DNA of 59,710 nucleotides from contig JACRCV010000084.1 in NCBI GenBank assembly GCA_016218825.1, positions 1 to 59,710 on the forward strand, given 5' to 3'. Position 1 is the first letter of the stretch. Every line of letters starts with the position of its first letter. The position numbers and the translations under genes are program-made. Under the pieces are notes generated by a model. That model was given only the letters and a program-made list of their open reading frames with translations, did not search any database and had not been told where the DNA came from. The stretch is from Deltaproteobacteria bacterium (GTDB taxonomy: Bacteria > Myxococcota > XYA12-FULL-58-9). Below, piece by piece: positions 1 to 59,710 of this stretch.

Positions 1-44
1 CGCCGGCCTCGTCGGTCCGGCGGCGCCATGGAGGCAGGTCACGC

Positions 45-150
45 GGGGGGGTCAATGCTCCTGGGAAACTCCGGGCCCAGGGGGGTCAATGCTCGTGAGA
101 AACTTCAGGCGAGGGGGGTCAATGGTCGTGAGAATCGACAGACGGGGTCA
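45..150. repeat. Tandem G-rich direct repeats, IS-end-like
   Basis: Three copies of a G-run followed by TCAATGCTC or TCAATGGTC and a GTGAGAA-like tail start near 46, 81 and 113, spaced about 33-35 bases. A fourth shortened copy (CGGGGTCAG) lies near 142. Spaced, repeated G-run/TCAA motifs are known at the ends of some insertion sequences, for example IS21-like elements that carry several transposase-binding repeats. No transposase is visible here, so this would be the outer end of an element lying left of the window or a solo remnant. The repeats are seen directly; the IS link is inference. Confidence 0.5.
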
Positions 151-248
151 GCCCCTAACACCCAACACTCCCCCACCCGCCGCCTTTGGCGATTGACCTG
201 TTCGCCCTCCAGAAAGGTGCTGCCGGAAAGGTGCCACCCTCTTCTGTT

Positions 249-292
249 GATGTCATTAACTGGACATCATGATGTCAATATGATAACATCAT
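249..292. promoter_or_regulatory. Likely VapB operator: repeated TGATGT/ACATCA inverted repeats
   Basis: TGATGTC (249-255), the perfect 14-bp palindrome GACATCATGATGTC (263-276) and ACATCAT (286-292) form a series of alternating half-sites directly before the antitoxin start. The last half-site overlaps the first start codon. Ribbon-helix-helix antitoxins usually repress their own operon by binding such repeated half-sites, so this is the expected autoregulatory operator. The region is AT-rich compared with its surroundings. The symmetry is seen; binding by VapB is inferred. Confidence 0.7.
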
Positions 293-542
293 GCATATGC
301 GCACGACGCTAACCATAGAGGAAGACGTATCAAACAGGCTCAACGACTACTGCCGTCGCACGCGGAAGGGTCTCAAAGAGGCGGTCAACGAGTTGTTGCG
401 TCTCGGGCTGGAGGCGCCGCGGGCGATGCGGCCGGCCACGAGGTTCGAGGTTCGGGCGCGCGGGTTGCGACAGCAGCCGGGCATCTCCTTGGACAACGTC
501 GCTGAGCTCCTCGAGCGGATCGAAGGTCCGGCGCACCGATGA
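291..542 (+). CDS. vapB: VapB-type antitoxin, ribbon-helix-helix
   Basis: This 83-residue protein begins with a short beta strand (RTTLTIEEDV) followed by two helices, the usual ribbon-helix-helix DNA-binding fold. The C-terminal part, ending near the LDNVAELLERIEG segment, would be the flexible toxin-binding tail. It overlaps the downstream toxin start by four bases, a typical translationally coupled toxin-antitoxin layout. A second ATG at 297 gives a start two codons later and neither has a convincing ribosome binding site, so the exact start is uncertain. The palindromes immediately upstream fit autorepression, relieved when the antitoxin is degraded. The antitoxin subtype cannot be fixed beyond RHH. 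Confidence 0.85.
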   Translation: MHMRTTLTIEEDVSNRLNDYCRRTRKGLKEAVNELLRLGLEAPRAMRPATRFEVRARGLRQQPGISLDNVAELLERIEGPAHR

Positions 543-976
543 TGCTGGTCGACGCCAACCTCCTCCTGTACGCGTACGACTCGGCCGCGAAGCAGCACCT
601 CCGAGCCAAGGCTTGGTGGGAAGAGCGCCTCAACGAGCCAAGGCCGGTGCGCTTGGCGTGGTCCACGATCCTGGCGTTCGTGCGCATCGCCACCCATCCC
701 CGAGTGTTTGTCGACCCGATGACCATCGACGAGGCCGTCTCGTGTGTCGATGCTTGGCTCGCGAGACCGATGGTCGGCGTCTTGGAGCCGGGCGATGGTC
801 ACTGGGAGATCTTGGCGCGGCTCCTGCGTAACCACCAGGCGCACGGCAATCTCGTGGCCGACGCGTTCCTCGCCGCGCTCGCGATCGAGCACGGCGCCAC
901 ATTGTGCAGCGCCGACCAGGACTTCTCCCGCTTTGCCGAGCTCGACTGGTGCGACCCTTTCGCCCCGCGGGAATAG
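539..976 (+). CDS. vapC: VapC-type PIN-domain ribonuclease toxin
   Basis: This 145-residue PIN-domain protein is the usual length for VapC. The acidic residues visible are D5 (in LVDANLLLYAY), D108 (in VADAFLAALA), and D126 and D128 (in SADQDF), which would coordinate Mg2+ for RNA cleavage. The segment FVRIATHPRVF near residues 47-57 is typical of one VapC subgroup. The glutamate often found in this area is not obvious here, A46 lying at about that place, so the fourth ligand may come from elsewhere. VapC toxins cleave tRNA or rRNA and are held inactive by the cognate antitoxin, which overlaps this start. The gene looks intact. Confidence 0.88.
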   Translation: MMLVDANLLLYAYDSAAKQHLRAKAWWEERLNEPRPVRLAWSTILAFVRIATHPRVFVDPMTIDEAVSCVDAWLARPMVGVLEPGDGHWEILARLLRNHQAHGNLVADAFLAALAIEHGATLCSADQDFSRFAELDWCDPFAPRE

Positions 977-983
977 CGGGCAA

Positions 984-3900
984 CTAGCCCTTCTCTTCCG
1001 ACGGTGGCTCGACCTCGACCAGATGCTGGTCCTCCAAGAGCGGCATCTCGTCATCCAGCAAGGGCTGGTCGTCGATGAGGTCGTCGTCCGAGAGCATCAG
1101 CGGCTCGGTATTGGCCGGGGCCGGCGCCACCGGGGTCGCCGGTGTCGACGGCCGGTCGAGCTTCTCGGACGCCGGCGCGGCGGTGGACGGCGTACCCCGG
1201 AGCGCCTGCAGCGCCTCGCGCTCGGCCCGCAGCGCGCGGTTCTTCTCCTTGATGATCTGCAGCGCGTCGGCGACGTCCTGGCGCTTTACCGCCAGGGTCT
1301 CCTCGGCGCGCTCGTGCTCCCGCACCGCCGCCCGGTGGCGCGCCTCGCGCTCTGCGAGCTCTGCCAGCGCGGCGCGATGCGCCTCGGCGGCGGCGGCTTG
1401 ACCGCGCTCGGTCTCGACCTGCGCCGCGGCTCGCTCCTCCAGGCGCTCCTGTGCCAGCGCCAAGTCTCGTGCCTGTGCCGCCACCGCCTGCTCGCGCGCT
1501 ACCACCATGGCGTCGCGTTCGGCGATCGCGGTCTCCTGGTCGGTGAGCGCGACCTCTTTGTCAATCAGCTTTTGCCGCGCCGCCGCGAACAGCTCCTCGC
1601 GCTCCGTGAGCGCCTGCGTGCGGCCCGTGAGCTCGGCGCTCCGAGCCGCGTACGTCCGCTGCAGCTCGTCGGCGTGCGCCGCGTGCTCGTCGGTCCGCCG
1701 CTTCTCGTCGGCCAGCCGTTGTTGCTCGGCGTGCACGGTCTCGCGGGCTTTCGTCAGCTCGGCGCGAGCGGCGGCCAGATCGCGCCTCTGCGCCTCCACC
1801 GTGGCGAGATCCTCGGCCGACGCCAGCGTCAGCCGCAACGCCTCGAGCTCGGCGGCGCGCGACCGTTGCGTCTTCGCGAGCTCCTCGAGCTCGAGCTCGC
1901 GAGCCGCGATCGCGGTCTCTCTGCGCGCCACGTCTTGTTGCAGGCCGACGACGCCGTCGCGCTCGATCGCGACGGCATCCGCCTGCTGGTCGAGCTCGGC
2001 CTGGCGCCGGTTCGCCGCCGCGCCTTGCAGCTCGAGCGCCGCCGCCCGGGCGTCGAGCTCCGTCTCGCGCTCCCCGGCGGCCTGCAGTTGGGCGCCGAGT
2101 GCCTGGCTCCTGTCGTCGAGCGCCTCGAGCTCGGTGCGCAAGACCTCCTGGCGTGCCTCCAAGCTCTCCCGGGTCTCGTCGAGCACCGCGCGGTCCCGCT
2201 TCAGCTCGGCTTGCTGTGCCTTGAGCCTCTCCGCGAGGCGTGCCGCGGCGGCCTGCTCGGCCTGCGCGGACTTGTTCTCCCGGGCCCCGGTGCTGCGCTT
2301 CTCCCGCGTCGCCGCCGCATGCTCCGCGGCCGCGTGCAGCTCCTGGCGCAAGGCCTCGATCTCGGCGTTGGCCTCGTCCAGTTGGTTGCGGGCCCGCGTC
2401 GTCTGCCCGCGGGCGGCGCGCAGGTCGTTCTTCAGCTCCTCCTGTGCTTGGGCGTGACCGGCCTCGACGCGGCGCAGACGGCTCTCGGCCTCGGTGGCGG
2501 CGTGTCCGAGTTTCTTGAGCTGCTGCTTCAGATCTTCGATCTGCGCCTCGAGCCCCTGGCGCTCCTCCTGGTCGCGCTGGCGCTTGCGGTCGTCGCGGGT
2601 GTGGGACTGCTCGCGGCGGGCGAGCTCGGCACGCGCGCCGGCGAGCTCCTTGAGGGCCAGGTCGACATCCTTGGCGCGCTGCTGCAGCTTCTCCTGCAAC
2701 GCCTCACGGCGCTCGTCCTCCTTGCCTCGTTCGTCGTGGAGCTCCTGCCGCATCTGCTGCAGCTTTGCGGCCTGGCGCTCGAGCTTCTGCTCGTCGCGGG
2801 CGAGTCTTTGCGTCTGCTCTTCGAGAGCGGCGCGGCTGTCGGCGAGGGCGGCGTTTTCGGCCCGCTCCTGGCGGAGCTCCTCGCGCTCGCGTTCGAGCTT
2901 GGCGCGGGCGCGCTCGAGCTTGTCGCGCTCGAGCGCGAGCTCGGCGCTGGCGTCCGCCTGCTCGCTGCGGAGTCGGGTGAGCTCGGTGCGAACCTTTAGC
3001 AGGTCTGCCACCTCCTGGCGTTGCTCGTCGAGCTTGGCCTGCTGTCGCTCCAAGCCGCGCTGCTTCTGTTCCAGCTGTGCCTGCAGCCGCGCCTTGGCGT
3101 CCTCGTGTCCCTGCGCCAGAGCTTCGCGGTCCTCCGCCGCCTTGGCGACGGCGCGCGCCGCGAGCTTCTCGCGATGCTCGACCTCCTGCAGCGCCTGCTG
3201 CAGCTTGGCGCGCTCGCGCTTCAGGGTGCGCTCGCCTTCGGCGAGCTGCTCTTCGACCTCGGCGAGCTTCTGCCGATGGGCGCGTTCGAGCGTCTGGGCG
3301 CGGGTGGCGAGGGCTTTCTGCAGCTCCGCCTTGGCCTTCGCCGCGTAGCGGTCGCGGAGGCGGAGCTTGGCCAGACGGTCGGCGTCATCCTGGCGTTCCT
3401 GCGCCGCGGCTTGGAGGTCGGCGGCGCGCTCGCGCACCGCGATGATCAAGTCGCTGTCGGCGCCTGGGCCGTCCTTCGAGACCACGGCGAGCAGCTCCGC
3501 GAGGTCTTGTGGTGTCGGCTCGGGGATCGCTTCGACGACCGACAACAGCAGTCGGGCAAAACCCTCGCGCACCGCGACGTCGTCGGGTCGCTCGGCCAGG
3601 CTCTGGCGGTAGAGAGCGACCGCCTTGTCGACCTTGCCGGTCTCGCGATAGAAGCCCGCGAGCTGAGAGAGGCTGGCGGCGGAGCGCAAGGTCGTGGCGA
3701 GCGACGCCTCGAGGCGGCCGATCACCGCGGCCGCGATGTAGTCGCGCAGCACGGCGACGGCGGCGTCTTGGCCGGAGTCGAGCTCGATGCCGGCGCCGAG
3801 CTCGGTGGAGTTGCGTACCAGCCCGGTGACCCGGAGCGGCGCCTTGCGGCCGCTCAAGTGGATGTCGCCGGCGAACGCGGTACCGGGGGCGAGCACGCCC

Positions 3901-4100
3901 TCCTTGGTCTTGAGGAGCATGCCGGCGGTCGACAGGTCTCCGGTGAAGCTGAAGGTCTTGCGACCGTCGATCTCATAGTCGACTCGGCACATCGCCGGGA
4001 ATCGCGTCGTCCGGCGGCGGTCGGGGTCCAACAGCGCGGCGCGTTTCTTGGCGGCGCGGGCCGCCTTCTTGTCTCCGGACGTGGGTGCGCGACTGGCCAT
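984..4100 (-). CDS. PilZ-TPR-long coiled-coil protein
   Basis: This 1038-residue cytoplasmic protein has no signal peptide or membrane segment. Residues about 28-125 form a PilZ domain: R29 and R33 supply the RxxxR motif and D55-L-S57-T-A-G60 the D/NxSxxG motif, so c-di-GMP binding should be intact. Residues about 134-187 look like a TPR-type helical hairpin. Residues about 225-975 are an almost unbroken Glu/Lys/Arg/Ala/Gln-rich coiled coil, and the C-terminus is Pro-rich and then strongly acidic. The role is unknown. A c-di-GMP-responsive scaffold for motility, polarity or cell envelope is a reasonable inference. It is transcribed alone from the promoter described just upstream. Confidence 0.85.
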   Translation of the reverse strand: MASRAPTSGDKKAARAAKKRAALLDPDRRRTTRFPAMCRVDYEIDGRKTFSFTGDLSTAGMLLKTKEGVLAPGTAFAGDIHLSGRKAPLRVTGLVRNSTELGAGIELDSGQDAAVAVLRDYIAAAVIGRLEASLATTLRSAASLSQLAGFYRETGKVDKAVALYRQSLAERPDDVAVREGFARLLLSVVEAIPEPTPQDLAELLAVVSKDGPGADSDLIIAVRERAADLQAAAQERQDDADRLAKLRLRDRYAAKAKAELQKALATRAQTLERAHRQKLAEVEEQLAEGERTLKRERAKLQQALQEVEHREKLAARAVAKAAEDREALAQGHEDAKARLQAQLEQKQRGLERQQAKLDEQRQEVADLLKVRTELTRLRSEQADASAELALERDKLERARAKLEREREELRQERAENAALADSRAALEEQTQRLARDEQKLERQAAKLQQMRQELHDERGKEDERREALQEKLQQRAKDVDLALKELAGARAELARREQSHTRDDRKRQRDQEERQGLEAQIEDLKQQLKKLGHAATEAESRLRRVEAGHAQAQEELKNDLRAARGQTTRARNQLDEANAEIEALRQELHAAAEHAAATREKRSTGARENKSAQAEQAAAARLAERLKAQQAELKRDRAVLDETRESLEARQEVLRTELEALDDRSQALGAQLQAAGERETELDARAAALELQGAAANRRQAELDQQADAVAIERDGVVGLQQDVARRETAIAARELELEELAKTQRSRAAELEALRLTLASAEDLATVEAQRRDLAAARAELTKARETVHAEQQRLADEKRRTDEHAAHADELQRTYAARSAELTGRTQALTEREELFAAARQKLIDKEVALTDQETAIAERDAMVVAREQAVAAQARDLALAQERLEERAAAQVETERGQAAAAEAHRAALAELAEREARHRAAVREHERAEETLAVKRQDVADALQIIKEKNRALRAEREALQALRGTPSTAAPASEKLDRPSTPATPVAPAPANTEPLMLSDDDLIDDQPLLDDEMPLLEDQHLVEVEPPSEEKG

Positions 4101-4125
4101 GAGCGCCGCCGAGAGGCAGCAAACT

Positions 4126-4155
4126 ACTATAGGCGCAGCGCGACTCCCGCCGCAA
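4126..4155 (-). promoter_or_regulatory. Candidate sigma70-type promoter for the PilZ gene
   Basis: Reading the minus strand, TTGCGG (4155-4150) and TATAGT (4131-4126) are separated by 18 bases. The -10 element lies about 25 bases before the ATG at 4100, giving a very short leader. This is a match to consensus by eye only. Confidence 0.45.
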
Positions 4156-4188
4156 CGCGTGGGGAGAGAGCGGTGGGGCGGTCCGGGC

Positions 4189-5250
4189 TCAGGTTCCAGC
4201 GAACAGGCGATCCAGCTCCGCGATCGCCTTGCTCACCTCGGCGTCGATCTGTTTGCGGATCGCGGTGATCCGATCCATCTCGGCCTTGATGTCGCCCATC
4301 CCCGCGCTCTGCGCCGGGGTCTTGCCGAGGCGCGACTCCAGCGACTTGACGGTCTGGTCGAGCTCGTCGCGGATCGCGGCGATCTCTGCAAGCTGCTTCT
4401 TCAAGGCCTCGAAGCGGTCGCGGATCGGCGCCAGGCGGGTCAGGTCGGCGTAGTAGACCGTGCGTTCGAGGCGCTTGCTCTGGTCGCCGAGGCGAGCGAC
4501 GAGCACCAGGTCGTTCTTGCCGTGCACCACCGGCACCGCGATCGTGAAGCTCGCGTCCACCGTCACCGGCGTGCCGTCGCCGACCTGCACCGTGGCACCG
4601 CGGGTCGCGACGCCCTCCACCTTCAGTGGGTTCGTGGTGACGATCGCCTGGTGGTCCGGCCGGCGCCAGACCAGCCGCAGCGCCAACGCCTTCGCGGCCG
4701 GCTCGACCACCACCGGCTCCGGGGGCAACGGTGCTTCAACGGTCTCCGCGGGCCGGGGGGCTCGCCTGCCGGCGTTGGCGGTGTGCGTAAGGGTAGCGTC
4801 CAGGACTTGGACGTTGGTGTAGGCGCCGACACCCGCCGGGCCGACGGCGCGCAGGCGCCAGAAGTAGACCCCGGGATCGATCCAACGGCTGGCAAAACGT
4901 GGTCCGCTGACCGCGACCGCGATGGCCGAGCGGCCGAAGGTCAGGACCTTGGAGACCTCGATCTCGTATTTGCTCGCACCCTTGACCTTCTCGAAGTGTA
5001 GTTGGATCTGGGCCTTCGGTCCGCGGCGCACCACGCGGGCCTCCTTGATGACCGGCGTCGCGTACGCCACCACATCGGGCTCGTCGTCCTCGGAGAGAGG
5101 GGCGGCGGGCGGCGTGATCGGCGCCGGACCCCGCGGCGCCGCGGCCGGCGGTGCTGGATCCGACGGTGGCAACAGGTCGACCGTCGCGGGCTCGCACGCG
5201 AGCGAGATCGTGACGAGCAGGGTCCAGGAGATCGCGAGTGTTCGCCGCAT
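4189..5250 (-). CDS. Lipoprotein with Ig/FnIII-like domains and C-terminal helix
   Basis: The 353-residue product starts with a lipoprotein signal ending in a SLAC lipobox (Cys about 19), followed by a Pro/Ala-rich linker. Residues about 75-160 resemble a fibronectin type III-like module (the SKYEIEVSK and VYFWRLRAV strands). Residues about 195-260 resemble a bacterial Ig module of the VEGVATRGATVQVGDG type. The last 85 residues are predicted coiled coil. The ATG at 5250 is chosen; a TTG at 5259 is an alternative that only extends the signal peptide. The protein is probably outer-membrane or periplasm associated. Function is unknown; FecR-like envelope proteins carry similar module mixes. Confidence 0.78.
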   Translation of the reverse strand: MRRTLAISWTLLVTISLACEPATVDLLPPSDPAPPAAAPRGPAPITPPAAPLSEDDEPDVVAYATPVIKEARVVRRGPKAQIQLHFEKVKGASKYEIEVSKVLTFGRSAIAVAVSGPRFASRWIDPGVYFWRLRAVGPAGVGAYTNVQVLDATLTHTANAGRRAPRPAETVEAPLPPEPVVVEPAAKALALRLVWRRPDHQAIVTTNPLKVEGVATRGATVQVGDGTPVTVDASFTIAVPVVHGKNDLVLVARLGDQSKRLERTVYYADLTRLAPIRDRFEALKKQLAEIAAIRDELDQTVKSLESRLGKTPAQSAGMGDIKAEMDRITAIRKQIDAEVSKAIAELDRLFAGT

Positions 5251-5323
5251 CGAGCGCAATGCCTCGGGAGAACCTACCCCGACCTCGACGGCGATGAAAG
5301 CGCGGCGCCGGCGCCGCCGTTGG

Positions 5324-7321
5324 CTACTGGCAGAACGCCATGGTGTAGAGCGGGTTGCCGCTGGTGTCGTTGAAGGTCACCGGCTCGCAGCTCTTGCTCG
5401 CCAGCGGTCCGGCGCAGTCCGCCTTGATGGCGCACGGCGTGGTGCAGATGCCGCCGACGCACCAATCACTCTTGCAGACGCTGTGCGTCGTACAGCTGCT
5501 GCCGTCGGTCTGGGCGCCGGTGTAGTACTTCGGGGTGCAAACCGGCACCAGGTTCTCGCCGAGGACCGCGTCCAGCGCCCAGGGGTTGCAGGCCTCGGTC
5601 GTGGCGCAATCGGCGTTCGAACGGCAGTGGTCGCTGCAGACGCCGGTGCAGGTGCCGCTGGTGCAGTCGGTGTTGGAGTTGCAGGCGTCGCCGTTCGTGC
5701 AGCTGCCGACGCACAGGCCGCTGTCACACTCGTAGGCGTTGTTGCACTCAGCACCCGTTGCCGCCCAGTCGGTGGTGTTGCTGTAGTAGCAGAACTGCTC
5801 GCCGGTGTTGGCGTTGTTCGTGCCGATCACCGCGTAGCACACCTCGCCGGCGTCGCAGTCGCGATTGGCCGCGCAGCTGCGGACACAGGTGTTCGTGGTG
5901 CTGTCGCACACTCCGGTCTGGCAGCGGTTGCCGGCGGCGCAGGAGGCACCGGGTGCCTGGTCGAAGGGCTGGCCGGGAGTGGATGCCGGCAGCATCGAGG
6001 TCGACTCGCAGAGCATCGAGCCGTCCAGCGGCCCGGAGGTGGAGTCGTAGCACGCCCAGCCGGAGGGGCAGTCAGCGTCGCCGCCGTTGCCGGAGCCGAT
6101 GCAGGTGCGGGTACAGGTGCCGCCGGCGCTGTCGCCGATGCACGCCAGCCCGGTGCCGCATTGGTCCGGGCCGTTGCAGCTGGCGCCGAAGGTCCCCGGC
6201 GTGACCGGGGTGGAGCTCCCGCAGCGACCGGCGGTGCAGGTCTGTCCGGCGTCGCATTGGGTGCTGGCGGTGCAGTTGACGCACGCCTGGCTGACACACA
6301 CCTGGCCGCCGCTGCAGCCGGCGTTGCTGCTGCAGCCGGTCGGTGGCGGGGTGGTGCCGGTGCCGCAGACGCCGGTGTTCAGGTCGCAGACCTCGTTGGC
6401 TCGGCACTCGGACGAGTCCATGCACTCGCCGCAGTGACCGGAGTAGCAGCCCTGGCCGGCGGGGCACTCGGCGGCGGTCTGGCATTGCGGCGCGATGCAG
6501 TTGCCGGACATCAGGTCGCAGATCTTGGAGACCCCGGTCAGCAGATCGTTGACGTCGAAGCACATGAAGTCGGAGAAGCACGGCATGCACATGTTCAAGC
6601 CCGGGACGCACGCCTGCCCGCCGCAGTCGGCGCTCGAAGTGCAGCTGCCGTCGGTCGGACCGGGGGGGGTGGTGGACGAGACGCACGAGCCGTTGGTGCA
6701 CACCCGGCCGGCGCCGCACTGCGGCGTGCTGGTGCAGGGGACGCAGTGACCGGTCGCGTCACAGATGCGGGCGTAGGTGTCACACTGGATCTGCGACTGG
6801 CACACGGGGTTGGTGCCGGTGTCGGGCAAGCACTGCTTGTCGCGGCAGGTCTGGCCGGTGGGGCAATTGGCGCTGGTCAGGCACTGGACGCAGGTGCGGG
6901 TGGCAGTGTCACAGACCCGACCGCCGCACTCGGTGTTGGAGCTGCAGCCGGTGTCCGTGCCGCAGGTGCCGTCGGCGCGACACACCTCGCCCACCTGGCA
7001 ATGATCCTCGTTCAAACACTGCACGCACTGACCGGTCGGTACGTTGCAGAACAGGCCGACGTTGCAGTCCTGATGCTTGGTGCAGGCGCCGCTCGGCCGG
7101 TCGCCGGTGCGCGGCTCGCACATGAAGCCCACGCAGGCTTGCTCGGCGGGACAGTCGGAGTCGCGCACGCACACCGTCGTCTGGGTGCTGCCGCCGCCGG
7201 CGTCGCAGCTCGGGCCCGTGCACTTGCGGGCCCCCGCCCCGCCACACCCCACCAAGGCGCCCGTGACGAGCGCTGCGGCCAAGAGACCAAAGAACGTTCG
7301 AATCATGCTGGAGCGGCTCAC
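5324..7321 (-). CDS. Large Cys-rich repeat lipoprotein
   Basis: The 665-residue product has a lipoprotein signal with an LVGC lipobox (C26), then a Gly/Ser linker and a long series of Cys-rich units of about 35-45 residues. The recurring pattern is roughly C-x-(S/D)-x2-C-x4-VC-x6-C-x2-C, seen for example in SNTECGGRVCDTATRTCVQC. These resemble disulphide-stapled EB/Dickkopf-like repeats common in myxobacterial surface proteins. The GTG at 7321 is favoured because GAGGTG lies 8 bases before it; an ATG at 7306 would also keep the signal peptide. It is expected to be exported and displayed at the cell surface. The binding partner is unknown. Confidence 0.82.
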   Translation of the reverse strand: MSRSSMIRTFFGLLAAALVTGALVGCGGAGARKCTGPSCDAGGGSTQTTVCVRDSDCPAEQACVGFMCEPRTGDRPSGACTKHQDCNVGLFCNVPTGQCVQCLNEDHCQVGEVCRADGTCGTDTGCSSNTECGGRVCDTATRTCVQCLTSANCPTGQTCRDKQCLPDTGTNPVCQSQIQCDTYARICDATGHCVPCTSTPQCGAGRVCTNGSCVSSTTPPGPTDGSCTSSADCGGQACVPGLNMCMPCFSDFMCFDVNDLLTGVSKICDLMSGNCIAPQCQTAAECPAGQGCYSGHCGECMDSSECRANEVCDLNTGVCGTGTTPPPTGCSSNAGCSGGQVCVSQACVNCTASTQCDAGQTCTAGRCGSSTPVTPGTFGASCNGPDQCGTGLACIGDSAGGTCTRTCIGSGNGGDADCPSGWACYDSTSGPLDGSMLCESTSMLPASTPGQPFDQAPGASCAAGNRCQTGVCDSTTNTCVRSCAANRDCDAGEVCYAVIGTNNANTGEQFCYYSNTTDWAATGAECNNAYECDSGLCVGSCTNGDACNSNTDCTSGTCTGVCSDHCRSNADCATTEACNPWALDAVLGENLVPVCTPKYYTGAQTDGSSCTTHSVCKSDWCVGGICTTPCAIKADCAGPLASKSCEPVTFNDTSGNPLYTMAFCQ

Positions 7322-7471
7322 CGCGGCACCTCATGGCTGTCTAACAGCTTGCTACTGCGCCGTAATCTCCCCCAGTGTCATACGTTGCCCACATCGGACC
7401 ACATGCCGCGCCTCTCGCCGCCCGCCCAGGATGGTTGGGCGCGCGAAGGAGCGCTGCCTCTAGAATATCGG

Positions 7472-7501
7472 TTGTTGTGGGCGCGTTGGACACACTATAA
7501 G
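7472..7501 (+). promoter_or_regulatory. Candidate promoter for the aminopeptidase gene
   Basis: TTGTTG (7472-7477) and TATAAG (7496-7501) are 18 bases apart, placing a start site near 7508 and about 43 bases of leader before the ATG at 7551. The rest of the divergent gap 7322-7471 holds no gene that I can support. Confidence 0.4.
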
Positions 7502-7550
7502 TGCGCCTGTGACGCGAGCGCCTGATCCCTACGATCGCGGAGGTGGTTCG

Positions 7551-9059
7551 ATGCAGGCCGAGCTCTTCGTTGGCCGAGTCGGGTCGGCGAGGGTGGACCT
7601 CGTGGCGGTGGGGGTCCACGCCGGCCGGGGCGCTCCGTCGTCGGCGGTGCTGACCTTGGACCGCGCGCTGGGGGGCGCGCTGCGCGCCGCGATGCTGGAC
7701 GAGGAGTTCAAGGGCAAGGCCAAGGAGCGTCTCACGCTGCACACGCTCGGTCGCCTGCCGATGAAGCGCATCGGCCTCATCGGACTGGGCCCCGAGCGCG
7801 AGGCGACCCTCGAGACCTGGCTGCACTTCGCGGCAAACGCCACCCGGCTCGCGAACCGGGTCGGGGCGCGCTCGGTCCTCGTCGTGGTGCCGCCGACCGG
7901 CGTGGAGGTCGCGAAGCTGCTCGCGGTGCTCAGCCGCGGTCTGGCCCTCGGCGCCTATCGCTTCGATCGCTTGAAGAGCGCGCCGCGGCGCCGGCGGACC
8001 TTGGTGCACGCGATGCTGGCTCTCGGGGATCGACCGCCGGGGCGGACGGCGGCGGTGGCAGCCGTGAAGCGCGGCTCGACCATCGCCGCGGCGGTGACCC
8101 TGGCCCGGGACCTCGCCAACGAGCCGGCGAGTGAGCTCTACCCCGAGAGCTTCACCGCTCGGGCGGGCGCGGTCGCGCGCCAGCACCGGCTCGCGGTTCG
8201 GGTCTTTGACCCCGCGGCGCTGCAGCGCCGCGGCATGCGCCTGATCCTCGCGGTGGGCGCCGGCAGCGTCCGGTCCCCACGCCTCGTGCACCTGACCTAC
8301 CGCCCGCCGCGCTCCCGATCCACGTTGGCCCTGGTGGGCAAAGGGATCACCTTCGACTCCGGCGGCCTGTGCTTGAAGCAGCCGGCGAGCATGGCCGACA
8401 TGAAGATGGACATGAGCGGCGCCGCCGTCGTCCTCGCCACCCTGCAGGCGGTGGCCAGGCTCCGGCTGCCGCTCACGGTCCACGGTGTCTTGGCGCTGGC
8501 CGAGAACATGCCGTCCGGCTCGGCGGCGAAGCTCGGCGACGTGATCGAGAGCGCCGCCGGCAAGACCGTCGAGATCGGCAACACCGACGCCGAGGGTCGT
8601 CTGGTGCTCGCCGACGCGCTCCATTATGCGACGACGTTGAAGCCGGATCTGGTGGTCGACGTCGCGACCCTCACCGCAGCGTGCGCGATCGCGCTCGGGC
8701 CGCACACCGGCGGGCTGTTCACCCCCGACGACGACGTCGCCGCCGAGATCCTCGAAGCGGCGGCGCAGGCCGGCGAGGGCTTCTGGCGCCTGCCGCTCAC
8801 GCTGCAGCTTCGCGACCAGCTGAAGAGCGAGGTCGCTGACTTGAAGAACACCTCGGAGCGCAACGGCGGCGCCATCGCCGCGGCGCTGTTCCTCAAGGAG
8901 TTCGTCGGCGATCTCCCTTGGGCCCACCTCGACATCGCCGGACCGGCCGCGAGCGCCAAGGACGACGGCGCCTGGAGCAAGGGCGGCACCGGCATCAGCG
9001 TCGCGACGCTGACCGAGCTGCTACGGGCGCGTGCCGCCGGCACCAGACCCGGAGCCTGA
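7551..9059 (+). CDS. pepA: Leucyl aminopeptidase, M17 family
   Basis: This 502-residue enzyme removes N-terminal residues from peptides using two metal ions. The M17 signature NTDAEGRLVLADAL is present (D346, E348, R350), as are the metal and catalytic residues K264 and D269 in VGKGITFDSGG and D287 in MKMDMSGAA. The N-terminal domain is divergent, as is usual in M17. The ATG at 7551 is preceded by CGGAGGTGG seven bases away, so it is preferred over an upstream in-frame start. The next gene starts two bases after the stop. M17 enzymes are cytoplasmic hexamers, and some also bind DNA, but nothing here indicates that second role. Confidence 0.95.
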   Translation: MQAELFVGRVGSARVDLVAVGVHAGRGAPSSAVLTLDRALGGALRAAMLDEEFKGKAKERLTLHTLGRLPMKRIGLIGLGPEREATLETWLHFAANATRLANRVGARSVLVVVPPTGVEVAKLLAVLSRGLALGAYRFDRLKSAPRRRRTLVHAMLALGDRPPGRTAAVAAVKRGSTIAAAVTLARDLANEPASELYPESFTARAGAVARQHRLAVRVFDPAALQRRGMRLILAVGAGSVRSPRLVHLTYRPPRSRSTLALVGKGITFDSGGLCLKQPASMADMKMDMSGAAVVLATLQAVARLRLPLTVHGVLALAENMPSGSAAKLGDVIESAAGKTVEIGNTDAEGRLVLADALHYATTLKPDLVVDVATLTAACAIALGPHTGGLFTPDDDVAAEILEAAAQAGEGFWRLPLTLQLRDQLKSEVADLKNTSERNGGAIAAALFLKEFVGDLPWAHLDIAGPAASAKDDGAWSKGGTGISVATLTELLRARAAGTRPGA

Positions 9060-9061
9060 GC

Positions 9062-9880
9062 GTGGCAAAGAAGGGCCAAGCCTGGCAGGACCTGCTCGAT
9101 CGCGCCGAGGACGCCCTCGCCGACGGTCACCACCGCGAGGCGGCGCTGTTGTGTGATCGCGCCGCGCTGGCCGGCGATGACGCGCGCTACTTCGCGGCGC
9201 TGCTGAAAGGGGACGTCCTCCTCGACCTCGGCGAGGTGGAGGCGGCGTTGTCGAGCTACGATTCGGTGGCCGAGCCGGGGGTGGAGGACCCCGAGATCGA
9301 CTGCGCCCGCGGCGTCGCGCTCTTCGAGCTGGCGCGCTTCGCCGAGGCCGACAAGGCGCTGCGGAGCGCGCTGCGCGGCAACCCCAAGCTCGCCGAGGCG
9401 CACCACACGCTGGGGCTGATCGCCGAGATCCTCGGCACCGGTCACGACGTCGACTGCTTCCGTCAGGCGCGCCGTCTCGATCCGCAGCGCTTCCCGCCGG
9501 TGGCACAGCTGTCGCGGGCGCAGTTCGAGACCGTGGTGCACGAAGCGCTCGCGGACCTGCCGGCGCCGGTCGCGAAGGCCGTCGGCGATGTCCCGGTGCT
9601 GGTCGCCGAGGTGCCGCACCAGAGTGATTTGACGCAAGCGGATCCGCCGCTGTCGCCACGCATCCTCGGCCTGTTCGTCGGCGCCGCGCCGCCGCAGGTC
9701 TCGGTGCTGGACGCGCCGGCGGAGGTGCAGCCGACGATCTTCCTCTTCAAGCGCAACCTCGAGCGCGCCTGCAAAGACCTCGCGACCCTGAGAGCCGAGA
9801 TCCGGATGACGGTGTTGCACGAGGTCGGGCACGCCCTCGGCCTCTCGGAGGGCGAGCTCGAGGCGATGGGCCTCGAGTAG
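9062..9880 (+). CDS. TPR protein with C-terminal zincin-like metallopeptidase
   Basis: The GTG start at 9062 follows the aminopeptidase stop by two bases and has a GGAG ribosome binding site. The 272-residue product has TPR-like helical repeats in residues about 10-150. Residues about 155-270 match the Zincin_1 type: an ALADLPAPV segment, LGLFVGA, and the zinc motif H253-E-V-G-H257 followed by ALGLSEGEL. It has no signal peptide, so it is probably cytoplasmic. The Zincin_1 family is broadly distributed but its substrates are not well known. Pairing with an aminopeptidase suggests a small peptide-turnover operon, which is inference. Confidence 0.83.
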   Translation: MAKKGQAWQDLLDRAEDALADGHHREAALLCDRAALAGDDARYFAALLKGDVLLDLGEVEAALSSYDSVAEPGVEDPEIDCARGVALFELARFAEADKALRSALRGNPKLAEAHHTLGLIAEILGTGHDVDCFRQARRLDPQRFPPVAQLSRAQFETVVHEALADLPAPVAKAVGDVPVLVAEVPHQSDLTQADPPLSPRILGLFVGAAPPQVSVLDAPAEVQPTIFLFKRNLERACKDLATLRAEIRMTVLHEVGHALGLSEGELEAMGLE

Positions 9881-9883
9881 CCG

Positions 9884-10789
9884 TCAGGGGTGTGCGTCGG
9901 CGTCCGGCGCGTCGCAGCAGCCGCAGCCGCCCAGCTGATCGTGCTCGATCTGCAGCGTCGCGTGGTCGATGGCGAAGCTCTTCTTGAGCTCTTCCTGCAG
10001 CGCCTTGCGCAGATGGTCGCAGTCCTGGCTGTGGTCGGCGACCACGACGTGGGCGCTGAGCGCCGGCAGGCCGGTGGTGATGCTCCAGACGTGGAGGTCG
10101 TGGACGCTGACGACGCCCGCCATCGAGGTCATCAGACGTCGCACCCGCTCGGTGTCGATGCCGCGCGGCGCCGCCTCGAGCAGCACTTCGACGACCTCGC
10201 GCAGCAGCGTAAACGACGACCAGACGATGACGATGCTGATCATGAACGACAGCAATGGATCGACGCGGGTCCAGCCGGTGAGCGCGATCACCGCAGCGCC
10301 GGCCAACACGCCGATCGAGCTCAGGGTGTCGCCGAGGATGTGAAGGAACGCGCCGCGGACGTTCAGGCTGCCGTGGGCCGGGCGCAGCAACACCAGGCCG
10401 ACGAGGTTGGCGACCAGGCCGACCGCTGCGACCACCGACATGATCTCGGTGACGATCGGCTGCGGCGAGAGCCAGCGCTTGGCGGCCTCGAACAGGATCG
10501 AGCCGCTGACGAACACCAGGACCACGCCGTTGGCGAGCGCCGCCAGGATCTCGAGGCGGCGATAACCGTAGGTGCGGCGATCATCCGCGGGCCGCGAGCC
10601 GACGACCATCGCGCCGAGAGCGAGGGCCAGCGCCATCGCATCGGTCAGCATGTGACCGGCGTCGGCGAGCAACGCCAGTGAGCCGGAGATCAGACCGCCG
10701 ATGAGCTCGGCGAGCATGATGACGACGGTGAGCACCAGCGCCGCGGCCATGCGGCGCTCGGGGGTGAGGCTGTGATCGTGATCGTGCAT
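9884..10789 (-). CDS. Cation diffusion facilitator, ZitB/CzcD-like
   Basis: The 301-residue inner-membrane transporter exports divalent metal (Zn2+, possibly Cd2+ or Co2+) in exchange for protons. It has a short His-rich N-terminus (MHDHDH), six predicted membrane helices and a cytoplasmic C-terminal domain. The metal site is H46-xxx-D50 in helix II and H150-xxx-D154 in helix V. HxxxD in helix II is typical of Zn/Cd-type members. The tail ends with a GCGCC cluster and several His and Asp residues, an unusual extra metal-binding patch. The gene is convergent with its left neighbour, with only three bases between the stops. Confidence 0.92.
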   Translation of the reverse strand: MHDHDHSLTPERRMAAALVLTVVIMLAELIGGLISGSLALLADAGHMLTDAMALALALGAMVVGSRPADDRRTYGYRRLEILAALANGVVLVFVSGSILFEAAKRWLSPQPIVTEIMSVVAAVGLVANLVGLVLLRPAHGSLNVRGAFLHILGDTLSSIGVLAGAAVIALTGWTRVDPLLSFMISIVIVWSSFTLLREVVEVLLEAAPRGIDTERVRRLMTSMAGVVSVHDLHVWSITTGLPALSAHVVVADHSQDCDHLRKALQEELKKSFAIDHATLQIEHDQLGGCGCCDAPDADAHP

Positions 10790-10855
10790 CGCTAACGATA
10801 TAGCAACGCCGGCGGTCGGGTGCACGGCCGAGATGATTGGGGTAGGGTGTAGGGC

Positions 10856-11794
10856 ATGGCGCGCGAGCGTCTCATCCACGGCTTCGACGGTACCGAGCTG
10901 TACACCCAGAGCGCCGGCGCCGGGCCGCCGATCGTGCTCGCGGACGGCATCGGCTGTGATGGCTTCGTCTGGCGGGTCTTGGAGGACATCCTGGTGCGCA
11001 AGCATCAGGTCGTGCGCTGGCACCACCGCGGTCACGGCAAGAGCCAGGTCCCCGAGAACCGCGGCAACTTGGGGATGGATGCGCTCTGCCTCGATCTGCA
11101 GGCGGTGCTCGACGCCTACGACCTCGACCAGGCGCTGCTCGTCGGGCATTCGATGGGGGTGCAGCTCATCCTCGAGTACGCGATTCGCGAGCCGCGCCGA
11201 GTCTCGGGGTTGGTGCCGATCTGCGGCAGCTACGGTCGCATGCTCGATACCTTCCACGACAACGGCCTGGCGAGCGCCGGGTTCCCACAGCTCTACCGTC
11301 TGGTGGCGGACTACCCGGACTGGGCGCAGTGGCTGTGGTCGCGGCTGTTGCCGACCGAGGCGGTCTATCTCTATGCGGTGACGACCGAGGTCAAGGGCTC
11401 GCTGGTGCGGCGCCAGGACTTCAAGCCCTACTTCGACCATCTGGCGCGGATGGACGTCCGGGTCTTCTTTGAGATGTTGGAGCGGGTGCGCCACCATACG
11501 GTCGAAGACCGGCTGCAGCAGGTGCAGGCGCCGACGCTGGTGGTCGCCGGCGATCGCGACACCTTCACCCCGGTGTGGCTGTCGCGGCGGATGCAGCGCT
11601 TGATTCCCGGGGCGGAGCTGTTGGTGGTGCCGCACGGCAGTCACGCCGCGCCCTTGGAGATGCCCGAGCTCATCGAGCTGCGCCTGCAACGCTTCCTCAA
11701 GGAGCGCGTCCTGCCGCGGCAGCGGGCCGCCACCGCGACGGGGCGGGGGCGAAGACCGCAGAGCGGGCGGCACCGCCGGGCGCCGAAGCGTTAG
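10856..11794 (+). CDS. Alpha/beta-hydrolase
   Basis: The 312-residue protein has the alpha/beta-hydrolase plan: an RWHHRGHGKS strand-loop, nucleophile elbow GHSMG (S99), acid candidate in VVAGDRDTFTP and catalytic His in PHGSHAAP. The cap region after residue 120 is helical. The last 25 residues are Arg-rich and probably disordered. There is no signal peptide. Substrate cannot be assigned; carboxylesterase, haloperoxidase-like and C-C hydrolase members look similar. The next gene starts 12 bases downstream and may be cotranscribed. Confidence 0.88.
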   Translation: MARERLIHGFDGTELYTQSAGAGPPIVLADGIGCDGFVWRVLEDILVRKHQVVRWHHRGHGKSQVPENRGNLGMDALCLDLQAVLDAYDLDQALLVGHSMGVQLILEYAIREPRRVSGLVPICGSYGRMLDTFHDNGLASAGFPQLYRLVADYPDWAQWLWSRLLPTEAVYLYAVTTEVKGSLVRRQDFKPYFDHLARMDVRVFFEMLERVRHHTVEDRLQQVQAPTLVVAGDRDTFTPVWLSRRMQRLIPGAELLVVPHGSHAAPLEMPELIELRLQRFLKERVLPRQRAATATGRGRRPQSGRHRRAPKR

Positions 11795-11806
11795 CCGCCG
11801 ACCGCC

Positions 11807-14746
11807 ATGGTGCAACACCGGTGCCGCGAGACGGGCAGCGCGGGAGCGCTTGGAGGCCGATCGATCTGCCGCGGCCGGCCGGGCTGCGTGGTCGCGGTGC
11901 TGCTCGCGCTCGGCGGCCTGCTGTCGGCGTCGGTGGTCCACGCCTATGACCCGCGCCGCCGCTGGCACACCTTGCAGGCGCCGCACTTCTCGGTCCATTA
12001 CCCCGAGGGCGCATACGGTGTTGCGAGCGCGGTGGCCAAGAGCGCCGAGACCGCGTTCGCGGCGCTCGTCGTCCGCCTCGACTGGCAGCCGGCGACGCCG
12101 ATCGACATCGTGCTCAACGAGGACACCGATGCCGCCAACGGCTTCGCGCAGAGCGTGCCCTACAACCTCGTCGGTCTGAACGCGGTCGCGCCCGAGGAGC
12201 TAGGCGAGCTCTCCGACTACCGGGATTGGACCTTCGAGCTCGTGGCGCACGAGCTGGCGCACATCGTCAACATCGACACCATCGGCGGTCTGCCGCGCGC
12301 CATCAACGCGGTCTTCGGCCGCCTGCTGGCGCCAAACGCCGCCGCGCCGCGCTTCATCGTCGAGGGCCTGGCGGTGTACTTCGAATCGGCGCTCGGCGCC
12401 GCGGGTCGGGTCCGGAGCCCCTACTTCGACATGTTCTTGCGGGCCGCGGTCCTCGACGGGTCGCTCTTCGACCTCGACGAGGTGACCGGGGCGCCGCTGC
12501 GTTGGCCGCAAGGCACCGCCGCGTACCTCTACGGCGGGCGCTTCATGGACTTTCTCGCGCGGCGCTACGGCGAAGATCTGCTGGCCGAGATCGGCCGCGA
12601 CTACGGCAGGCGCTTGTTCCCCTTCGCGGTCAACGCCAGCCTCAAGCAGGCGACCGGGAGCGACTACCCGAGCTTGTACCGCGAGTTCGTCGCCGAAACG
12701 ACCGCACGCTACCGAGCCCAGCTGCACGAGGTCGAGGCGGCCGGGGTCATCGAGGGCGAGGCGCTGACGGCGCGCGGTCAAGACTTCGGCGCCATCCGGG
12801 TTGGGCCCAGAGGCGCGGTGTACTTCGTCGAAGCGCCGATCGACGCCCACCCGAGCCTCCGAGCGCTCGACCCGGACGGCGCCGAGCGCGAGATCGCGTG
12901 GGTGCACGGGGCCGCGAGCTTCGCCCTGTATCCGAGCGGCGACAAGGCGCTGGTCGCCGAGCTCGAGGTCGACGAGGTCTACCGCCTCTATGGCGACCTC
13001 TTCGAGCTCGATCTGCAGCACGGCGAGCTGCAGCAGCTGACCCACGGGGCGCGGGCCCAGAGCGTCGACCTGTCGAAGGACGGTGGGCGCGTGGTCTACA
13101 GCGAGCTCTCGAGCATGCACAGCATCGTGCGGATCGCGAGGGCAGACGATCTGGGCGGCGCCGAGACCTTGGTCGACCTCGGGCCCGACACCCAGGTGTT
13201 CTCGCCGCGCTTCTCCCCCGCAGGCGACGCGGTCGTGTTCGCCGCGTCGGCGGCCGGGCAGCGGGACCTCTATCTCGCCGATCTCGCGTCCGCCACCACG
13301 GTGAAAGTCACCGACGATCGGGCCGTCGACGGCGGTCCGGTGTTTTCGTCCGACGGCCGCTTCGTCCTGTTTCACTCCGACCGTGACGGGATCTTCAACC
13401 TCTACGCCGTGCCCCGCGCCGGGGGGCCGGTGCGCCGCCTGACGCGGGTGCGCACCGGCGCCTTCTACCCCGAGCCGAGCGCCGACGGGCGGACGCTCTA
13501 CTACCGCACCTACTCCAGCCGCGGCTTCGATCTGGCGCGGCTCGACGACGTGGCACTGGACCAGGCGGCACCCGCCGAGTCGGCGCTGGCGCGGGCCCCG
13601 GCACCGGAGAGCCCCGGGGTGGCGGCCTATCCGGCGACACCTTATCGGGCGTTGCCGTCCTTGTTGCCGACGGTTTGGACGCCGGTGTTGGCGACCGACA
13701 CCCGTGGCAACACCTACGGCCTGTCGACCAGCGGCGCGGACGCGGTCGGCCTGCACGCCTATTCGGCGGCGGCGTGGTGGGGGACGGCGTCGGAGCTGGC
13801 GGGCTTTCAGCTGGCCTACGCCAACCGGCAGTTCCACCCCGGTGTGAACGTCAGCGGCGATCGTGGCCTTAGCTACGCCGCGATGCCGTACGTTCGGAAC
13901 GGTCAGTCGCAGGCGGTCGAGGAGGAGGTCTGGTCCGGGCGGTTGTCGACGAGCTGGCCGTTGTGGAGTCGGCGCGATCTGTCGTTGTCGATCGGCACCG
14001 GCTACGAGCTCCAGTATCGTCGCAACACCCGGCCCTTGGTGTTCGATCCCTTCGACCGGGCGCCGGTGTTCCCGGACGACGGGCGCTTCGCGGCGACGCG
14101 GCTGTCGCTGGGCTTCTCGAACGTGCACCGCTACGGCAACTCGATCTCCCCGGTTCAAGGCGGCGCGGTGTCGCTCGGGCTGCGCCTCGAGGACCCGTAC
14201 GTCGGCTCGAGCTACAGCGCGGTGTCCGGCACCGTCGAGATCACCCACTACTTCGAGAACCCTTGGCTGTCGCGCCAGGTGTTGGCGACCGACGTCTTCT
14301 TCGGCTACGGCCGGAGCAGCTACCTTCGCCGCAAGCTGTTCGCGGTCGGGGGTCTGCCGCAGCGGGACATCCTCCTCGATCTCTACAACAACAGTTTCGG
14401 CGGCGCGCAGGCGCTACGGGGCTTTCCGGCGCGGCCGCAGATCGGGGACGCGGCGCTCGTCGGCCACGTCGAGTACCGGGCGCCGATCGTGGACGTCGAG
14501 ACCGGTGTCGAGACCTTGCCGATCTACCTCCAGACGCTGCACGGCAGCCTGTTCGTGGACGCGGCGGCGCTCGCCGACACCCCGGCTGCCTTCGCGGACG
14601 CGGCACGCGCGTCAATCGGCTTCGAGCTGGTCATGGGCATGCTCCTCGGCTACGGCCTGCCGGTGGACGTGCGTCTGGGCTACGGCCGCGCGGTGCGGAA
14701 CGGGACGAGCGCCAACCTGTACCTGGTGCTGGGCGATTCGTTCTGA
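11807..14746 (+). CDS. Exported MA-type peptidase, TolB-like propeller and outer-membrane barrel fusion
   Basis: The 979-residue protein has an N-terminal signal region ending near VVHAYDP. Residues about 40-300 form a peptidase-MA-like zinc domain with H148-E-L-A-H152 and E186 in VEGLAVYFE, matching the HExxH...E gluzincin pattern. Residues about 320-590 contain repeated TolB/WD40-like propeller blades (for example FSPAGDAVVFAAS and FSSDGRFVLFHS). Residues about 640-979 look like an Omp85/surface-antigen beta barrel with an LRGF-type motif (ALRGFP) and a terminal Phe. It should sit in the outer membrane with soluble domains in the periplasm. Start choice is uncertain because no strong ribosome binding site precedes 11807. 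Its substrate is unknown. Confidence 0.82.
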   Translation: MVQHRCRETGSAGALGGRSICRGRPGCVVAVLLALGGLLSASVVHAYDPRRRWHTLQAPHFSVHYPEGAYGVASAVAKSAETAFAALVVRLDWQPATPIDIVLNEDTDAANGFAQSVPYNLVGLNAVAPEELGELSDYRDWTFELVAHELAHIVNIDTIGGLPRAINAVFGRLLAPNAAAPRFIVEGLAVYFESALGAAGRVRSPYFDMFLRAAVLDGSLFDLDEVTGAPLRWPQGTAAYLYGGRFMDFLARRYGEDLLAEIGRDYGRRLFPFAVNASLKQATGSDYPSLYREFVAETTARYRAQLHEVEAAGVIEGEALTARGQDFGAIRVGPRGAVYFVEAPIDAHPSLRALDPDGAEREIAWVHGAASFALYPSGDKALVAELEVDEVYRLYGDLFELDLQHGELQQLTHGARAQSVDLSKDGGRVVYSELSSMHSIVRIARADDLGGAETLVDLGPDTQVFSPRFSPAGDAVVFAASAAGQRDLYLADLASATTVKVTDDRAVDGGPVFSSDGRFVLFHSDRDGIFNLYAVPRAGGPVRRLTRVRTGAFYPEPSADGRTLYYRTYSSRGFDLARLDDVALDQAAPAESALARAPAPESPGVAAYPATPYRALPSLLPTVWTPVLATDTRGNTYGLSTSGADAVGLHAYSAAAWWGTASELAGFQLAYANRQFHPGVNVSGDRGLSYAAMPYVRNGQSQAVEEEVWSGRLSTSWPLWSRRDLSLSIGTGYELQYRRNTRPLVFDPFDRAPVFPDDGRFAATRLSLGFSNVHRYGNSISPVQGGAVSLGLRLEDPYVGSSYSAVSGTVEITHYFENPWLSRQVLATDVFFGYGRSSYLRRKLFAVGGLPQRDILLDLYNNSFGGAQALRGFPARPQIGDAALVGHVEYRAPIVDVETGVETLPIYLQTLHGSLFVDAAALADTPAAFADAARASIGFELVMGMLLGYGLPVDVRLGYGRAVRNGTSANLYLVLGDSF

Positions 14747-14803
14747 GGGGCCGCGCCGACGACAGCGCTGTTCTCGGCCCGCGCCTGACGGTAGATTCGA
14801 GCG

Positions 14804-16033
14804 GTGGGTATGCAGATTGATCGCTACGAGGTCACGCGGCTCCTCGGCCAGGGGGCGATGGGCAAGGTGTACCTCGCGACCGATCCGAAGCTCGACCGCC
14901 AGGTCGCGATCAAGGTGCTGAGCACCGGGCGCGGCGACGCCGAGATCCGGCGCCGCTTCCGCCTCGAGGCGCGCGCCATCGCGGCGCTGAAGCATCCGAA
15001 CATCGTCGAGCTCTACGACTATTGCGGCGAGGACGCTGCCGACCTCTACCTGGTGATGGAGTACGTGCCGGGGTTGAGCCTGTACCACCTGGTCGCCGAC
15101 CGCGGCCCGATGTCCGAGGCGACGGCGCTCTGCGTCGGCCACGAGCTGTCGTTGGCGCTCGAGCACGCCCACACCCATCAGGTCGTGCATCGCGACATCA
15201 AGCCGGAGAACATTCTCCTCTCCGGCGGTCGCTTGGTGTTGACCGATTTCGGCGTCGTCAAGGCGATCGCCCCCAACAACCCGTTGAAGGTGCGCGCGGT
15301 GCAGAGTCGCACCCAGGTGCTCGGGACGCCGGGCTTCATGGCGCCGGAGCAGTTCACCGGCAAGAACATCGACCCACGGACCGACATCTTCGCGAGCGGC
15401 GCGGTGCTCTACAACCTGGCCACCGGGCGTCTGCCCTTCGACGGCAAGAGCGTCGAGGAGATCTTCTCCCGGCTGCGCAAGGGCGTGTTCGTCGACCCGC
15501 GCGACCACACGCCGACGCTGTCACCGGCGTTCTGCGAGCTCATCGGCAAGTGTCTGGCGCACAAGCCCAAGGATCGCTTCGCGACCGCGATGGACCTCCG
15601 GCAGCAGATCCTGGATCTGCTGGCGGTGCACGGCGTTAACGAGGTGCGCCAGGAGTTGGTGCGCTACGAGAAGGATCCGGCGGCGCACGGCCACGAGCAG
15701 CGCGAGCGCAGCCTCGACGTCCTGGTCCGCGATCTGAAGGTGGCGCTCAAAGATCGGGACGACAGGATGGCGCGGGCCATCATCGCGCGCCTGCAGGTGT
15801 TGGCGCCCGCGAGCGAGCGGATGCGGGACATCACCGGGGTCGGGTTCGACACCCAGGCGCGGCCGGTGTTCGTGAGCACCAGGCAGGAGTCGGCCGGGCG
15901 GCTCCTGGCGGCGATGCTCTTCGGGGTCGGGCTGGGGGCGGTCGCGGCGCTGCTCGCGGTGGCGGTGCACGCGGTGCCGGAGGCGTGGCTCGGGGCGCTC
16001 TCCCGGCTCTATGGCCTGCTGCAGATCTTCTAG
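14804..16033 (+). CDS. Membrane-anchored Ser/Thr protein kinase
   Basis: The 409-residue protein starts directly with a eukaryotic-type kinase domain (residues 8-275). All catalytic elements are present: G15-x-G17-xx-G20 loop, K37, E55, HRDIKPEN with D131, TDFG with D148, and the GTPGFMAPEQ activation-segment end. A region of about 90 residues follows, then one transmembrane segment near residues 367-390 and a very short tail, so no extracytoplasmic sensor is present. The start is GTG 14804 or ATG 14810. Such kinases are numerous in Myxococcota. Targets are unknown. The gene ends overlapping the convergent HEAT-repeat gene by four bases. Confidence 0.94.
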   Translation: MGMQIDRYEVTRLLGQGAMGKVYLATDPKLDRQVAIKVLSTGRGDAEIRRRFRLEARAIAALKHPNIVELYDYCGEDAADLYLVMEYVPGLSLYHLVADRGPMSEATALCVGHELSLALEHAHTHQVVHRDIKPENILLSGGRLVLTDFGVVKAIAPNNPLKVRAVQSRTQVLGTPGFMAPEQFTGKNIDPRTDIFASGAVLYNLATGRLPFDGKSVEEIFSRLRKGVFVDPRDHTPTLSPAFCELIGKCLAHKPKDRFATAMDLRQQILDLLAVHGVNEVRQELVRYEKDPAAHGHEQRERSLDVLVRDLKVALKDRDDRMARAIIARLQVLAPASERMRDITGVGFDTQARPVFVSTRQESAGRLLAAMLFGVGLGAVAALLAVAVHAVPEAWLGALSRLYGLLQIF

Positions 16034-16740
16034 CGGCGGCGGGGCGCGATCGCGGCGATCGCCGCTTCGACGTCCGCGCCGAGCTCGGGATCGGCGTCAT
16101 GCCGCACCGCGTCGAGGGTCGGCAACGCGGCCCGGTCGCGCAGGGTCCCCAGCGCGCGAACCGCGACGTCGCGTGCCGAATCGCGGGGATCGGCGGCGAC
16201 CTTGCAGAGCTCGGTGAGGGCGGCGGGATGACGGGCTTCGGCGAGAAAGTGCAGGGTCGCGGCCCGCTCCGGAAAACGCCGGCTGTGCACGCGCTCGAGG
16301 AGGTAGCGCTGACCGCGAGGGTCGCCGAGGGCGCACAGCGCCGCCGCCGCCTGCAGCTTGTCGGCCCACGGCATCAGGAAACGATCGAGGATCAGGACGA
16401 GCGCCGGCACCGCGCTCCGGTCACCGAGCGTGGCCAACGCCCGGATGGCGTCGAGACGGAAGGTGCGCGAGCGGAGCGCCGCGAGCAGCACCGGGGTGGC
16501 GCGGTGATCGTGAAGCTCCGCCAACGTGATCGCCGCCTCGACGCGTGGCGCGACCTCGCGATCAGCCAGGAGAGCGCCGACTTGTTGCAGCACCGGCGGC
16601 GCCAACGACTCGATCTCGCGCGTCCGTAGGCGATCGCCGATCGCGCAGGCGGCGTCGGCGCGCAGGTACGGATCGTCGTGCGCCAGAAGCTCCTGCAGCT
16701 CGTCCAGGGCGATGCTGTCGAAGTCGATGGTGACCGGCAC
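16030..16740 (-). CDS. HEAT-repeat protein
   Basis: The 236-residue protein is made of HEAT-type helical pairs, visible in DPYLRADAACAIGD, APRVEAAITLAEL, LDAIRALATLGD, KLQAAAALCALGD and ARDVAVRALGTL. It has no signal peptide or membrane segment. The GTG start at 16740 touches the metG stop codon with no gap, so translation is likely coupled to metG. HEAT proteins serve as scaffolds or chaperone-like partners, and some act in tRNA or phycobilin chemistry. No specific function can be read here. It is the last gene of the long minus-strand run. Confidence 0.85.
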   Translation of the reverse strand: MPVTIDFDSIALDELQELLAHDDPYLRADAACAIGDRLRTREIESLAPPVLQQVGALLADREVAPRVEAAITLAELHDHRATPVLLAALRSRTFRLDAIRALATLGDRSAVPALVLILDRFLMPWADKLQAAAALCALGDPRGQRYLLERVHSRRFPERAATLHFLAEARHPAALTELCKVAADPRDSARDVAVRALGTLRDRAALPTLDAVRHDADPELGADVEAAIAAIAPRRR

Positions 16741-18867
16741 CTAGCTCACCGGGGTGCCCGGCGGCAGCTCGTGCTCCGGCCGGAGGAGACAGAGCTTTGC
16801 ACCGCTGTTGGCGGCCAACACCATGCCGTGGCTCGTGACGCCGAAGAGCTTCGCCGGCTTCAAGTTGGCGACCACGATGACCCGGGTTCCGACGAGCGCG
16901 TCCGGGGCGTAGACGTGGGCGATACCGGCGACCACCTGGCGCAGCGTCGGCTCGCCGAGGTCGATCTCCAGGCGCAACAGCTTCTTGCTCTTCGGCAACG
17001 CTTCCGCTTTGGCGATCTTGCCGACTCTGAGATCGAGGGTCCGGAATTGATCGATCTCGATCTCGGCCTTCGGCGCGGCAACGACAGCGGTCGCGGGCGC
17101 CACCTCGTGCGGCGCCCCGATCGGGACCGCGGCGGCGGCGGCAACTGCAGGGGCGCACCCCGGTGCGGCCTTGGGGCTGCCGAGGCTGTCCTTCGACGCT
17201 TCGATCATCTTGTCGGTCGTCTTCTTGTCGATGCGATCGAAGAGGCGCTCGAAGGTGCCGAGCGGGCGGTTGCGCAGGCCAAAGAGCGCCGTCCTGTCCA
17301 TCCGATCGATCGGCCGGCCGAGGATTCGGGCGCCGGCGGTCGCGAAGCGCGGGATGATCGGCCACAGGTACATCGCCAGCGCCTCGCAGACGTTGGCGAC
17401 GAAGGTGCAGGTCAGGCGGGCCGCCTCGGGGTCGGTCTTCAGCTGGTCCCACGGCTTGGCGGTCTGCATGAACTCGTTGCCGATGTCGGCGACGACGCCG
17501 AGCTCGCGCACCACCTGGCTGAGCTCGCGGCCGCGGTAGAAGTCCTCCATTCGCCGGCAGGCGCGGGTGACCCGGCGCGCCAGGTCGAGCATCGTGCCGT
17601 CGCCGGTGGGCTCGGCGAGGGTGAGCGCCGCGGCGAACGGCAGGTCGCCGAGGCGGTTGTCGAGCTTCTGGCTCAAGAACTGGCTGACGCGGCTGAAGAG
17701 GTTGGCGTGCTTGTTCACCAGCTCGCCGTTCACCTTGAAGATCAGATCGTCCATCGCCAGGTCGAGGTCGTTGCTCTCGGCGCCGTATTTGCTGGCGTAG
17801 TAGTAGCGCAGCGCCTGCGGGTCGAGGTGCGCCGCGAAGGTCGCGGCGTTGATGAAGGTCCCTCGGGTCTTCGACATCTTCTCGCCGTTCACCGTCAGCA
17901 TGCCGTGCACATGGACGCGCGACGGCAGGGTGTAGCCGACCGCGTTCAACACCGCAGGCCAGAACAGGGTGTGGAAGTAGACGATGTCCTTGCCGATCAG
18001 ATGCTCGATGCGCGTCGCCGGCGAGCGCCACAGATCTTCGAATCCCAAGGCGTGCTCGCGTCCCCACTCGACCGACGACGCGACGTAACCGAGCGGCGCG
18101 TCCATCCACACGTAGAAGAACTTGTTCGGCCGATCGGCGATCGGGAAGCCGAAGTAGGGGCCGTCGCGGCTGATGCACCAGTCCTTCAAGCCGCCTTCGA
18201 TCCAGCCGCGCACGTAGTTGGCGACGTCGTCCTGCAAGGCGCCCGAGTCGATGAAGCGCCGCAAGAACGCGACGTTGTCCGGCGCCGACAGCTTGAAGAA
18301 CACGTGGGTGGACTTTTTGATCACCGGCGGCTCGCCGCACAGCGCGCAGCGGGGCTCTTTGAGATCGGTCGGCGAGTAGGTGGCCTTGCATGCCTCGCAG
18401 ACGTCGCCGTATTGGTCCGCGGCGCCGCAGCGCGGGCAGATCCCTTTGACGAAGCGGTCGGGCAAGAAGCGCTGGTCGCGGTCGCACCAGGTGCCGTCGA
18501 CCTCGCGGTCCTCCAGGTGGCCCTTGGCGCGCAGGCTCTCGTAGACCGCCCGCACCACCTCGCGGTTGGCGTCGCTGTGGGTCGAAGAGAAGTGGTCGAA
18601 GGCGACGTCGAAGCGCTCGAAGTCGCGGCGATGCTCTGCGTGGACCGCGGCGACCATCGCCTCTGGGGCGAGCCCGGCCTTGCGGGCGTTGAGCTCGATC
18701 GGCGTGCCGTGCGCGTCGTTGGCGCAGATGTAGATGGTCTTCTGGCCCAGTCGGTTCAACGCCCGCGCGTACATGTCCGCCTGGCAGTACTCGACCATGT
18801 GTCCGAGGTGGAGACTGCCGTTGGCGTAGGGCAGCGCTGCGGTCAGGAGGATGCGCTCAGGTGTCAT
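16741..18867 (-). CDS. metG: Methionyl-tRNA synthetase
   Basis: The 708-residue enzyme charges tRNA-Met. The class I signatures are H20-L-G-H23 and KMSKT beginning at K330. A zinc knuckle with CPRC, CEAC and CALC pairs lies near residues 140-180. The C-terminal part, after a Pro/Ala-rich linker around residue 570, is an EMAP/Trbp-type tRNA-binding domain (IDQFRTLDLRVGKI onward), as in dimeric long-form MetRS. The ATG start overlaps the ricT stop by one base (TGATG). Its grouping with holB and ricT is a common bacterial arrangement. Confidence 0.97.
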   Translation of the reverse strand: MTPERILLTAALPYANGSLHLGHMVEYCQADMYARALNRLGQKTIYICANDAHGTPIELNARKAGLAPEAMVAAVHAEHRRDFERFDVAFDHFSSTHSDANREVVRAVYESLRAKGHLEDREVDGTWCDRDQRFLPDRFVKGICPRCGAADQYGDVCEACKATYSPTDLKEPRCALCGEPPVIKKSTHVFFKLSAPDNVAFLRRFIDSGALQDDVANYVRGWIEGGLKDWCISRDGPYFGFPIADRPNKFFYVWMDAPLGYVASSVEWGREHALGFEDLWRSPATRIEHLIGKDIVYFHTLFWPAVLNAVGYTLPSRVHVHGMLTVNGEKMSKTRGTFINAATFAAHLDPQALRYYYASKYGAESNDLDLAMDDLIFKVNGELVNKHANLFSRVSQFLSQKLDNRLGDLPFAAALTLAEPTGDGTMLDLARRVTRACRRMEDFYRGRELSQVVRELGVVADIGNEFMQTAKPWDQLKTDPEAARLTCTFVANVCEALAMYLWPIIPRFATAGARILGRPIDRMDRTALFGLRNRPLGTFERLFDRIDKKTTDKMIEASKDSLGSPKAAPGCAPAVAAAAAVPIGAPHEVAPATAVVAAPKAEIEIDQFRTLDLRVGKIAKAEALPKSKKLLRLEIDLGEPTLRQVVAGIAHVYAPDALVGTRVIVVANLKPAKLFGVTSHGMVLAANSGAKLCLLRPEHELPPGTPVS

Positions 18868-20150
18868 CAGACTTTCCCCATGGGTGAGGGAGGTGGGCTG
18901 CCGCCGACGGGAGCCGCGCCAGAACCACCCGGTCGTCCCCGCCGACCGCGTCGCCGTCGGCGTCTCTTGCCGCTCCGTAGGGCTTGGCCGGTCGCGTCGC
19001 TGTCGCCCGCGCCCGGCTGGGGGGCCGAGGCCTCGGCGCCGGATCCGCTGGTCACCGGCGGCGACAGCGGGCGCGCCGGCGGTTGCGGCTGCGCGTGTTG
19101 TTGCGGTTGCTGCTGCTGCGTGTCCACCGGGCGGGTCACTTCGTTGGCCTCGTATTGGCCGTAGCCGCCCTCGTTGAGCTGAACCCGGACGCGCCGGCGC
19201 AGGACGTCGACGTCCTTCACCCGACCCTCACCCTGCGGTGTCACGACCCGCTTGCCGACCTTGGGAAGGCCCTTGCGCAGCGACTGGTAGGTTTCTTCCT
19301 CGTACTCGAGGCAGCAGCGCAAGCGGCCGCAGAGGCCGGAGAGCTTTTGGTGATTGAGGGCCAGGTTTTGATCCTTGGCCATCCGAATGGAGATCGGCTT
19401 GAACGCGCCCAGCCAGGTCGCGCAGCACAGCTCGCGGCCGCACAGACCGTTGCCGCCGGCGTGCCGGGCGCCGTCGCGCACTCCGATCTGCCGCATCTCG
19501 ATCCGGGTGTGGAAGCGGCGGGCGAGGTCTTTGACCAGGGCGCGAAAATCCACCCGCGCGGCGCTCGAGAAATAGAACACCGCGCGTGTGCCGGAGTGCG
19601 CCAGCTCCACCGACACCAGCTTCATCGGCAGGTTTCGGGCCTTGATGCGCTCGAGGCAGAAGAGGAACGCCTCGCGCTCGCGAACCCGATTGCGCTCGAT
19701 GATCCGCAGGTCGTCGTTGTCGATGATGCGCAGCACCCGGGCGAGCGGCCGATCGGTCACGGTCGGCGCGACCCCGCGGATCACGGTGCCGACCGACTGA
19801 CCGTGCTCGTTGTCGATCACCACACGGTCGGCGGGCTTGACCGACAGGCTGCCGGTCTCGCACGGCGCGCACTGGCCGGGGACGCGAAAACGGACGAGCA
19901 CCGCCGGCACCTCTTGACCGCCGCCGCGCATCGCCAGCGGCGGCGGCCGCGATCGACCCGCATCGGTCTCGGCGATGTCGTCGTCGGGGTCGAAGTCGTC
20001 GTCTTGACTCTCGTCCTCGGTCCCGAGCTCGGCCGCAGCCTTGGCGCGGTCGGCGATCGCTCCCGGCGTCGCGACCGGCTCGGCGTCGTGTTCGTGGTCG
20101 CCGGGCTTCGCCGGTGTGGCGTCGCGCTCTTTGTCGGCGCCGGTGCTCAT
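18867..20150 (-). CDS. ricT: PSP1-domain protein, RicT/YaaT family
   Basis: The 427-residue protein has an acidic N-terminal region of about 75 residues, then a PSP1/RicT core. The core contains GLCGRELCCATWL and GLCGRLRCCLEYE, the conserved Cys motifs that bind Fe-S in the Ric complex in Bacillus. The C-terminal extension of about 100 residues is Gln/Pro/Gly-rich and ends with a run of arginines, unlike the short Bacillus protein. The start overlaps the holB stop by four bases (ATGA). In Bacillus, RicT with RicA and RicF affects mRNA processing and development; whether that role holds here is unknown. Confidence 0.9.
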   Translation of the reverse strand: MSTGADKERDATPAKPGDHEHDAEPVATPGAIADRAKAAAELGTEDESQDDDFDPDDDIAETDAGRSRPPPLAMRGGGQEVPAVLVRFRVPGQCAPCETGSLSVKPADRVVIDNEHGQSVGTVIRGVAPTVTDRPLARVLRIIDNDDLRIIERNRVREREAFLFCLERIKARNLPMKLVSVELAHSGTRAVFYFSSAARVDFRALVKDLARRFHTRIEMRQIGVRDGARHAGGNGLCGRELCCATWLGAFKPISIRMAKDQNLALNHQKLSGLCGRLRCCLEYEEETYQSLRKGLPKVGKRVVTPQGEGRVKDVDVLRRRVRVQLNEGGYGQYEANEVTRPVDTQQQQPQQHAQPQPPARPLSPPVTSGSGAEASAPQPGAGDSDATGQALRSGKRRRRRRGRRGRPGGSGAAPVGGSPPPSPMGKV

Positions 20151-21151
20151 GCCACGCCCAGGGCGCCGGCGTCGGTGACCGCTTGCCCGGCCACGTGGCC
20201 CGACAACAACAACAGCACGTTTTCGAGCCCGAGAGTTCGATTGACGTTCAGCACCCGCACTCGGCGTAGCTCCTGCAACAGCTTCGCAGCGGCACAGACC
20301 GCGGGGGCCGGGGCGGCGAGGCGCTCGCCTTCGAGGTAGAGCGTCGGCGCGCCGGCGGCGTGGGCCCGTGCCAGCCGGTCGCGGACGTAGACCTCGAGGA
20401 TCGCGAGCGCTAGGTCGGCCCGCTCGCGGCTGCCGCCCAGGTCGGCGGCGACCCCGAGGACGGTCTCGAGGGTCGCGTCGCTGGCGAGCGCCCGGTCGAG
20501 GTTGACGACGATCTCCGGGGCGCCGTCGTCGATCAGATGGCGACAGCGATCGACGTCTGGCCCGACGAGCGCCGCCAGCGGCTGGGCGACGCGCGGCTCG
20601 ATTCCCGCCTCGACCAGCGCCCGCCAGGTGCCGAGGCGGGCGAGCGGCGCTAGGCGGACACAGATGCAGCGCGAGCGGACGGTCGGCAGCAGCCGGCGCA
20701 GGCGCGCGGTGGTGAGCAGGAAGAGCGTGGCGCCGGGGGGCTCCTCCAGCGTCTTCAATAAGGCGTTCTGCGCCGCGGGGGCCATCGCGTCGGCCTGGCT
20801 GACGATGGCGATCTTGACCTTGGCCTCGGCGGGGCGAAGCGCCAGGCGAGCCGCGAGCATGCGGACCGCCTCGATGGAGATGTTGCCCTTGTCGTCGGGG
20901 GCGACGAGCTGCAGATCGGGGTGGTTGGCGGCGGCGACCTTCCGACACGCCGCGCATTCGCCACAAGCGTCGCCGGTCGCGCGGTTGACGCACATCGAGG
21001 CGGCGGCGACCGCCGCGGCGACGTGCTCGGCGCCGGCTTCCACCGGGCCGGCGAGCACGTAGGCGTGGTGCATCCGCCCGGAATCGATGGCGGCGGCCAA
21101 CACCTCGACGGCGCGCGGCTGGGCGGCCTTGAGCTTGGAGAAGGTCCACAT
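20147..21151 (-). CDS. holB: DNA polymerase III delta-prime subunit
   Basis: The 334-residue protein matches the clamp-loader subunit delta-prime. It has the zinc Cys set in the ATPase-like domain (MCVNRATGDACGECAAC), and ALLKTLEEPP near residue 125, which is conserved between delta-prime and DnaX. The P-loop is degenerate (LAGPVEAGAEH), as expected for delta-prime, which does not hydrolyse ATP. The ATG at 21151 has AAGG nine bases before it. The gene is followed with overlap by ricT. Confidence 0.92.
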   Translation of the reverse strand: MWTFSKLKAAQPRAVEVLAAAIDSGRMHHAYVLAGPVEAGAEHVAAAVAAASMCVNRATGDACGECAACRKVAAANHPDLQLVAPDDKGNISIEAVRMLAARLALRPAEAKVKIAIVSQADAMAPAAQNALLKTLEEPPGATLFLLTTARLRRLLPTVRSRCICVRLAPLARLGTWRALVEAGIEPRVAQPLAALVGPDVDRCRHLIDDGAPEIVVNLDRALASDATLETVLGVAADLGGSRERADLALAILEVYVRDRLARAHAAGAPTLYLEGERLAAPAPAVCAAAKLLQELRRVRVLNVNRTLGLENVLLLLSGHVAGQAVTDAGALGVA

Positions 21152-21161
21152 CGGCGTTGCC

Positions 21162-21824
21162 TTATAGCACCGGCGCGCCGTTCCTGCACCTCTGTTGCGC
21201 GCGCAGGCGGTCGGGCAGGGCGAACGCGGCGCGGTCGAGACAATCGGTGAGGTCGATGCTCACGGCGCGCAGCGCGATGCCACCGGTCGCGAGCTTCAAG
21301 CGCGAGCCGTACAGCGTGTCACCGAGGATCGGATAGCCGCGCTGCGCCAGGTGCCAGCGGAGTTGGTGTGGCCGCCCGGTCTGCGGCTCGAGTGTCCACA
21401 CCAGCGCCCCCGATTCGACGCCGAGGAAGGTGGCGCGGGTGACGGCGAGCTTGCCGTGCGGGCTGTCGTAGGCGCGCTTCTTGCCGCGCAGCAGCCGCGA
21501 GCGCCAGACGACGGGCGCGCCGGCCGTGAGCCCGGCAGGATCGCCGTCGGTCAGCGCCTCGTAGACCTTCGCGACCGTGCCGCGCTCGAACCATCGGTTG
21601 GCGGCCTTGTGGGCCTCGGCGTCCTTGGCGAACAGCACCAGGCCGGAGACCTCGGCGTCGAGGCGATGCACCGGGAACAGGCGCGCCTTGATCTCGGCCT
21701 CGAGGACGCGGCCCAGGATCGGGCGCAAGTCGGTGTCACCGCTCCGGCCCGGGACCGTGAGCCAACCGGCCGGCTTGTCGACGGCGACGAAGTACCTGTT
21801 GTCGAAGAGGATCTCGACCGCCAC
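21162..21824 (-). CDS. RluA-family RNA pseudouridine synthase
   Basis: The 220-residue enzyme isomerises uridine to pseudouridine in rRNA or tRNA. Catalytic D56 lies in PVHRLDAEVSGLVLFAK, the family HRLD signature. It also has QTGRPHQLRWHLAQRGYPILGDTLYG, the substrate-binding motif near the C-terminus. It is shorter than RluD because it lacks the S4 domain, like RluA, TruC and RluE-like enzymes. The start is GTG, three bases after the recQ stop, and holB begins ten bases downstream. The modified position is not predictable from sequence. Confidence 0.9.
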   Translation of the reverse strand: MAVEILFDNRYFVAVDKPAGWLTVPGRSGDTDLRPILGRVLEAEIKARLFPVHRLDAEVSGLVLFAKDAEAHKAANRWFERGTVAKVYEALTDGDPAGLTAGAPVVWRSRLLRGKKRAYDSPHGKLAVTRATFLGVESGALVWTLEPQTGRPHQLRWHLAQRGYPILGDTLYGSRLKLATGGIALRAVSIDLTDCLDRAAFALPDRLRAQQRCRNGAPVL

Positions 21825-21827
21825 GGC

Positions 21828-23651
21828 TCAGCTCGACAGGCTGTGGCTGCGCACCAACTGCAACAGGTCGGCGCCAAAGCGCTCGATCTTCGCCGGGCCG
21901 AGGCCGCGGATCGCGAAGAGCCCGGGCAGCGAGTCGGGACGCTCACGGTCGAGCTGCTCGATCACCGCGTTGGTGAAGACCATGTAGCGCTTCCAGCGCA
22001 GGCGGCGCGCCGCCCGCTGGCGATACTGGGCCAGCGCCGTCGCCAGGTCGCTCTGGAAGCGGCGGCGTCGCGGGCGCACCGGCCGGTCGCCGCTCGGCGC
22101 CAGGCGCACCGGGCGTCCGGCCAGCCAGACGGTCGGGTACTTCACCCCGCGGCGCTCGAGGCGCTCGGCGGCGAGCAGCGCGTCGACCGCGGCGATGATC
22201 GCGGGCTCGTCGATGGTTCGAAGGGCGCCGTGCTGCGGCAGGTTGTGCAGGCCGCGGCGCTTGACGGCGCGTGCCCGGCTGCCGCGCAGCGCCCGGGCCA
22301 ACAGATGTTTGCCCACCGGGCGCCGGAGCGCCGCGACCGCCGCGAGGATGGTGTCGACCTCACCGCCGGCGAGCGGGCGTGGCGGCCGCGAGATCGGGGT
22401 CGGGAGGACCTCGGCCGTCGGGGCAACGCCGGCGCATACGTCGCAGCTGCCGCACGGCGCGCCGGTGGTGCCGGTGAAGTACTCGGCGAGCATCTGCTGC
22501 CGGCAGCGCCGGGCGCGGGCGTAGCTCTCGATGCCGGACAGCAGCCGTTCTCGGGTGGCAAGGAGGCTCGCGGTGGTCGCCTGTTTGCGACTGAGGAACC
22601 GTTGGGTCACCAAGTCGGCGCCGCCGAAGAGCAGCAGGCAGCGCGCCGCCAGCCCGTCACGGCCGGCGCGGCCCGCCTCCTGGTAGTAGGCCTCGACGCT
22701 CCCCGGGGTTTGAAAGTGGACGATCAGGCGCACGTCGGGCTGGTCGACGCCCATGCCGAAGGCGTTGGTGGCGACCATCACCCGCTTGCTGCCGCGCTCG
22801 AACGCCGCTTGCGCCTGGGCGCGGGCGTGATCGCTGCGCCCGGCGTGGTAGTAGACCACCGGCACCCGATCTTTGAGCGCCGTGGCCACCGCCTCCACCT
22901 TCTTGCGCGTCGCACAGTAGACGATGGCACGACCGCCCCCTCGGGCGTCCACGCCGGCGTCGTGGATCGCGGCGAACAGGTACTGCAGCCGCTCGTGGTC
23001 CTTCGCGCTCGGCTGGACCGCGAAGCGCAAGTTGGCGCGATTGAAGTCGCCGCAAATGACCGCGGGCGCGACGAGGCCGAGGGAGCGGACGATCTCGTCG
23101 CGGACCCGCGCGGTGGCGGTCGCGGTCAGCGCCATCGTCGGCACCGCGAGGGTCGTCTTCAAGGCGCCGAGGCGAAGGTACTCGGGTCGGAAGTCGTGCC
23201 CCCACTGGCTGATGCAGTGGGCCTCGTCGATCGCCAGCCCGGCCAGGCGGGCGCGGCCGAGCAAACGGCGAAAGCCGTCGGCGACGGCGCGCTCCGGCGA
23301 CACGTAGAGCAGGTCGAGCTTGTCGGTGAGCAGGTGGGCGATGACCTCGCGCTCCTCGAGCTCGTCCTGGGAGCTGTTGAGCGCGCTCGCGGCGACGCCG
23401 TGGCGGCGCAGCCGGCCGACCTGGTCGTTCATCAGCGCGATCAGCGGCGAGACGACGAGCGTCAGACCTTTGCCCTGCGCTCGGGCCGCGAGCGCCGGCG
23501 CTTGGTAACACAGGGACTTGCCGCCGCCGGTGGGCAGCACCAGGACGACGTCACGCCCGGCCTCGGCCGCGGTCATGGCCTCGGCTTGGCCGGCGCGCAG
23601 CTCTGCGTGGCCGAAGACCCGGGCCGCGATGTCGAGCGCGCCTGGCGACAA
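21828..23651 (-). CDS. recQ: RecQ-family ATP-dependent DNA helicase
   Basis: The 607-residue 3'-to-5' helicase acts in recombination and repair. Walker A is LPTGGGKS (K45), the DEAH box lies in [15 protein letters not shown], and motif VI is [10 protein letters not shown] Cys set ([10 protein letters not shown]...PCGSCDVC) forms the RecQ zinc site, and an RQC-like winged-helix segment and an HRDC domain (residues about 535-605) follow. The start must be TTG at 23651: the codon two upstream in the same frame is the TAG that ends the previous lipoprotein gene, and no other start lies before the helicase core. The weak start suggests modest, coupled translation. Confidence 0.94.
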
Positions 23652-23654
23652 AGG

Positions 23655-26105
23655 CTAGGGGACCGTCAGCCCTTGGTCGTTCATCTTGTCGATGAAGAAG
23701 TGTCTGCCGGCACCGAGTTGGACGTCGACCGTGGTGACCGCGGGATCGACGTCGAAGGTCACCGGCGGCGCGACGCCGATGGCCGCGGCGCCGACGAAGC
23801 CGATGCGGTTGCTGGTGGTGGCGACCGCCTGGGGCCAGGCGACGGCGTCCGGTCCCGGATCCATGACGTTCACCCACTCGAACGCGCCCGAGGGCTCGAG
23901 GGAGAGCAAGAACGCGCCCTCGTTGTTCGCGGTGGCGACGCTCTCGGCGATGGTCGGGTCGAAGTCGACGTCGCCCTCGAAGGTGCCGGAGATCACGAGG
24001 CTGTCGGCGGCGGCATCGCGGTAGCTCAGGGTTGCGACCGTCATCGGGAAGAAGTCGCCGAACTGGACGGCATAGGTCAGCGTGCCGTTAGCGGTGTAGT
24101 TGGCGAGGAACATGTCCTGGGGCGACTGGGCGATGAGCGCCGTGCCTGCGCCCGTCGGATCGAAGTTGGTTTGGTCGGTGAACCCGCCGGCGAGGAAGAT
24201 CTGCCCGGTCGGGTCGAGGCAGATCGCCTCGGCGAAGGTGCCCGGTCCGAGGTACTTCACCCCGGGCGTCGCGAGCGTGCCGTTGCTCGTCACTTGAAGG
24301 AAGAAGCTGCCGTTGATGCCGTTCGCGAGCTGACCCGCGATCCACATGCCGCCGCTCACCCGCGGCACCGCGAGGGCGACGCCGCTGTCGGCGACCGGGG
24401 CGGCGCCGAGTTGCACCGCGCTGCCGGTGACGAAGCGCCAGCCGAGCTTGCCGTCGGTGGCGGCGAGCTTGAGCAGGAAGGCGTCGGAAAGGCCGTCGGC
24501 GGTGTGGTCGGCGAAGGTGGCGCCCGCCGGGTCGAAGTCGACGGTGCTCGAGAAGGTGCCGAGGACGATCGGGCTGTTGCTGCCGTCGAGCTGCAGGGTC
24601 GTGGCGCTGCAGGTCCCGGTCGTCGGGACATCGTCGGTGGCGTCACCGATGGTCGACGCCCAGTCCGCCGAGCCCCCCCCCGCGCCGCCGCCCGCCAGGC
24701 TCGCGACCGTGACGTAGCCGGTGCCGGTGGTCGCCGGGATCACTTGCAGCGGCGTCGTGCCGTCGCGCGGCAAGTCGAGGGCGCCGGTGTGGTCGATGGC
24801 GATGTAGATCTTGCCGGTGGCGGTCGCCACCGCGAGGCCCTTCACCTCGGCGGCTGAGGTGCCACTCGGATCGGCGAACACTCGGACCCACTCCAAGCTG
24901 CCGTCGACGCCGTGATAGCGTGCGACGAAGGCAGCGGTCACGGCCGCGTCGACCGCTTTGGTCGTGTCGCCGTCGAGAGCGAACGAGACGCCGGCGCCAA
25001 AGAATGAGCCGCCGACGATCATGTCCTGGTTGCCGGCGTCGGCCACCAAGGCCACGGCGTTGACGGTGAGCTCGGGGGCGGTGACCTTGCCGGGGATCTT
25101 CGTCGGCCAGGTGATCTTGACGGCCGGCGAGTCGAACGGGCCGACGGCCGGGTCGAGGACGTTCGCTTGGAGGAAAACGTCGCCGCCGGTCGGCGTCACC
25201 TGGTCAAAGCGCACCCTGGAGAAGCTAGCGACGCCGGCGACCGCGGTCGCGGCCAAGGTGCCGCCGAGGGTCCCGGCAGGGCCGCCGGCCTTCAGGCTCA
25301 CGACGACGGTGTAGCTCGCCGGATCACCGCCCGTGATCCGCAGGCCGGAAGCGTTCTTGATCTCGACGGTGAACGCCGGCCACGCGGTGTTGCGCAGCGC
25401 CGTGTTGCGCACGCCGACGAACGCCAGGGTCTCGGCCACCGGCTTCACCGTGATACCGATCTCGGCGACTCCGGTCTTGCCCTCGTTGTCGGTGGCGGTG
25501 AGGGCGAAGATCAGCTCCCGGTTCTGGCCGACGTCCGGAAGGGTCGCGGACGCCGAGAGCGTGGTGTCGTTCGCGAGGGTCGCGGCGTCGCCGCTCACCT
25601 GGGTCCACTTGACGCTGGCGACCGTGCCGTCGGGGTCGGTCGCGGTGCCGGTGAGCGCGATGACGGTGTCCGCGTAGGCGACGGTGTGTGCCGGCACGTT
25701 GACGACCGGCGCGGCGTTGAGGTCGATGACCGTCACTTCGGCGTTGATGACGCCGGTGCGACCACCGCTGTCGGTGACCGTGAGCACGAAGCGCAGGATC
25801 GTGGTGTCGCCGACGCTCGGCGCGGTGAAGGTGGCCTTGGCCGAGGTCGGGTTGACGAGGGCGACCGCGGGGCCGCTGTTCTGGGTCCAGGCGTAGCCGA
25901 CGAGATCGTTGTCGGCGTCGTAGGAGCTCGAGCCGTCCAAGGTCACAGTAGCGCCTTCATCGATGGTCTGCAGCCCCACGGTCACCGCCACCGGGGCCGA
26001 CGGCGCTGCGGTGAGCTCGTTGCCGCCGGTGTTGTCATCGCCGCAGGCGCTCACGGTTCCGAGGAGCAACACAATCAAAAAACCACGATAGAGGCTCGAC
26101 ATCAT
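23655..26105 (-). CDS. Surface lipoprotein with PKD-like modules and propeller-type repeats
   Basis: The 816-residue protein has a lipoprotein signal with a VSAC lipobox (C21). Two PKD/cadherin-like modules follow (residues about 35-120 and 130-225) with the typical YAWTQNSGP and VKWTQVSGD strands. The C-terminal 500 residues hold SBBP-like repeats built around phrases such as STVDFDPAG, TNFDPTGAG and GDVDFDPTI, spaced about 60-70 residues, likely a beta propeller. The ATG at 26105 follows TGGAGCCGTG. It is probably exposed on the cell surface. The last codon is in the same frame as the following recQ start. Confidence 0.85.
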   Translation of the reverse strand: MMSSLYRGFLIVLLLGTVSACGDDNTGGNELTAAPSAPVAVTVGLQTIDEGATVTLDGSSSYDADNDLVGYAWTQNSGPAVALVNPTSAKATFTAPSVGDTTILRFVLTVTDSGGRTGVINAEVTVIDLNAAPVVNVPAHTVAYADTVIALTGTATDPDGTVASVKWTQVSGDAATLANDTTLSASATLPDVGQNRELIFALTATDNEGKTGVAEIGITVKPVAETLAFVGVRNTALRNTAWPAFTVEIKNASGLRITGGDPASYTVVVSLKAGGPAGTLGGTLAATAVAGVASFSRVRFDQVTPTGGDVFLQANVLDPAVGPFDSPAVKITWPTKIPGKVTAPELTVNAVALVADAGNQDMIVGGSFFGAGVSFALDGDTTKAVDAAVTAAFVARYHGVDGSLEWVRVFADPSGTSAAEVKGLAVATATGKIYIAIDHTGALDLPRDGTTPLQVIPATTGTGYVTVASLAGGGAGGGSADWASTIGDATDDVPTTGTCSATTLQLDGSNSPIVLGTFSSTVDFDPAGATFADHTADGLSDAFLLKLAATDGKLGWRFVTGSAVQLGAAPVADSGVALAVPRVSGGMWIAGQLANGINGSFFLQVTSNGTLATPGVKYLGPGTFAEAICLDPTGQIFLAGGFTDQTNFDPTGAGTALIAQSPQDMFLANYTANGTLTYAVQFGDFFPMTVATLSYRDAAADSLVISGTFEGDVDFDPTIAESVATANNEGAFLLSLEPSGAFEWVNVMDPGPDAVAWPQAVATTSNRIGFVGAAAIGVAPPVTFDVDPAVTTVDVQLGAGRHFFIDKMNDQGLTVP

Positions 26106-26269
26106 CACGGCTCCAGCTTGTTGTGTGTTGGCGCGGGCAAGCGCCGTCCCTTGGGTTTGGCCGGCATAGTTCGGACATTCATAGGAGAAAGTCAATGCAC
26201 TCGGGCTGTAGCCGCACGGCGCCGCCGGCTCTTGCGATTCTTGGGCAGCCGTGCGCAAAGGAGGTCGTC

Positions 26270-27403
26270 ATGGTGGCGATGTCCGAGCTGTCGGTCATAA
26301 ACGCGCGCCGGCCGGCGGCGTTCGCGGCCGTCAGCGACGAGGAGTGGAGCGACTGGCGCTGGCAGCACGCGCACCGTCTGCGGACCGCGGAGGCGCTGTC
26401 GGCCGTGATTCGCCTCCGCGACGACGAGCGCCAGGCGTGCGAGCGGGCCACCGAGCGCTTCCCGCTCGCGGTCACGCCCTACTACGCGTCGTTGATGCGG
26501 CCCGACGATCCGGGCTGTCCGATCCGCCTCCAGGCGATACCGCGGCTCGCCGAGCTCGAGCGCCACCCGAGCGACCTCGCCGATCCGCTGGCGGAGGACG
26601 AGCACCGGGTGGCCGGGGCGTTGACGCACCGCTACCCGGATCGGGCGATGCTCTACACCACCCACAGCTGCGCGGTGTATTGCCGGCACTGCAACCGCCG
26701 GCGCAAGGTCGGTGATCCGACCTCGGCGCCGTCCAAAGATGACCTGCGGGCGGCGGTGGCCTATCTGCGCCAGCACCCCGAGGTCCGCGACGTGCTGGTG
26801 TCCGGCGGCGATCCGCTGTCGCTCTCCGACGAGCGCCTCGACGAGCTGCTCGGGAGCCTGCGCGCCATCCCGCACCTCGAGATCATCCGGGTCGCGACCC
26901 GCGCCGTCGTCACCTTGCCGCAGCGGGTGACCCGCGATCTGGTCGGCGTGCTGCGCCGCCACCAGCCGATCTATGTCGCCACCCATTTCAACCACCTCGC
27001 CGAGTGCAGCAGCGAAGCGGCGGCGGCCCTCTACGCGCTCGCCGACGGCGGCGCCGTCATCGTCAACCAGATGGTGCTCCTCAAGGGGATCAACGACGAC
27101 CCGGCGATGGTGGGACGGATGAACCAGTGGCTGCTGAAGAACCGCTGCCGGCCCTACTACATCTTCCAATGCGATCCCGCCGTCGGCATCAGCCATTTCC
27201 GCACCCCGATCGCGGCCGGGCTCGAGATCATCGAGGCGCTGCGCGGCTTCACCAGCGGTCTCGCGGTGCCGCACTACGTCGTCGACCTGCCGGGCGGCGG
27301 CGGCAAGGTGTCGCTGCAGCCGGAGTACCTGCTGCGGCGGGAAGGCAAGCGCCTGACTTTTCGCAACTACCTCGGCAAGACCTTCGTCTACGACGAGGTC
27401 TGA
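26270..27403 (+). CDS. Lysine 2,3-aminomutase family radical-SAM enzyme
   Basis: The 377-residue enzyme matches the KamA/EpmB family, which makes beta-lysine from lysine using S-adenosylmethionine, an Fe-S cluster and PLP. The cluster motif is C134-xxx-C138-xx-C141 (CAVYCRHC), and the PLP lysine is likely K346 in DLPGGGGKV. The N-terminal WSDWRWQ is conserved in the family. The ATG at 26270 has a near-perfect AAAGGAGG site. A second in-frame ATG at 26195, also with AGGAGAAA, would add 25 residues. KamA feeds lysine catabolism or compatible solutes, whereas EpmB modifies EF-P. No EpmA or EF-P gene is near, so the role is open. Confidence 0.92.
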   Translation: MVAMSELSVINARRPAAFAAVSDEEWSDWRWQHAHRLRTAEALSAVIRLRDDERQACERATERFPLAVTPYYASLMRPDDPGCPIRLQAIPRLAELERHPSDLADPLAEDEHRVAGALTHRYPDRAMLYTTHSCAVYCRHCNRRRKVGDPTSAPSKDDLRAAVAYLRQHPEVRDVLVSGGDPLSLSDERLDELLGSLRAIPHLEIIRVATRAVVTLPQRVTRDLVGVLRRHQPIYVATHFNHLAECSSEAAAALYALADGGAVIVNQMVLLKGINDDPAMVGRMNQWLLKNRCRPYYIFQCDPAVGISHFRTPIAAGLEIIEALRGFTSGLAVPHYVVDLPGGGGKVSLQPEYLLRREGKRLTFRNYLGKTFVYDEV

Positions 27404-27438
27404 GGGCGAAGGCGTTGCCTCCGCGAGCGCGGTTGGCG

Positions 27439-27966
27439 ATGATGGCGAGCATGGCGATGAACGCGCGCTTTTTCGTCGAGCAGCTCCGGCAACACCTGGT
27501 GGAGCGTGCGGCGGTGGCGAAGAGGGCCGAGATCGACGCCCGGGACGCGGCGCGCACCGTCGCCACCGAGTCGGAGAAGAAGGAGGACGGCCGCACCGCG
27601 TTGGAGTTCGGCAGCCTGGCGACCGGCCAGCAGGCCCGGGCCCGCGAAGCGCAGCAGCAGGTGGCGGTGTTGGACGCCTTGCTGGGGCGCGGCCTCCCCG
27701 AGTTCGGCCGCGACAGCCCGATCGCGATCGGCGCCATCGTCGACGTGGCCACCGAAGACGCCGACGGGGTCTTGGAGCGAACCTTCATCGTGCTGCCGGT
27801 GGGCGCCGGCACCGAGCTCGAGGGACCGGGTGGCGACGGCTTCTTGACGGTCGTGACCCCGGCGTCGCCGGTCGGCAAGGCGCTCATCGGCAAGCGCGCC
27901 GGCGAGGTGACCGACGTCGTGATCCGCGGCGAGCCCTTCGAGTGGGAGGTGCTCGCGGTGAGCTAG
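27439..27966 (+). CDS. GreA/GreB-family transcription factor-like protein
   Basis: The 175-residue protein has an N-terminal helical hairpin-like region (residues about 5-90) and a C-terminal GreA/B domain seen in RTFIVLPVGAGTEL and LTVVTPASPVGKALIGKRAGE. Gre factors stimulate transcript cleavage by stalled RNA polymerase through acidic residues at the coiled-coil tip. The tip here reads ESEKKEDGRTALEFG rather than the canonical GreA sequence, so cleavage activity is uncertain. ATG codons at 27439, 27451 and 27457 are possible starts. It lies 35 bases after the aminomutase gene, probably in the same operon. Confidence 0.78.
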   Translation: MMASMAMNARFFVEQLRQHLVERAAVAKRAEIDARDAARTVATESEKKEDGRTALEFGSLATGQQARAREAQQQVAVLDALLGRGLPEFGRDSPIAIGAIVDVATEDADGVLERTFIVLPVGAGTELEGPGGDGFLTVVTPASPVGKALIGKRAGEVTDVVIRGEPFEWEVLAVS

Positions 27967-28015
27967 TGCCCGCGGTTCTTGTGCTCGCGACCGGCACACG
28001 CTAGCGTTTGCCTGC

Positions 28016-28687
28016 TTGAGCGACACGCCCGAAAACGACGGTGATCTGGAGACCCTGCCGGCGAGCCCGGGGACCTGCGGGGCGTGCATCGCTTTCGCCT
28101 CGGGTGCCGACGCCGCCACCGACGGGCGCGGCCGCTGTCTGTTGCGCGCCGAGATCGGTCGCATTCCCCGCGATCTGCCGCGCTGCCCGAAGTACGTCGA
28201 ACGTGGCACCGGCAAGACCTACAAGCCGCCACCGGTCGCGCGGCCGCGCGGCAGCGCCCGGGAGAGGGACGCCGACGAGGTCGTGGTCGTCCGGCCAAAG
28301 GCATATGGCGCCAGCATCGATCTAGGAGAGGACACCATGGACACCAAAGCCCTGCGGGCCTTGCTCGTCGACGTGCTCACGGAGGAGGGGGTCCTGGGCG
28401 CGACCCCGATGGGAGCGCGCTGGGAAGGAGGCACCCTGGTGCTGAAGCCCGCCGCCGCCGATCAACAGGCCAAAGAGGTGCCGATCGAGGCCTTCTTCCA
28501 CAAGATCGTGATGGTGCGCGACCGCCTGCGGGTGCTGGAGCAAAAGCTCAACGGCCACCCGAAGCTCTCCGACGCCGAGAAGGTGGAGATGCAGCAGTAC
28601 ATCACCAAGATCTACGGCTCGCTCACCACCTTCAACGTCCTGTTCAAGGACAGGGCCGACCAGTTTGTCGGCGACAAGGGCGCCTGA
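28016..28687 (+). CDS. Unknown protein with N-terminal Cys cluster
   Basis: I do not recognise this 223-residue protein. Its N-terminus has a CGAC pair (C21, C24) followed by RCLL and RCPKY, a four-Cys set suited to Zn or Fe-S binding. A Pro/Arg-rich linker (residues about 70-100) joins it to a helical C-terminal domain (residues about 110-223) with a heptad-like stretch near VRDRLRVLEQKLNGHPKL. There is no signal peptide. The start is TTG at 28016, without a strong ribosome binding site. An internal ATG at 28337 with AGGAGAGG upstream would encode only the C-terminal domain, so an internal start is possible. Confidence 0.7.
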   Translation: MSDTPENDGDLETLPASPGTCGACIAFASGADAATDGRGRCLLRAEIGRIPRDLPRCPKYVERGTGKTYKPPPVARPRGSARERDADEVVVVRPKAYGASIDLGEDTMDTKALRALLVDVLTEEGVLGATPMGARWEGGTLVLKPAAADQQAKEVPIEAFFHKIVMVRDRLRVLEQKLNGHPKLSDAEKVEMQQYITKIYGSLTTFNVLFKDRADQFVGDKGA

Positions 28688-28711
28688 GGCCAGGCGCGCG
28701 CCGGTGCCGGC

Positions 28712-31288
28712 TCACTTGATCGCGACCTTCACCATCGGGCCGCGGACCCGGTTCTGGCCGTCGTTCGGCGGGCTGTTGCTGATGTTCAGCCGCTGCTCGC
28801 CGATGTACCAGCCGGTCCAGAGGTGGAAGTAGTCGAAGGGATAGTCCGCGGGCACGTCGACGGTGAAGGTGTCGCGCACGATCTCGCCGGGCTGCCACTC
28901 GGTCGTCGGGTACAGACCCTCCACCGGGTAGTGGTCGATGTGCAGCCGGCGGCTGCCGCCCTGGGGGCCGTCGCCGTGGACGAAGATCTGCCAGTCGCGG
29001 TCCATCACCTGCCCGGCCTGATAGAAGAACGACACCGTCGCCGAGGCGCCCGGCTTGACGGTCGGCGGCTCCACGGTCCAGCCGATGAGCTTGATCTTGC
29101 CTTCGAAGTCCGCGTCGATCTTCGCCGCCGTGGGCGGTAGCTCCGTGACCAGGTACTTGGCGGCCTTGCGGCTGTCCTCGTCGTTCGGCTGGTCGGAGAT
29201 CAGGCGGGCGTACGGATGATCGTCGTTGACCACGTAGACCTTGACGCCGGCGGCGGTCGCCACCCGGCGCAGGTCTGCGAGGCGGCCGCGATCGACGATC
29301 ACGAACTTGCGCCCCGGCTCCTTGAGGAAGGTCTCGAGGAGCTTGTCGTTGCGCAGGTGCACGCAACGGTTCTGGAACAAGAAGATCACCGAGCGCTCCG
29401 GCTGTTGCCAGTCGTTGTACTGGCCGATCTTCTCGCCCGGCTTCGCGAGCTTCTCGTAAGCGTAGTACATCGGCTTGTATGAGAACGACCACTTCAGCGC
29501 CGGCAGCGTCACGATGCTGAGGTAGGCGGCGAGCGCCACCGCCCCGAGCGCCAGCGCCGACAGCTGCAGGCGACAGAGGTACTTGGCGAACAGGCCGACG
29601 CCGATCACGATGCCGATCGGAAAGAAGATCAGCTGCAGCGCGATGAACGGCTGGTACTCGAAGGGGGTCTCGCGGTTCGGGTAGTAGACGAACAGGCGGT
29701 GGAAGTAGCGGAAGTCGAGGACCAGGTCGTGCGCCAGGATGCCGAACAACACCAACGCCATCGCCGAAAACACGAAGAGATCACCGCGGCCGCCGAGCCT
29801 GGCCCAGAACGGTTGGGGGTCGGCGTCGACGGCCGGCACCACCGGCCCCAGGCCCGGACTCTCCTCGGCCAGCGCCAGCGCCGGCTCACCGGTCTTGCTC
29901 ATCCAACCGAGCGCCGCGGCGATCATCACCAGCAGGAGCGGCACCACCGGCAGGATGTAATGCGCGAACTTCGTGCCCGACAGGGTGAAGAACAGGTAGG
30001 GCAGCGCGGTCGCGAGCAGCACGTAGAGGTTGCGCCGATTTGCGATGCTGCGCAGGCTGGAGGAGCGGCCGAGGAACATGAAGACCGCACCGGCGGTGTA
30101 GCCGCTCCACGGGAACAGGCCGTAGCCGAGCTGGCGCACGAAGTAGTCGAAGGTGCCGCCCGGCTTGTCGATGGTGCCGGCGGCGCGACCGAGGTGGTGG
30201 TAATAGATGAACTCGTTCCAGTACGGCCAGCCGTGCATCAGCGTCATGTAGACGTACCAGGGCGCTCCGACCGCGAAGAACAGCGGGATCCCCCAGGACG
30301 CCCGGATCCGCGTCACGAGGTGGAGGGCGTGGCGCATCACCGGGAAGTCGTGCAGCACTACGAAGCCGACGGCGAGGACCGCGGCGGCCGCGATCAGCGC
30401 TTGGTACAAGGCGCGCCGGTCGCGCTCCATCCCCGGGAGGAAGTAGGCGGCCGCGAACAGCGCCGCGGCGATCCCGAGCGCCGCCATGCCCCGCGTCGCG
30501 AGGTATCTGACCCAGTCGCGCTTCTCGACCAGGCCGGCGTAGTCCTGCCAGCGGAACGTAGCGATCGCGTAGCCCGCGACCACCATCACCACCAAGGTCG
30601 GCGCCACGAAGCCCTTGGCCAACACCGACAGCGCCTCGAGCACCCAGAAGGCGACGAAGGGCCACTGTTGGTTCCACCAGGCGACGAGGCGCGCCACCGG
30701 CGCGGCGTCAGGAGCAGCGCGCGGCGGCCTGGCGGTGAACAAGCCGACCGCGAGGTAGCCGAGGCCGGCGGCGTAGGTCTCGACGAACAGGGTGTCGACC
30801 ATGACCTGGCGGCCGATGAGCAGGTACTGCGGCGCGGTGAGGAGCGCCAAGCCGGCGATGACGCCGATCTTGGTGCCGTACAGCCGCCGCACCCAGTCGA
30901 ACTGCAGCCAGCCGCCGACGATCGCCGCGAGCGCGAACGGGATGCGCGCCGCCCACTCGACGTTGGCGAAGTCGGCGGTCGCATCCCAGAACAACGCGAA
31001 GCTGCCGCGCAGCAGCCACAGCATCAGGATGGGCTTCGACCACCAGTTGTCGATGCCGCGGTACCACGGGTTCATCCACGTCAGGCGCTCCTGCATCTCC
31101 CAGGCGACCTGGGCGTAGTGCGGCTCCCACGGATCCCAGAGCGGATAGGCGCCGAGCCTCGGGAGGTAGATCAGGCAGCCGACAGCGATGACGACGAAGC
31201 CCCAGAAACGGTCGCCCCGGGCGGTGAGCCACGAGGCCGCCCGGTTGAAGGAGCTCGTCGAAGTGGTCTCCGCGCTCTTCTCGATCAT
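28712..31288 (-). CDS. Large membrane glycosyltransferase, ArnT/PMT (GT39/GT83)-like
   Basis: The 858-residue protein has an N-terminal hydrophobic domain with about a dozen predicted helices. The first periplasmic loop contains LWDPWEPHYAQVA, the place of the acidic catalytic motif of the GT-C fold. These enzymes transfer sugars from polyprenyl-phosphate donors to lipids or proteins in the periplasm. The last 280 residues are mostly soluble, mixed alpha/beta then beta-sandwich-like (VSFFYQAGQVMDRDWQIFVHGDG), probably periplasmic. The ATG at 31288 follows AAGAGGTGCGC; a GTG at 31294 overlaps that site. Donor and acceptor cannot be told. Confidence 0.86.
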   Translation of the reverse strand: MIEKSAETTSTSSFNRAASWLTARGDRFWGFVVIAVGCLIYLPRLGAYPLWDPWEPHYAQVAWEMQERLTWMNPWYRGIDNWWSKPILMLWLLRGSFALFWDATADFANVEWAARIPFALAAIVGGWLQFDWVRRLYGTKIGVIAGLALLTAPQYLLIGRQVMVDTLFVETYAAGLGYLAVGLFTARPPRAAPDAAPVARLVAWWNQQWPFVAFWVLEALSVLAKGFVAPTLVVMVVAGYAIATFRWQDYAGLVEKRDWVRYLATRGMAALGIAAALFAAAYFLPGMERDRRALYQALIAAAAVLAVGFVVLHDFPVMRHALHLVTRIRASWGIPLFFAVGAPWYVYMTLMHGWPYWNEFIYYHHLGRAAGTIDKPGGTFDYFVRQLGYGLFPWSGYTAGAVFMFLGRSSSLRSIANRRNLYVLLATALPYLFFTLSGTKFAHYILPVVPLLLVMIAAALGWMSKTGEPALALAEESPGLGPVVPAVDADPQPFWARLGGRGDLFVFSAMALVLFGILAHDLVLDFRYFHRLFVYYPNRETPFEYQPFIALQLIFFPIGIVIGVGLFAKYLCRLQLSALALGAVALAAYLSIVTLPALKWSFSYKPMYYAYEKLAKPGEKIGQYNDWQQPERSVIFLFQNRCVHLRNDKLLETFLKEPGRKFVIVDRGRLADLRRVATAAGVKVYVVNDDHPYARLISDQPNDEDSRKAAKYLVTELPPTAAKIDADFEGKIKLIGWTVEPPTVKPGASATVSFFYQAGQVMDRDWQIFVHGDGPQGGSRRLHIDHYPVEGLYPTTEWQPGEIVRDTFTVDVPADYPFDYFHLWTGWYIGEQRLNISNSPPNDGQNRVRGPMVKVAIK

Positions 31289-31415
31289 GCGCACCTCTTA
31301 GTCCAACGGACTTGGCGACTCCAGATCCGGTCGCGCCTCCGGCCGCGAGACGTTTGTGCCCATCGGCCCTGCCGGGTTATCTTCGCCGACGACCTTCGCG
31401 TCGAGGACGACCACG

Positions 31416-31880
31416 ATGGACGCTTGGCAGACTCGGACCCCGCTCGAAGGGGACATGGCGGCGATGGCCTTCGTCGAGAGCTCCATCCTGTTTCAGGGGC
31501 TCGACGCGGCGCAGCTCGCCGAGGTCTACCGCGCCGGCGCGGTCGTGGTCTACGGGCCGGGGAAGGTGATCTTCGAAGAGGGGGCGAACGACGACCTGCT
31601 CTTTCTGATCGTCGAGGGGAGCGTCAGCGTCCGCAAGGTGCACGACAACCGCAAGGTCGAGCTCGCGACGTTGGAGCGCGAGGCGATCTTCGGCGAGATG
31701 TCGGTGCTCGCGAAACGACAGCGCTCGGCGACGGTGATGACGCGGACCGAGGTGCGCCTGATCGCACTCCCCGGCGACACGATGCGGAGCATGGCCGACA
31801 TGCTGCCGAAGTTCGGCCGCAAGCTCGCGGGGCTGATGGCCGGCCGCACCAAGGACACCGACAAGAAGCTCGGCGGCTGA
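31416..31880 (+). CDS. Cyclic-nucleotide-binding domain protein without HTH
   Basis: The 154-residue protein is essentially one cNMP-binding beta-barrel. The phosphate-binding cassette is recognisable as IFGEMSVLAKRQRSATV, with Glu and Arg in the expected places. The protein ends soon after the last helix, so it lacks the winged-helix DNA-binding domain of CRP and would act as a small sensor or partner subunit. The ATG at 31416 has GAGGACG nine bases before it. An upstream in-frame GTG at 31356 would add 20 residues of low-complexity character. The partner is unknown. Confidence 0.85.
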   Translation: MDAWQTRTPLEGDMAAMAFVESSILFQGLDAAQLAEVYRAGAVVVYGPGKVIFEEGANDDLLFLIVEGSVSVRKVHDNRKVELATLEREAIFGEMSVLAKRQRSATVMTRTEVRLIALPGDTMRSMADMLPKFGRKLAGLMAGRTKDTDKKLGG

Positions 31881-31915
31881 GCGCGCCGCCGATCCCGTCG
31901 CTGTCGCGGCGCCGC

Positions 31916-31969
31916 GACCCCACCGCTTCGGCCCGGGGGTCTCCCGGGGGCGGGTCGGGCGGTGGGGTC
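31916..31969. terminator. Bidirectional terminator-like hairpin
   Basis: A perfect 11-bp inverted repeat, GACCCCACCGC (31916-31926) and GCGGTGGGGTC (31959-31969), encloses a second GC-rich stem around CCCGGG. It sits between two convergent genes and its right arm overlaps the last codons of the GT9 gene. There is no long T-run, so termination efficiency is uncertain. Confidence 0.6.
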
Positions 31970-33044
31970 AGGCGGGGCGGGGTCGACTCGTCTCGAGCCA
32001 GGCGCGCAGCGTCGGCAGCCATGACGTGATCTCCCTTTCGCGGGCGTCGACCACCAGGTGCGGGCGGTCGAAGTGGCCGTAGCGCCGGGGCGCGGTGCTC
32101 ACGAAGATGCCGCAGGTCGGGGTGCCGAGCGCCACTGCCAGGTGCATCGGTCCGGTGTCGCAGGTCACGACCGCGGCGCTCGTCTTCATCAGGTGGCCGA
32201 GCTCGACGAGGTCGGTCGGCGGTGCGAGCGCGGCGGCCGGGCACGACCTGTGCACCGCACGGGCGAGCTCGTGCTCCTGCGGTCCGAAGCTGAGGATGAC
32301 CTTCCAGCCGCCGTTCGCCGCGAGCTCGGCCAGCTTCACGTAGGCCTCGGTGCTGAGGCGTTTCGCGCGCAGCCGGGCGCCGAGGTTCAAAACCAAGCGC
32401 CGGGGATCCGGCGTCGCGGTGAGCGCGGCGACGGCCGAGCGCGGCGACAACGGCGGCAGCGTCGTGAGCCGCATCTCTCGGGTCAGCGCGTCGCCGGGGA
32501 GCGGCGCGAGCAGCGCCAGGCGCATCTCGATCTCGTGCGCCTCGGGATCCGGGAGGCGCACCGGCGCCGTGAACAGGCGTCCGAAGCCACCCTGATCGAC
32601 ACCGACGGTGTGGGTCGCGCCCGCGAGCCGGACCAAGAGCGCCTGGGTCGTCGACGGGTCGGTGGGGTTCGCGGCGTCGACGGCGAGGTCGTAGTGGCGG
32701 CGACGCAGGCGCCACGGGGTGCACAGCGGCCCCTGCGCGGCGAAGATCGCCCGCTTGCGGTACGGCAAGAACGACCGCAACGCCGCGTGTCGGGACACGA
32801 GCGCCGCGCTCTTGGCGCTCGCCAACAGATCGATCTCGGCCGCCGGAAAGCGGCGCTTGAGGCTGTCGAGGAGGGGCAACAACAGCAGCATGTTACCGAC
32901 CCGCAGATCGAGGCGGACGATCAGCACCTTGGGCTGCGGCGGCAGCACCACCGGCTTGGCTCGGGCTCGGAGCACCAGGCCGACGAGCCAGATGAGGAGG
33001 GTGCGGCCGGCGCGCTCCAAACGCTTCCACACCGTCGTCTGCAC
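31968..33044 (-). CDS. GT9-family glycosyltransferase, heptosyltransferase-like
   Basis: The 358-residue protein has the GT9 two-domain layout: the N-terminal LIVRLDLRVGNMLLLLPLL motif (normally IRxxxIGDxxLTxP) and the C-terminal VVTCDTGPMHLAVALGTPTCGIF motif that holds the nucleotide sugar. GT9 enzymes add heptose or related sugars to the LPS core at the inner face of the inner membrane. The N-terminus is hydrophobic. The GTG at 33044 lies a few bases after a GGAGGG site; GTG 33047 is closer than usual. It is the last gene of an operon with nadB, a transglycosylase and pgsA. The sugar and acceptor are not identifiable. Confidence 0.85.
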   Translation of the reverse strand: MQTTVWKRLERAGRTLLIWLVGLVLRARAKPVVLPPQPKVLIVRLDLRVGNMLLLLPLLDSLKRRFPAAEIDLLASAKSAALVSRHAALRSFLPYRKRAIFAAQGPLCTPWRLRRRHYDLAVDAANPTDPSTTQALLVRLAGATHTVGVDQGGFGRLFTAPVRLPDPEAHEIEMRLALLAPLPGDALTREMRLTTLPPLSPRSAVAALTATPDPRRLVLNLGARLRAKRLSTEAYVKLAELAANGGWKVILSFGPQEHELARAVHRSCPAAALAPPTDLVELGHLMKTSAAVVTCDTGPMHLAVALGTPTCGIFVSTAPRRYGHFDRPHLVVDAREREITSWLPTLRAWLETSRPRPA

Positions 33045-33058
33045 CACACCCTCCGCGC

Positions 33059-33649
33059 CTACGACGGCCGTCGATGCGCGGCGAGCGCCGTCAGGAAGCC
33101 GCGGACGTACATCGCGCCGCTCGTCACCGACACCGCCACCGCGATGATCGTCAGCCACCAACCGACGATGTGGAAGTCGACGAGCGTCGAGAACGGCCCG
33201 TAGTTGATGAGGTAGGGGTAGTGCAGCAACAGCGCGCACATGCCGATGGTGCCGATCGTGGTCTTGACCTTGCCGCCCTCGTTGGCGTCGATGACGATGC
33301 CCTCCGAGATCGCGATGCCGCGCAGGCCGGTGATCGCGAGCTCGCGGGTCAGCACGATCATCACCACCACCGGCGGCACCCGCGGCCTGTGCAGCTGCAA
33401 CAGCGCCACCATCGTCACCAGGTAGAAGAGCTTGTCGGAGAGCGGGTCGAGGAACTTCCCGAGCACCGTCACCTGGTGCATGCGCCGCGCCAGGTAGCCG
33501 TCGAACATGTCGGAGAGGCCGCCGAGCGCGTAGATCACCATCGCGAAGAAGCAGGTCTCGCGGCCCTCGATGCCGGGCCAGATCAAGGTGACGATCACCG
33601 GGATCGTCGCGATCCGCGCGATCGAGATCAGGTTCGGCAGCGTCCACAT
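33059..33649 (-). CDS. pgsA: CDP-diacylglycerol-glycerol-3-phosphate 3-phosphatidyltransferase
   Basis: The 196-residue membrane enzyme makes phosphatidylglycerol phosphate. The full CDP-alcohol phosphotransferase signature is present with exact spacing: D47, D50, G51, A54, R55, G64, D68 and D72. Four to six membrane helices are predicted, and the length matches PgsA (about 180-200). The ATG at 33649 has CGGAG seven bases upstream and overlaps the transglycosylase stop by one base (TGATG). A different CDP-alcohol substrate cannot be strictly excluded, but the opening LPNLISIARI segment is typical of PgsA. Confidence 0.93.
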   Translation of the reverse strand: MWTLPNLISIARIATIPVIVTLIWPGIEGRETCFFAMVIYALGGLSDMFDGYLARRMHQVTVLGKFLDPLSDKLFYLVTMVALLQLHRPRVPPVVVMIVLTRELAITGLRGIAISEGIVIDANEGGKVKTTIGTIGMCALLLHYPYLINYGPFSTLVDFHIVGWWLTIIAVAVSVTSGAMYVRGFLTALAAHRRPS

Positions 33650-34275
33650 CACTTGGCTCCGGGGCCCCACGTTTGCAGGTAGTGGCGATACAACGCAAGC
33701 ACCCGTTGGACGTAGGTGCGGGTCTCGGCGAAGGGCGGCACGCCGCCGGCGCGCTCGACCGCGTCCGGTCCGGCGTTGTAGGCCGCCACCGTCAGGCGCA
33801 CGTCGCCGCGGAAGCGGTTGGCGAGGATTCGCAGGTAGCGGCTGCCGCCGTAGACGTTCTGGCGGGCGTCGAAGGGGTCGGCCACCTGCATGGCGCGCGC
33901 GGTCGCGGGGATGAGCTGCATCAGCCCCTGGGCGCCGGCAGGCGACACCGCCGCCGGTTCGAAGCTCGACTCCACCGCGGCGACCGCCTTGGCGAGCGCC
34001 GGGGGCAGCGAGTAGTAACGCGCCGCCTCGATCAGGATGGCGTCGAACTGGGTCACGTCCACCCGATGGACCCGGCGCAGCGTGCCGAGGCCGTCCTGCC
34101 AGCTGAAGGTGTTCTGGGTGCCCTCGGTGCGGTAGGGCTCGTAGCGCGGATCGTCAGGGATGTTGGTGAAGTGCAGCACGCCCTCGTCGTCGACGAAGCT
34201 GTAGAGCTCGGCGTGGCCGAGCCGTGGCAGCAGGAGGATCGCGACCCCGAGCCAGCCCGCGGTCGTCGTTCTCAC
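33649..34275 (-). CDS. Lytic transglycosylase with DUF4124-like N-terminus
   Basis: The 208-residue protein has a cleavable signal peptide ending near LGHA (residue 22). A short DUF4124-type segment follows (LYSFVDDEGVLHFTNIPDD). The SLT domain spans residues about 75-200, with catalytic E102 in AAVESSFEP, then GAQGLMQLIPATA and AAYNAGPDAV. It cleaves the MurNAc-GlcNAc bond of peptidoglycan to give 1,6-anhydro ends. The GTG start overlaps the nadB stop by four bases. It is likely periplasmic. Its operon with pgsA and GT9 is mixed in function. Confidence 0.92.
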   Translation of the reverse strand: MRTTTAGWLGVAILLLPRLGHAELYSFVDDEGVLHFTNIPDDPRYEPYRTEGTQNTFSWQDGLGTLRRVHRVDVTQFDAILIEAARYYSLPPALAKAVAAVESSFEPAAVSPAGAQGLMQLIPATARAMQVADPFDARQNVYGGSRYLRILANRFRGDVRLTVAAYNAGPDAVERAGGVPPFAETRTYVQRVLALYRHYLQTWGPGAK

Positions 34276-35894
34276 GACGTCGAGTCCGGCTCCGCGAGCT
34301 GCAGAGCGCCGCGGGTGCCCCGCCGGATCACGGTGTCGTGGGGGGGCTTGTGCGACAGCTCCGGGGTCGCGGTGTTGTAGTGCAGGCCGCGGCTCTCGCG
34401 CCGGGCGCGAGCACTGGCGACGATCAGGTGGGCCACGGTGACCAGGTTGCGGAGCTCGACCAGGTCATGGGTGAGCTTGAAGTTCCAGTAGTAGTCGTCG
34501 ATCTCCTCGCGCAACAGCTCGATGCGGGCCATCGCCCGCTCCAGGCGGCGGTCGCTGCGGACGATGCCGACGTAGTTCCACATCGTTCGCCGCAGCTCGT
34601 CCCAGTTGTGGGACACCACGACCATCTCGTCCGGGTCGGCGGCGCGGCCGGGGTCCCACTCCGGCAGCGCCAGCGCGGCCTCGGTCTCCCGGACGCCGGC
34701 GGCCATCGCCGCGGCGGCGCGATCCGAGAACACCGCCGCCTCGAGCAGCGAGTTCGACGCCAGACGGTTGGCGCCATGCAACCCGGTGCACGCGGTCTCC
34801 CCGGCGGCGTACAGTCCCGGGAGGTCGGTGGCGCCGGCGAGGTCGGTGACCACGCCGCCGCACATGTAGTGTGCCGCCGGCACCACCGGGATCGGCACCT
34901 TGGTCATGTCGATGCCGAGCGCCAGGCAGGCGGTGTGGATGTTGGGGAAGCGCGCCAGCAAGAACGCCGGGTCCTTCGCGGTCATGTCGAGGGTGACGTA
35001 GTCCTCGCCGGTGCGCTTCAGGTCCTGGTCGATGGCGCGCGCCACGATGTCGCGCGGCGCCAGGTCTTCGAGCGGGTGCACGCCCTGCATCAGGCGGCTG
35101 CCGTCACGGCGCCGCAATACCCCGCCCTCGCCGCGCAGCGCCTCGCTCACCAAGAACGACTTGGCGTGCGGGTGGAAGAGCACCGTGGGGTGGAACTGAA
35201 AGAACTCCATGTTGGCGATGCGAGCGCCGGCGCGGAAGGCCATCGCCACGCCGTCGCCGGTCGCGACGTCGGGGTTGGAGGTGTAGAGGTAGACCTTGCC
35301 GGCGCCGCCGGTGGCGAGCAGCGTCGCCTTGGCGCGCAGCGTGTCGACGCGCTGCTCCCGGGTGTTGAGCACGTAGGCGCCGACGCAGCGGTCCTCCCGG
35401 CCGCGTCCGAGCTTTCTGAGCGTGATCAGATCCACCGCGATGTGATCCGCGAGCAAGGTGATGTTGTCGTGCTGCTGCACCGCGTCGACCAGCGCCCGAC
35501 AGATCTCACGGCCGGTCAGATCCTTGGCGTGCAGGATGCGGCGGGCGGAGTGTCCGCCCTCGCGGCCGAGATCATAGGCGCCGTTCTGCACGTCGAAGCG
35601 CACGCCGAGCTCCACCAGGCGGGCGATGGCCTTGCGGCCGTCGGCGACCACGGCGCGCACCACGTCTTCGCGGCACAGGCCGGCGCCGGCCTGGAGAGTG
35701 TCCGCGACGTGCGCCTCGAGGGTATCGTCTTGGGCGACGACCGCCGCGATGCCTCCCTGCGCGAAGGCGGTGTTGCTGTCGGAGAGCTGCCGCTTGGTGA
35801 TCACCGTGACCCGACCGTGCGCCGCGAGGCGCAGCGCCGCGTTCAAGCCCGCGAGGCCGCTGCCGATCACCAGGAAGTCGGTGTCACCAAGCAT
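34272..35894 (-). CDS. nadB: L-aspartate oxidase
   Basis: The 540-residue flavoprotein oxidises L-aspartate to iminoaspartate, the first step of NAD synthesis from aspartate. The FAD-binding motif is VIGSGLAGL (residues 9-17), followed by SNTAFAQGGIAAV. The segments FFQFHPT and GLHGANRLASNSLLEA, and the His/Arg residues between them, are conserved in NadB and succinate dehydrogenase flavoproteins. The length is typical, and lack of a membrane or cytochrome partner argues against a succinate dehydrogenase. No nadA or nadC is visible nearby. It leads a run of overlapping genes (nadB, slt, pgsA, GT9). Confidence 0.95.
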   Translation of the reverse strand: MLGDTDFLVIGSGLAGLNAALRLAAHGRVTVITKRQLSDSNTAFAQGGIAAVVAQDDTLEAHVADTLQAGAGLCREDVVRAVVADGRKAIARLVELGVRFDVQNGAYDLGREGGHSARRILHAKDLTGREICRALVDAVQQHDNITLLADHIAVDLITLRKLGRGREDRCVGAYVLNTREQRVDTLRAKATLLATGGAGKVYLYTSNPDVATGDGVAMAFRAGARIANMEFFQFHPTVLFHPHAKSFLVSEALRGEGGVLRRRDGSRLMQGVHPLEDLAPRDIVARAIDQDLKRTGEDYVTLDMTAKDPAFLLARFPNIHTACLALGIDMTKVPIPVVPAAHYMCGGVVTDLAGATDLPGLYAAGETACTGLHGANRLASNSLLEAAVFSDRAAAAMAAGVRETEAALALPEWDPGRAADPDEMVVVSHNWDELRRTMWNYVGIVRSDRRLERAMARIELLREEIDDYYWNFKLTHDLVELRNLVTVAHLIVASARARRESRGLHYNTATPELSHKPPHDTVIRRGTRGALQLAEPDSTS

Positions 35895-35927
35895 GAGCTT
35901 TGGGTATAGACGAGCGGCGTGGGCGAG

Positions 35928-35945
35928 AAAAGGCGCCCGGCGGGC
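35928..35945 (-). terminator. Small terminator-like hairpin after the response regulator gene
   Basis: On the minus strand a GCCC/GGGC stem (35945-35935) is followed within three bases by TTTT (35931-35928). It lies between the response regulator stop and nadB and may separate their transcription. The stem is short. Confidence 0.35.
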
Positions 35946-35946
35946 T

Positions 35947-36402
35947 TCAGGGACCGCCGTCGGTCTTGCGTTCCAGCCCCTCCACCACGGCCTTCTCCCC
36001 AGGATCGAGCTGGTGCGCGGCGTCGCGGATCCGCATCAGCTGGGTGATGAGCTCGAGGAGGACGTCGGCACGAAACGGCTTCTCGACGAACTCGTCGGCA
36101 CCGGCCGCCATGCTGCGGCTGCGAGCATCCGGCGACGCGAACGCGGTGAGCATCACCACCGGCGTGTGGTGGGTGGCCGGGTCGCTCTTGATGCTGCTGC
36201 AGACCTGGAAGCCGTCGCGGCGCGGCAGGAAGGCGTCCAACAGCACCAGATCGGGGGGGCGGGTCTGGATGGTCGCCAACGCCATGTCGCCATCGGCGAC
36301 CGCGTCGACGTCGAAGCCGGCCTTGGCGACCAGGGTCGACAACAGCAGGCGACAATCGTGGTCGTCGTCTACCACCAGGACGCGTGGCCGCGAGAAGCTC
36401 AT
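35947..36402 (-). CDS. Single-domain response regulator
   Basis: The 151-residue protein is a CheY-like receiver with the acidic pocket D12-D13-D14, phospho-acceptor D56 (LVLLDAF), the Thr in VVMLTAF and the conserved Lys in FVEKPF. About 25 residues follow, too few for an output domain, so signalling must be through protein-protein contact. The ATG at 36402 follows GAGGGTGTGAC. No histidine kinase lies nearby, so it is an orphan regulator, common in Myxococcota. Confidence 0.92.
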   Translation of the reverse strand: MSFSRPRVLVVDDDHDCRLLLSTLVAKAGFDVDAVADGDMALATIQTRPPDLVLLDAFLPRRDGFQVCSSIKSDPATHHTPVVMLTAFASPDARSRSMAAGADEFVEKPFRADVLLELITQLMRIRDAAHQLDPGEKAVVEGLERKTDGGP

Positions 36403-36461
36403 GTCACACCCTCGACCCCCAGTTGCAGGTGGTGGCCTCATCGTAGCAATACTGTGGGTCG

Positions 36462-39032
36462 TTGACCACACGTGACACGATTCCGGCCCTTCCGGTCGAC
36501 GCGGTGCTGCCCGCGATCCAGGAGGCCTTCGACGCGCAGCCGAACCTGGTGCTCACCGCGCCCCCGGGGAGCGGCAAGACCACGCGCGTGCCGCCGGCGC
36601 TGCTCGCGTGGCTTTGCGGCGAGATCCTGGTCCTCGAGCCCCGACGCCTCGCGGCCCGTCTCGCCGCGGCCTTCATCGCCGACGAGCGCCACGAACGGCT
36701 CGGCGACGTCGTCGGCTATCAGGTGCGCTTCGAGGAGGTGGCGAGCCCGCGCACGCGGCTGCGCTTCGTCACCGAGGCGCTCTTGGTCCGCCGCTTGCTG
36801 TCGGACCCCACCCTCGCCGGGGTGAGCGCCGTCGTCTTCGACGAGTTTCACGAGCGCCACCTGCAGACCGATCTCGGCCTGGCGCTGTGTCGCAGGCTGC
36901 AGGCCGGACCGCGCCCCGATCTGCGCCTGGTGGTGATGTCGGCGACCCTCGAGGCGACGCCGATCGCGCGCTACCTCGGCGGCTGTCAGACCGTGGTCGC
37001 CGAGGGCCGGCGCTTTCCGGTGAGCATCGAGCACCAGCGCCACCCCGATCCGCGGCCGCTCGCGACCCGGGTCGCGGCGGCGGTCGCCGAGGTCGTGGCG
37101 GCGAGCGCGGACGGTGACATCCTGGTGTTCCTGCCCGGGGCGGCCGAGATCCGCGCCGCCCAAAGGGCGTGCCACCGGCTCGCCGAGCGTCACGCGCTGC
37201 TCTTGGTGCCGTTGTTCGGCGACTTGCCGCTCGAGGCGCAGCACCGCGCGATCCGCAAGGCGAGCAAGCGGAAGGTCATCCTCGCGACCAACGTCGCCGA
37301 GAGCTCGATCACCGTCGAAGGCGTCAGCGTGGTGATCGACAGCGGCTTGGCGCGGGTCGCGAGTCACGATCCGTGGTCGGGGCTGCCGCAGCTCTTCGTC
37401 CGCCCGGTGAGCCAGGCGGCGGCGGCGCAGCGCGCCGGACGCGCCGGACGCACCGCGCCCGGGCGCTGCGTGCGGCTGTTCACGGCGCACGAGCACAACA
37501 TCCGCCCGGGCTTCGAGAAGCCGGAGATCGAGCGCGCCGACCTGAGCGAGCTGGTGCTGACGCTGGCGGCGCTCGGTGTCGAAGATCCGCGGCGTCTCGA
37601 ATGGCTGACGGCGCCGCCGGAGGCGGCGCTCCGCGGTGCCCAAGACTTGCTCCGCCGGTTGGGGGCGCTCGGCCGGGGCGGCGAGATCAGCACCGCCGGC
37701 CGGCGCATGGCCGAGCTGCCGTTGCACCCGCGCCACGGCCGGCTCCTCCTCGAGGCCGAGCAACGCGGCTGCCTCGAGGAGGCGATCCTGGCCGTCGCCG
37801 TCCTCGGCGAGCGCGACGTCAGGCTGGAGCGCGGCCCGACGAAGGTCGTGGCCGGCTCCGACCTGATGGAGCTGGTGGAGACGTTGCGCGCCGCGGCGGC
37901 CAGCAGATTGCAGGCCGACCAGCTCCGGGCGAGAGGCTTGAGCCCCGGGCCGGTGCACGCGGTGCGGCAGGTGCAGGCGCAGCTCGCGCGGCTGATGCGG
38001 CGCTCGGCGACTGCGGGCCGCGGCGGCGCCGCACCCGATCGGGCCGCGGCGTTGGGGTTGGCGGTGCTCGCCGGCTATCCCGACCGCGTCGCGCGGCGCC
38101 GCGATGGGCACGGGCGCCCCGAGCTCTTGCTCGCGGGGGGCGGCAGCGCGGTGCTCGACCCGTCGAGCGTCGTCCAGGACAGCGAGTGGATGGTCGCGGT
38201 CGAGGCGGAGGTGCGCGAGCGGGAGCGCGGTCGAGCGCCGAAGGTCCGGCTCGCGAGCGCCATCGAGCCCGAGTGGTTGTTGGAGCTGTGCGCCGACCGG
38301 GTCCGCGACAGCCGCGAGGTCGTCTGGAACGAGAAGGCCGAGCGGGTCGAGGTCGCGACCCGGTTGACCTACGAGGAGCTGGTGCTCGACGAGAGTCGCA
38401 ACGCCGCGGTCACCGACGTCGAGGCGACGCCGCTGCTCGTCGAGCGTGCCCTGGCCGCGGGGCCGGCGCTGTTTGCCGGCGCGGAGGCGATCGAGGCCTT
38501 TCGGGTGCGGGTCGACCTGTTGCGCCAGCACGCGCCCGAGCTCGAGCTCCGCGCGATCGATGCCGGGCTGGTGCAAGCGGCGCTTGCCGCCCTGTGCGCC
38601 GGCCGGCGTTCGTTCGCCGAGCTTCGCGCGGTCGGGCTGATGCCGGCGATCGCGGCGCAGCTGTCGCCGGCGCAGCTCCAGGCGCTCGATCGGCTCGCAC
38701 CGCGCGAGATCACCCTGAAGAGCGGGCGGCGGCTGCAGGTGGTCTACGGCGCCGGCCGGCCGCCACGCGTGGTGTCGTTGCTCCAAGACTTCTTCGGCAG
38801 CGGCGCCGGGCCGGCCATCGTCGGCGGCCGGGTGGCGTTGACGCTGGAGCTGTTGGCGCCGAATCGGCGACCGGTCCAGGTCACGACCGATCTGGCCGGC
38901 TTCTGGCGGGTGCACTACCCGAGGTTGCAGAAGGAGCTGTCGCGCCGTTATCCCCGACACGACTGGCCGGAGGATCCACTGCACGCGCCGCCGCCAGCCT
39001 CGGGGGGGCGCAAGCGCCGACCGGGAAGATGA
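36462..39032 (+). CDS. hrpB: ATP-dependent DExH helicase HrpB
   Basis: The 856-residue protein matches HrpB, a putative RNA helicase of the DEAH group. Motif I is APPGSGKTTRVP, motif II DEFHER, motif III VMSATLE, and motif VI QRAGRAGRTAPG. The HrpB-specific C-terminal region ends with HYPRLQKELSRRYPRHDWPEDP, close to the family norm. The TTG at 36462 is the likely start; the P-loop begins about 34 residues later, as in the family. Cellular role is poorly defined in general; it is usually dispensable. Confidence 0.94.
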   Translation: MTTRDTIPALPVDAVLPAIQEAFDAQPNLVLTAPPGSGKTTRVPPALLAWLCGEILVLEPRRLAARLAAAFIADERHERLGDVVGYQVRFEEVASPRTRLRFVTEALLVRRLLSDPTLAGVSAVVFDEFHERHLQTDLGLALCRRLQAGPRPDLRLVVMSATLEATPIARYLGGCQTVVAEGRRFPVSIEHQRHPDPRPLATRVAAAVAEVVAASADGDILVFLPGAAEIRAAQRACHRLAERHALLLVPLFGDLPLEAQHRAIRKASKRKVILATNVAESSITVEGVSVVIDSGLARVASHDPWSGLPQLFVRPVSQAAAAQRAGRAGRTAPGRCVRLFTAHEHNIRPGFEKPEIERADLSELVLTLAALGVEDPRRLEWLTAPPEAALRGAQDLLRRLGALGRGGEISTAGRRMAELPLHPRHGRLLLEAEQRGCLEEAILAVAVLGERDVRLERGPTKVVAGSDLMELVETLRAAAASRLQADQLRARGLSPGPVHAVRQVQAQLARLMRRSATAGRGGAAPDRAAALGLAVLAGYPDRVARRRDGHGRPELLLAGGGSAVLDPSSVVQDSEWMVAVEAEVRERERGRAPKVRLASAIEPEWLLELCADRVRDSREVVWNEKAERVEVATRLTYEELVLDESRNAAVTDVEATPLLVERALAAGPALFAGAEAIEAFRVRVDLLRQHAPELELRAIDAGLVQAALAALCAGRRSFAELRAVGLMPAIAAQLSPAQLQALDRLAPREITLKSGRRLQVVYGAGRPPRVVSLLQDFFGSGAGPAIVGGRVALTLELLAPNRRPVQVTTDLAGFWRVHYPRLQKELSRRYPRHDWPEDPLHAPPPASGGRKRRPGR

Positions 39033-39036
39033 CGGC

Positions 39037-39053
39037 GGCGAGGACCTCTCGCC
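39037..39053. terminator. Weak hairpin between convergent genes
   Basis: GGCGAG (39037-39042) pairs with CTCGCC (39048-39053) over a five-base loop in the 60-base gap between convergent hrpB and the DUF3347 gene. It could end either transcript, but the stem is short and no T-run follows. Confidence 0.25.
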
Positions 39054-39092
39054 ACCGCTCTGGAGATGCGGGAGCCGCCGGCAACCCGCTGG

Positions 39093-39617
39093 CTAGTGAC
39101 CGGCCGCGGCGCCGGCCCCGCCAACCACCTCGCCGCACGCGAGCATCGCGGCGCCGTAGTAGGGGTTCTTGATCGGGCCTTCGGGTTGCAGCCAGCTGCC
39201 GGGCGCCATCGAGCAGTAGACCACCGAGACGCCGGCGGGCTTCGCGAGCGTGCCCCAGAGCGCCATCGGCTTCGACAGGTCCTTGAGCTTCTCGCGAAGC
39301 GCGGCGATGGCGCTCTCCTTGGCCATGGCCTCGGCGGCCTTGGCGATCTTCGCCGGCAGGTCCTTGTAGCTGGCAGCGGCGTCGCCGCCGACCTTGGCGG
39401 CGTCGAGCTTCTTGGCGAGCGCGGCGATGCTGGCCGCGGCGCGCGCGACCCCGTCGGTGCGGTCGCCCGCCAAGCCGGTCTGGATCTTCAGGTACTCCGC
39501 GAGGATCGGTTGCATCGCGGCGTCAAACTCCACCGCCTTGGGGTCGGCGGCCGCGGCGAAGCGAAGCGCGACGAAGAACGAGCCGAGCACCCACACCATT
39601 GCGGTCGAACCACGCAT
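39093..39617 (-). CDS. Exported DUF3347-type metal-efflux accessory protein
   Basis: The 174-residue protein has a signal peptide ending near FAAAADP, a mostly helical middle, and a C-terminal DUF3347 signature: VYCSMAPGSWLQ followed by IKNPYYGAAMLACGEV. In heavy-metal efflux systems this sequence occurs on or next to membrane-fusion subunits, and its Met, Cys and His residues are thought to bind Cu or Ag. The ATG at 39617 has a strong AAGGAGAGGG site. It follows the TolC-type gene by 63 bases on the same strand and should be cotranscribed. Periplasmic copper binding or delivery is inferred. Confidence 0.8.
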   Translation of the reverse strand: MRGSTAMVWVLGSFFVALRFAAAADPKAVEFDAAMQPILAEYLKIQTGLAGDRTDGVARAAASIAALAKKLDAAKVGGDAAASYKDLPAKIAKAAEAMAKESAIAALREKLKDLSKPMALWGTLAKPAGVSVVYCSMAPGSWLQPEGPIKNPYYGAAMLACGEVVGGAGAAAGH

Positions 39618-39680
39618 GACCCTCTCCTTGCCAGGGCGGGAAGCCCGACCCCGGGAGCCTCTCCATTCCGCGGCCGGTCG

Positions 39681-40970
39681 TCAAGGCTGGTCGGTGCCGA
39701 TCGCGAGCTCGAGGCGGGCGGCTGCCAGGTAGGTCTCGACCCGGGCGCGGTAGAGCGTGCGCTCGGTCTCGAGCAGCGCCACCGCGGCCTCGTAGACCTC
39801 GATGAACTCCGCTTGGTCGGTCTCGTAGCTGCTGCGGACCGCGTCGATGACGCGGCGCGCTGCGGGGGCCACCGCGGTGTCGTAGATCTCGGCCTGCTTT
39901 TCGGCGCGGCGCCAGTCGGCGCGCGCCCCGGCGACGTTGCGACCGACCTCGGCGGTGAGGGCGGCCTGGGTGGCGAGCAGCGCGGCGGCACGCGCGTCGG
40001 CGCCGGCCTGTTCGGCGCCGAAGGTCGAGCCGTAGTTCACCGGCAACGCGAAGCTCACGCCGAACGACACCATGTCGGTGCCGCTCCCCATGCCGCCTTG
40101 CGTCGGAGAACGGATGCCATACGAAGCGACGACGGTCGGATCCGGCCAGGCTTCGCCGGCCGCCAGCGTCGCGCGGTCCAAGGCGCCCCGATGCCGCGCC
40201 TGCAGCGCCTTCATCGCCGGACGATGGTCCGCGCCGGTCGGCGTCGTCGCCGCGTCCGCCGGTAGCGGCAGCGCCGGCAAGGTGGCGTCGGTGTGAACCC
40301 CGGCGTCGATCGGGCGACCGGTGGTGCTGTTGATGGCCGCCAAGAGCTGCGTGTCCTGGCGCTCGATCTCCGCCAGATCATCGCGGAGGCGGGCCTGCTG
40401 CATCTCGAGGCGCAAGTATTCGTCCTGACGGGCGCGGCTGGCGGCGTACTTGGCGCGCACCGTGTCGACCAGCTGATTGATGAGCTCGAGGTTGGCCGCG
40501 GTGAGGGTGCGGTTCTGCCGCACGTAGGTGAGCTCGTAGAACGCGCTCTTGAGCTCGCCGCTCACGACCAGCTGCGCCTCGGCGAGGTCGAACGCCATGG
40601 CCTCGGCCTCGCGGCCGGCGACCGCGGCGCGGTCAGCGGTCTTGCCGGGGAGCGGCAGGGTCTCCCGGAGCTCGACGGCCAGCATCGACATCGGATCGCG
40701 GTCGAGACGCCAGGAGTCGACCGGCAGGTTCTGGGCCATCACCCCGATCATCGGCGCCATCCACGCGCCGGCCCGCGTGGCCTCGTGCCCGGCGGCGCTC
40801 ACTTCGTGGGCGCGGGCGGCGAGCATCGGGTTCTTGGCCTTGGCCGCGGCGAGCAGCTCGTCCAAGGTCGCGCCGCGCTCGTCGGCGGCGGCCGGCGTGG
40901 TGGCGAAAACGGTTGCGATCAGGGTTGCGGCCGGCGATACCGACCGCAGAATACGCCATATGACGATCAT
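39681..40970 (-). CDS. TolC/CusC-type outer-membrane efflux protein
   Basis: The 429-residue protein has a signal peptide (MIVIWRILRSV to PAAA) and two OEP repeats of long helices with beta segments, for example LDELLAAAKAKNPMLAARAHEV and the DRATLAAGEAWPDPTVVASYG region. The ATG at 40970 is preferred because GAGGGT lies six bases before it; an upstream ATG at 40982 has none. It would form the exit channel of a tripartite pump. No RND or membrane-fusion gene is in the window, so it may work with a distant pump. Its divergence from a Cu ATPase supports a copper role. Confidence 0.88.
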   Translation of the reverse strand: MIVIWRILRSVSPAATLIATVFATTPAAADERGATLDELLAAAKAKNPMLAARAHEVSAAGHEATRAGAWMAPMIGVMAQNLPVDSWRLDRDPMSMLAVELRETLPLPGKTADRAAVAGREAEAMAFDLAEAQLVVSGELKSAFYELTYVRQNRTLTAANLELINQLVDTVRAKYAASRARQDEYLRLEMQQARLRDDLAEIERQDTQLLAAINSTTGRPIDAGVHTDATLPALPLPADAATTPTGADHRPAMKALQARHRGALDRATLAAGEAWPDPTVVASYGIRSPTQGGMGSGTDMVSFGVSFALPVNYGSTFGAEQAGADARAAALLATQAALTAEVGRNVAGARADWRRAEKQAEIYDTAVAPAARRVIDAVRSSYETDQAEFIEVYEAAVALLETERTLYRARVETYLAAARLELAIGTDQP

Positions 40971-40987
40971 CGTTACCCTCATGGTTG

Positions 40988-41013
40988 TCAGTGCTCAGGG
41001 ACGATAGCACTGA
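40988..41013. promoter_or_regulatory. Inverted repeat in the divergent copper-gene promoter region
   Basis: TCAGTGCT (40988-40995) and AGCACTGA (41006-41013) are a perfect 8-bp inverted repeat with a 10-bp spacer in the gap between the divergent tolC-like and copA genes. It is well placed to be an operator for a dimeric metal-responsive regulator controlling both sides. The regulator is not encoded nearby, and the sequence does not match a CueR or CsoR box that I know. Confidence 0.5.
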
Positions 41014-41125
41014 TAGCGCCACAATGAAGCTGCCGTCGTGACGGGCGGCAGCGCAATGATCCCGCCAACTCGGCCGTCGCGGTCCTATCTTGGCGCGAGC
41101 GCCGATGACGAAGGGTGGTGTCGTG

Positions 41126-43510
<2,385 letters not shown>

Positions 43511-43515
43511 GCCCG

Positions 43516-43546
43516 CCGCCGCGGTCGGTGCAGGGGTTCGCGGCGG
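43516..43546. terminator. Hairpin between convergent copA and lipoprotein gene
   Basis: CCGCCGCG (43516-43523) and CGCGGCGG (43539-43546) form a perfect 8-bp stem with a 15-base loop, just after the copA stop and before the end of the convergent lipoprotein gene. There is no T-run. Confidence 0.35.
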
Positions 43547-43571
43547 AGGTCGCGGCCGCTGCCGCACGTCG

Positions 43572-44477
43572 CTACTGCAGGCGGAGCAGCGTCGCGCACT
43601 CGACGCTCGCGGTCGGGTCGTCGCAAGGCTTGCCTTCGAGGCAGGTGGCGTAGGCGCTCGCGCTGTCGCCGGTGAAGCGCGCGAACAGGCGCACACAGGC
43701 CTCCACACTGCCGCCGCCGAGGTCGAGGCCGCAGATGCCGCTGTACGCCAGGATCCGCTCGCACGGCGCCTGGGTCCCGGTCGGATCGGTGGGTTGGAGC
43801 CGGAACAGGCAGTCGATGCGTCCCGCGAGATCGTCGCACGCGATCGGCGCGAGGCACTGGGCGTAGTCGTAGAAGCTCGCCGCGGTGAACGGTTGACTGG
43901 CGGTGATGCAGCTCGCGACGTCGCCGCCGCCGACGGTCGCGACGTCGGGTGACATCGCGCTGCAGGCGGCGCTCCAGGCGCCGAGCACGGTGCAGGCGTC
44001 GAAGATCGAGATCGCGCCGACCGGCACCAGCTCCTGCTGGCAGCGATCGTAGCGCGGGTCTCGTTCCACCGGACAGCCCTGATCGGTGACGCAGGCCACC
44101 CAGTTGCCGAACACCAGCTCCCCCATCGACTCGGTCAGGGTCTGGCAGGCGTCGGCGGTGCCGCGCGGCTCGAGGCCGCAGCCGGCCGCCCAGAGCTGAT
44201 AGCGGCGACACGGCGACCCCGGCTCGAGGCCGGCCTGGGCCTGGCAGCGGTCGATCACCCCGTGGTCGTCGCAGGGGGCATCGAGGACGCAGCTCGCGAA
44301 GGCGGCGAACGGCTCGGCGCCGACTTCGGCGGCGGTCGCCGCGCACACCGCGTGGTGGCGGTCGGCGTAGGTGCTCGGCGCGAGCTCACAGCCGGCGGCG
44401 CGCCGGTCGAGCTGTTCGCACGGCGTCTGGCAGCCGCCGAGGACCGGGATCAGGGTCAGGGCGAAGAGCGGGCGCAC
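43572..44477 (-). CDS. Cys-rich lipoprotein
   Basis: I do not recognise the family. The 301-residue product has a short lipoprotein signal with an LGGC lipobox (C16). The rest is four units of roughly 70 residues, each with about six cysteines in patterns such as CVLDAPCDD, CVTDQGCPV, CLAPIACDD and CLEGKPCDD. This spacing suggests disulphide-bonded helical repeats in the periplasm or at the surface. The GTG at 44477 is the start, without a clear ribosome binding site. It is the last gene of the minus-strand run that holds the ExbB/ExbD motor, so it may be an accessory or simply a neighbour. Confidence 0.75.
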   Translation of the reverse strand: MRPLFALTLIPVLGGCQTPCEQLDRRAAGCELAPSTYADRHHAVCAATAAEVGAEPFAAFASCVLDAPCDDHGVIDRCQAQAGLEPGSPCRRYQLWAAGCGLEPRGTADACQTLTESMGELVFGNWVACVTDQGCPVERDPRYDRCQQELVPVGAISIFDACTVLGAWSAACSAMSPDVATVGGGDVASCITASQPFTAASFYDYAQCLAPIACDDLAGRIDCLFRLQPTDPTGTQAPCERILAYSGICGLDLGGGSVEACVRLFARFTGDSASAYATCLEGKPCDDPTASVECATLLRLQ

Positions 44478-44483
44478 CGGAGG

Positions 44484-45026
44484 TCAGCTTTCGTCCCCGA
44501 ACGGCAGCGCCGCGGCGCGCGCCAGGAGCCTGCCGGTGGCGAGGAGGCGGCCGCGATCGGCGTCGGTGGCGTCGGGGATCTCGCACAGGACGATGAGGTC
44601 GTCGCCGGTGGCGAGCATGATGCGGGCGTCGGTGCCCTGGTCGACGAGCACGGTCTGCACCGACCTGGTCGGCACCTTGAGGCTGTCGGCCTTGGCGCGG
44701 ATCACGCCGCCGACCTTGTCGACCACCAGCGTGCCGCCGACCTGATCGTCGAGGTGGGTCTCGGTGGCGTTGTCGAGCATCGGCCGAACCTGGTCCTCGT
44801 CGGTCGGGGGCTTGTCGCGCAGGAACAACAGCAGCAGACCGAGCTCGCTCGCGACCAAGAGGCCGATGATCGCGAACGCCAGATCGGGGTGGCTGTCGGC
44901 CAGGGTCCCCCAGACCAGCGCCGCCGCCCCGAGCACCGCGACCGCCTGCACCGGGACGACGATCCGCAGCCGGGTCGCCTTCACCAGGCGCAAGACGCTC
45001 TCCGTCGGGCGGGGCTCGAGTGACAT
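44484..45026 (-). CDS. Two-helix membrane protein of unknown function
   Basis: The 180-residue protein has two predicted membrane helices near residues 20-45 and 50-75 (IVVPVQAVAVLGAAALVWG and FAIIGLLVASELGLLLLFL), then a soluble cytoplasmic domain of about 100 residues with a beta-rich DLIVLCEIPDATDADRGR segment. The ATG at 45026 is the likely start; it follows the ExbD gene by eight bases. No family was recognised. Its place at the end of the motor genes suggests an inner-membrane accessory, by context only. Confidence 0.7.
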   Translation of the reverse strand: MSLEPRPTESVLRLVKATRLRIVVPVQAVAVLGAAALVWGTLADSHPDLAFAIIGLLVASELGLLLLFLRDKPPTDEDQVRPMLDNATETHLDDQVGGTLVVDKVGGVIRAKADSLKVPTRSVQTVLVDQGTDARIMLATGDDLIVLCEIPDATDADRGRLLATGRLLARAAALPFGDES

Positions 45027-45034
45027 GGGCGCAA

Positions 45035-45502
45035 TCACTCCATGATGACTGCCATGCGGAACTTCACGAAGCCGGCGTTGGCCGCGGTCATCAGCACCTG
45101 GCGCAGCGAGTTGTAGGGCGCCTCCTTGTCGCACAGCACGAAGAGCACGTCGGCGTCCTTCGTGGTCGGCAGGCGCTTGCCCTTGATGTCGGTGAGCCTC
45201 TTGCGCAGCGGGACGATCGAGCCGTCCTTGTCGACCTGTGCTTGGATCTGGCCGTTGCGGATCTTGGCGATGACCTGGCCCTCGACCCGCAGCTCCTCTT
45301 GCCCCACGGTCACCGGGGCGTCTTGCTTCGGCGGCGTCTCGGCGTTGGAGGACGGCAGCCGCACCCCGCCTTGCTCCTCGATCGACATCTGCTGCGCCGC
45401 CATGCCGACCATCAGGAAGAACAACAGGTTGGTGAGGACGTCGAGCAGCGCGGTCAGGTTGATGTTGACCTCGTACTCGCTGTCGCCACCACCACCGGCC
45501 AT
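45035..45502 (-). CDS. ExbD/TolR-family motor subunit (second copy)
   Basis: The 155-residue protein has one N-terminal membrane helix with the conserved proton-path Asp in NINLTALLDVLTNLLFFLM, then a periplasmic domain ending in VLFVLCDKEAPYNSLRQVL, the TolR/ExbD fold. It uses proton-motive force with an ExbB/TolQ ring. The ATG at 45502 has AAGGG seven bases upstream and begins two bases after the stop of the first ExbD gene. Two different ExbD-type partners next to one ExbB is the arrangement known for AglR-AglQ-AglS in Myxococcus gliding. Confidence 0.9.
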   Translation of the reverse strand: MAGGGGDSEYEVNINLTALLDVLTNLLFFLMVGMAAQQMSIEEQGGVRLPSSNAETPPKQDAPVTVGQEELRVEGQVIAKIRNGQIQAQVDKDGSIVPLRKRLTDIKGKRLPTTKDADVLFVLCDKEAPYNSLRQVLMTAANAGFVKFRMAVIME

Positions 45503-45504
45503 GG

Positions 45505-46053
45505 TCAACCCTTGAAGATCCCCGAGAGCACGACCTCGGGGAACAGAATGATCTTGCGGCCGTCCGGGAGCTTCAGCTCCCGGGCGGCGTCCATGATCTT
45601 GACGATCTGGTCGTAGGGGATCTCGTCATCGGGGACCAGGATCATGCTGCTCGAGCCCGGGAAGCGCTCCTTGACCCGCTTCAAGCCGGCGGTGAGCCCG
45701 GGGTAGTCGAACTTGCCGTCGATCTTCGGCAGCCGGGCGCCGTAGGCCCGCAGCTGCTCCTTGGTCATCGAGACGCTCTCGCACTGGATCGAGAAGCCGC
45801 CGCTGGTCTCGGCGCGGACGGTCACCGTCACCTTGTCGTCGTCGGCCGCGATCGAGGTCTCTTCAGACGACTGCACCGGCACCGTGGTCGCGAGGATCGC
45901 GAGCGACGAGGCGCCGAACGCCGCGAGCAGGAAGAAGAGGATGTTGGACATGACGTCCATCAGCGGCGTCAGGTTCAGATAGACGTCGTAGGTGATACCG
46001 GAGTCCTTGCCGAACATCCCGCCGCCGAAGCCGCTCTTCTTCTCTGCCGACAT
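45505..46053 (-). CDS. ExbD/TolR-family motor subunit (first copy)
   Basis: The 182-residue protein has a short cytoplasmic N-terminus rich in Gly, one membrane helix with the conserved Asp in YLNLTPLMDVMSNILFFLL, and a periplasmic domain with SMILVPDDEIPYDQIVKIMDAARE. It is clearly different in sequence from the next ExbD, so the pair is not a recent duplication. The ATG at 46053 has GAAGG upstream. It would join the ExbB ring to couple proton flow to motion or envelope work. Confidence 0.9.
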   Translation of the reverse strand: MSAEKKSGFGGGMFGKDSGITYDVYLNLTPLMDVMSNILFFLLAAFGASSLAILATTVPVQSSEETSIAADDDKVTVTVRAETSGGFSIQCESVSMTKEQLRAYGARLPKIDGKFDYPGLTAGLKRVKERFPGSSSMILVPDDEIPYDQIVKIMDAARELKLPDGRKIILFPEVVLSGIFKG

Positions 46054-46066
46054 CGAGCCTTCGACC

Positions 46067-46696
46067 TCAGGCCGACTTTCGCATCCGGTCGCGCACCGAC
46101 AGGATGGTGTCGACGACCTTGGCTGCCGAGTGCTCCATCAGCGACATCGCGGCGTTCATTCGCGGCAACAGGATCAGGTAGCAGATGATGCCCATCGTCG
46201 CGGTCACCAGGCCGAAGAAGGTGTTGTAGAACGCGATCGCGATGCCCTGCGACAGGTACATCTGCCGGGTGCCGACCGACTCCGAGCCCGCGCCCTGGAA
46301 CGCGATGATCAGGCCGTGGATCGTGCCGATGAGGCCCAAGAGCGTCGCCAGGTTCGAGAGCTGCGGCAGGTACACGGTGCCCGCCTTCACCCGCGGCAGC
46401 TCCTTGAGCGCCGTGACCTCGACCGCGCGGCGGATCTCCTTCTCCGGGCGGTTGGCGCGCATCAGCGCCGCCGACAGGAGCTGCGCCAACGGGCTGGTGT
46501 TCGCGGACAAGGTCTGGATCGCCTTCGAGATCTTCTGCGACTCGACCATCTCGACGACGGTGTTCAACATGTACTTGCTGGAGCTGCTCTTGCCGAGGAA
46601 GAAGACCAGCCGCCAGAAGAAGATGGCCAGGGTGAGGATCGAAACCGCGAGGGTCGCGAACATGAACGGGCCACCGGCCAAAAGCAGTTTAATCAT
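46067..46696 (-). CDS. ExbB/TolQ/MotA-family proton channel
   Basis: The 209-residue protein has three predicted membrane helices: one near the N-terminus (FMFATLAVSILTLAIFFWRL) and two in the C-terminal half around LATLLGLIGTIHGLIIAF and FFGLVTATMGIICYLIL, with the conserved Thr residues of the ExbB/TolQ pore. A cytoplasmic loop lies between the first two. It forms a pentamer around two ExbD helices. The ATG at 46696 follows a weak site. A candidate promoter lies about 80 bases upstream, so the motor genes may have their own transcript. There is no TonB, TolA or Pal gene here. Confidence 0.9.
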   Translation of the reverse strand: MIKLLLAGGPFMFATLAVSILTLAIFFWRLVFFLGKSSSSKYMLNTVVEMVESQKISKAIQTLSANTSPLAQLLSAALMRANRPEKEIRRAVEVTALKELPRVKAGTVYLPQLSNLATLLGLIGTIHGLIIAFQGAGSESVGTRQMYLSQGIAIAFYNTFFGLVTATMGIICYLILLPRMNAAMSLMEHSAAKVVDTILSVRDRMRKSA

Positions 46697-46774
46697 GGCG
46701 TTGTCAAAAGCTCCCGCGAGGTGTGGTAATCCCACGCACGCGATGCGAAACGAGTCGCCGCCGCGGCGACGAAA

Positions 46775-46802
46775 GTTATGCACAAGCCCTACTCTTTGTA
46801 AA
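46775..46802 (-). promoter_or_regulatory. Candidate promoter for the ExbB/ExbD genes
   Basis: On the minus strand, TTTACA (46802-46797) and CATAAC (46780-46775) are 16 bases apart. A 7-bp GTCGCCG/CGGCGAC hairpin (46754-46770) lies directly at the predicted transcript start. It sits in the 154-base gap after the MYXO-CTERM gene. Consensus match is by eye. Confidence 0.35.
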
Positions 46803-46850
46803 GGCGAGCTTTTCCGTTCGCGAGCCGAGCCGCGCCGGTGGCGAGTGTGG

Positions 46851-47282
46851 TCAGGCGCGCTTCGAGCGCCGGCGCCGGCAACCGATCGCGAGCCCCACCA
46901 CCGCGAGCGCCAGCGACGACGGCGGCGTCTGCGTACAGCCACCCAAGGCGTCGTCGTCCCCGAGGTCGCCGATGACGCTGCTCGTCGCCGCGCCCGGCAA
47001 GCCACCGGCCGTGGCCGCGTCGTGGCCGTACAAGATCGCGGCGGCGAACAGGTAGATCTGCTGCTCGGTAGGCCCGAGCGGCGTGCTCGCCGTCGTGCTC
47101 TGCTGCATGCCCGCGCTGCCGCTCGCCGTGCCGCTGCCGTTCGCGTCGGTGCCGGCGGCCGAGGTCGCCGGCGCCCCATCCGCCTTGCGGCCGTCGATGA
47201 TCACGCCGCCCGCCCGCGCGACACCGGCAAATCCGAGCGTCGTCAGGGCGAGCAGGAGAGAAGTCGTTGTCAACCTGGTCAT
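46851..47282 (-). CDS. Small exported protein with MYXO-CTERM-like tail
   Basis: The 143-residue protein has a signal peptide (ending near GVARAGG), a low-complexity Ser/Thr/Gly/Ala middle, and a C-terminal tail with C116 in GGCTQTPPS, a short hydrophobic helix and an RRRR cluster. This three-part tail is the MYXO-CTERM sorting signal of Myxococcota, processed by the MrtX/MrtC type system so that the Cys becomes a lipid anchor. The ATG at 47282 has GAGG six bases before. The protein is expected at the cell surface. Its role is unknown. Confidence 0.82.
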   Translation of the reverse strand: MTRLTTTSLLLALTTLGFAGVARAGGVIIDGRKADGAPATSAAGTDANGSGTASGSAGMQQSTTASTPLGPTEQQIYLFAAAILYGHDAATAGGLPGAATSSVIGDLGDDDALGGCTQTPPSSLALAVVGLAIGCRRRRSKRA

Positions 47283-47290
47283 GATGCGCC

Positions 47291-48037
47291 TCACTGCCTG
47301 AGCTCGTGACCACCAGGGCTGGCGCTGGCCCAGTGAGTCGCGACCGTCAGGTGATACGTGGCCTCCTTGATGGAACTGGCGCGTTCCGGTTCGAGACTGC
47401 GAACGAAGTCCTCGACCACCGCGCTCGCGGCGCGTTGCCGCGCGAGGTCGGCGAGGAAGACGTACTGCGACAACACCGCGAGCCCGCGCTCGTCGGGCTT
47501 GGCGCGCTGCAGCGCGGCCTGCTGCAGGTGCCGCAGCGCGAGGTCGAGATCGTCTTGACCGTCGTCGCCGGCGTCGAGCCGGCGCGAGGTGCCGAACACC
47601 ATCACCGTCAGGCGCGCGGTCGGACCGGTCGCCGGGGTGTTGCTCACCTGGGTCAGGGCGTCGAACAGCCGCTGCACCTCCCCGGCGCGCAACCCCGCGG
47701 CGCGCGTCTGGTCGATGGCGAGGGAACAGGTCTTGAGCAAGGCGGCGGCCCCCGCCGCGGTCTCGCCCACCAGTGTCGGCAGCACGTAGTGCTCGAGGAA
47801 GCTGACCATGCCCTCCTGGCGCAGCTGGTGGTAGACGTTCGCCACCGCCTTGAGCGCGTCGCCGTCCTTGGCGACCAGGCCGCAGCGCAGCATCCGGTCG
47901 ACGGTCGCCGCCGAGCCCACCTGGCGCACGATCTCGTCTTTCGGGACCGAGCGCTCGAGCAACGTCAGGATGGTGTCGAGGTGCTCGTGCATGAGATCGT
48001 AGGCGATCTCGCTGTTGACCTGGTGGACGGCGCTCAC
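47291..48037 (-). CDS. Unknown protein paired with an AAA+ activator
   Basis: I do not recognise this 248-residue protein. It has no signal peptide or membrane helix and is predicted mostly helical. The first 50 residues (EHLDTILTLLERSVPKDEIV, then MLRCGLVAKDG) could be a winged-helix-like module. Its GTG start overlaps the stop of the AAA+ gene by four bases, so both are made together and probably interact. It ends nine bases before the MYXO-CTERM protein gene. Confidence 0.72.
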   Translation of the reverse strand: MSAVHQVNSEIAYDLMHEHLDTILTLLERSVPKDEIVRQVGSAATVDRMLRCGLVAKDGDALKAVANVYHQLRQEGMVSFLEHYVLPTLVGETAAGAAALLKTCSLAIDQTRAAGLRAGEVQRLFDALTQVSNTPATGPTARLTVMVFGTSRRLDAGDDGQDDLDLALRHLQQAALQRAKPDERGLAVLSQYVFLADLARQRAASAVVEDFVRSLEPERASSIKEATYHLTVATHWASASPGGHELRQ

Positions 48038-49284
48038 AGCTCGTCCTCCGCGTCGCTCGGATCCCGGCGCGCCGCCGGTGTCCGACCCTTGGCGTCGTCG
48101 CCGAAGACCTCGTAGTAGATCTGATGCGCGACGCTCTTCGTCGGCATCTCGGCCTCGAGGCTGCCGAAGAACTTGCGGAACTCGGCCTGGGTCGCGGCCC
48201 CCGACACGAGCCACAAGGCGACCTTCGCCAGGCGGTTGGTGCGCTCGACGACGTTGCGGTACGAGCGCGGCTGGTCGTGCATCTCGTCGATCACCGTCTT
48301 GATGGCGCCGCACAGCCGGTCGAGGGTGCGCTTGCTGACCTTGTGCTCGTGCACGATCTCGGTGAGGCGGGCGCGGCCGATGAGCAGGTCGTACTCGGCG
48401 GCGAGCTCCCGCTGGTCTTCGAGATCGCGGTCCGCGACCTGGAAGGCCAGCTCGGCCTCGAGGATCGGCAGCAGCATGTCGCTCTCGATCGCCTCGGGCA
48501 GCGCATCGGCGGCGAGCGCGAACACCGCGTCGCGAATGATCTCCTTCAGGCGGCGGACGCTGACCTCGCGGGCCCGGACCACCGCGGTCTCGACGTCGGC
48601 GAGCGCGCGCCTGGTGAGACCGATGAAGTCTTCGGCGCCGAGCTCGCGGGCGGCCTCGAGCGCGAAGGCCTGGGAGAGCTCGCCGATGTCGCGGCGGCGC
48701 TCGTAGAGCGACGGCACGCTGATCTTCGCCAGCGCCCGGTCGAGGAGGTCGCGGCGGAACTTGCCCTCGCCGACGAGGCCGCGCAAGTCGCGGTTCGAGG
48801 CCAGGATCACCAGGGCGTCGCTGACGTGGGTGTCGCTGGCGCCGACGCTGCGGTACTCGCGCTCGCCCAAGAAGCGCAGCAGCCGCGCCTGGTCTTCGGC
48901 GGCGAGCGACTGCACCTCGTCCAACACCAACGTGCCGCCCTGCGCCCGGCCGAGGAGCCCGTCGTGGTCGTGATCGGCGCCGGTGTAGGCGCCGCGCCGG
49001 TGGCCGAACAATTCGCTTTCGAACAAGCCGCGCCCGAGGTTGGCGCAGCTGACCTCGACGAGCTCGCCCTTGCGCCCCAGGGTGCGCCGCGCCGCCTCGT
49101 GCGCGACCTGGGCGATTCGTTCTTTGCCGGCGCCGGTGGCGCCGGAGAGCAGCACCACGTCGCGGCCGCGGCGCAACAGGATCTTGGCCGGGATCTCGTG
49201 CGCGAGCATCTTGCGCAGCTCCGAGCCCACCAGGCCCACGTGGTCGCACGCGCTCATCACGGTCTGCTGCATGCTGTCGGCCAT
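48034..49284 (-). CDS. Sigma54-activator-type AAA+ protein
   Basis: The 416-residue protein has an AAA+ domain of the bacterial enhancer-binding type in residues about 20-245. Walker A is GATGAGKERIA, the sigma54-contact loop is RRGAYTGA (a GAFTGA variant), and Walker B is TLVLDEVQS. There is no N-terminal receiver, GAF or FHA domain, and the C-terminus lacks an obvious Fis helix; a helix-turn-helix-like stretch may exist at LTEIVHEHKVSKRTLDRL. The ATG at 49284 has TGGAG five bases upstream. It probably regulates transcription with sigma54, perhaps of local genes, with activity set by the overlapping partner protein. That regulation is inference. Confidence 0.85.
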   Translation of the reverse strand: MADSMQQTVMSACDHVGLVGSELRKMLAHEIPAKILLRRGRDVVLLSGATGAGKERIAQVAHEAARRTLGRKGELVEVSCANLGRGLFESELFGHRRGAYTGADHDHDGLLGRAQGGTLVLDEVQSLAAEDQARLLRFLGEREYRSVGASDTHVSDALVILASNRDLRGLVGEGKFRRDLLDRALAKISVPSLYERRRDIGELSQAFALEAARELGAEDFIGLTRRALADVETAVVRAREVSVRRLKEIIRDAVFALAADALPEAIESDMLLPILEAELAFQVADRDLEDQRELAAEYDLLIGRARLTEIVHEHKVSKRTLDRLCGAIKTVIDEMHDQPRSYRNVVERTNRLAKVALWLVSGAATQAEFRKFFGSLEAEMPTKSVAHQIYYEVFGDDAKGRTPAARRDPSDAEDEL

Positions 49285-49964
49285 TCTATCTCCAGAGAGC
49301 CCTGAGCCGTCAGCGATTGGGCCACAGCGGTGCGCCACCCGTCAAGTTCGAAGTGACGAACCTCCTGGTGCCCGGACGTTCGAGCCCCCGAACCCGCCGC
49401 TGCCGGCGCCGCACCGCCCCCCTTCGGACCTGGTTGATATCGTTGGCCCTGCGTTCTTGCGAACGCCGCCTTGGGGTTGGCCCGGGTCTTGAATGTCGTC
49501 CCCGAGCGGAGCCCATGGCTCCAGGACGGCACTCCTGATGATGAGTGTTCAGCAAGGCCTCGAGAGAACTGGCGCGTTCCTGGTCGAGCAGGCTCGTCTT
49601 GGATTCATGGAAACCGCTGTGTTTGCAGCGAGTTGCGGGTTGGTTGTCGGAGGTCTGCGCACGGGGTCCAATGGGCACCGCCGGATGGTCTGGCGGGGAC
49701 CGCGGGCGCAGGCGAGAGGAGCTCGTCCCGAGTTTCATGGTGAAACCGAGGGGCTTTCGCGCGTACCCAAGGCGTCTCTCTTCTGACAACCTTCCCGCTG
49801 CTCGTTTTTTTGCCGCCGCGGTCGTAGATCTGTCGGACCCCTGATCAAGAATCCTCTCCGCACGTGGCCGGGGACCCTCTCCAGGTGGGGAGCGGCGCTC
49901 GACCACTGCGCTGGAACTTTGAGCGCCGACCCCGGCGGGTCGCGTGTTTGTAGGAGGAGAGGCT
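49285..49964. other. Gap of about 680 bases with no gene supported
   Basis: Several short ORFs exist on both strands, but none has a convincing start site and codon pattern together. The best plus-strand candidate (about 49538-49786, 82 residues, containing an ERTGAFLVEQARLGFMETAV stretch) lacks a ribosome binding site. No RNA gene, terminator or repeat is clear. The gap should contain the upstream region of the AAA+ gene at its left and the promoter of the ribbon-helix-helix gene at its right. Decayed sequence is possible. Confidence 0.5.
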
Positions 49965-50234
49965 ATGTCTAAGGTGGTTCACCTGTCCGACACGGTTCAC
50001 AGGCGAGCCAAAGAGTTCTGCAAGGATCACAGCTTGCGAATGAGCGACTGGGTGACGGCGTTGATCGAAGACGCGGTGACCAACGGTCGCAGTGATCCGA
50101 CAGTCCGGACTCTAGCTCCCAAGAAGAAGATCCTGCAAAAGCTGCAGCTGACGCCTCAGGCCGGCGACCCTGACGTGCCGGTGTACGCGCAGCCGCCGTT
50201 CTGGGTCCACGGCAAGGCGGCGCAGGGCAAGTAG
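49965..50234 (+). CDS. Orphan ribbon-helix-helix DNA-binding protein
   Basis: The 89-residue protein opens with a strand-helix-helix pattern (KVVHLSDTVHRRAKEFC, then SDWVTALIEDAV) typical of Arc/CopG-type ribbon-helix-helix proteins. The C-terminal 40 residues are Lys/Pro-rich and look extended. TAGGAGGAGAGGCT gives a very strong ribosome binding site for ATG 49965. No toxin follows: the neighbouring gene is convergent and ends four bases away. It could be a lone antitoxin, a plasmid or phage-like regulator, or a transcription factor for a distant gene. Confidence 0.78.
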   Translation: MSKVVHLSDTVHRRAKEFCKDHSLRMSDWVTALIEDAVTNGRSDPTVRTLAPKKKILQKLQLTPQAGDPDVPVYAQPPFWVHGKAAQGK

Positions 50235-50238
50235 CGCC

Positions 50239-53130
50239 TCAGGGTCTCCACGCGCCGTCACCGTCGGTGTCGATGTAGATGGCGTTGGTCATCGCGAACG
50301 GTCGGGCGCCGTAGCGGTCCTGCACGAACGCCTCCGGGGTCGTGGCGGCGAGATCCACCGTCCCGCCGCCGCCCGCCATCACCGGCCAGACGGTGCTGGC
50401 GACGCCGCCGGTGCGCACGACCACCCAGCTGTCGCGGCCGGCAAACGGCGGCAGGTCGAGGTCGAGGACCACTGCCGCGTCACTGACGTGGGCGACGCCG
50501 CCGTTCGGGCGCGGCACCGCCACCGGGGTCAGCGTCTCCAGGGGCAGGGCGCGTGGGGTCGGCTCGTCCTGGTCCGGGTTGACGAAGAAGGCGTTGGCGA
50601 CCACCTCCAGGCGATCGACGTCGTACCAGGCCGGGGTCTCGACGTGCACCTTGAGCGTCACGGTGCGGGTCGTCGGGGTGAGGGTGTCGCCCAAGCCGGC
50701 CCGGGCGCCGCTCGCGTCCTCGAGCGTGACTCTGAGCATCGGCCCGGTCGTGAGCACGGCGTCGCCGCGGGCGAGCGCGGTCAACAGCCCGTAGCGTCCC
50801 TGGTGGTGGCCGCCGACGAAGGTGCGCGGGTTGCCGGGGATGGACGCCAGGGTGTGGGTGTCGGAGTTCGCGACCGCGATCACCTTGCGACCGGCGGACA
50901 GCAGGCTCATCCAGTCGTGGCCGGCGCGCTCGGCGCCGGTGTCGTGGACCATGTCGCCGTCGACGTAGGTGTGCGCGCCGTTCATCACCTCGACGATGTC
51001 GAAGGCGTCGCTGAAGTAGCTCAGGCCGGCCGGGTAACGGAGCAGCTCGTTCGCGACCGGCTGCGCCGCGGCGTCGGCGTAGGGCCGTCTGCTCGTCGGG
51101 TCGTAGCGAACCCCGGCGCGGCTGAAGTAGGCGCCCATCGCCAGGCCGCGGGAGCGCGGGTGATTGACCTGGATGAGCCCGCCCAGGCGATGGATCGCGG
51201 TGAACAGCTCGCTCATCGTCGGACGGCGGCCGTCGTCGCTTGGCGCCCAGTCCGGGGTGCCGCCATTGGCGCGGCTCGGGTCCACCGGCAGCGGGTAGGC
51301 GCCGAAGTGGCCGGCGTCGAAGGTGGTGACCTCGGCGCCCGGGATGGTCTGGATCTGCGCCGTGAGCCCCAAGGCCGCGATCGGCGTCGTGAAGTCCACC
51401 ACGACGTCGTGGTCGGTGGACGCCCAGAAGTCCAGGCCCTCGGCGGCGAGCGACAGCACCCGAAGGGCGGCGGGGACGCGCGAGTCCGGCGAGTAGATCG
51501 AATGGACGTGAAAATCCGACGCCGCGTACCCGTCGCTGTCCACCACCCGGTGCAGCGCGCCTTGCACGGTGCGCACCGCGCCCGCCACGACCTCGATCGT
51601 TGCCTCGACGCGGTCGAACTCGGGGCCGCGGGTGACGATCGCGAGGTAGCGGCCCGCGGGGAGCTCGAGCTCTCCCTCGCAGGTGGCGAGCAGGTGCTGG
51701 CGGGCGACGATGCCGCCGGGGTCGTCGTCCGGCGTGGTCGCGAGCGCCGGGTGCGCGGTCGCGCGTCGTTCACCGACCAGCGTCAGCCGGCAGGGGCGGA
51801 GTTCGGGGGTCAAGGCGTCGAGGGTGTCGTGCACCGAGACCTCGAGCCGCAGCCGCCCCGGCGCCGGGAGCGTCAGCGCGAAGCTGCGGTCGGCGTCGAC
51901 CGCCACCGCGGCGCCCGATTCGCGGTGCGCGCCGCCGGCGATCGCGGTGTAGGAGCCGGGCGGCACCCGCGCCGTGACGCAGCCGCCGGCATCGGTGATC
52001 GCGACCGCCATCGGCCGGGTCTCGTCCTGCATCAGGCCGACGCGTGCGCCGACGGCCGGCGCCCCAGACGGGAAGGTGACGCAGCCGCCGACGCTCTCGA
52101 GGGGGGTCTGCAGCAGCTCCCACCCGGCGGCGAGCGCCGCTTCGGGCGCGGCGCGCAAGATGATGCTCAGGCGCATCAGCGCCGCCTCGTCGCGGTCGAG
52201 GGTGAAGCTCGCTTCTTTGGCGGCGCCGGCGAGGTTGCGCGAGCCGACGAGGAGGAAGCCGCCGACCACCGGGAATTGCGCGGCGATGGTGCGCGGCGGC
52301 CGGACGCCGGCGAGCTCGGTCGGCACGATGCTGAGCGCCGAGTCCTCGGCGACGACGAGGTACTGCGAGGTGGTCTCGTCGTAGGTCAGGACGCCGGCGA
52401 TGTTCTCCGGGTCCATCGAGCGCGACAGGGTGGCGGCAAAGCCGGTGCCGGGGAGGTAGCTCTCGACGTTGGCGCGGGTGTCGACGATGAAGCTGAGCGG
52501 CACCTCGAGGCGGGTCGGCGACAGGTTCTCGAAGGTGTAGGTGACGTCGAGGCGCGGCTCGTCGGGCAACAGCTCGTAGCGGATGCGCACCGCGAGGCTC
52601 AGGGTCTCTTCGGGATCGTGGCCGAGGATGCCGCTGCCGTCTTTGGCGTAGGCCAAGAGCGACGGCGCGATCGCCTCGAGGTTGTAGTAGACGTTCACGG
52701 CGTCGGTGCCCACCGCCTCGACGATCGCGCTACCGCCGTCGGAGCCGTCGGCGACCACCCGCATCGAGTGGACCGCGACCGTTCGGCCGAGCGCCAACGT
52801 GGGGATCAGCTCGCCGAAGCGGTCCTCGGCGCCGGTGAGCGCGGCGTCGATCACCGTGCCGCCGTAGGGCCCGAGCGCCAGCTCGCGGCCGGGGCGCTGG
52901 ATGATGAAGGTCGCGGCGGCGTTCTTGAGAAAATAGTCGCCGACGCGGCCGCCGGCGGTTTCGCCTTTGGGCACGATCGCGTCCACGTTCTCTTCGGTCA
53001 GGATCCCGGCGTTCGGGGTCGGCACGCCGCAGGCGCCGAGCAGGGTTGCCACGAGGCATAGGCCCGGGCGCGAATGGTGATGCATGGTGTGTTCTCGCTG
53101 GCTCGAGGTTGAGGCCTGAGACCGGGTCAT
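50239..53130 (-). CDS. PHP-domain (CehA/McbA-like) metallohydrolase lipoprotein
   Basis: The 963-residue protein has a lipoprotein signal with an LGAC lipobox (C34 from this start). Residues about 50-350 are beta-rich, residues about 365-540 hold carboxypeptidase-regulatory-like strands (GGCVTARVPPGSYTAIAGG), and residues about 550-870 form a PHP domain. Its metal motifs are all present: SDFHVHSIYSPDS, STDHDVV, GAEVT, VNHPRS and ANSDTHT. PHP lipoproteins of the CehA/McbA type are metal-dependent phosphoesterases or carbamate hydrolases. The ATG at 53130 overlaps the previous stop (ATGA); ATG 53085 is a shorter alternative. Substrate unknown. Confidence 0.85.
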   Translation of the reverse strand: MTRSQASTSSQREHTMHHHSRPGLCLVATLLGACGVPTPNAGILTEENVDAIVPKGETAGGRVGDYFLKNAAATFIIQRPGRELALGPYGGTVIDAALTGAEDRFGELIPTLALGRTVAVHSMRVVADGSDGGSAIVEAVGTDAVNVYYNLEAIAPSLLAYAKDGSGILGHDPEETLSLAVRIRYELLPDEPRLDVTYTFENLSPTRLEVPLSFIVDTRANVESYLPGTGFAATLSRSMDPENIAGVLTYDETTSQYLVVAEDSALSIVPTELAGVRPPRTIAAQFPVVGGFLLVGSRNLAGAAKEASFTLDRDEAALMRLSIILRAAPEAALAAGWELLQTPLESVGGCVTFPSGAPAVGARVGLMQDETRPMAVAITDAGGCVTARVPPGSYTAIAGGAHRESGAAVAVDADRSFALTLPAPGRLRLEVSVHDTLDALTPELRPCRLTLVGERRATAHPALATTPDDDPGGIVARQHLLATCEGELELPAGRYLAIVTRGPEFDRVEATIEVVAGAVRTVQGALHRVVDSDGYAASDFHVHSIYSPDSRVPAALRVLSLAAEGLDFWASTDHDVVVDFTTPIAALGLTAQIQTIPGAEVTTFDAGHFGAYPLPVDPSRANGGTPDWAPSDDGRRPTMSELFTAIHRLGGLIQVNHPRSRGLAMGAYFSRAGVRYDPTSRRPYADAAAQPVANELLRYPAGLSYFSDAFDIVEVMNGAHTYVDGDMVHDTGAERAGHDWMSLLSAGRKVIAVANSDTHTLASIPGNPRTFVGGHHQGRYGLLTALARGDAVLTTGPMLRVTLEDASGARAGLGDTLTPTTRTVTLKVHVETPAWYDVDRLEVVANAFFVNPDQDEPTPRALPLETLTPVAVPRPNGGVAHVSDAAVVLDLDLPPFAGRDSWVVVRTGGVASTVWPVMAGGGGTVDLAATTPEAFVQDRYGARPFAMTNAIYIDTDGDGAWRP

Positions 53131-55268
53131 GGCTGGCTGTAGCGGTAGAGGCCGCCGCCGTCGGTGCCGAGGTAGAGGGCGCCGGACTGTGGATCGAAGG
53201 CGAGCGACAGGCAGGTGAACGGGGCGCCGGCGTCGGTCCAGGTGGCGCCGTCGTCCTTCGATTCCCAGAGCGCGGTGTCGCCGGCGACGTAGAGGTGGGT
53301 GGGGTCGAGGGGATCTTCGGCGGCGTCGGTGAGCGTCATGTTTTCGAGCCCGAGGAGCGTGAAGCTCTGGCCGGCGTCGGTCGAGCGGTACAGGCCGACG
53401 CCGTGCTCGAAGGCGGCGAACAACCGGCCCGCGGGGGTGCGGCGCAGGAAGGTGCTGCCGAAGTGGCCGGCGAGGGACGTGACGGTGTCGGCGACCGCGT
53501 CGTAGCGCACGGCGCCTTGCCGGCCGACGATGACGACGTCCCGCGACACCGCGGCGACGTGGGGGGTGTAGCCGGGGTCGAGCTGGGCGAAGGTGGCCCC
53601 GGCATCCAGGCTGCGGAACAGGCCCTGGTAGCCGGCGCCGAGCCAGATCACGTCCGGGTCTTCGGGGGCGCGCGACACGCTGTTCACCGATTCGTCGACG
53701 TCGAGGCCGGCGGCGAGCGCCCAGGTGTTGCCGGCGTCGGTGCTCCGATAGAAGCGATCGCAGTCGTTGGCGCTCACGACCCACTCGGCGGCGTTCTCGG
53801 GATGCACCGAGATGTCCTGGGCGTTGACCGCAGCGAGGCCGGTGCCGCCGAGCCCCTCGAAGCCGGCGAGCGGCTGCCAGCGGAAGTAGCCGGCGAGGCT
53901 CGCGGCGCAAAAGAGGGTGCCGGTGGCGTCGTGCCATTCGAGGCGGCGGATGCCGTGGGCGGTGATACGGGTCGGGGCGAGTCCCGCGCCGGGCTGGTAG
54001 CGCAGGACGCCGGCCGCGTCGTGGCCGAGGAGCGCGCCGTTCGGATGGGCGACGAGCGCGCGCAGGGTGCCGCCGTCGGACGGCAGCCGGGTCTGGTAGC
54101 CGACCGGCGTGAAGGTGGCGCCGGCGTCGGTGGATCGCCACGCGGCGCGCGCCAGAAACCAGAGCTCCTCGCCGACGACCGCGAGCGTGAACGGCCGGCC
54201 GCTTTCGGGTGGCGGCAGGCCGACGGGCGCGAGCTCGGTCCACAGGGCGCCGTCGGGGCTCGTCCACAGGTCGTAGTAACTCCAGCCGCGGTCGAGGGCG
54301 ACGAGGGAGCCGGAGGCGAGCTTCACGACCGCGGCGACCGCGCCGTTCAGAGCGGTCGGGTCACAGGTGAGCAGGGCGCCGTCGGCCGTGCGGCACAGGG
54401 CGCCGGTGCTGGTGCCGACGAGGAAGCGAGTCGAATCGTTTGGATCGAGGCTCACGAAGCTGACGCTGGCGGGGGTCGCGGTCGCGCTCCAGCTGGCGCC
54501 GCCGTCGGTGCTCCGCCAGAGCGCGGTGGAGCCGGCGATGACGAGATCGGGGGTGTCGGGGCTCGCGGCCACCGCCGAGATCCCGAGGTTGGTGAGGGTG
54601 GTGGGCGTCCAGGTGGCGCCGTGGTCGTCGGTGCGCAGCACGCCGCCGGCGCCGTCGGCGTGGGTCCGCCACGCGGAGAGGTAGCCGCGGCCGTTTACGA
54701 GCAGCGCGAACCCGGAGACCTCGTCGACGGCGGTGAGGCCGGAGGGGAGGGTGGTGAACGAGTCGCCGCCGTCGCGGCTTTCGTAGAGGTGGCCGCCGCG
54801 GCTGCCGGCGAGGACGTGGCCGGGGTCGGCGGGGTCGACGGCGAGCGCGGTGATCGGGCCCCCGGAGGGTCCGCCGAGGGCGGTGAAGCCTGGGGTTTCG
54901 AGCGTCAGCTCGACGAGCACCTGCGCCGCTCCTTCGGGCCGGCCGCTCGGGTGGATGCGGATCACGTCGCGGTAGGTCCCGGCCGCCAGGTCGCGGGCGT
55001 TGACGCTCGCGTGGAGGAGCGCGGGGGTTTGGGCGGTCCGCGGATCGAGGATCAGCCATGGCGCGCCGGTCGTCGCGATGATCGGCACCGCCGCGCCGGC
55101 CGCCTCGCTCACCACGACATCCTGGGCGGGGGTGGCGCCGCCGCCTCGGGTCGCGAAGCGCAGGTAGGTCGGTGAGACCACGAGGCCGGTCTGGGGCGCC
55201 GGGCCGTCGGTTCGGGCGCAGGCCGCGCTCGCGACAGCCAAGACCAGGGCGGCGACCGCAGACTTCAT
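53127..55268 (-). CDS. Asp-box (BNR-type) beta-propeller lipoprotein
   Basis: The 713-residue protein has a lipoprotein signal with a SAAC lipobox (C17) and a BACON/Ig-like N-terminal domain near residues 25-120. The rest is many propeller blades with Asp boxes of the form S-x-D-x-G-x-T/S-(W/F), such as STDGGASWSA, TDDHGATWT, STDAGATFT, STDAGNTWA and SKDDGATWT. It resembles sialidase or Ycf48-type propellers but lacks the sialidase catalytic triad in any visible form, so binding is more likely than catalysis. It leads a two-gene unit with the PHP lipoprotein, whose start overlaps its stop. Confidence 0.85.
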   Translation of the reverse strand: MKSAVAALVLAVASAACARTDGPAPQTGLVVSPTYLRFATRGGGATPAQDVVVSEAAGAAVPIIATTGAPWLILDPRTAQTPALLHASVNARDLAAGTYRDVIRIHPSGRPEGAAQVLVELTLETPGFTALGGPSGGPITALAVDPADPGHVLAGSRGGHLYESRDGGDSFTTLPSGLTAVDEVSGFALLVNGRGYLSAWRTHADGAGGVLRTDDHGATWTPTTLTNLGISAVAASPDTPDLVIAGSTALWRSTDGGASWSATATPASVSFVSLDPNDSTRFLVGTSTGALCRTADGALLTCDPTALNGAVAAVVKLASGSLVALDRGWSYYDLWTSPDGALWTELAPVGLPPPESGRPFTLAVVGEELWFLARAAWRSTDAGATFTPVGYQTRLPSDGGTLRALVAHPNGALLGHDAAGVLRYQPGAGLAPTRITAHGIRRLEWHDATGTLFCAASLAGYFRWQPLAGFEGLGGTGLAAVNAQDISVHPENAAEWVVSANDCDRFYRSTDAGNTWALAAGLDVDESVNSVSRAPEDPDVIWLGAGYQGLFRSLDAGATFAQLDPGYTPHVAAVSRDVVIVGRQGAVRYDAVADTVTSLAGHFGSTFLRRTPAGRLFAAFEHGVGLYRSTDAGQSFTLLGLENMTLTDAAEDPLDPTHLYVAGDTALWESKDDGATWTDAGAPFTCLSLAFDPQSGALYLGTDGGGLYRYSQP

Positions 55269-55352
55269 CGGCGCGACTCTATCTCGTCCGGTCTACGTCG
55301 CCAATGGCGGCCGCTACTCAACGTCGTGGAGGAGTGCTACGTTGCTGCCGGT

Positions 55353-55439
55353 GCCGGGGTGGCGAAATTGGCAGACGCTGGGGACTTAAAATCCCCTGAC
55401 CGCAAGGTCGTGCGGGTTCGAGTCCCGCCCTCGGCACCA
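55353..55439 (+). tRNA. tRNA-Leu (anticodon UAA), CCA encoded
   Basis: The acceptor stem GCCGGGG (from 55353) pairs with CCTCGGC, with one G-U pair, followed by A and an encoded CCA at 55437-55439. The anticodon stem GGGGA/TCCCC holds loop CTTAAAA, so the anticodon is TAA. A long variable arm (GACCGCAAGGTC) marks a class II leucine tRNA, and GGTTCGAGTCCC is the T-arm. The gene reads UUA, rare in this GC-rich host, and is followed at once by foreign-looking DNA. Confidence 0.96.
55411..55439 (+). other. Candidate attachment site at the tRNA 3' end
   Basis: The T-arm and acceptor end of tRNA-Leu is the usual core of tRNA-integrated elements. The tRNA stays complete, and the integrase gene begins 130 bases away in AT-rich DNA. 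The matching repeat would lie at the far end of the element beyond the window, so the core limits cannot be set. Confidence 0.45.
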
Positions 55440-55505
55440 TAACTACTTGATATTAGAATTGAAATAGACACATCATTTCATCATCGTTTTCTCGCACCTC
55501 GCCGA

Positions 55506-55546
55506 AGTGACAACTGTGACCGAAATGTGTCATACTCCGGGTCACA
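55506..55546. promoter_or_regulatory. Interleaved inverted repeats upstream of the integrase
   Basis: TGTGACC (55515-55521) and GGTCACA (55540-55546) are a perfect 7-bp inverted repeat. TGACA (55508-55512) and TGTCA (55528-55532) form a second, shorter one overlapping it. They lie between the tRNA and the integrase start in AT-rich DNA. They could be arm-type integrase or excisionase sites, or a repressor operator. The symmetry is seen; the role is inferred. Confidence 0.45.
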
Positions 55547-55571
55547 GCAAAGCACTCCGGAGGTCCCCATC

Positions 55572-56594
55572 ATGGAGTTGTTTCAGCGCGACGGCTCTGA
55601 CAAATGGTGGTTGACGTACTCGATCGCCGGCAAGCGTTTCAGGGAATCCACGGGCACGCACGTCAAGCGTGAGGCCGAGGCCATCCTCGCCAAGCGCCGC
55701 GTCGAGATTTTCGAGGGCCGCCACTTCCCCGAGAAGAAGCGCAACGACCTCACGGTAGCGGGCCTGCGCGATCTGTGGAACGAGCACGCTCAGCACAAGG
55801 CTGACGCCAAGAAGGACAAACAGAAGCTCGGCGTCATCGTCGAATTCTTCGGTGCCAACGCGCTCGTGGCCACGCTCGCCAAGCGGGACAGCGAGCGATT
55901 CCGCGACACGCTTGCTGCCCGCGTCACAAGGAGCAAACGCAAGACCGCGCCGGCAACCGTCAACAGGTACCTCGCCCTCTGGCGAGCGGCCTTGAATCAC
56001 GTTCAGGGCGACTACCTCCATAGGAATCCGATGGCGGGCGTGGCCTTCCTGCCTGAGCGCAACCAACGCGAGCGGGAGTGCGAGGCCGAGGAGTACGAGT
56101 CGCTACTCGGACGCGCCGACGCTGACATGCGGCTCGCCCTCGTGCTCGCCTATGAGCAAGGGATGCGGCGAACAGAGATCTGTCGGTCGCTGCGTGCGCA
56201 GGTGAGCACCAAGCGGCGCGAGATCCAGGTCCCCGCCGATGCCTCCAAGAACACCTTCCCCAGGACGGTGCCGCTCACCAAGAGAGCCCTCGCCGAGATT
56301 GAGGCCGCGCCGGTGCGCATGGACGGGCGGCTCGTGGCGCTGGAGCCGGACACGGTGACGCACAGGTTTACTGGGCTTTGCAGCGCACTCGGCATCGAGG
56401 GACTGCACTTCCACGACTTGCGCGGCACCGCGATCACGCGCCTGTCCCGCGCCGGAGCCAGCCTAGCAGAGCTGCAAAAGTTCTCGGGGCACAAGTCGGT
56501 GCAGGCGTTGATGCGCTACCTCAAGCGCGGGGATCGCAGGTTGAGAGAGTTGGTGGACAAGATGGACGCGGCGGACGGAGGGCGGCATGGGTAG
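55572..56594 (+). CDS. int: Tyrosine site-specific integrase
   Basis: The 340-residue recombinase has an N-terminal DNA-binding region, a SAM-like core-binding region (residues about 60-160) and a C-terminal catalytic domain. Catalytic residues are R199 in EQGMRRTEI, H281-x-x-R284 in FHDLRGTA, H307 in SGHKS and nucleophile Y316. The catalytic set is complete, so the enzyme looks active. The ATG at 55572 has CCGGAGG eight bases upstream. It reads away from tRNA-Leu, placing it as the first gene of an integrated element. The next gene overlaps its stop by eight bases. Confidence 0.94.
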   Translation: MELFQRDGSDKWWLTYSIAGKRFRESTGTHVKREAEAILAKRRVEIFEGRHFPEKKRNDLTVAGLRDLWNEHAQHKADAKKDKQKLGVIVEFFGANALVATLAKRDSERFRDTLAARVTRSKRKTAPATVNRYLALWRAALNHVQGDYLHRNPMAGVAFLPERNQRERECEAEEYESLLGRADADMRLALVLAYEQGMRRTEICRSLRAQVSTKRREIQVPADASKNTFPRTVPLTKRALAEIEAAPVRMDGRLVALEPDTVTHRFTGLCSALGIEGLHFHDLRGTAITRLSRAGASLAELQKFSGHKSVQALMRYLKRGDRRLRELVDKMDAADGGRHG

Positions 56595-57414
56595 GTCAAA
56601 GGCGGGCGCATTGGGTGCAGCACCCGAGGGTGGACCGCCTCAGACTGCGTCGCCTCAGGCCACACCCGCCGAGGCCGCGTCGGCTCCGCCGGATGCCACG
56701 GGGATCCCCAGCGACGTGAAAGCGTTCCTCCAGTTCTGGGAGGATCGCGTCATCGGCAACATGAACGATGAGAGCTGGCAAGATTGGTTTGGTGAGAGCC
56801 GGCAAGAGTGGTTTGGGAAGAACGACGAACTACATGCTCGAATCGCCGCGGGTGATGACGCTGCCCTTCTCATCCTCGTGGCGCGAGATCCGAGGACACT
56901 TGCTCACGGCGCGGTGATCGGTCGAATCCTGCAAGCCCACTATGCGCTCCTCGCCGCGAAAGAACGGCAGCCAAGGTGGTTTGAGGAGGGGGACTATCTC
57001 GGTGAGAAGAAGAAGCGGGTCGCGGATGCTACGACGTTCCTGAATCGGCTGGCGGAGGCCATCACGCGCGCCGTGCCACGCGGGAAGGGGAAGGTGGCCT
57101 GGTCCCGAAGGATGGTTCAACGCTGCTTCGCTAGCATCGCCAAAGGAGTACTCGGGATTGCCGCCGACCCGATGGTGGCGGGCAGGAGCTGGGACGAGTT
57201 GCAGGAGGTAGCTGCCGACCGTAAGGCCGTTCGCGCCCTGGCGCGCTCGCACGAGGTCCACCCGACTGTCGTGAAGAGCTTTCTGAACGGCACTGGCAAC
57301 GACGTGCAGCGCGTGGCATTGGAACAAACCGCTGAGGAGCTTGGAATTCCGGAGGCAACGGTCGAGACGTACACCCGTGGCATCGTTTCCGAGTTGAAGA
57401 AAAGGCGGAAGTAG
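56587..57414 (+). CDS. Unknown element protein with C-terminal HTH-like segment
   Basis: I do not recognise this 275-residue protein. It starts eight bases inside the integrase gene with GGAGGG as ribosome binding site. A Pro/Ala-rich N-terminus is followed by a Trp-rich near-repeat (ESWQDWFGESRQEWFGKN, about residues 59-76), then helical segments with many Arg and Lys. Near the end, QTAEELGIPEATVETYTR resembles a helix-turn-helix. Translation coupled to the integrase suggests a role in recombination or control of the element, but this is context only. Confidence 0.72.
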   Translation: MGRSKAGALGAAPEGGPPQTASPQATPAEAASAPPDATGIPSDVKAFLQFWEDRVIGNMNDESWQDWFGESRQEWFGKNDELHARIAAGDDAALLILVARDPRTLAHGAVIGRILQAHYALLAAKERQPRWFEEGDYLGEKKKRVADATTFLNRLAEAITRAVPRGKGKVAWSRRMVQRCFASIAKGVLGIAADPMVAGRSWDELQEVAADRKAVRALARSHEVHPTVVKSFLNGTGNDVQRVALEQTAEELGIPEATVETYTRGIVSELKKRRK

Positions 57415-57440
57415 ACGCCGCCAATCCTCCGCTTCACGCG

Positions 57441-57500
57441 ATGGTCAACCAGATGACCATGTGATGCCATGTGCTCGGAGGTGTTGGCACATGGCATCAC
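57441..57500 (+). promoter_or_regulatory. Double inverted repeat covering the excisionase-like start codon
   Basis: ATGGTCA (57441-57447) and TGACCAT (57454-57460) form a 7-bp inverted repeat. Immediately after it, GTGATGCCATGTG (57461-57473) and CACATGGCATCAC (57488-57500) form a perfect 13-bp inverted repeat. The 14-base loop holds the ribosome binding site GGAGG, and the ATG at 57491 lies in the right arm. As RNA this would hide the start codon; as DNA it could be an operator or recombination site. Confidence 0.8.
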
Positions 57501-57730
57501 AGGCGCAACAGACACACTGGACGGTGAGCGATCTCGCGTTGCGATGGTCGGTCAGCCCAAACTTCATTCGCAGGAAGATCTGGGACGGCGAGCTTGTCGC
57601 CGCCCGATTTGGACGAGCCATCCGCGTCAGCGAGGCCGAGGCGCGTCGTTTTGAAGAGGGCCACGCGACCGCATCCAGCGGCGAGCCCACGCGCAACAGG
57701 CCGATGGTGGTGGCCACGGCGAAGCTGTGA
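57491..57730 (+). CDS. Excisionase-like helix-turn-helix protein
   Basis: The 79-residue protein has a MerR-like HTH_17 core: WTVSDLALRWSVSPNFIRRK, then IWDGELVAARFGRAIRVSE and AEARRFEE. This is the Xis/AlpA-type winged helix used by directionality factors and small regulators of mobile elements. The ATG at 57491 is preceded by GGAGG in the loop of a strong hairpin. Given the nearby integrase, a role as excisionase is likely, but a transcription regulator is also possible. Confidence 0.83.
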   Translation: MASQAQQTHWTVSDLALRWSVSPNFIRRKIWDGELVAARFGRAIRVSEAEARRFEEGHATASSGEPTRNRPMVVATAKL

Positions 57731-57820
57731 AGGCGATGTCTGGCCGCGGTTGTGCGGCATCGCCCGACTGCCGCCATACCGTCATCGATCTGGCTGACCA
57801 CAGCGGTCGCGGAGAAGCCC

Positions 57821-58456
57821 GTGATTGACTGCACAGACACGCCAACAATGCCGTGCCATCGTCCGAATGAGGGTGACCAACCTACGGTGCCGCCCGACAC
57901 CGTGAACGAGCGCCACGCCTTCGCCGCCGAGTACCGCTGCATCGCGGCTGACCCACCCTGGCCAGAGCGCGGTGGTGGTCGCATAAAACGCGGCGCTGAT
58001 CGACACTACAAACTGCTCCGCCCCCACGAAATCATCAGCACCATTCTCGGGGCCGGAGTCTGGCGGCCAGCTCTCAATTGCCATCTGTGGTTGTGGGCAA
58101 CCAACAATCATCTGCCCGACGCTCTATTCGTGATGGCGGCGCTCGGCTTCCGGTACGTCACCAACGCCGTTTGGGCCAAGGACCGCGCTGGTCTGGGGCA
58201 ATACCTCCGTGGAAGGCATGAGCTGCTTCTCTTTGGTGTGCGCGGGAGGTTGCCATCGCAATCTCGACGGTGTTCCACGCTCATCGAGGCCAAACGGGGA
58301 CGGCATAGCCAGAAGCCGCTTGCCGCCTTCCAGTTGATCGAGGCCGTCAGCCCCGGCCCACGGCTGGAGATGTTTGCCCGCTCTCTGCGAGATGGATGGG
58401 ATTGCTGGGGCGATGAATTGGTGGACGATCGAGCTACGGCGTCCGGGGCGGTGTAG
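57821..58456 (+). CDS. MT-A70 family adenine-N6 methyltransferase
   Basis: The 211-residue protein has the MT-A70 catalytic motif D44-P-P-W47 in CIAADPPWPERGG. It also has LWLWATNNHLPDALFVMAALGFRYVTNAVWAKDR and GLGQYLRGRHELLLFGVRG, which match the core strands of the family. It transfers methyl from S-adenosylmethionine to adenine in DNA (in phage and element members) or RNA. GTG 57821 has GGAGAAG before it; GTG 57752 and ATG 57848 are alternatives. No endonuclease gene follows directly, so it is an orphan methyltransferase. Protection of the element from host restriction is a fair inference. Confidence 0.88.
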   Translation: MIDCTDTPTMPCHRPNEGDQPTVPPDTVNERHAFAAEYRCIAADPPWPERGGGRIKRGADRHYKLLRPHEIISTILGAGVWRPALNCHLWLWATNNHLPDALFVMAALGFRYVTNAVWAKDRAGLGQYLRGRHELLLFGVRGRLPSQSRRCSTLIEAKRGRHSQKPLAAFQLIEAVSPGPRLEMFARSLRDGWDCWGDELVDDRATASGAV

Positions 58457-58458
58457 CC

Positions 58459-59694
58459 ATGCTGCTTGCCGACGACCACCTTACTGGGGGCAGCGGTGCG
58501 CGACGCCACGTCAGCATCGGTAGGGATCGGCGTGGGCGAAAACTTGAATCGGCCGATGATGGTCGGCGAGGTGCCAAGGGGCGACGGGGGCCGCCGAGGA
58601 CGCCCGCGCTCACGCTCATCCACCGTGCATGGCTCGCCTTCAGACTTGCTGAAATGGGCCTGTCCTGCCGGGAGTTTGCGGCGATGGCGGGATGTTCTGA
58701 GAGCCATGTCCGTAGCGTGTTGAATGGCAATCGTGGTCTGAGCCCTGCGGCCTTGGGGGAGTGGCTGAGGCTAGTATCACCAGACAATGCTAGTGACAGC
58801 GAACTTGATGCACAGATGCATCCGTGGTTGACGAAGATCGCATGTATGAGTGCGGAGATGACCGCAGATTGCTCATCGAAGTCTGGAAAGCAGCCAACAC
58901 CACCTCGAATCACAGTAGGCTTTCATGAGCTGAGGCTGGAAGGACAAGCCGAGAAACAGGGGGAGGTGAGAGCCCTTTTCGAGGAATTGCTACCCTCCGG
59001 CACCGACAAGGCCCTTTTGTTCACGCTCAACGGCGTAGAGTTGATGCTGGAGGCACAGTGGCTCGGAGGCGCGCGCCACGCGCGCCTCTTCTTCATCCGG
59101 GCTGTGCGCTTTGGTCATCAGGTTGTGGCGAGCCTTGAGCTTGGCTGCCGCACCCGCCGCTGCAAACCGCATCGCCGCCTTCGTGGGGAGCACAAGCGCG
59201 GCGGCAAATGGCGCGCCGGGTGCTACTACGAGGCTCAGGGTCTGGAGTGCCCGAGTGACCACTACAACACCAAGCCTCGGCGCTGTGGCTGTGAGCTTCC
59301 CGATGACCTCTACTGGAAATGCCCGGATTGTCGGGAGCTGAACGGTCACAACTGTCCCACCTGCCAACGCGCAAAACAGGAAGCGCCGGACATCTTCATC
59401 CGCGTCACCGGCCTTGGGTGTCAGCTCGGCCTTCTTGAGCCCATCGTCCAGCAATTCTTCGCGCGGTTTGTCTGCCCTGTCACCGTGGTGCGGCACGAGG
59501 TCCACATCAAGGCCGACTTTGACGAGCCCCAGGCCGCGCTCATCCCTTTCCAGACAAATGACGGTCCCTCCAAGGTTGATTCGCCCGTAAAAACCCCTCC
59601 CGCTCCCGCCTCAAAAAGATCCATCGCCGCCAAGTTGGTGTATGGCGTGCATGTTCCGACCCACCTCTCCCCAGCGTCCCCTGTTCGGTGTTGA
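58459..59694 (+). CDS. HTH and Cys-rich zinc-ribbon-like protein of unknown function
   Basis: I do not recognise this 411-residue protein. It starts two bases after the methyltransferase stop. Residues about 65-105 are a Cro/C1-like helix-turn-helix (GLSCREFAAMAGCSESHVRS then VLNGNRGLSPAALGEWL). The middle is alpha/beta. Residues about 228-310 hold many cysteines, including GCRTRRC, RRCGC and KCPDC...NCPTC with a CxxC-x7-CxxC spacing, suited to zinc binding. The C-terminal 40 residues are Pro/Ser-rich. Coupling to the methyltransferase suggests a shared function, perhaps regulation or target recognition. The next gene lies outside the window. Confidence 0.75.
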   Translation: MLLADDHLTGGSGARRHVSIGRDRRGRKLESADDGRRGAKGRRGPPRTPALTLIHRAWLAFRLAEMGLSCREFAAMAGCSESHVRSVLNGNRGLSPAALGEWLRLVSPDNASDSELDAQMHPWLTKIACMSAEMTADCSSKSGKQPTPPRITVGFHELRLEGQAEKQGEVRALFEELLPSGTDKALLFTLNGVELMLEAQWLGGARHARLFFIRAVRFGHQVVASLELGCRTRRCKPHRRLRGEHKRGGKWRAGCYYEAQGLECPSDHYNTKPRRCGCELPDDLYWKCPDCRELNGHNCPTCQRAKQEAPDIFIRVTGLGCQLGLLEPIVQQFFARFVCPVTVVRHEVHIKADFDEPQAALIPFQTNDGPSKVDSPVKTPPAPASKRSIAAKLVYGVHVPTHLSPASPVRC

Positions 59695-59710
59695 GCATCG
59701 TGTCGACGAC

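Follow-up and report, generated by a model that had tools for sequence, protein, structure and literature searches.

What is accomplished by a perfect inverted repeat placed directly over the start codon of an excisionase-like gene is the question raised by the element at the right end of the DNA stretch analysed here (59,710 nucleotides in full, hereafter the window). On the left the element is bounded by a tRNA-Leu (TAA) located by tRNA detection at 55353-55439, its probable attachment site, which is followed on the forward strand by an adjoining tyrosine recombinase identified by family match (integrase, int; 55572-56594), an orphan ORF of 275 aa termed P1 (56587-57414) that overlaps the end of int and stops 76 nt before xis, the 76-nt gap with both repeats discussed below, the excisionase-like gene xis (57491-57730), an MT-A70 family DNA methyltransferase (57821-58456; family match) and a further ORF, P2, with a weak match to an N-terminal XRE-like helix-turn-helix (HTH). 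No family was found for P1 by domain and PHROG profile searches, its similarity to the corresponding ORF of G029 (a contig of the same phylum) was not detectable, and its AlphaFold model, made without relatives, was uninterpretable (pLDDT 52). Three sigma-70-like promoter matches were located upstream of int (55431-55536, forward strand; 0.4 expected), and a scan for sigma-70 sites only found no promoter-like sites upstream of xis. Beside the three matches the int leader contains an 8-bp inverted repeat at 55514-55547, CTGTGACC-N18-GGTCACAG, which is a possible int operator. At the other side, the sequence of 59574-59710 is found unchanged at eight further contig ends of this genome and represents the end of a multi-copy insertion sequence, and because of this identity from about 59574 onwards the insertion sequence is the probable cause both of a truncation of P2 and of the break in the assembly. 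The contig stops inside the insertion sequence at 59710, and the element is known here by its left part only.

The gene xis encodes a small protein of 79 aa with an HTH_17 domain (PF12728, 27.4 bits against a cut-off of 27) and matches to the excisionase families PHROG 66 and 1840, and int lies 0.9 kb upstream, all of which bears out the excisionase-like assignment made in the initial annotation. Its frame is open back to a GTG at 57461; a good Shine-Dalgarno (SD) sequence was present only before the ATG at 57491, and counted from this ATG the N-terminal length is about equal to that of the nearest Xis homologue (L025, 41% identical).

A perfect inverted repeat of 13 bp had been described between 57441 and 57500, with the ribosome binding site in its loop and the ATG in its stem. 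The repeat is present, but its arms measure 15 bp, so that the hairpin ends at 57501, and base 57441 belongs to a separate 7-bp repeat. Its longest arms, determined by repeat search, are TGTGATGCCATGTGC (57460-57474) and GCACATGGCATCACA (57487-57501) on the forward strand, 100% complementary and separated by the 12-nt loop TCGGAGGTGTTG (57475-57486). The placement of the translation signals was confirmed, as the loop holds the strong SD sequence GGAGGTG (57477-57483, with GGAGG at 57477-57481) and the 3' arm includes the xis ATG (57491-57493), 9 nt past GGAGG. The 7-bp repeat reported beside the hairpin was also recovered, as a 7-6-7 palindrome ATGGTCA-ACCAGA-TGACCAT (57441-57460, forward strand; arms 57441-57447 and 57454-57460, 6-nt spacer) that shares base 57460 with the hairpin; it is a candidate for a second small RNA hairpin or for a dimer operator in DNA, and a second copy was not found within the element. 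A dispersed repeat was ruled out, as the 15-mer arm has no other occurrence in its own genome with up to one mismatch allowed and the entire inverted repeat, with up to three mismatches allowed, was absent from all 19 related genomes. An Rfam riboswitch or leader family was ruled out as well, only the tRNA passing the covariance-model cut-off in 55200-59710.

When perfect arms with loops of 3-60 nt were compared, the 15-bp hairpin was the longest inverted repeat in the window, the runner-up having 12 bp. First-order Markov shuffles of the window reached 15 bp in two of 100 cases (0.02 inverted repeats of 15 bp each) and shuffles with the length and composition of the element in none of 1000, while scaling of the window shuffles gives 1-2 such repeats by chance across the whole 6.5-Mb genome. 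The initial annotation judged a perfect match of this length improbable by chance. A chance origin at exactly the xis start position is unlikely, genome-wide a repeat of this length could be fortuitous, and the repeat is genuine and, for this location, non-random. Another 332 kb of the same genome contained a single longer perfect inverted repeat, of 16 bp, in a second element (C82:57045-57155, corresponding to L078:12045-12155). It carries a nested palindrome ATCCACATGTGGAT with outer arms GCTCAAC/GTTGAGC, folds at -54 kcal/mol (z -6.7), has arms that do not recur exactly anywhere else in the genome and is situated between divergent ORFs, 75-147 bp upstream of xis-int depending on the xis start; with 75 bp or more separating it from its xis, it cannot cover the start codon. 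In the 391 kb sampled, perfect repeats of 15 bp or longer numbered just these two, and both are over or upstream of xis genes.

We then considered the predicted RNA folding at the xis start. The region folds at -28.0 kcal/mol against a median of -15.9 and is the most stable among 40 long-ORF starts of the window, a rough comparison given that these starts were called mechanically; its z was -4.2 (-4.0 to -4.5 with other folding windows) and none of the shuffles was equally good. The AUG is predicted to lie in a stable stem within a fold stronger than composition predicts, as in a hairpin that sequesters a start codon. For long transcripts, with a 5' end upstream of about 57464, the SD was calculated to be 81% unpaired with an opening cost of 0.9 kcal/mol, while the AUG was 0.1% unpaired with an opening cost of 7.8-10.6 kcal/mol. 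In the ensemble calculation a 5' end at 57468 or later lowers the cost of opening the AUG to 2-4 kcal/mol. The opening of the full 38-nt ribosome footprint costs 27.6 kcal/mol at xis, 27.2 at P1 and 28.6 at P2, which is ordinary for this GC-rich element; the unusual feature of xis in the folding model is that the AUG is closed while the SD is open. The methylase start is partly similar (AUG 0.8% unpaired).

Conservation of the structure in relatives, through which the initial annotation would have had it verified, was not found. There were no close relatives in viral contigs, phages, plasmids or 84,980 genomes, and P1, P2, Xis and Int used as queries in viral, phage and plasmid collections gave no useful relatives. 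The order of int, unknown ORF, short gap and xis also occurs in two contigs of the same phylum, namely G029:C222, with int 45% identical and an ORF-xis gap of about 70 nt, and G023:C302, where int is 33% identical and located beside a tRNA-Arg and the gap is about 48 nt; a third xis homologue, in G024, has a different gene context. At the xis starts of all three the fold was equal to or marginally better than shuffles and no equivalent start-codon hairpin was seen, G029 having a small 7-bp hairpin (GGUGUCC/GGACGCC) no better than shuffles and G024 a small hairpin before the SD only. As these three starts are without an equivalent, the hairpin is not shared across the family at this distance. 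In the G023 element, L026:5911-5946 forms a hairpin of 13 bp, one of them a G-U pair, GGTGGACCGATAA/TTATCGGTTCACC, which lies 26 nt before the xis start codon and not over it, and whose 5' arm includes the stop codon of the ORF preceding xis. A hairpin common to xis leaders across the family was not supported by a survey of 30 loci with HTH_17-like proteins from the phylum, which showed no shared hairpin at the ribosome binding site (RBS), the start codons having been picked automatically and several being doubtful. At one HTH_17 gene (L115, about position 1464) the presumed ATG, whose choice as start is uncertain, falls in a 9-bp perfect hairpin, CATGGGCAC-TCGT-GTGCCCATG.

Judged by geometry and folding, the best single explanation, to which we give slightly less than an even chance, is that the repeat acts as RNA, with the hairpin blocking Xis translation on read-through int transcripts. 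Transcripts from the int promoters beside the tRNA would run through P1 into xis and fold the 15-bp hairpin, whose loop would expose the SD and whose stem would hide the AUG, leaving 30S subunits unable to start on xis, and the outcome would be integrase produced without excisionase. The P1 stop codon is 46 nt upstream of the hairpin, and at this distance ribosomes terminating on P1 would not be expected to melt it. This is the simplest reading since the scan gave no promoter-like sites other than those before int and the P1 ribosomes stop too far away. Xis would then be produced solely by avoiding the structure, either from a transcript whose 5' end falls within the 5' arm, at about 57468 or later, or after a protein or antisense RNA has opened the hairpin. 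The RNA switch delaying Xis synthesis that was proposed at the outset is thus retained in its geometry, which fits start-codon occlusion with the SD open and the AUG closed, but it gains nothing from conservation, and the terms 'switch' and 'delay' presuppose some means of relief; the analysis revealed neither an xis promoter nor an antisense RNA or a factor that would open the hairpin. The perfect stem, the fold z of about -4, the co-directional arrangement of int, P1 and xis and the lack of a predicted U-tract terminator suggest translational blocking by the hairpin, as does, at the level of gene order, the recurrence of int-ORF-xis, the gaps measuring about 50-70 nt, in the two further elements from this phylum. 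Against it stand the lack of conservation in G029, G023 and G024, the ordinary cost of the 38-nt footprint and a symmetry that fits a DNA site equally. Still more tentatively, and with doubts outweighing confidence, we would define an excisionase translation lock as an int-ORF-xis element bearing a hairpin with the SD in the loop and the AUG in the stem, in which read-through would yield integrase only and the direction of recombination would be set by the transcript start.

An RNA hairpin and a protein-binding site are inseparable from sequence alone, as a perfect repeat fits both. As the main rival reading, the symmetry may accordingly be a DNA site, in which the 20-bp palindrome at 57441-57460 and the 42-bp repeat serve as operators of a dimeric regulator that represses a local xis promoter and the RNA hairpin is a by-product; candidates for the putative regulator are the XRE-like P2, P1, Xis itself or a repressor encoded on the missing part of the element. 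We regard this as unlikely, though with a good deal in its favour: ATGGTCA-N6-TGACCAT is sized like a typical HTH-dimer operator, one strand has two copies of CCATGTG spaced by 10 bp and a further copy is inverted, P2 carries its weak XRE-like HTH, and the 16-bp repeat of the second element is placed between divergent ORFs, upstream of xis rather than over its start codon. However, no further copy of either half-site was found in the element, the int leader included, no sigma-70-like promoter was found there to control, a site of 42 bp around a 12-bp centre is long for a single dimer, and the position over the SD and AUG rather than over a promoter would be a coincidence.

Stable and placed between two genes that may form an operon, the 15-bp hairpin might also work as a transcription attenuator or terminator that ends the int-P1 mRNA before xis, and Tn916 offers a precedent for terminators insulating integrative elements (PMC11658703). 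We consider this very improbable because the hairpin lacks a U-tract; a T-run is absent on both strands, the hairpin was not listed by the terminator scan, its 12-nt loop is long and its stem contains the start codon of the next gene. An intrinsic terminator, defined by a GC-rich hairpin with a U-tract, was rejected for lack of the latter. The repeat might also have arisen by chance, or as a recent inverted duplication that has no function; this would agree with the absence of the repeat from relatives and with the 1-2 repeats expected across the 6.5-Mb genome, yet it is improbable in view of the element-sized shuffles, none of which reached 15 bp, the exact overlap with the ribosome binding site of the element's control gene and the association of both long perfect repeats in the sampled 391 kb with xis genes.

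Hairpins at the RBS are well known for transposases. In IS200 a 5' hairpin at the transposase RBS reportedly limits translation, and in IS10 and IS50 hairpins act on read-through transposase transcripts. The start-region hairpins of recombination genes in mobile elements have an experimental precedent in ISPpu9, where a 5' hairpin at the transposase ribosome binding site limits translation and its weakening raised expression 26-fold (PMC8450116). The hairpin predicted here resembles those of ISPpu9 and IS200 in being a start-region hairpin on a recombination gene of a mobile element, but differs in its gene, an excisionase within a tyrosine-recombinase element, in carrying the SD in its loop instead of its stem and in having no known antisense RNA. 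In the literature searched, with incomplete coverage, we did not find an RBS hairpin described on a phage-type excisionase. In Tn916, terminators insulate the integrative element from untimely read-through expression (PMC11658703). The likeness to the Tn916 system is an RNA signal guarding an integrative element against read-through; Tn916 uses transcription termination, whereas the hairpin here is without a U-tract.

Blocking of Xis translation by the hairpin would also parallel two phage systems. In T4, long read-through transcripts of gene e and gene 49 have the start region closed, and transcripts with a 5' end within the hairpin have it open. The likeness is a start closed or opened according to the transcript 5' end, but the T4 genes are late genes of a lytic phage with known late promoters and no such promoter was found here. 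In phage lambda, the pI promoter inside xis provides integrase without excisionase. The logic would be the same, but in lambda, with xis upstream of int, the position of the promoter does the job, whereas here int is upstream of xis and the hairpin would act after transcription. If true, the excisionase lock would be a post-transcriptional counterpart of the lambda pI arrangement, a simple RNA device setting the balance of integration and excision in poorly studied Myxococcota elements.
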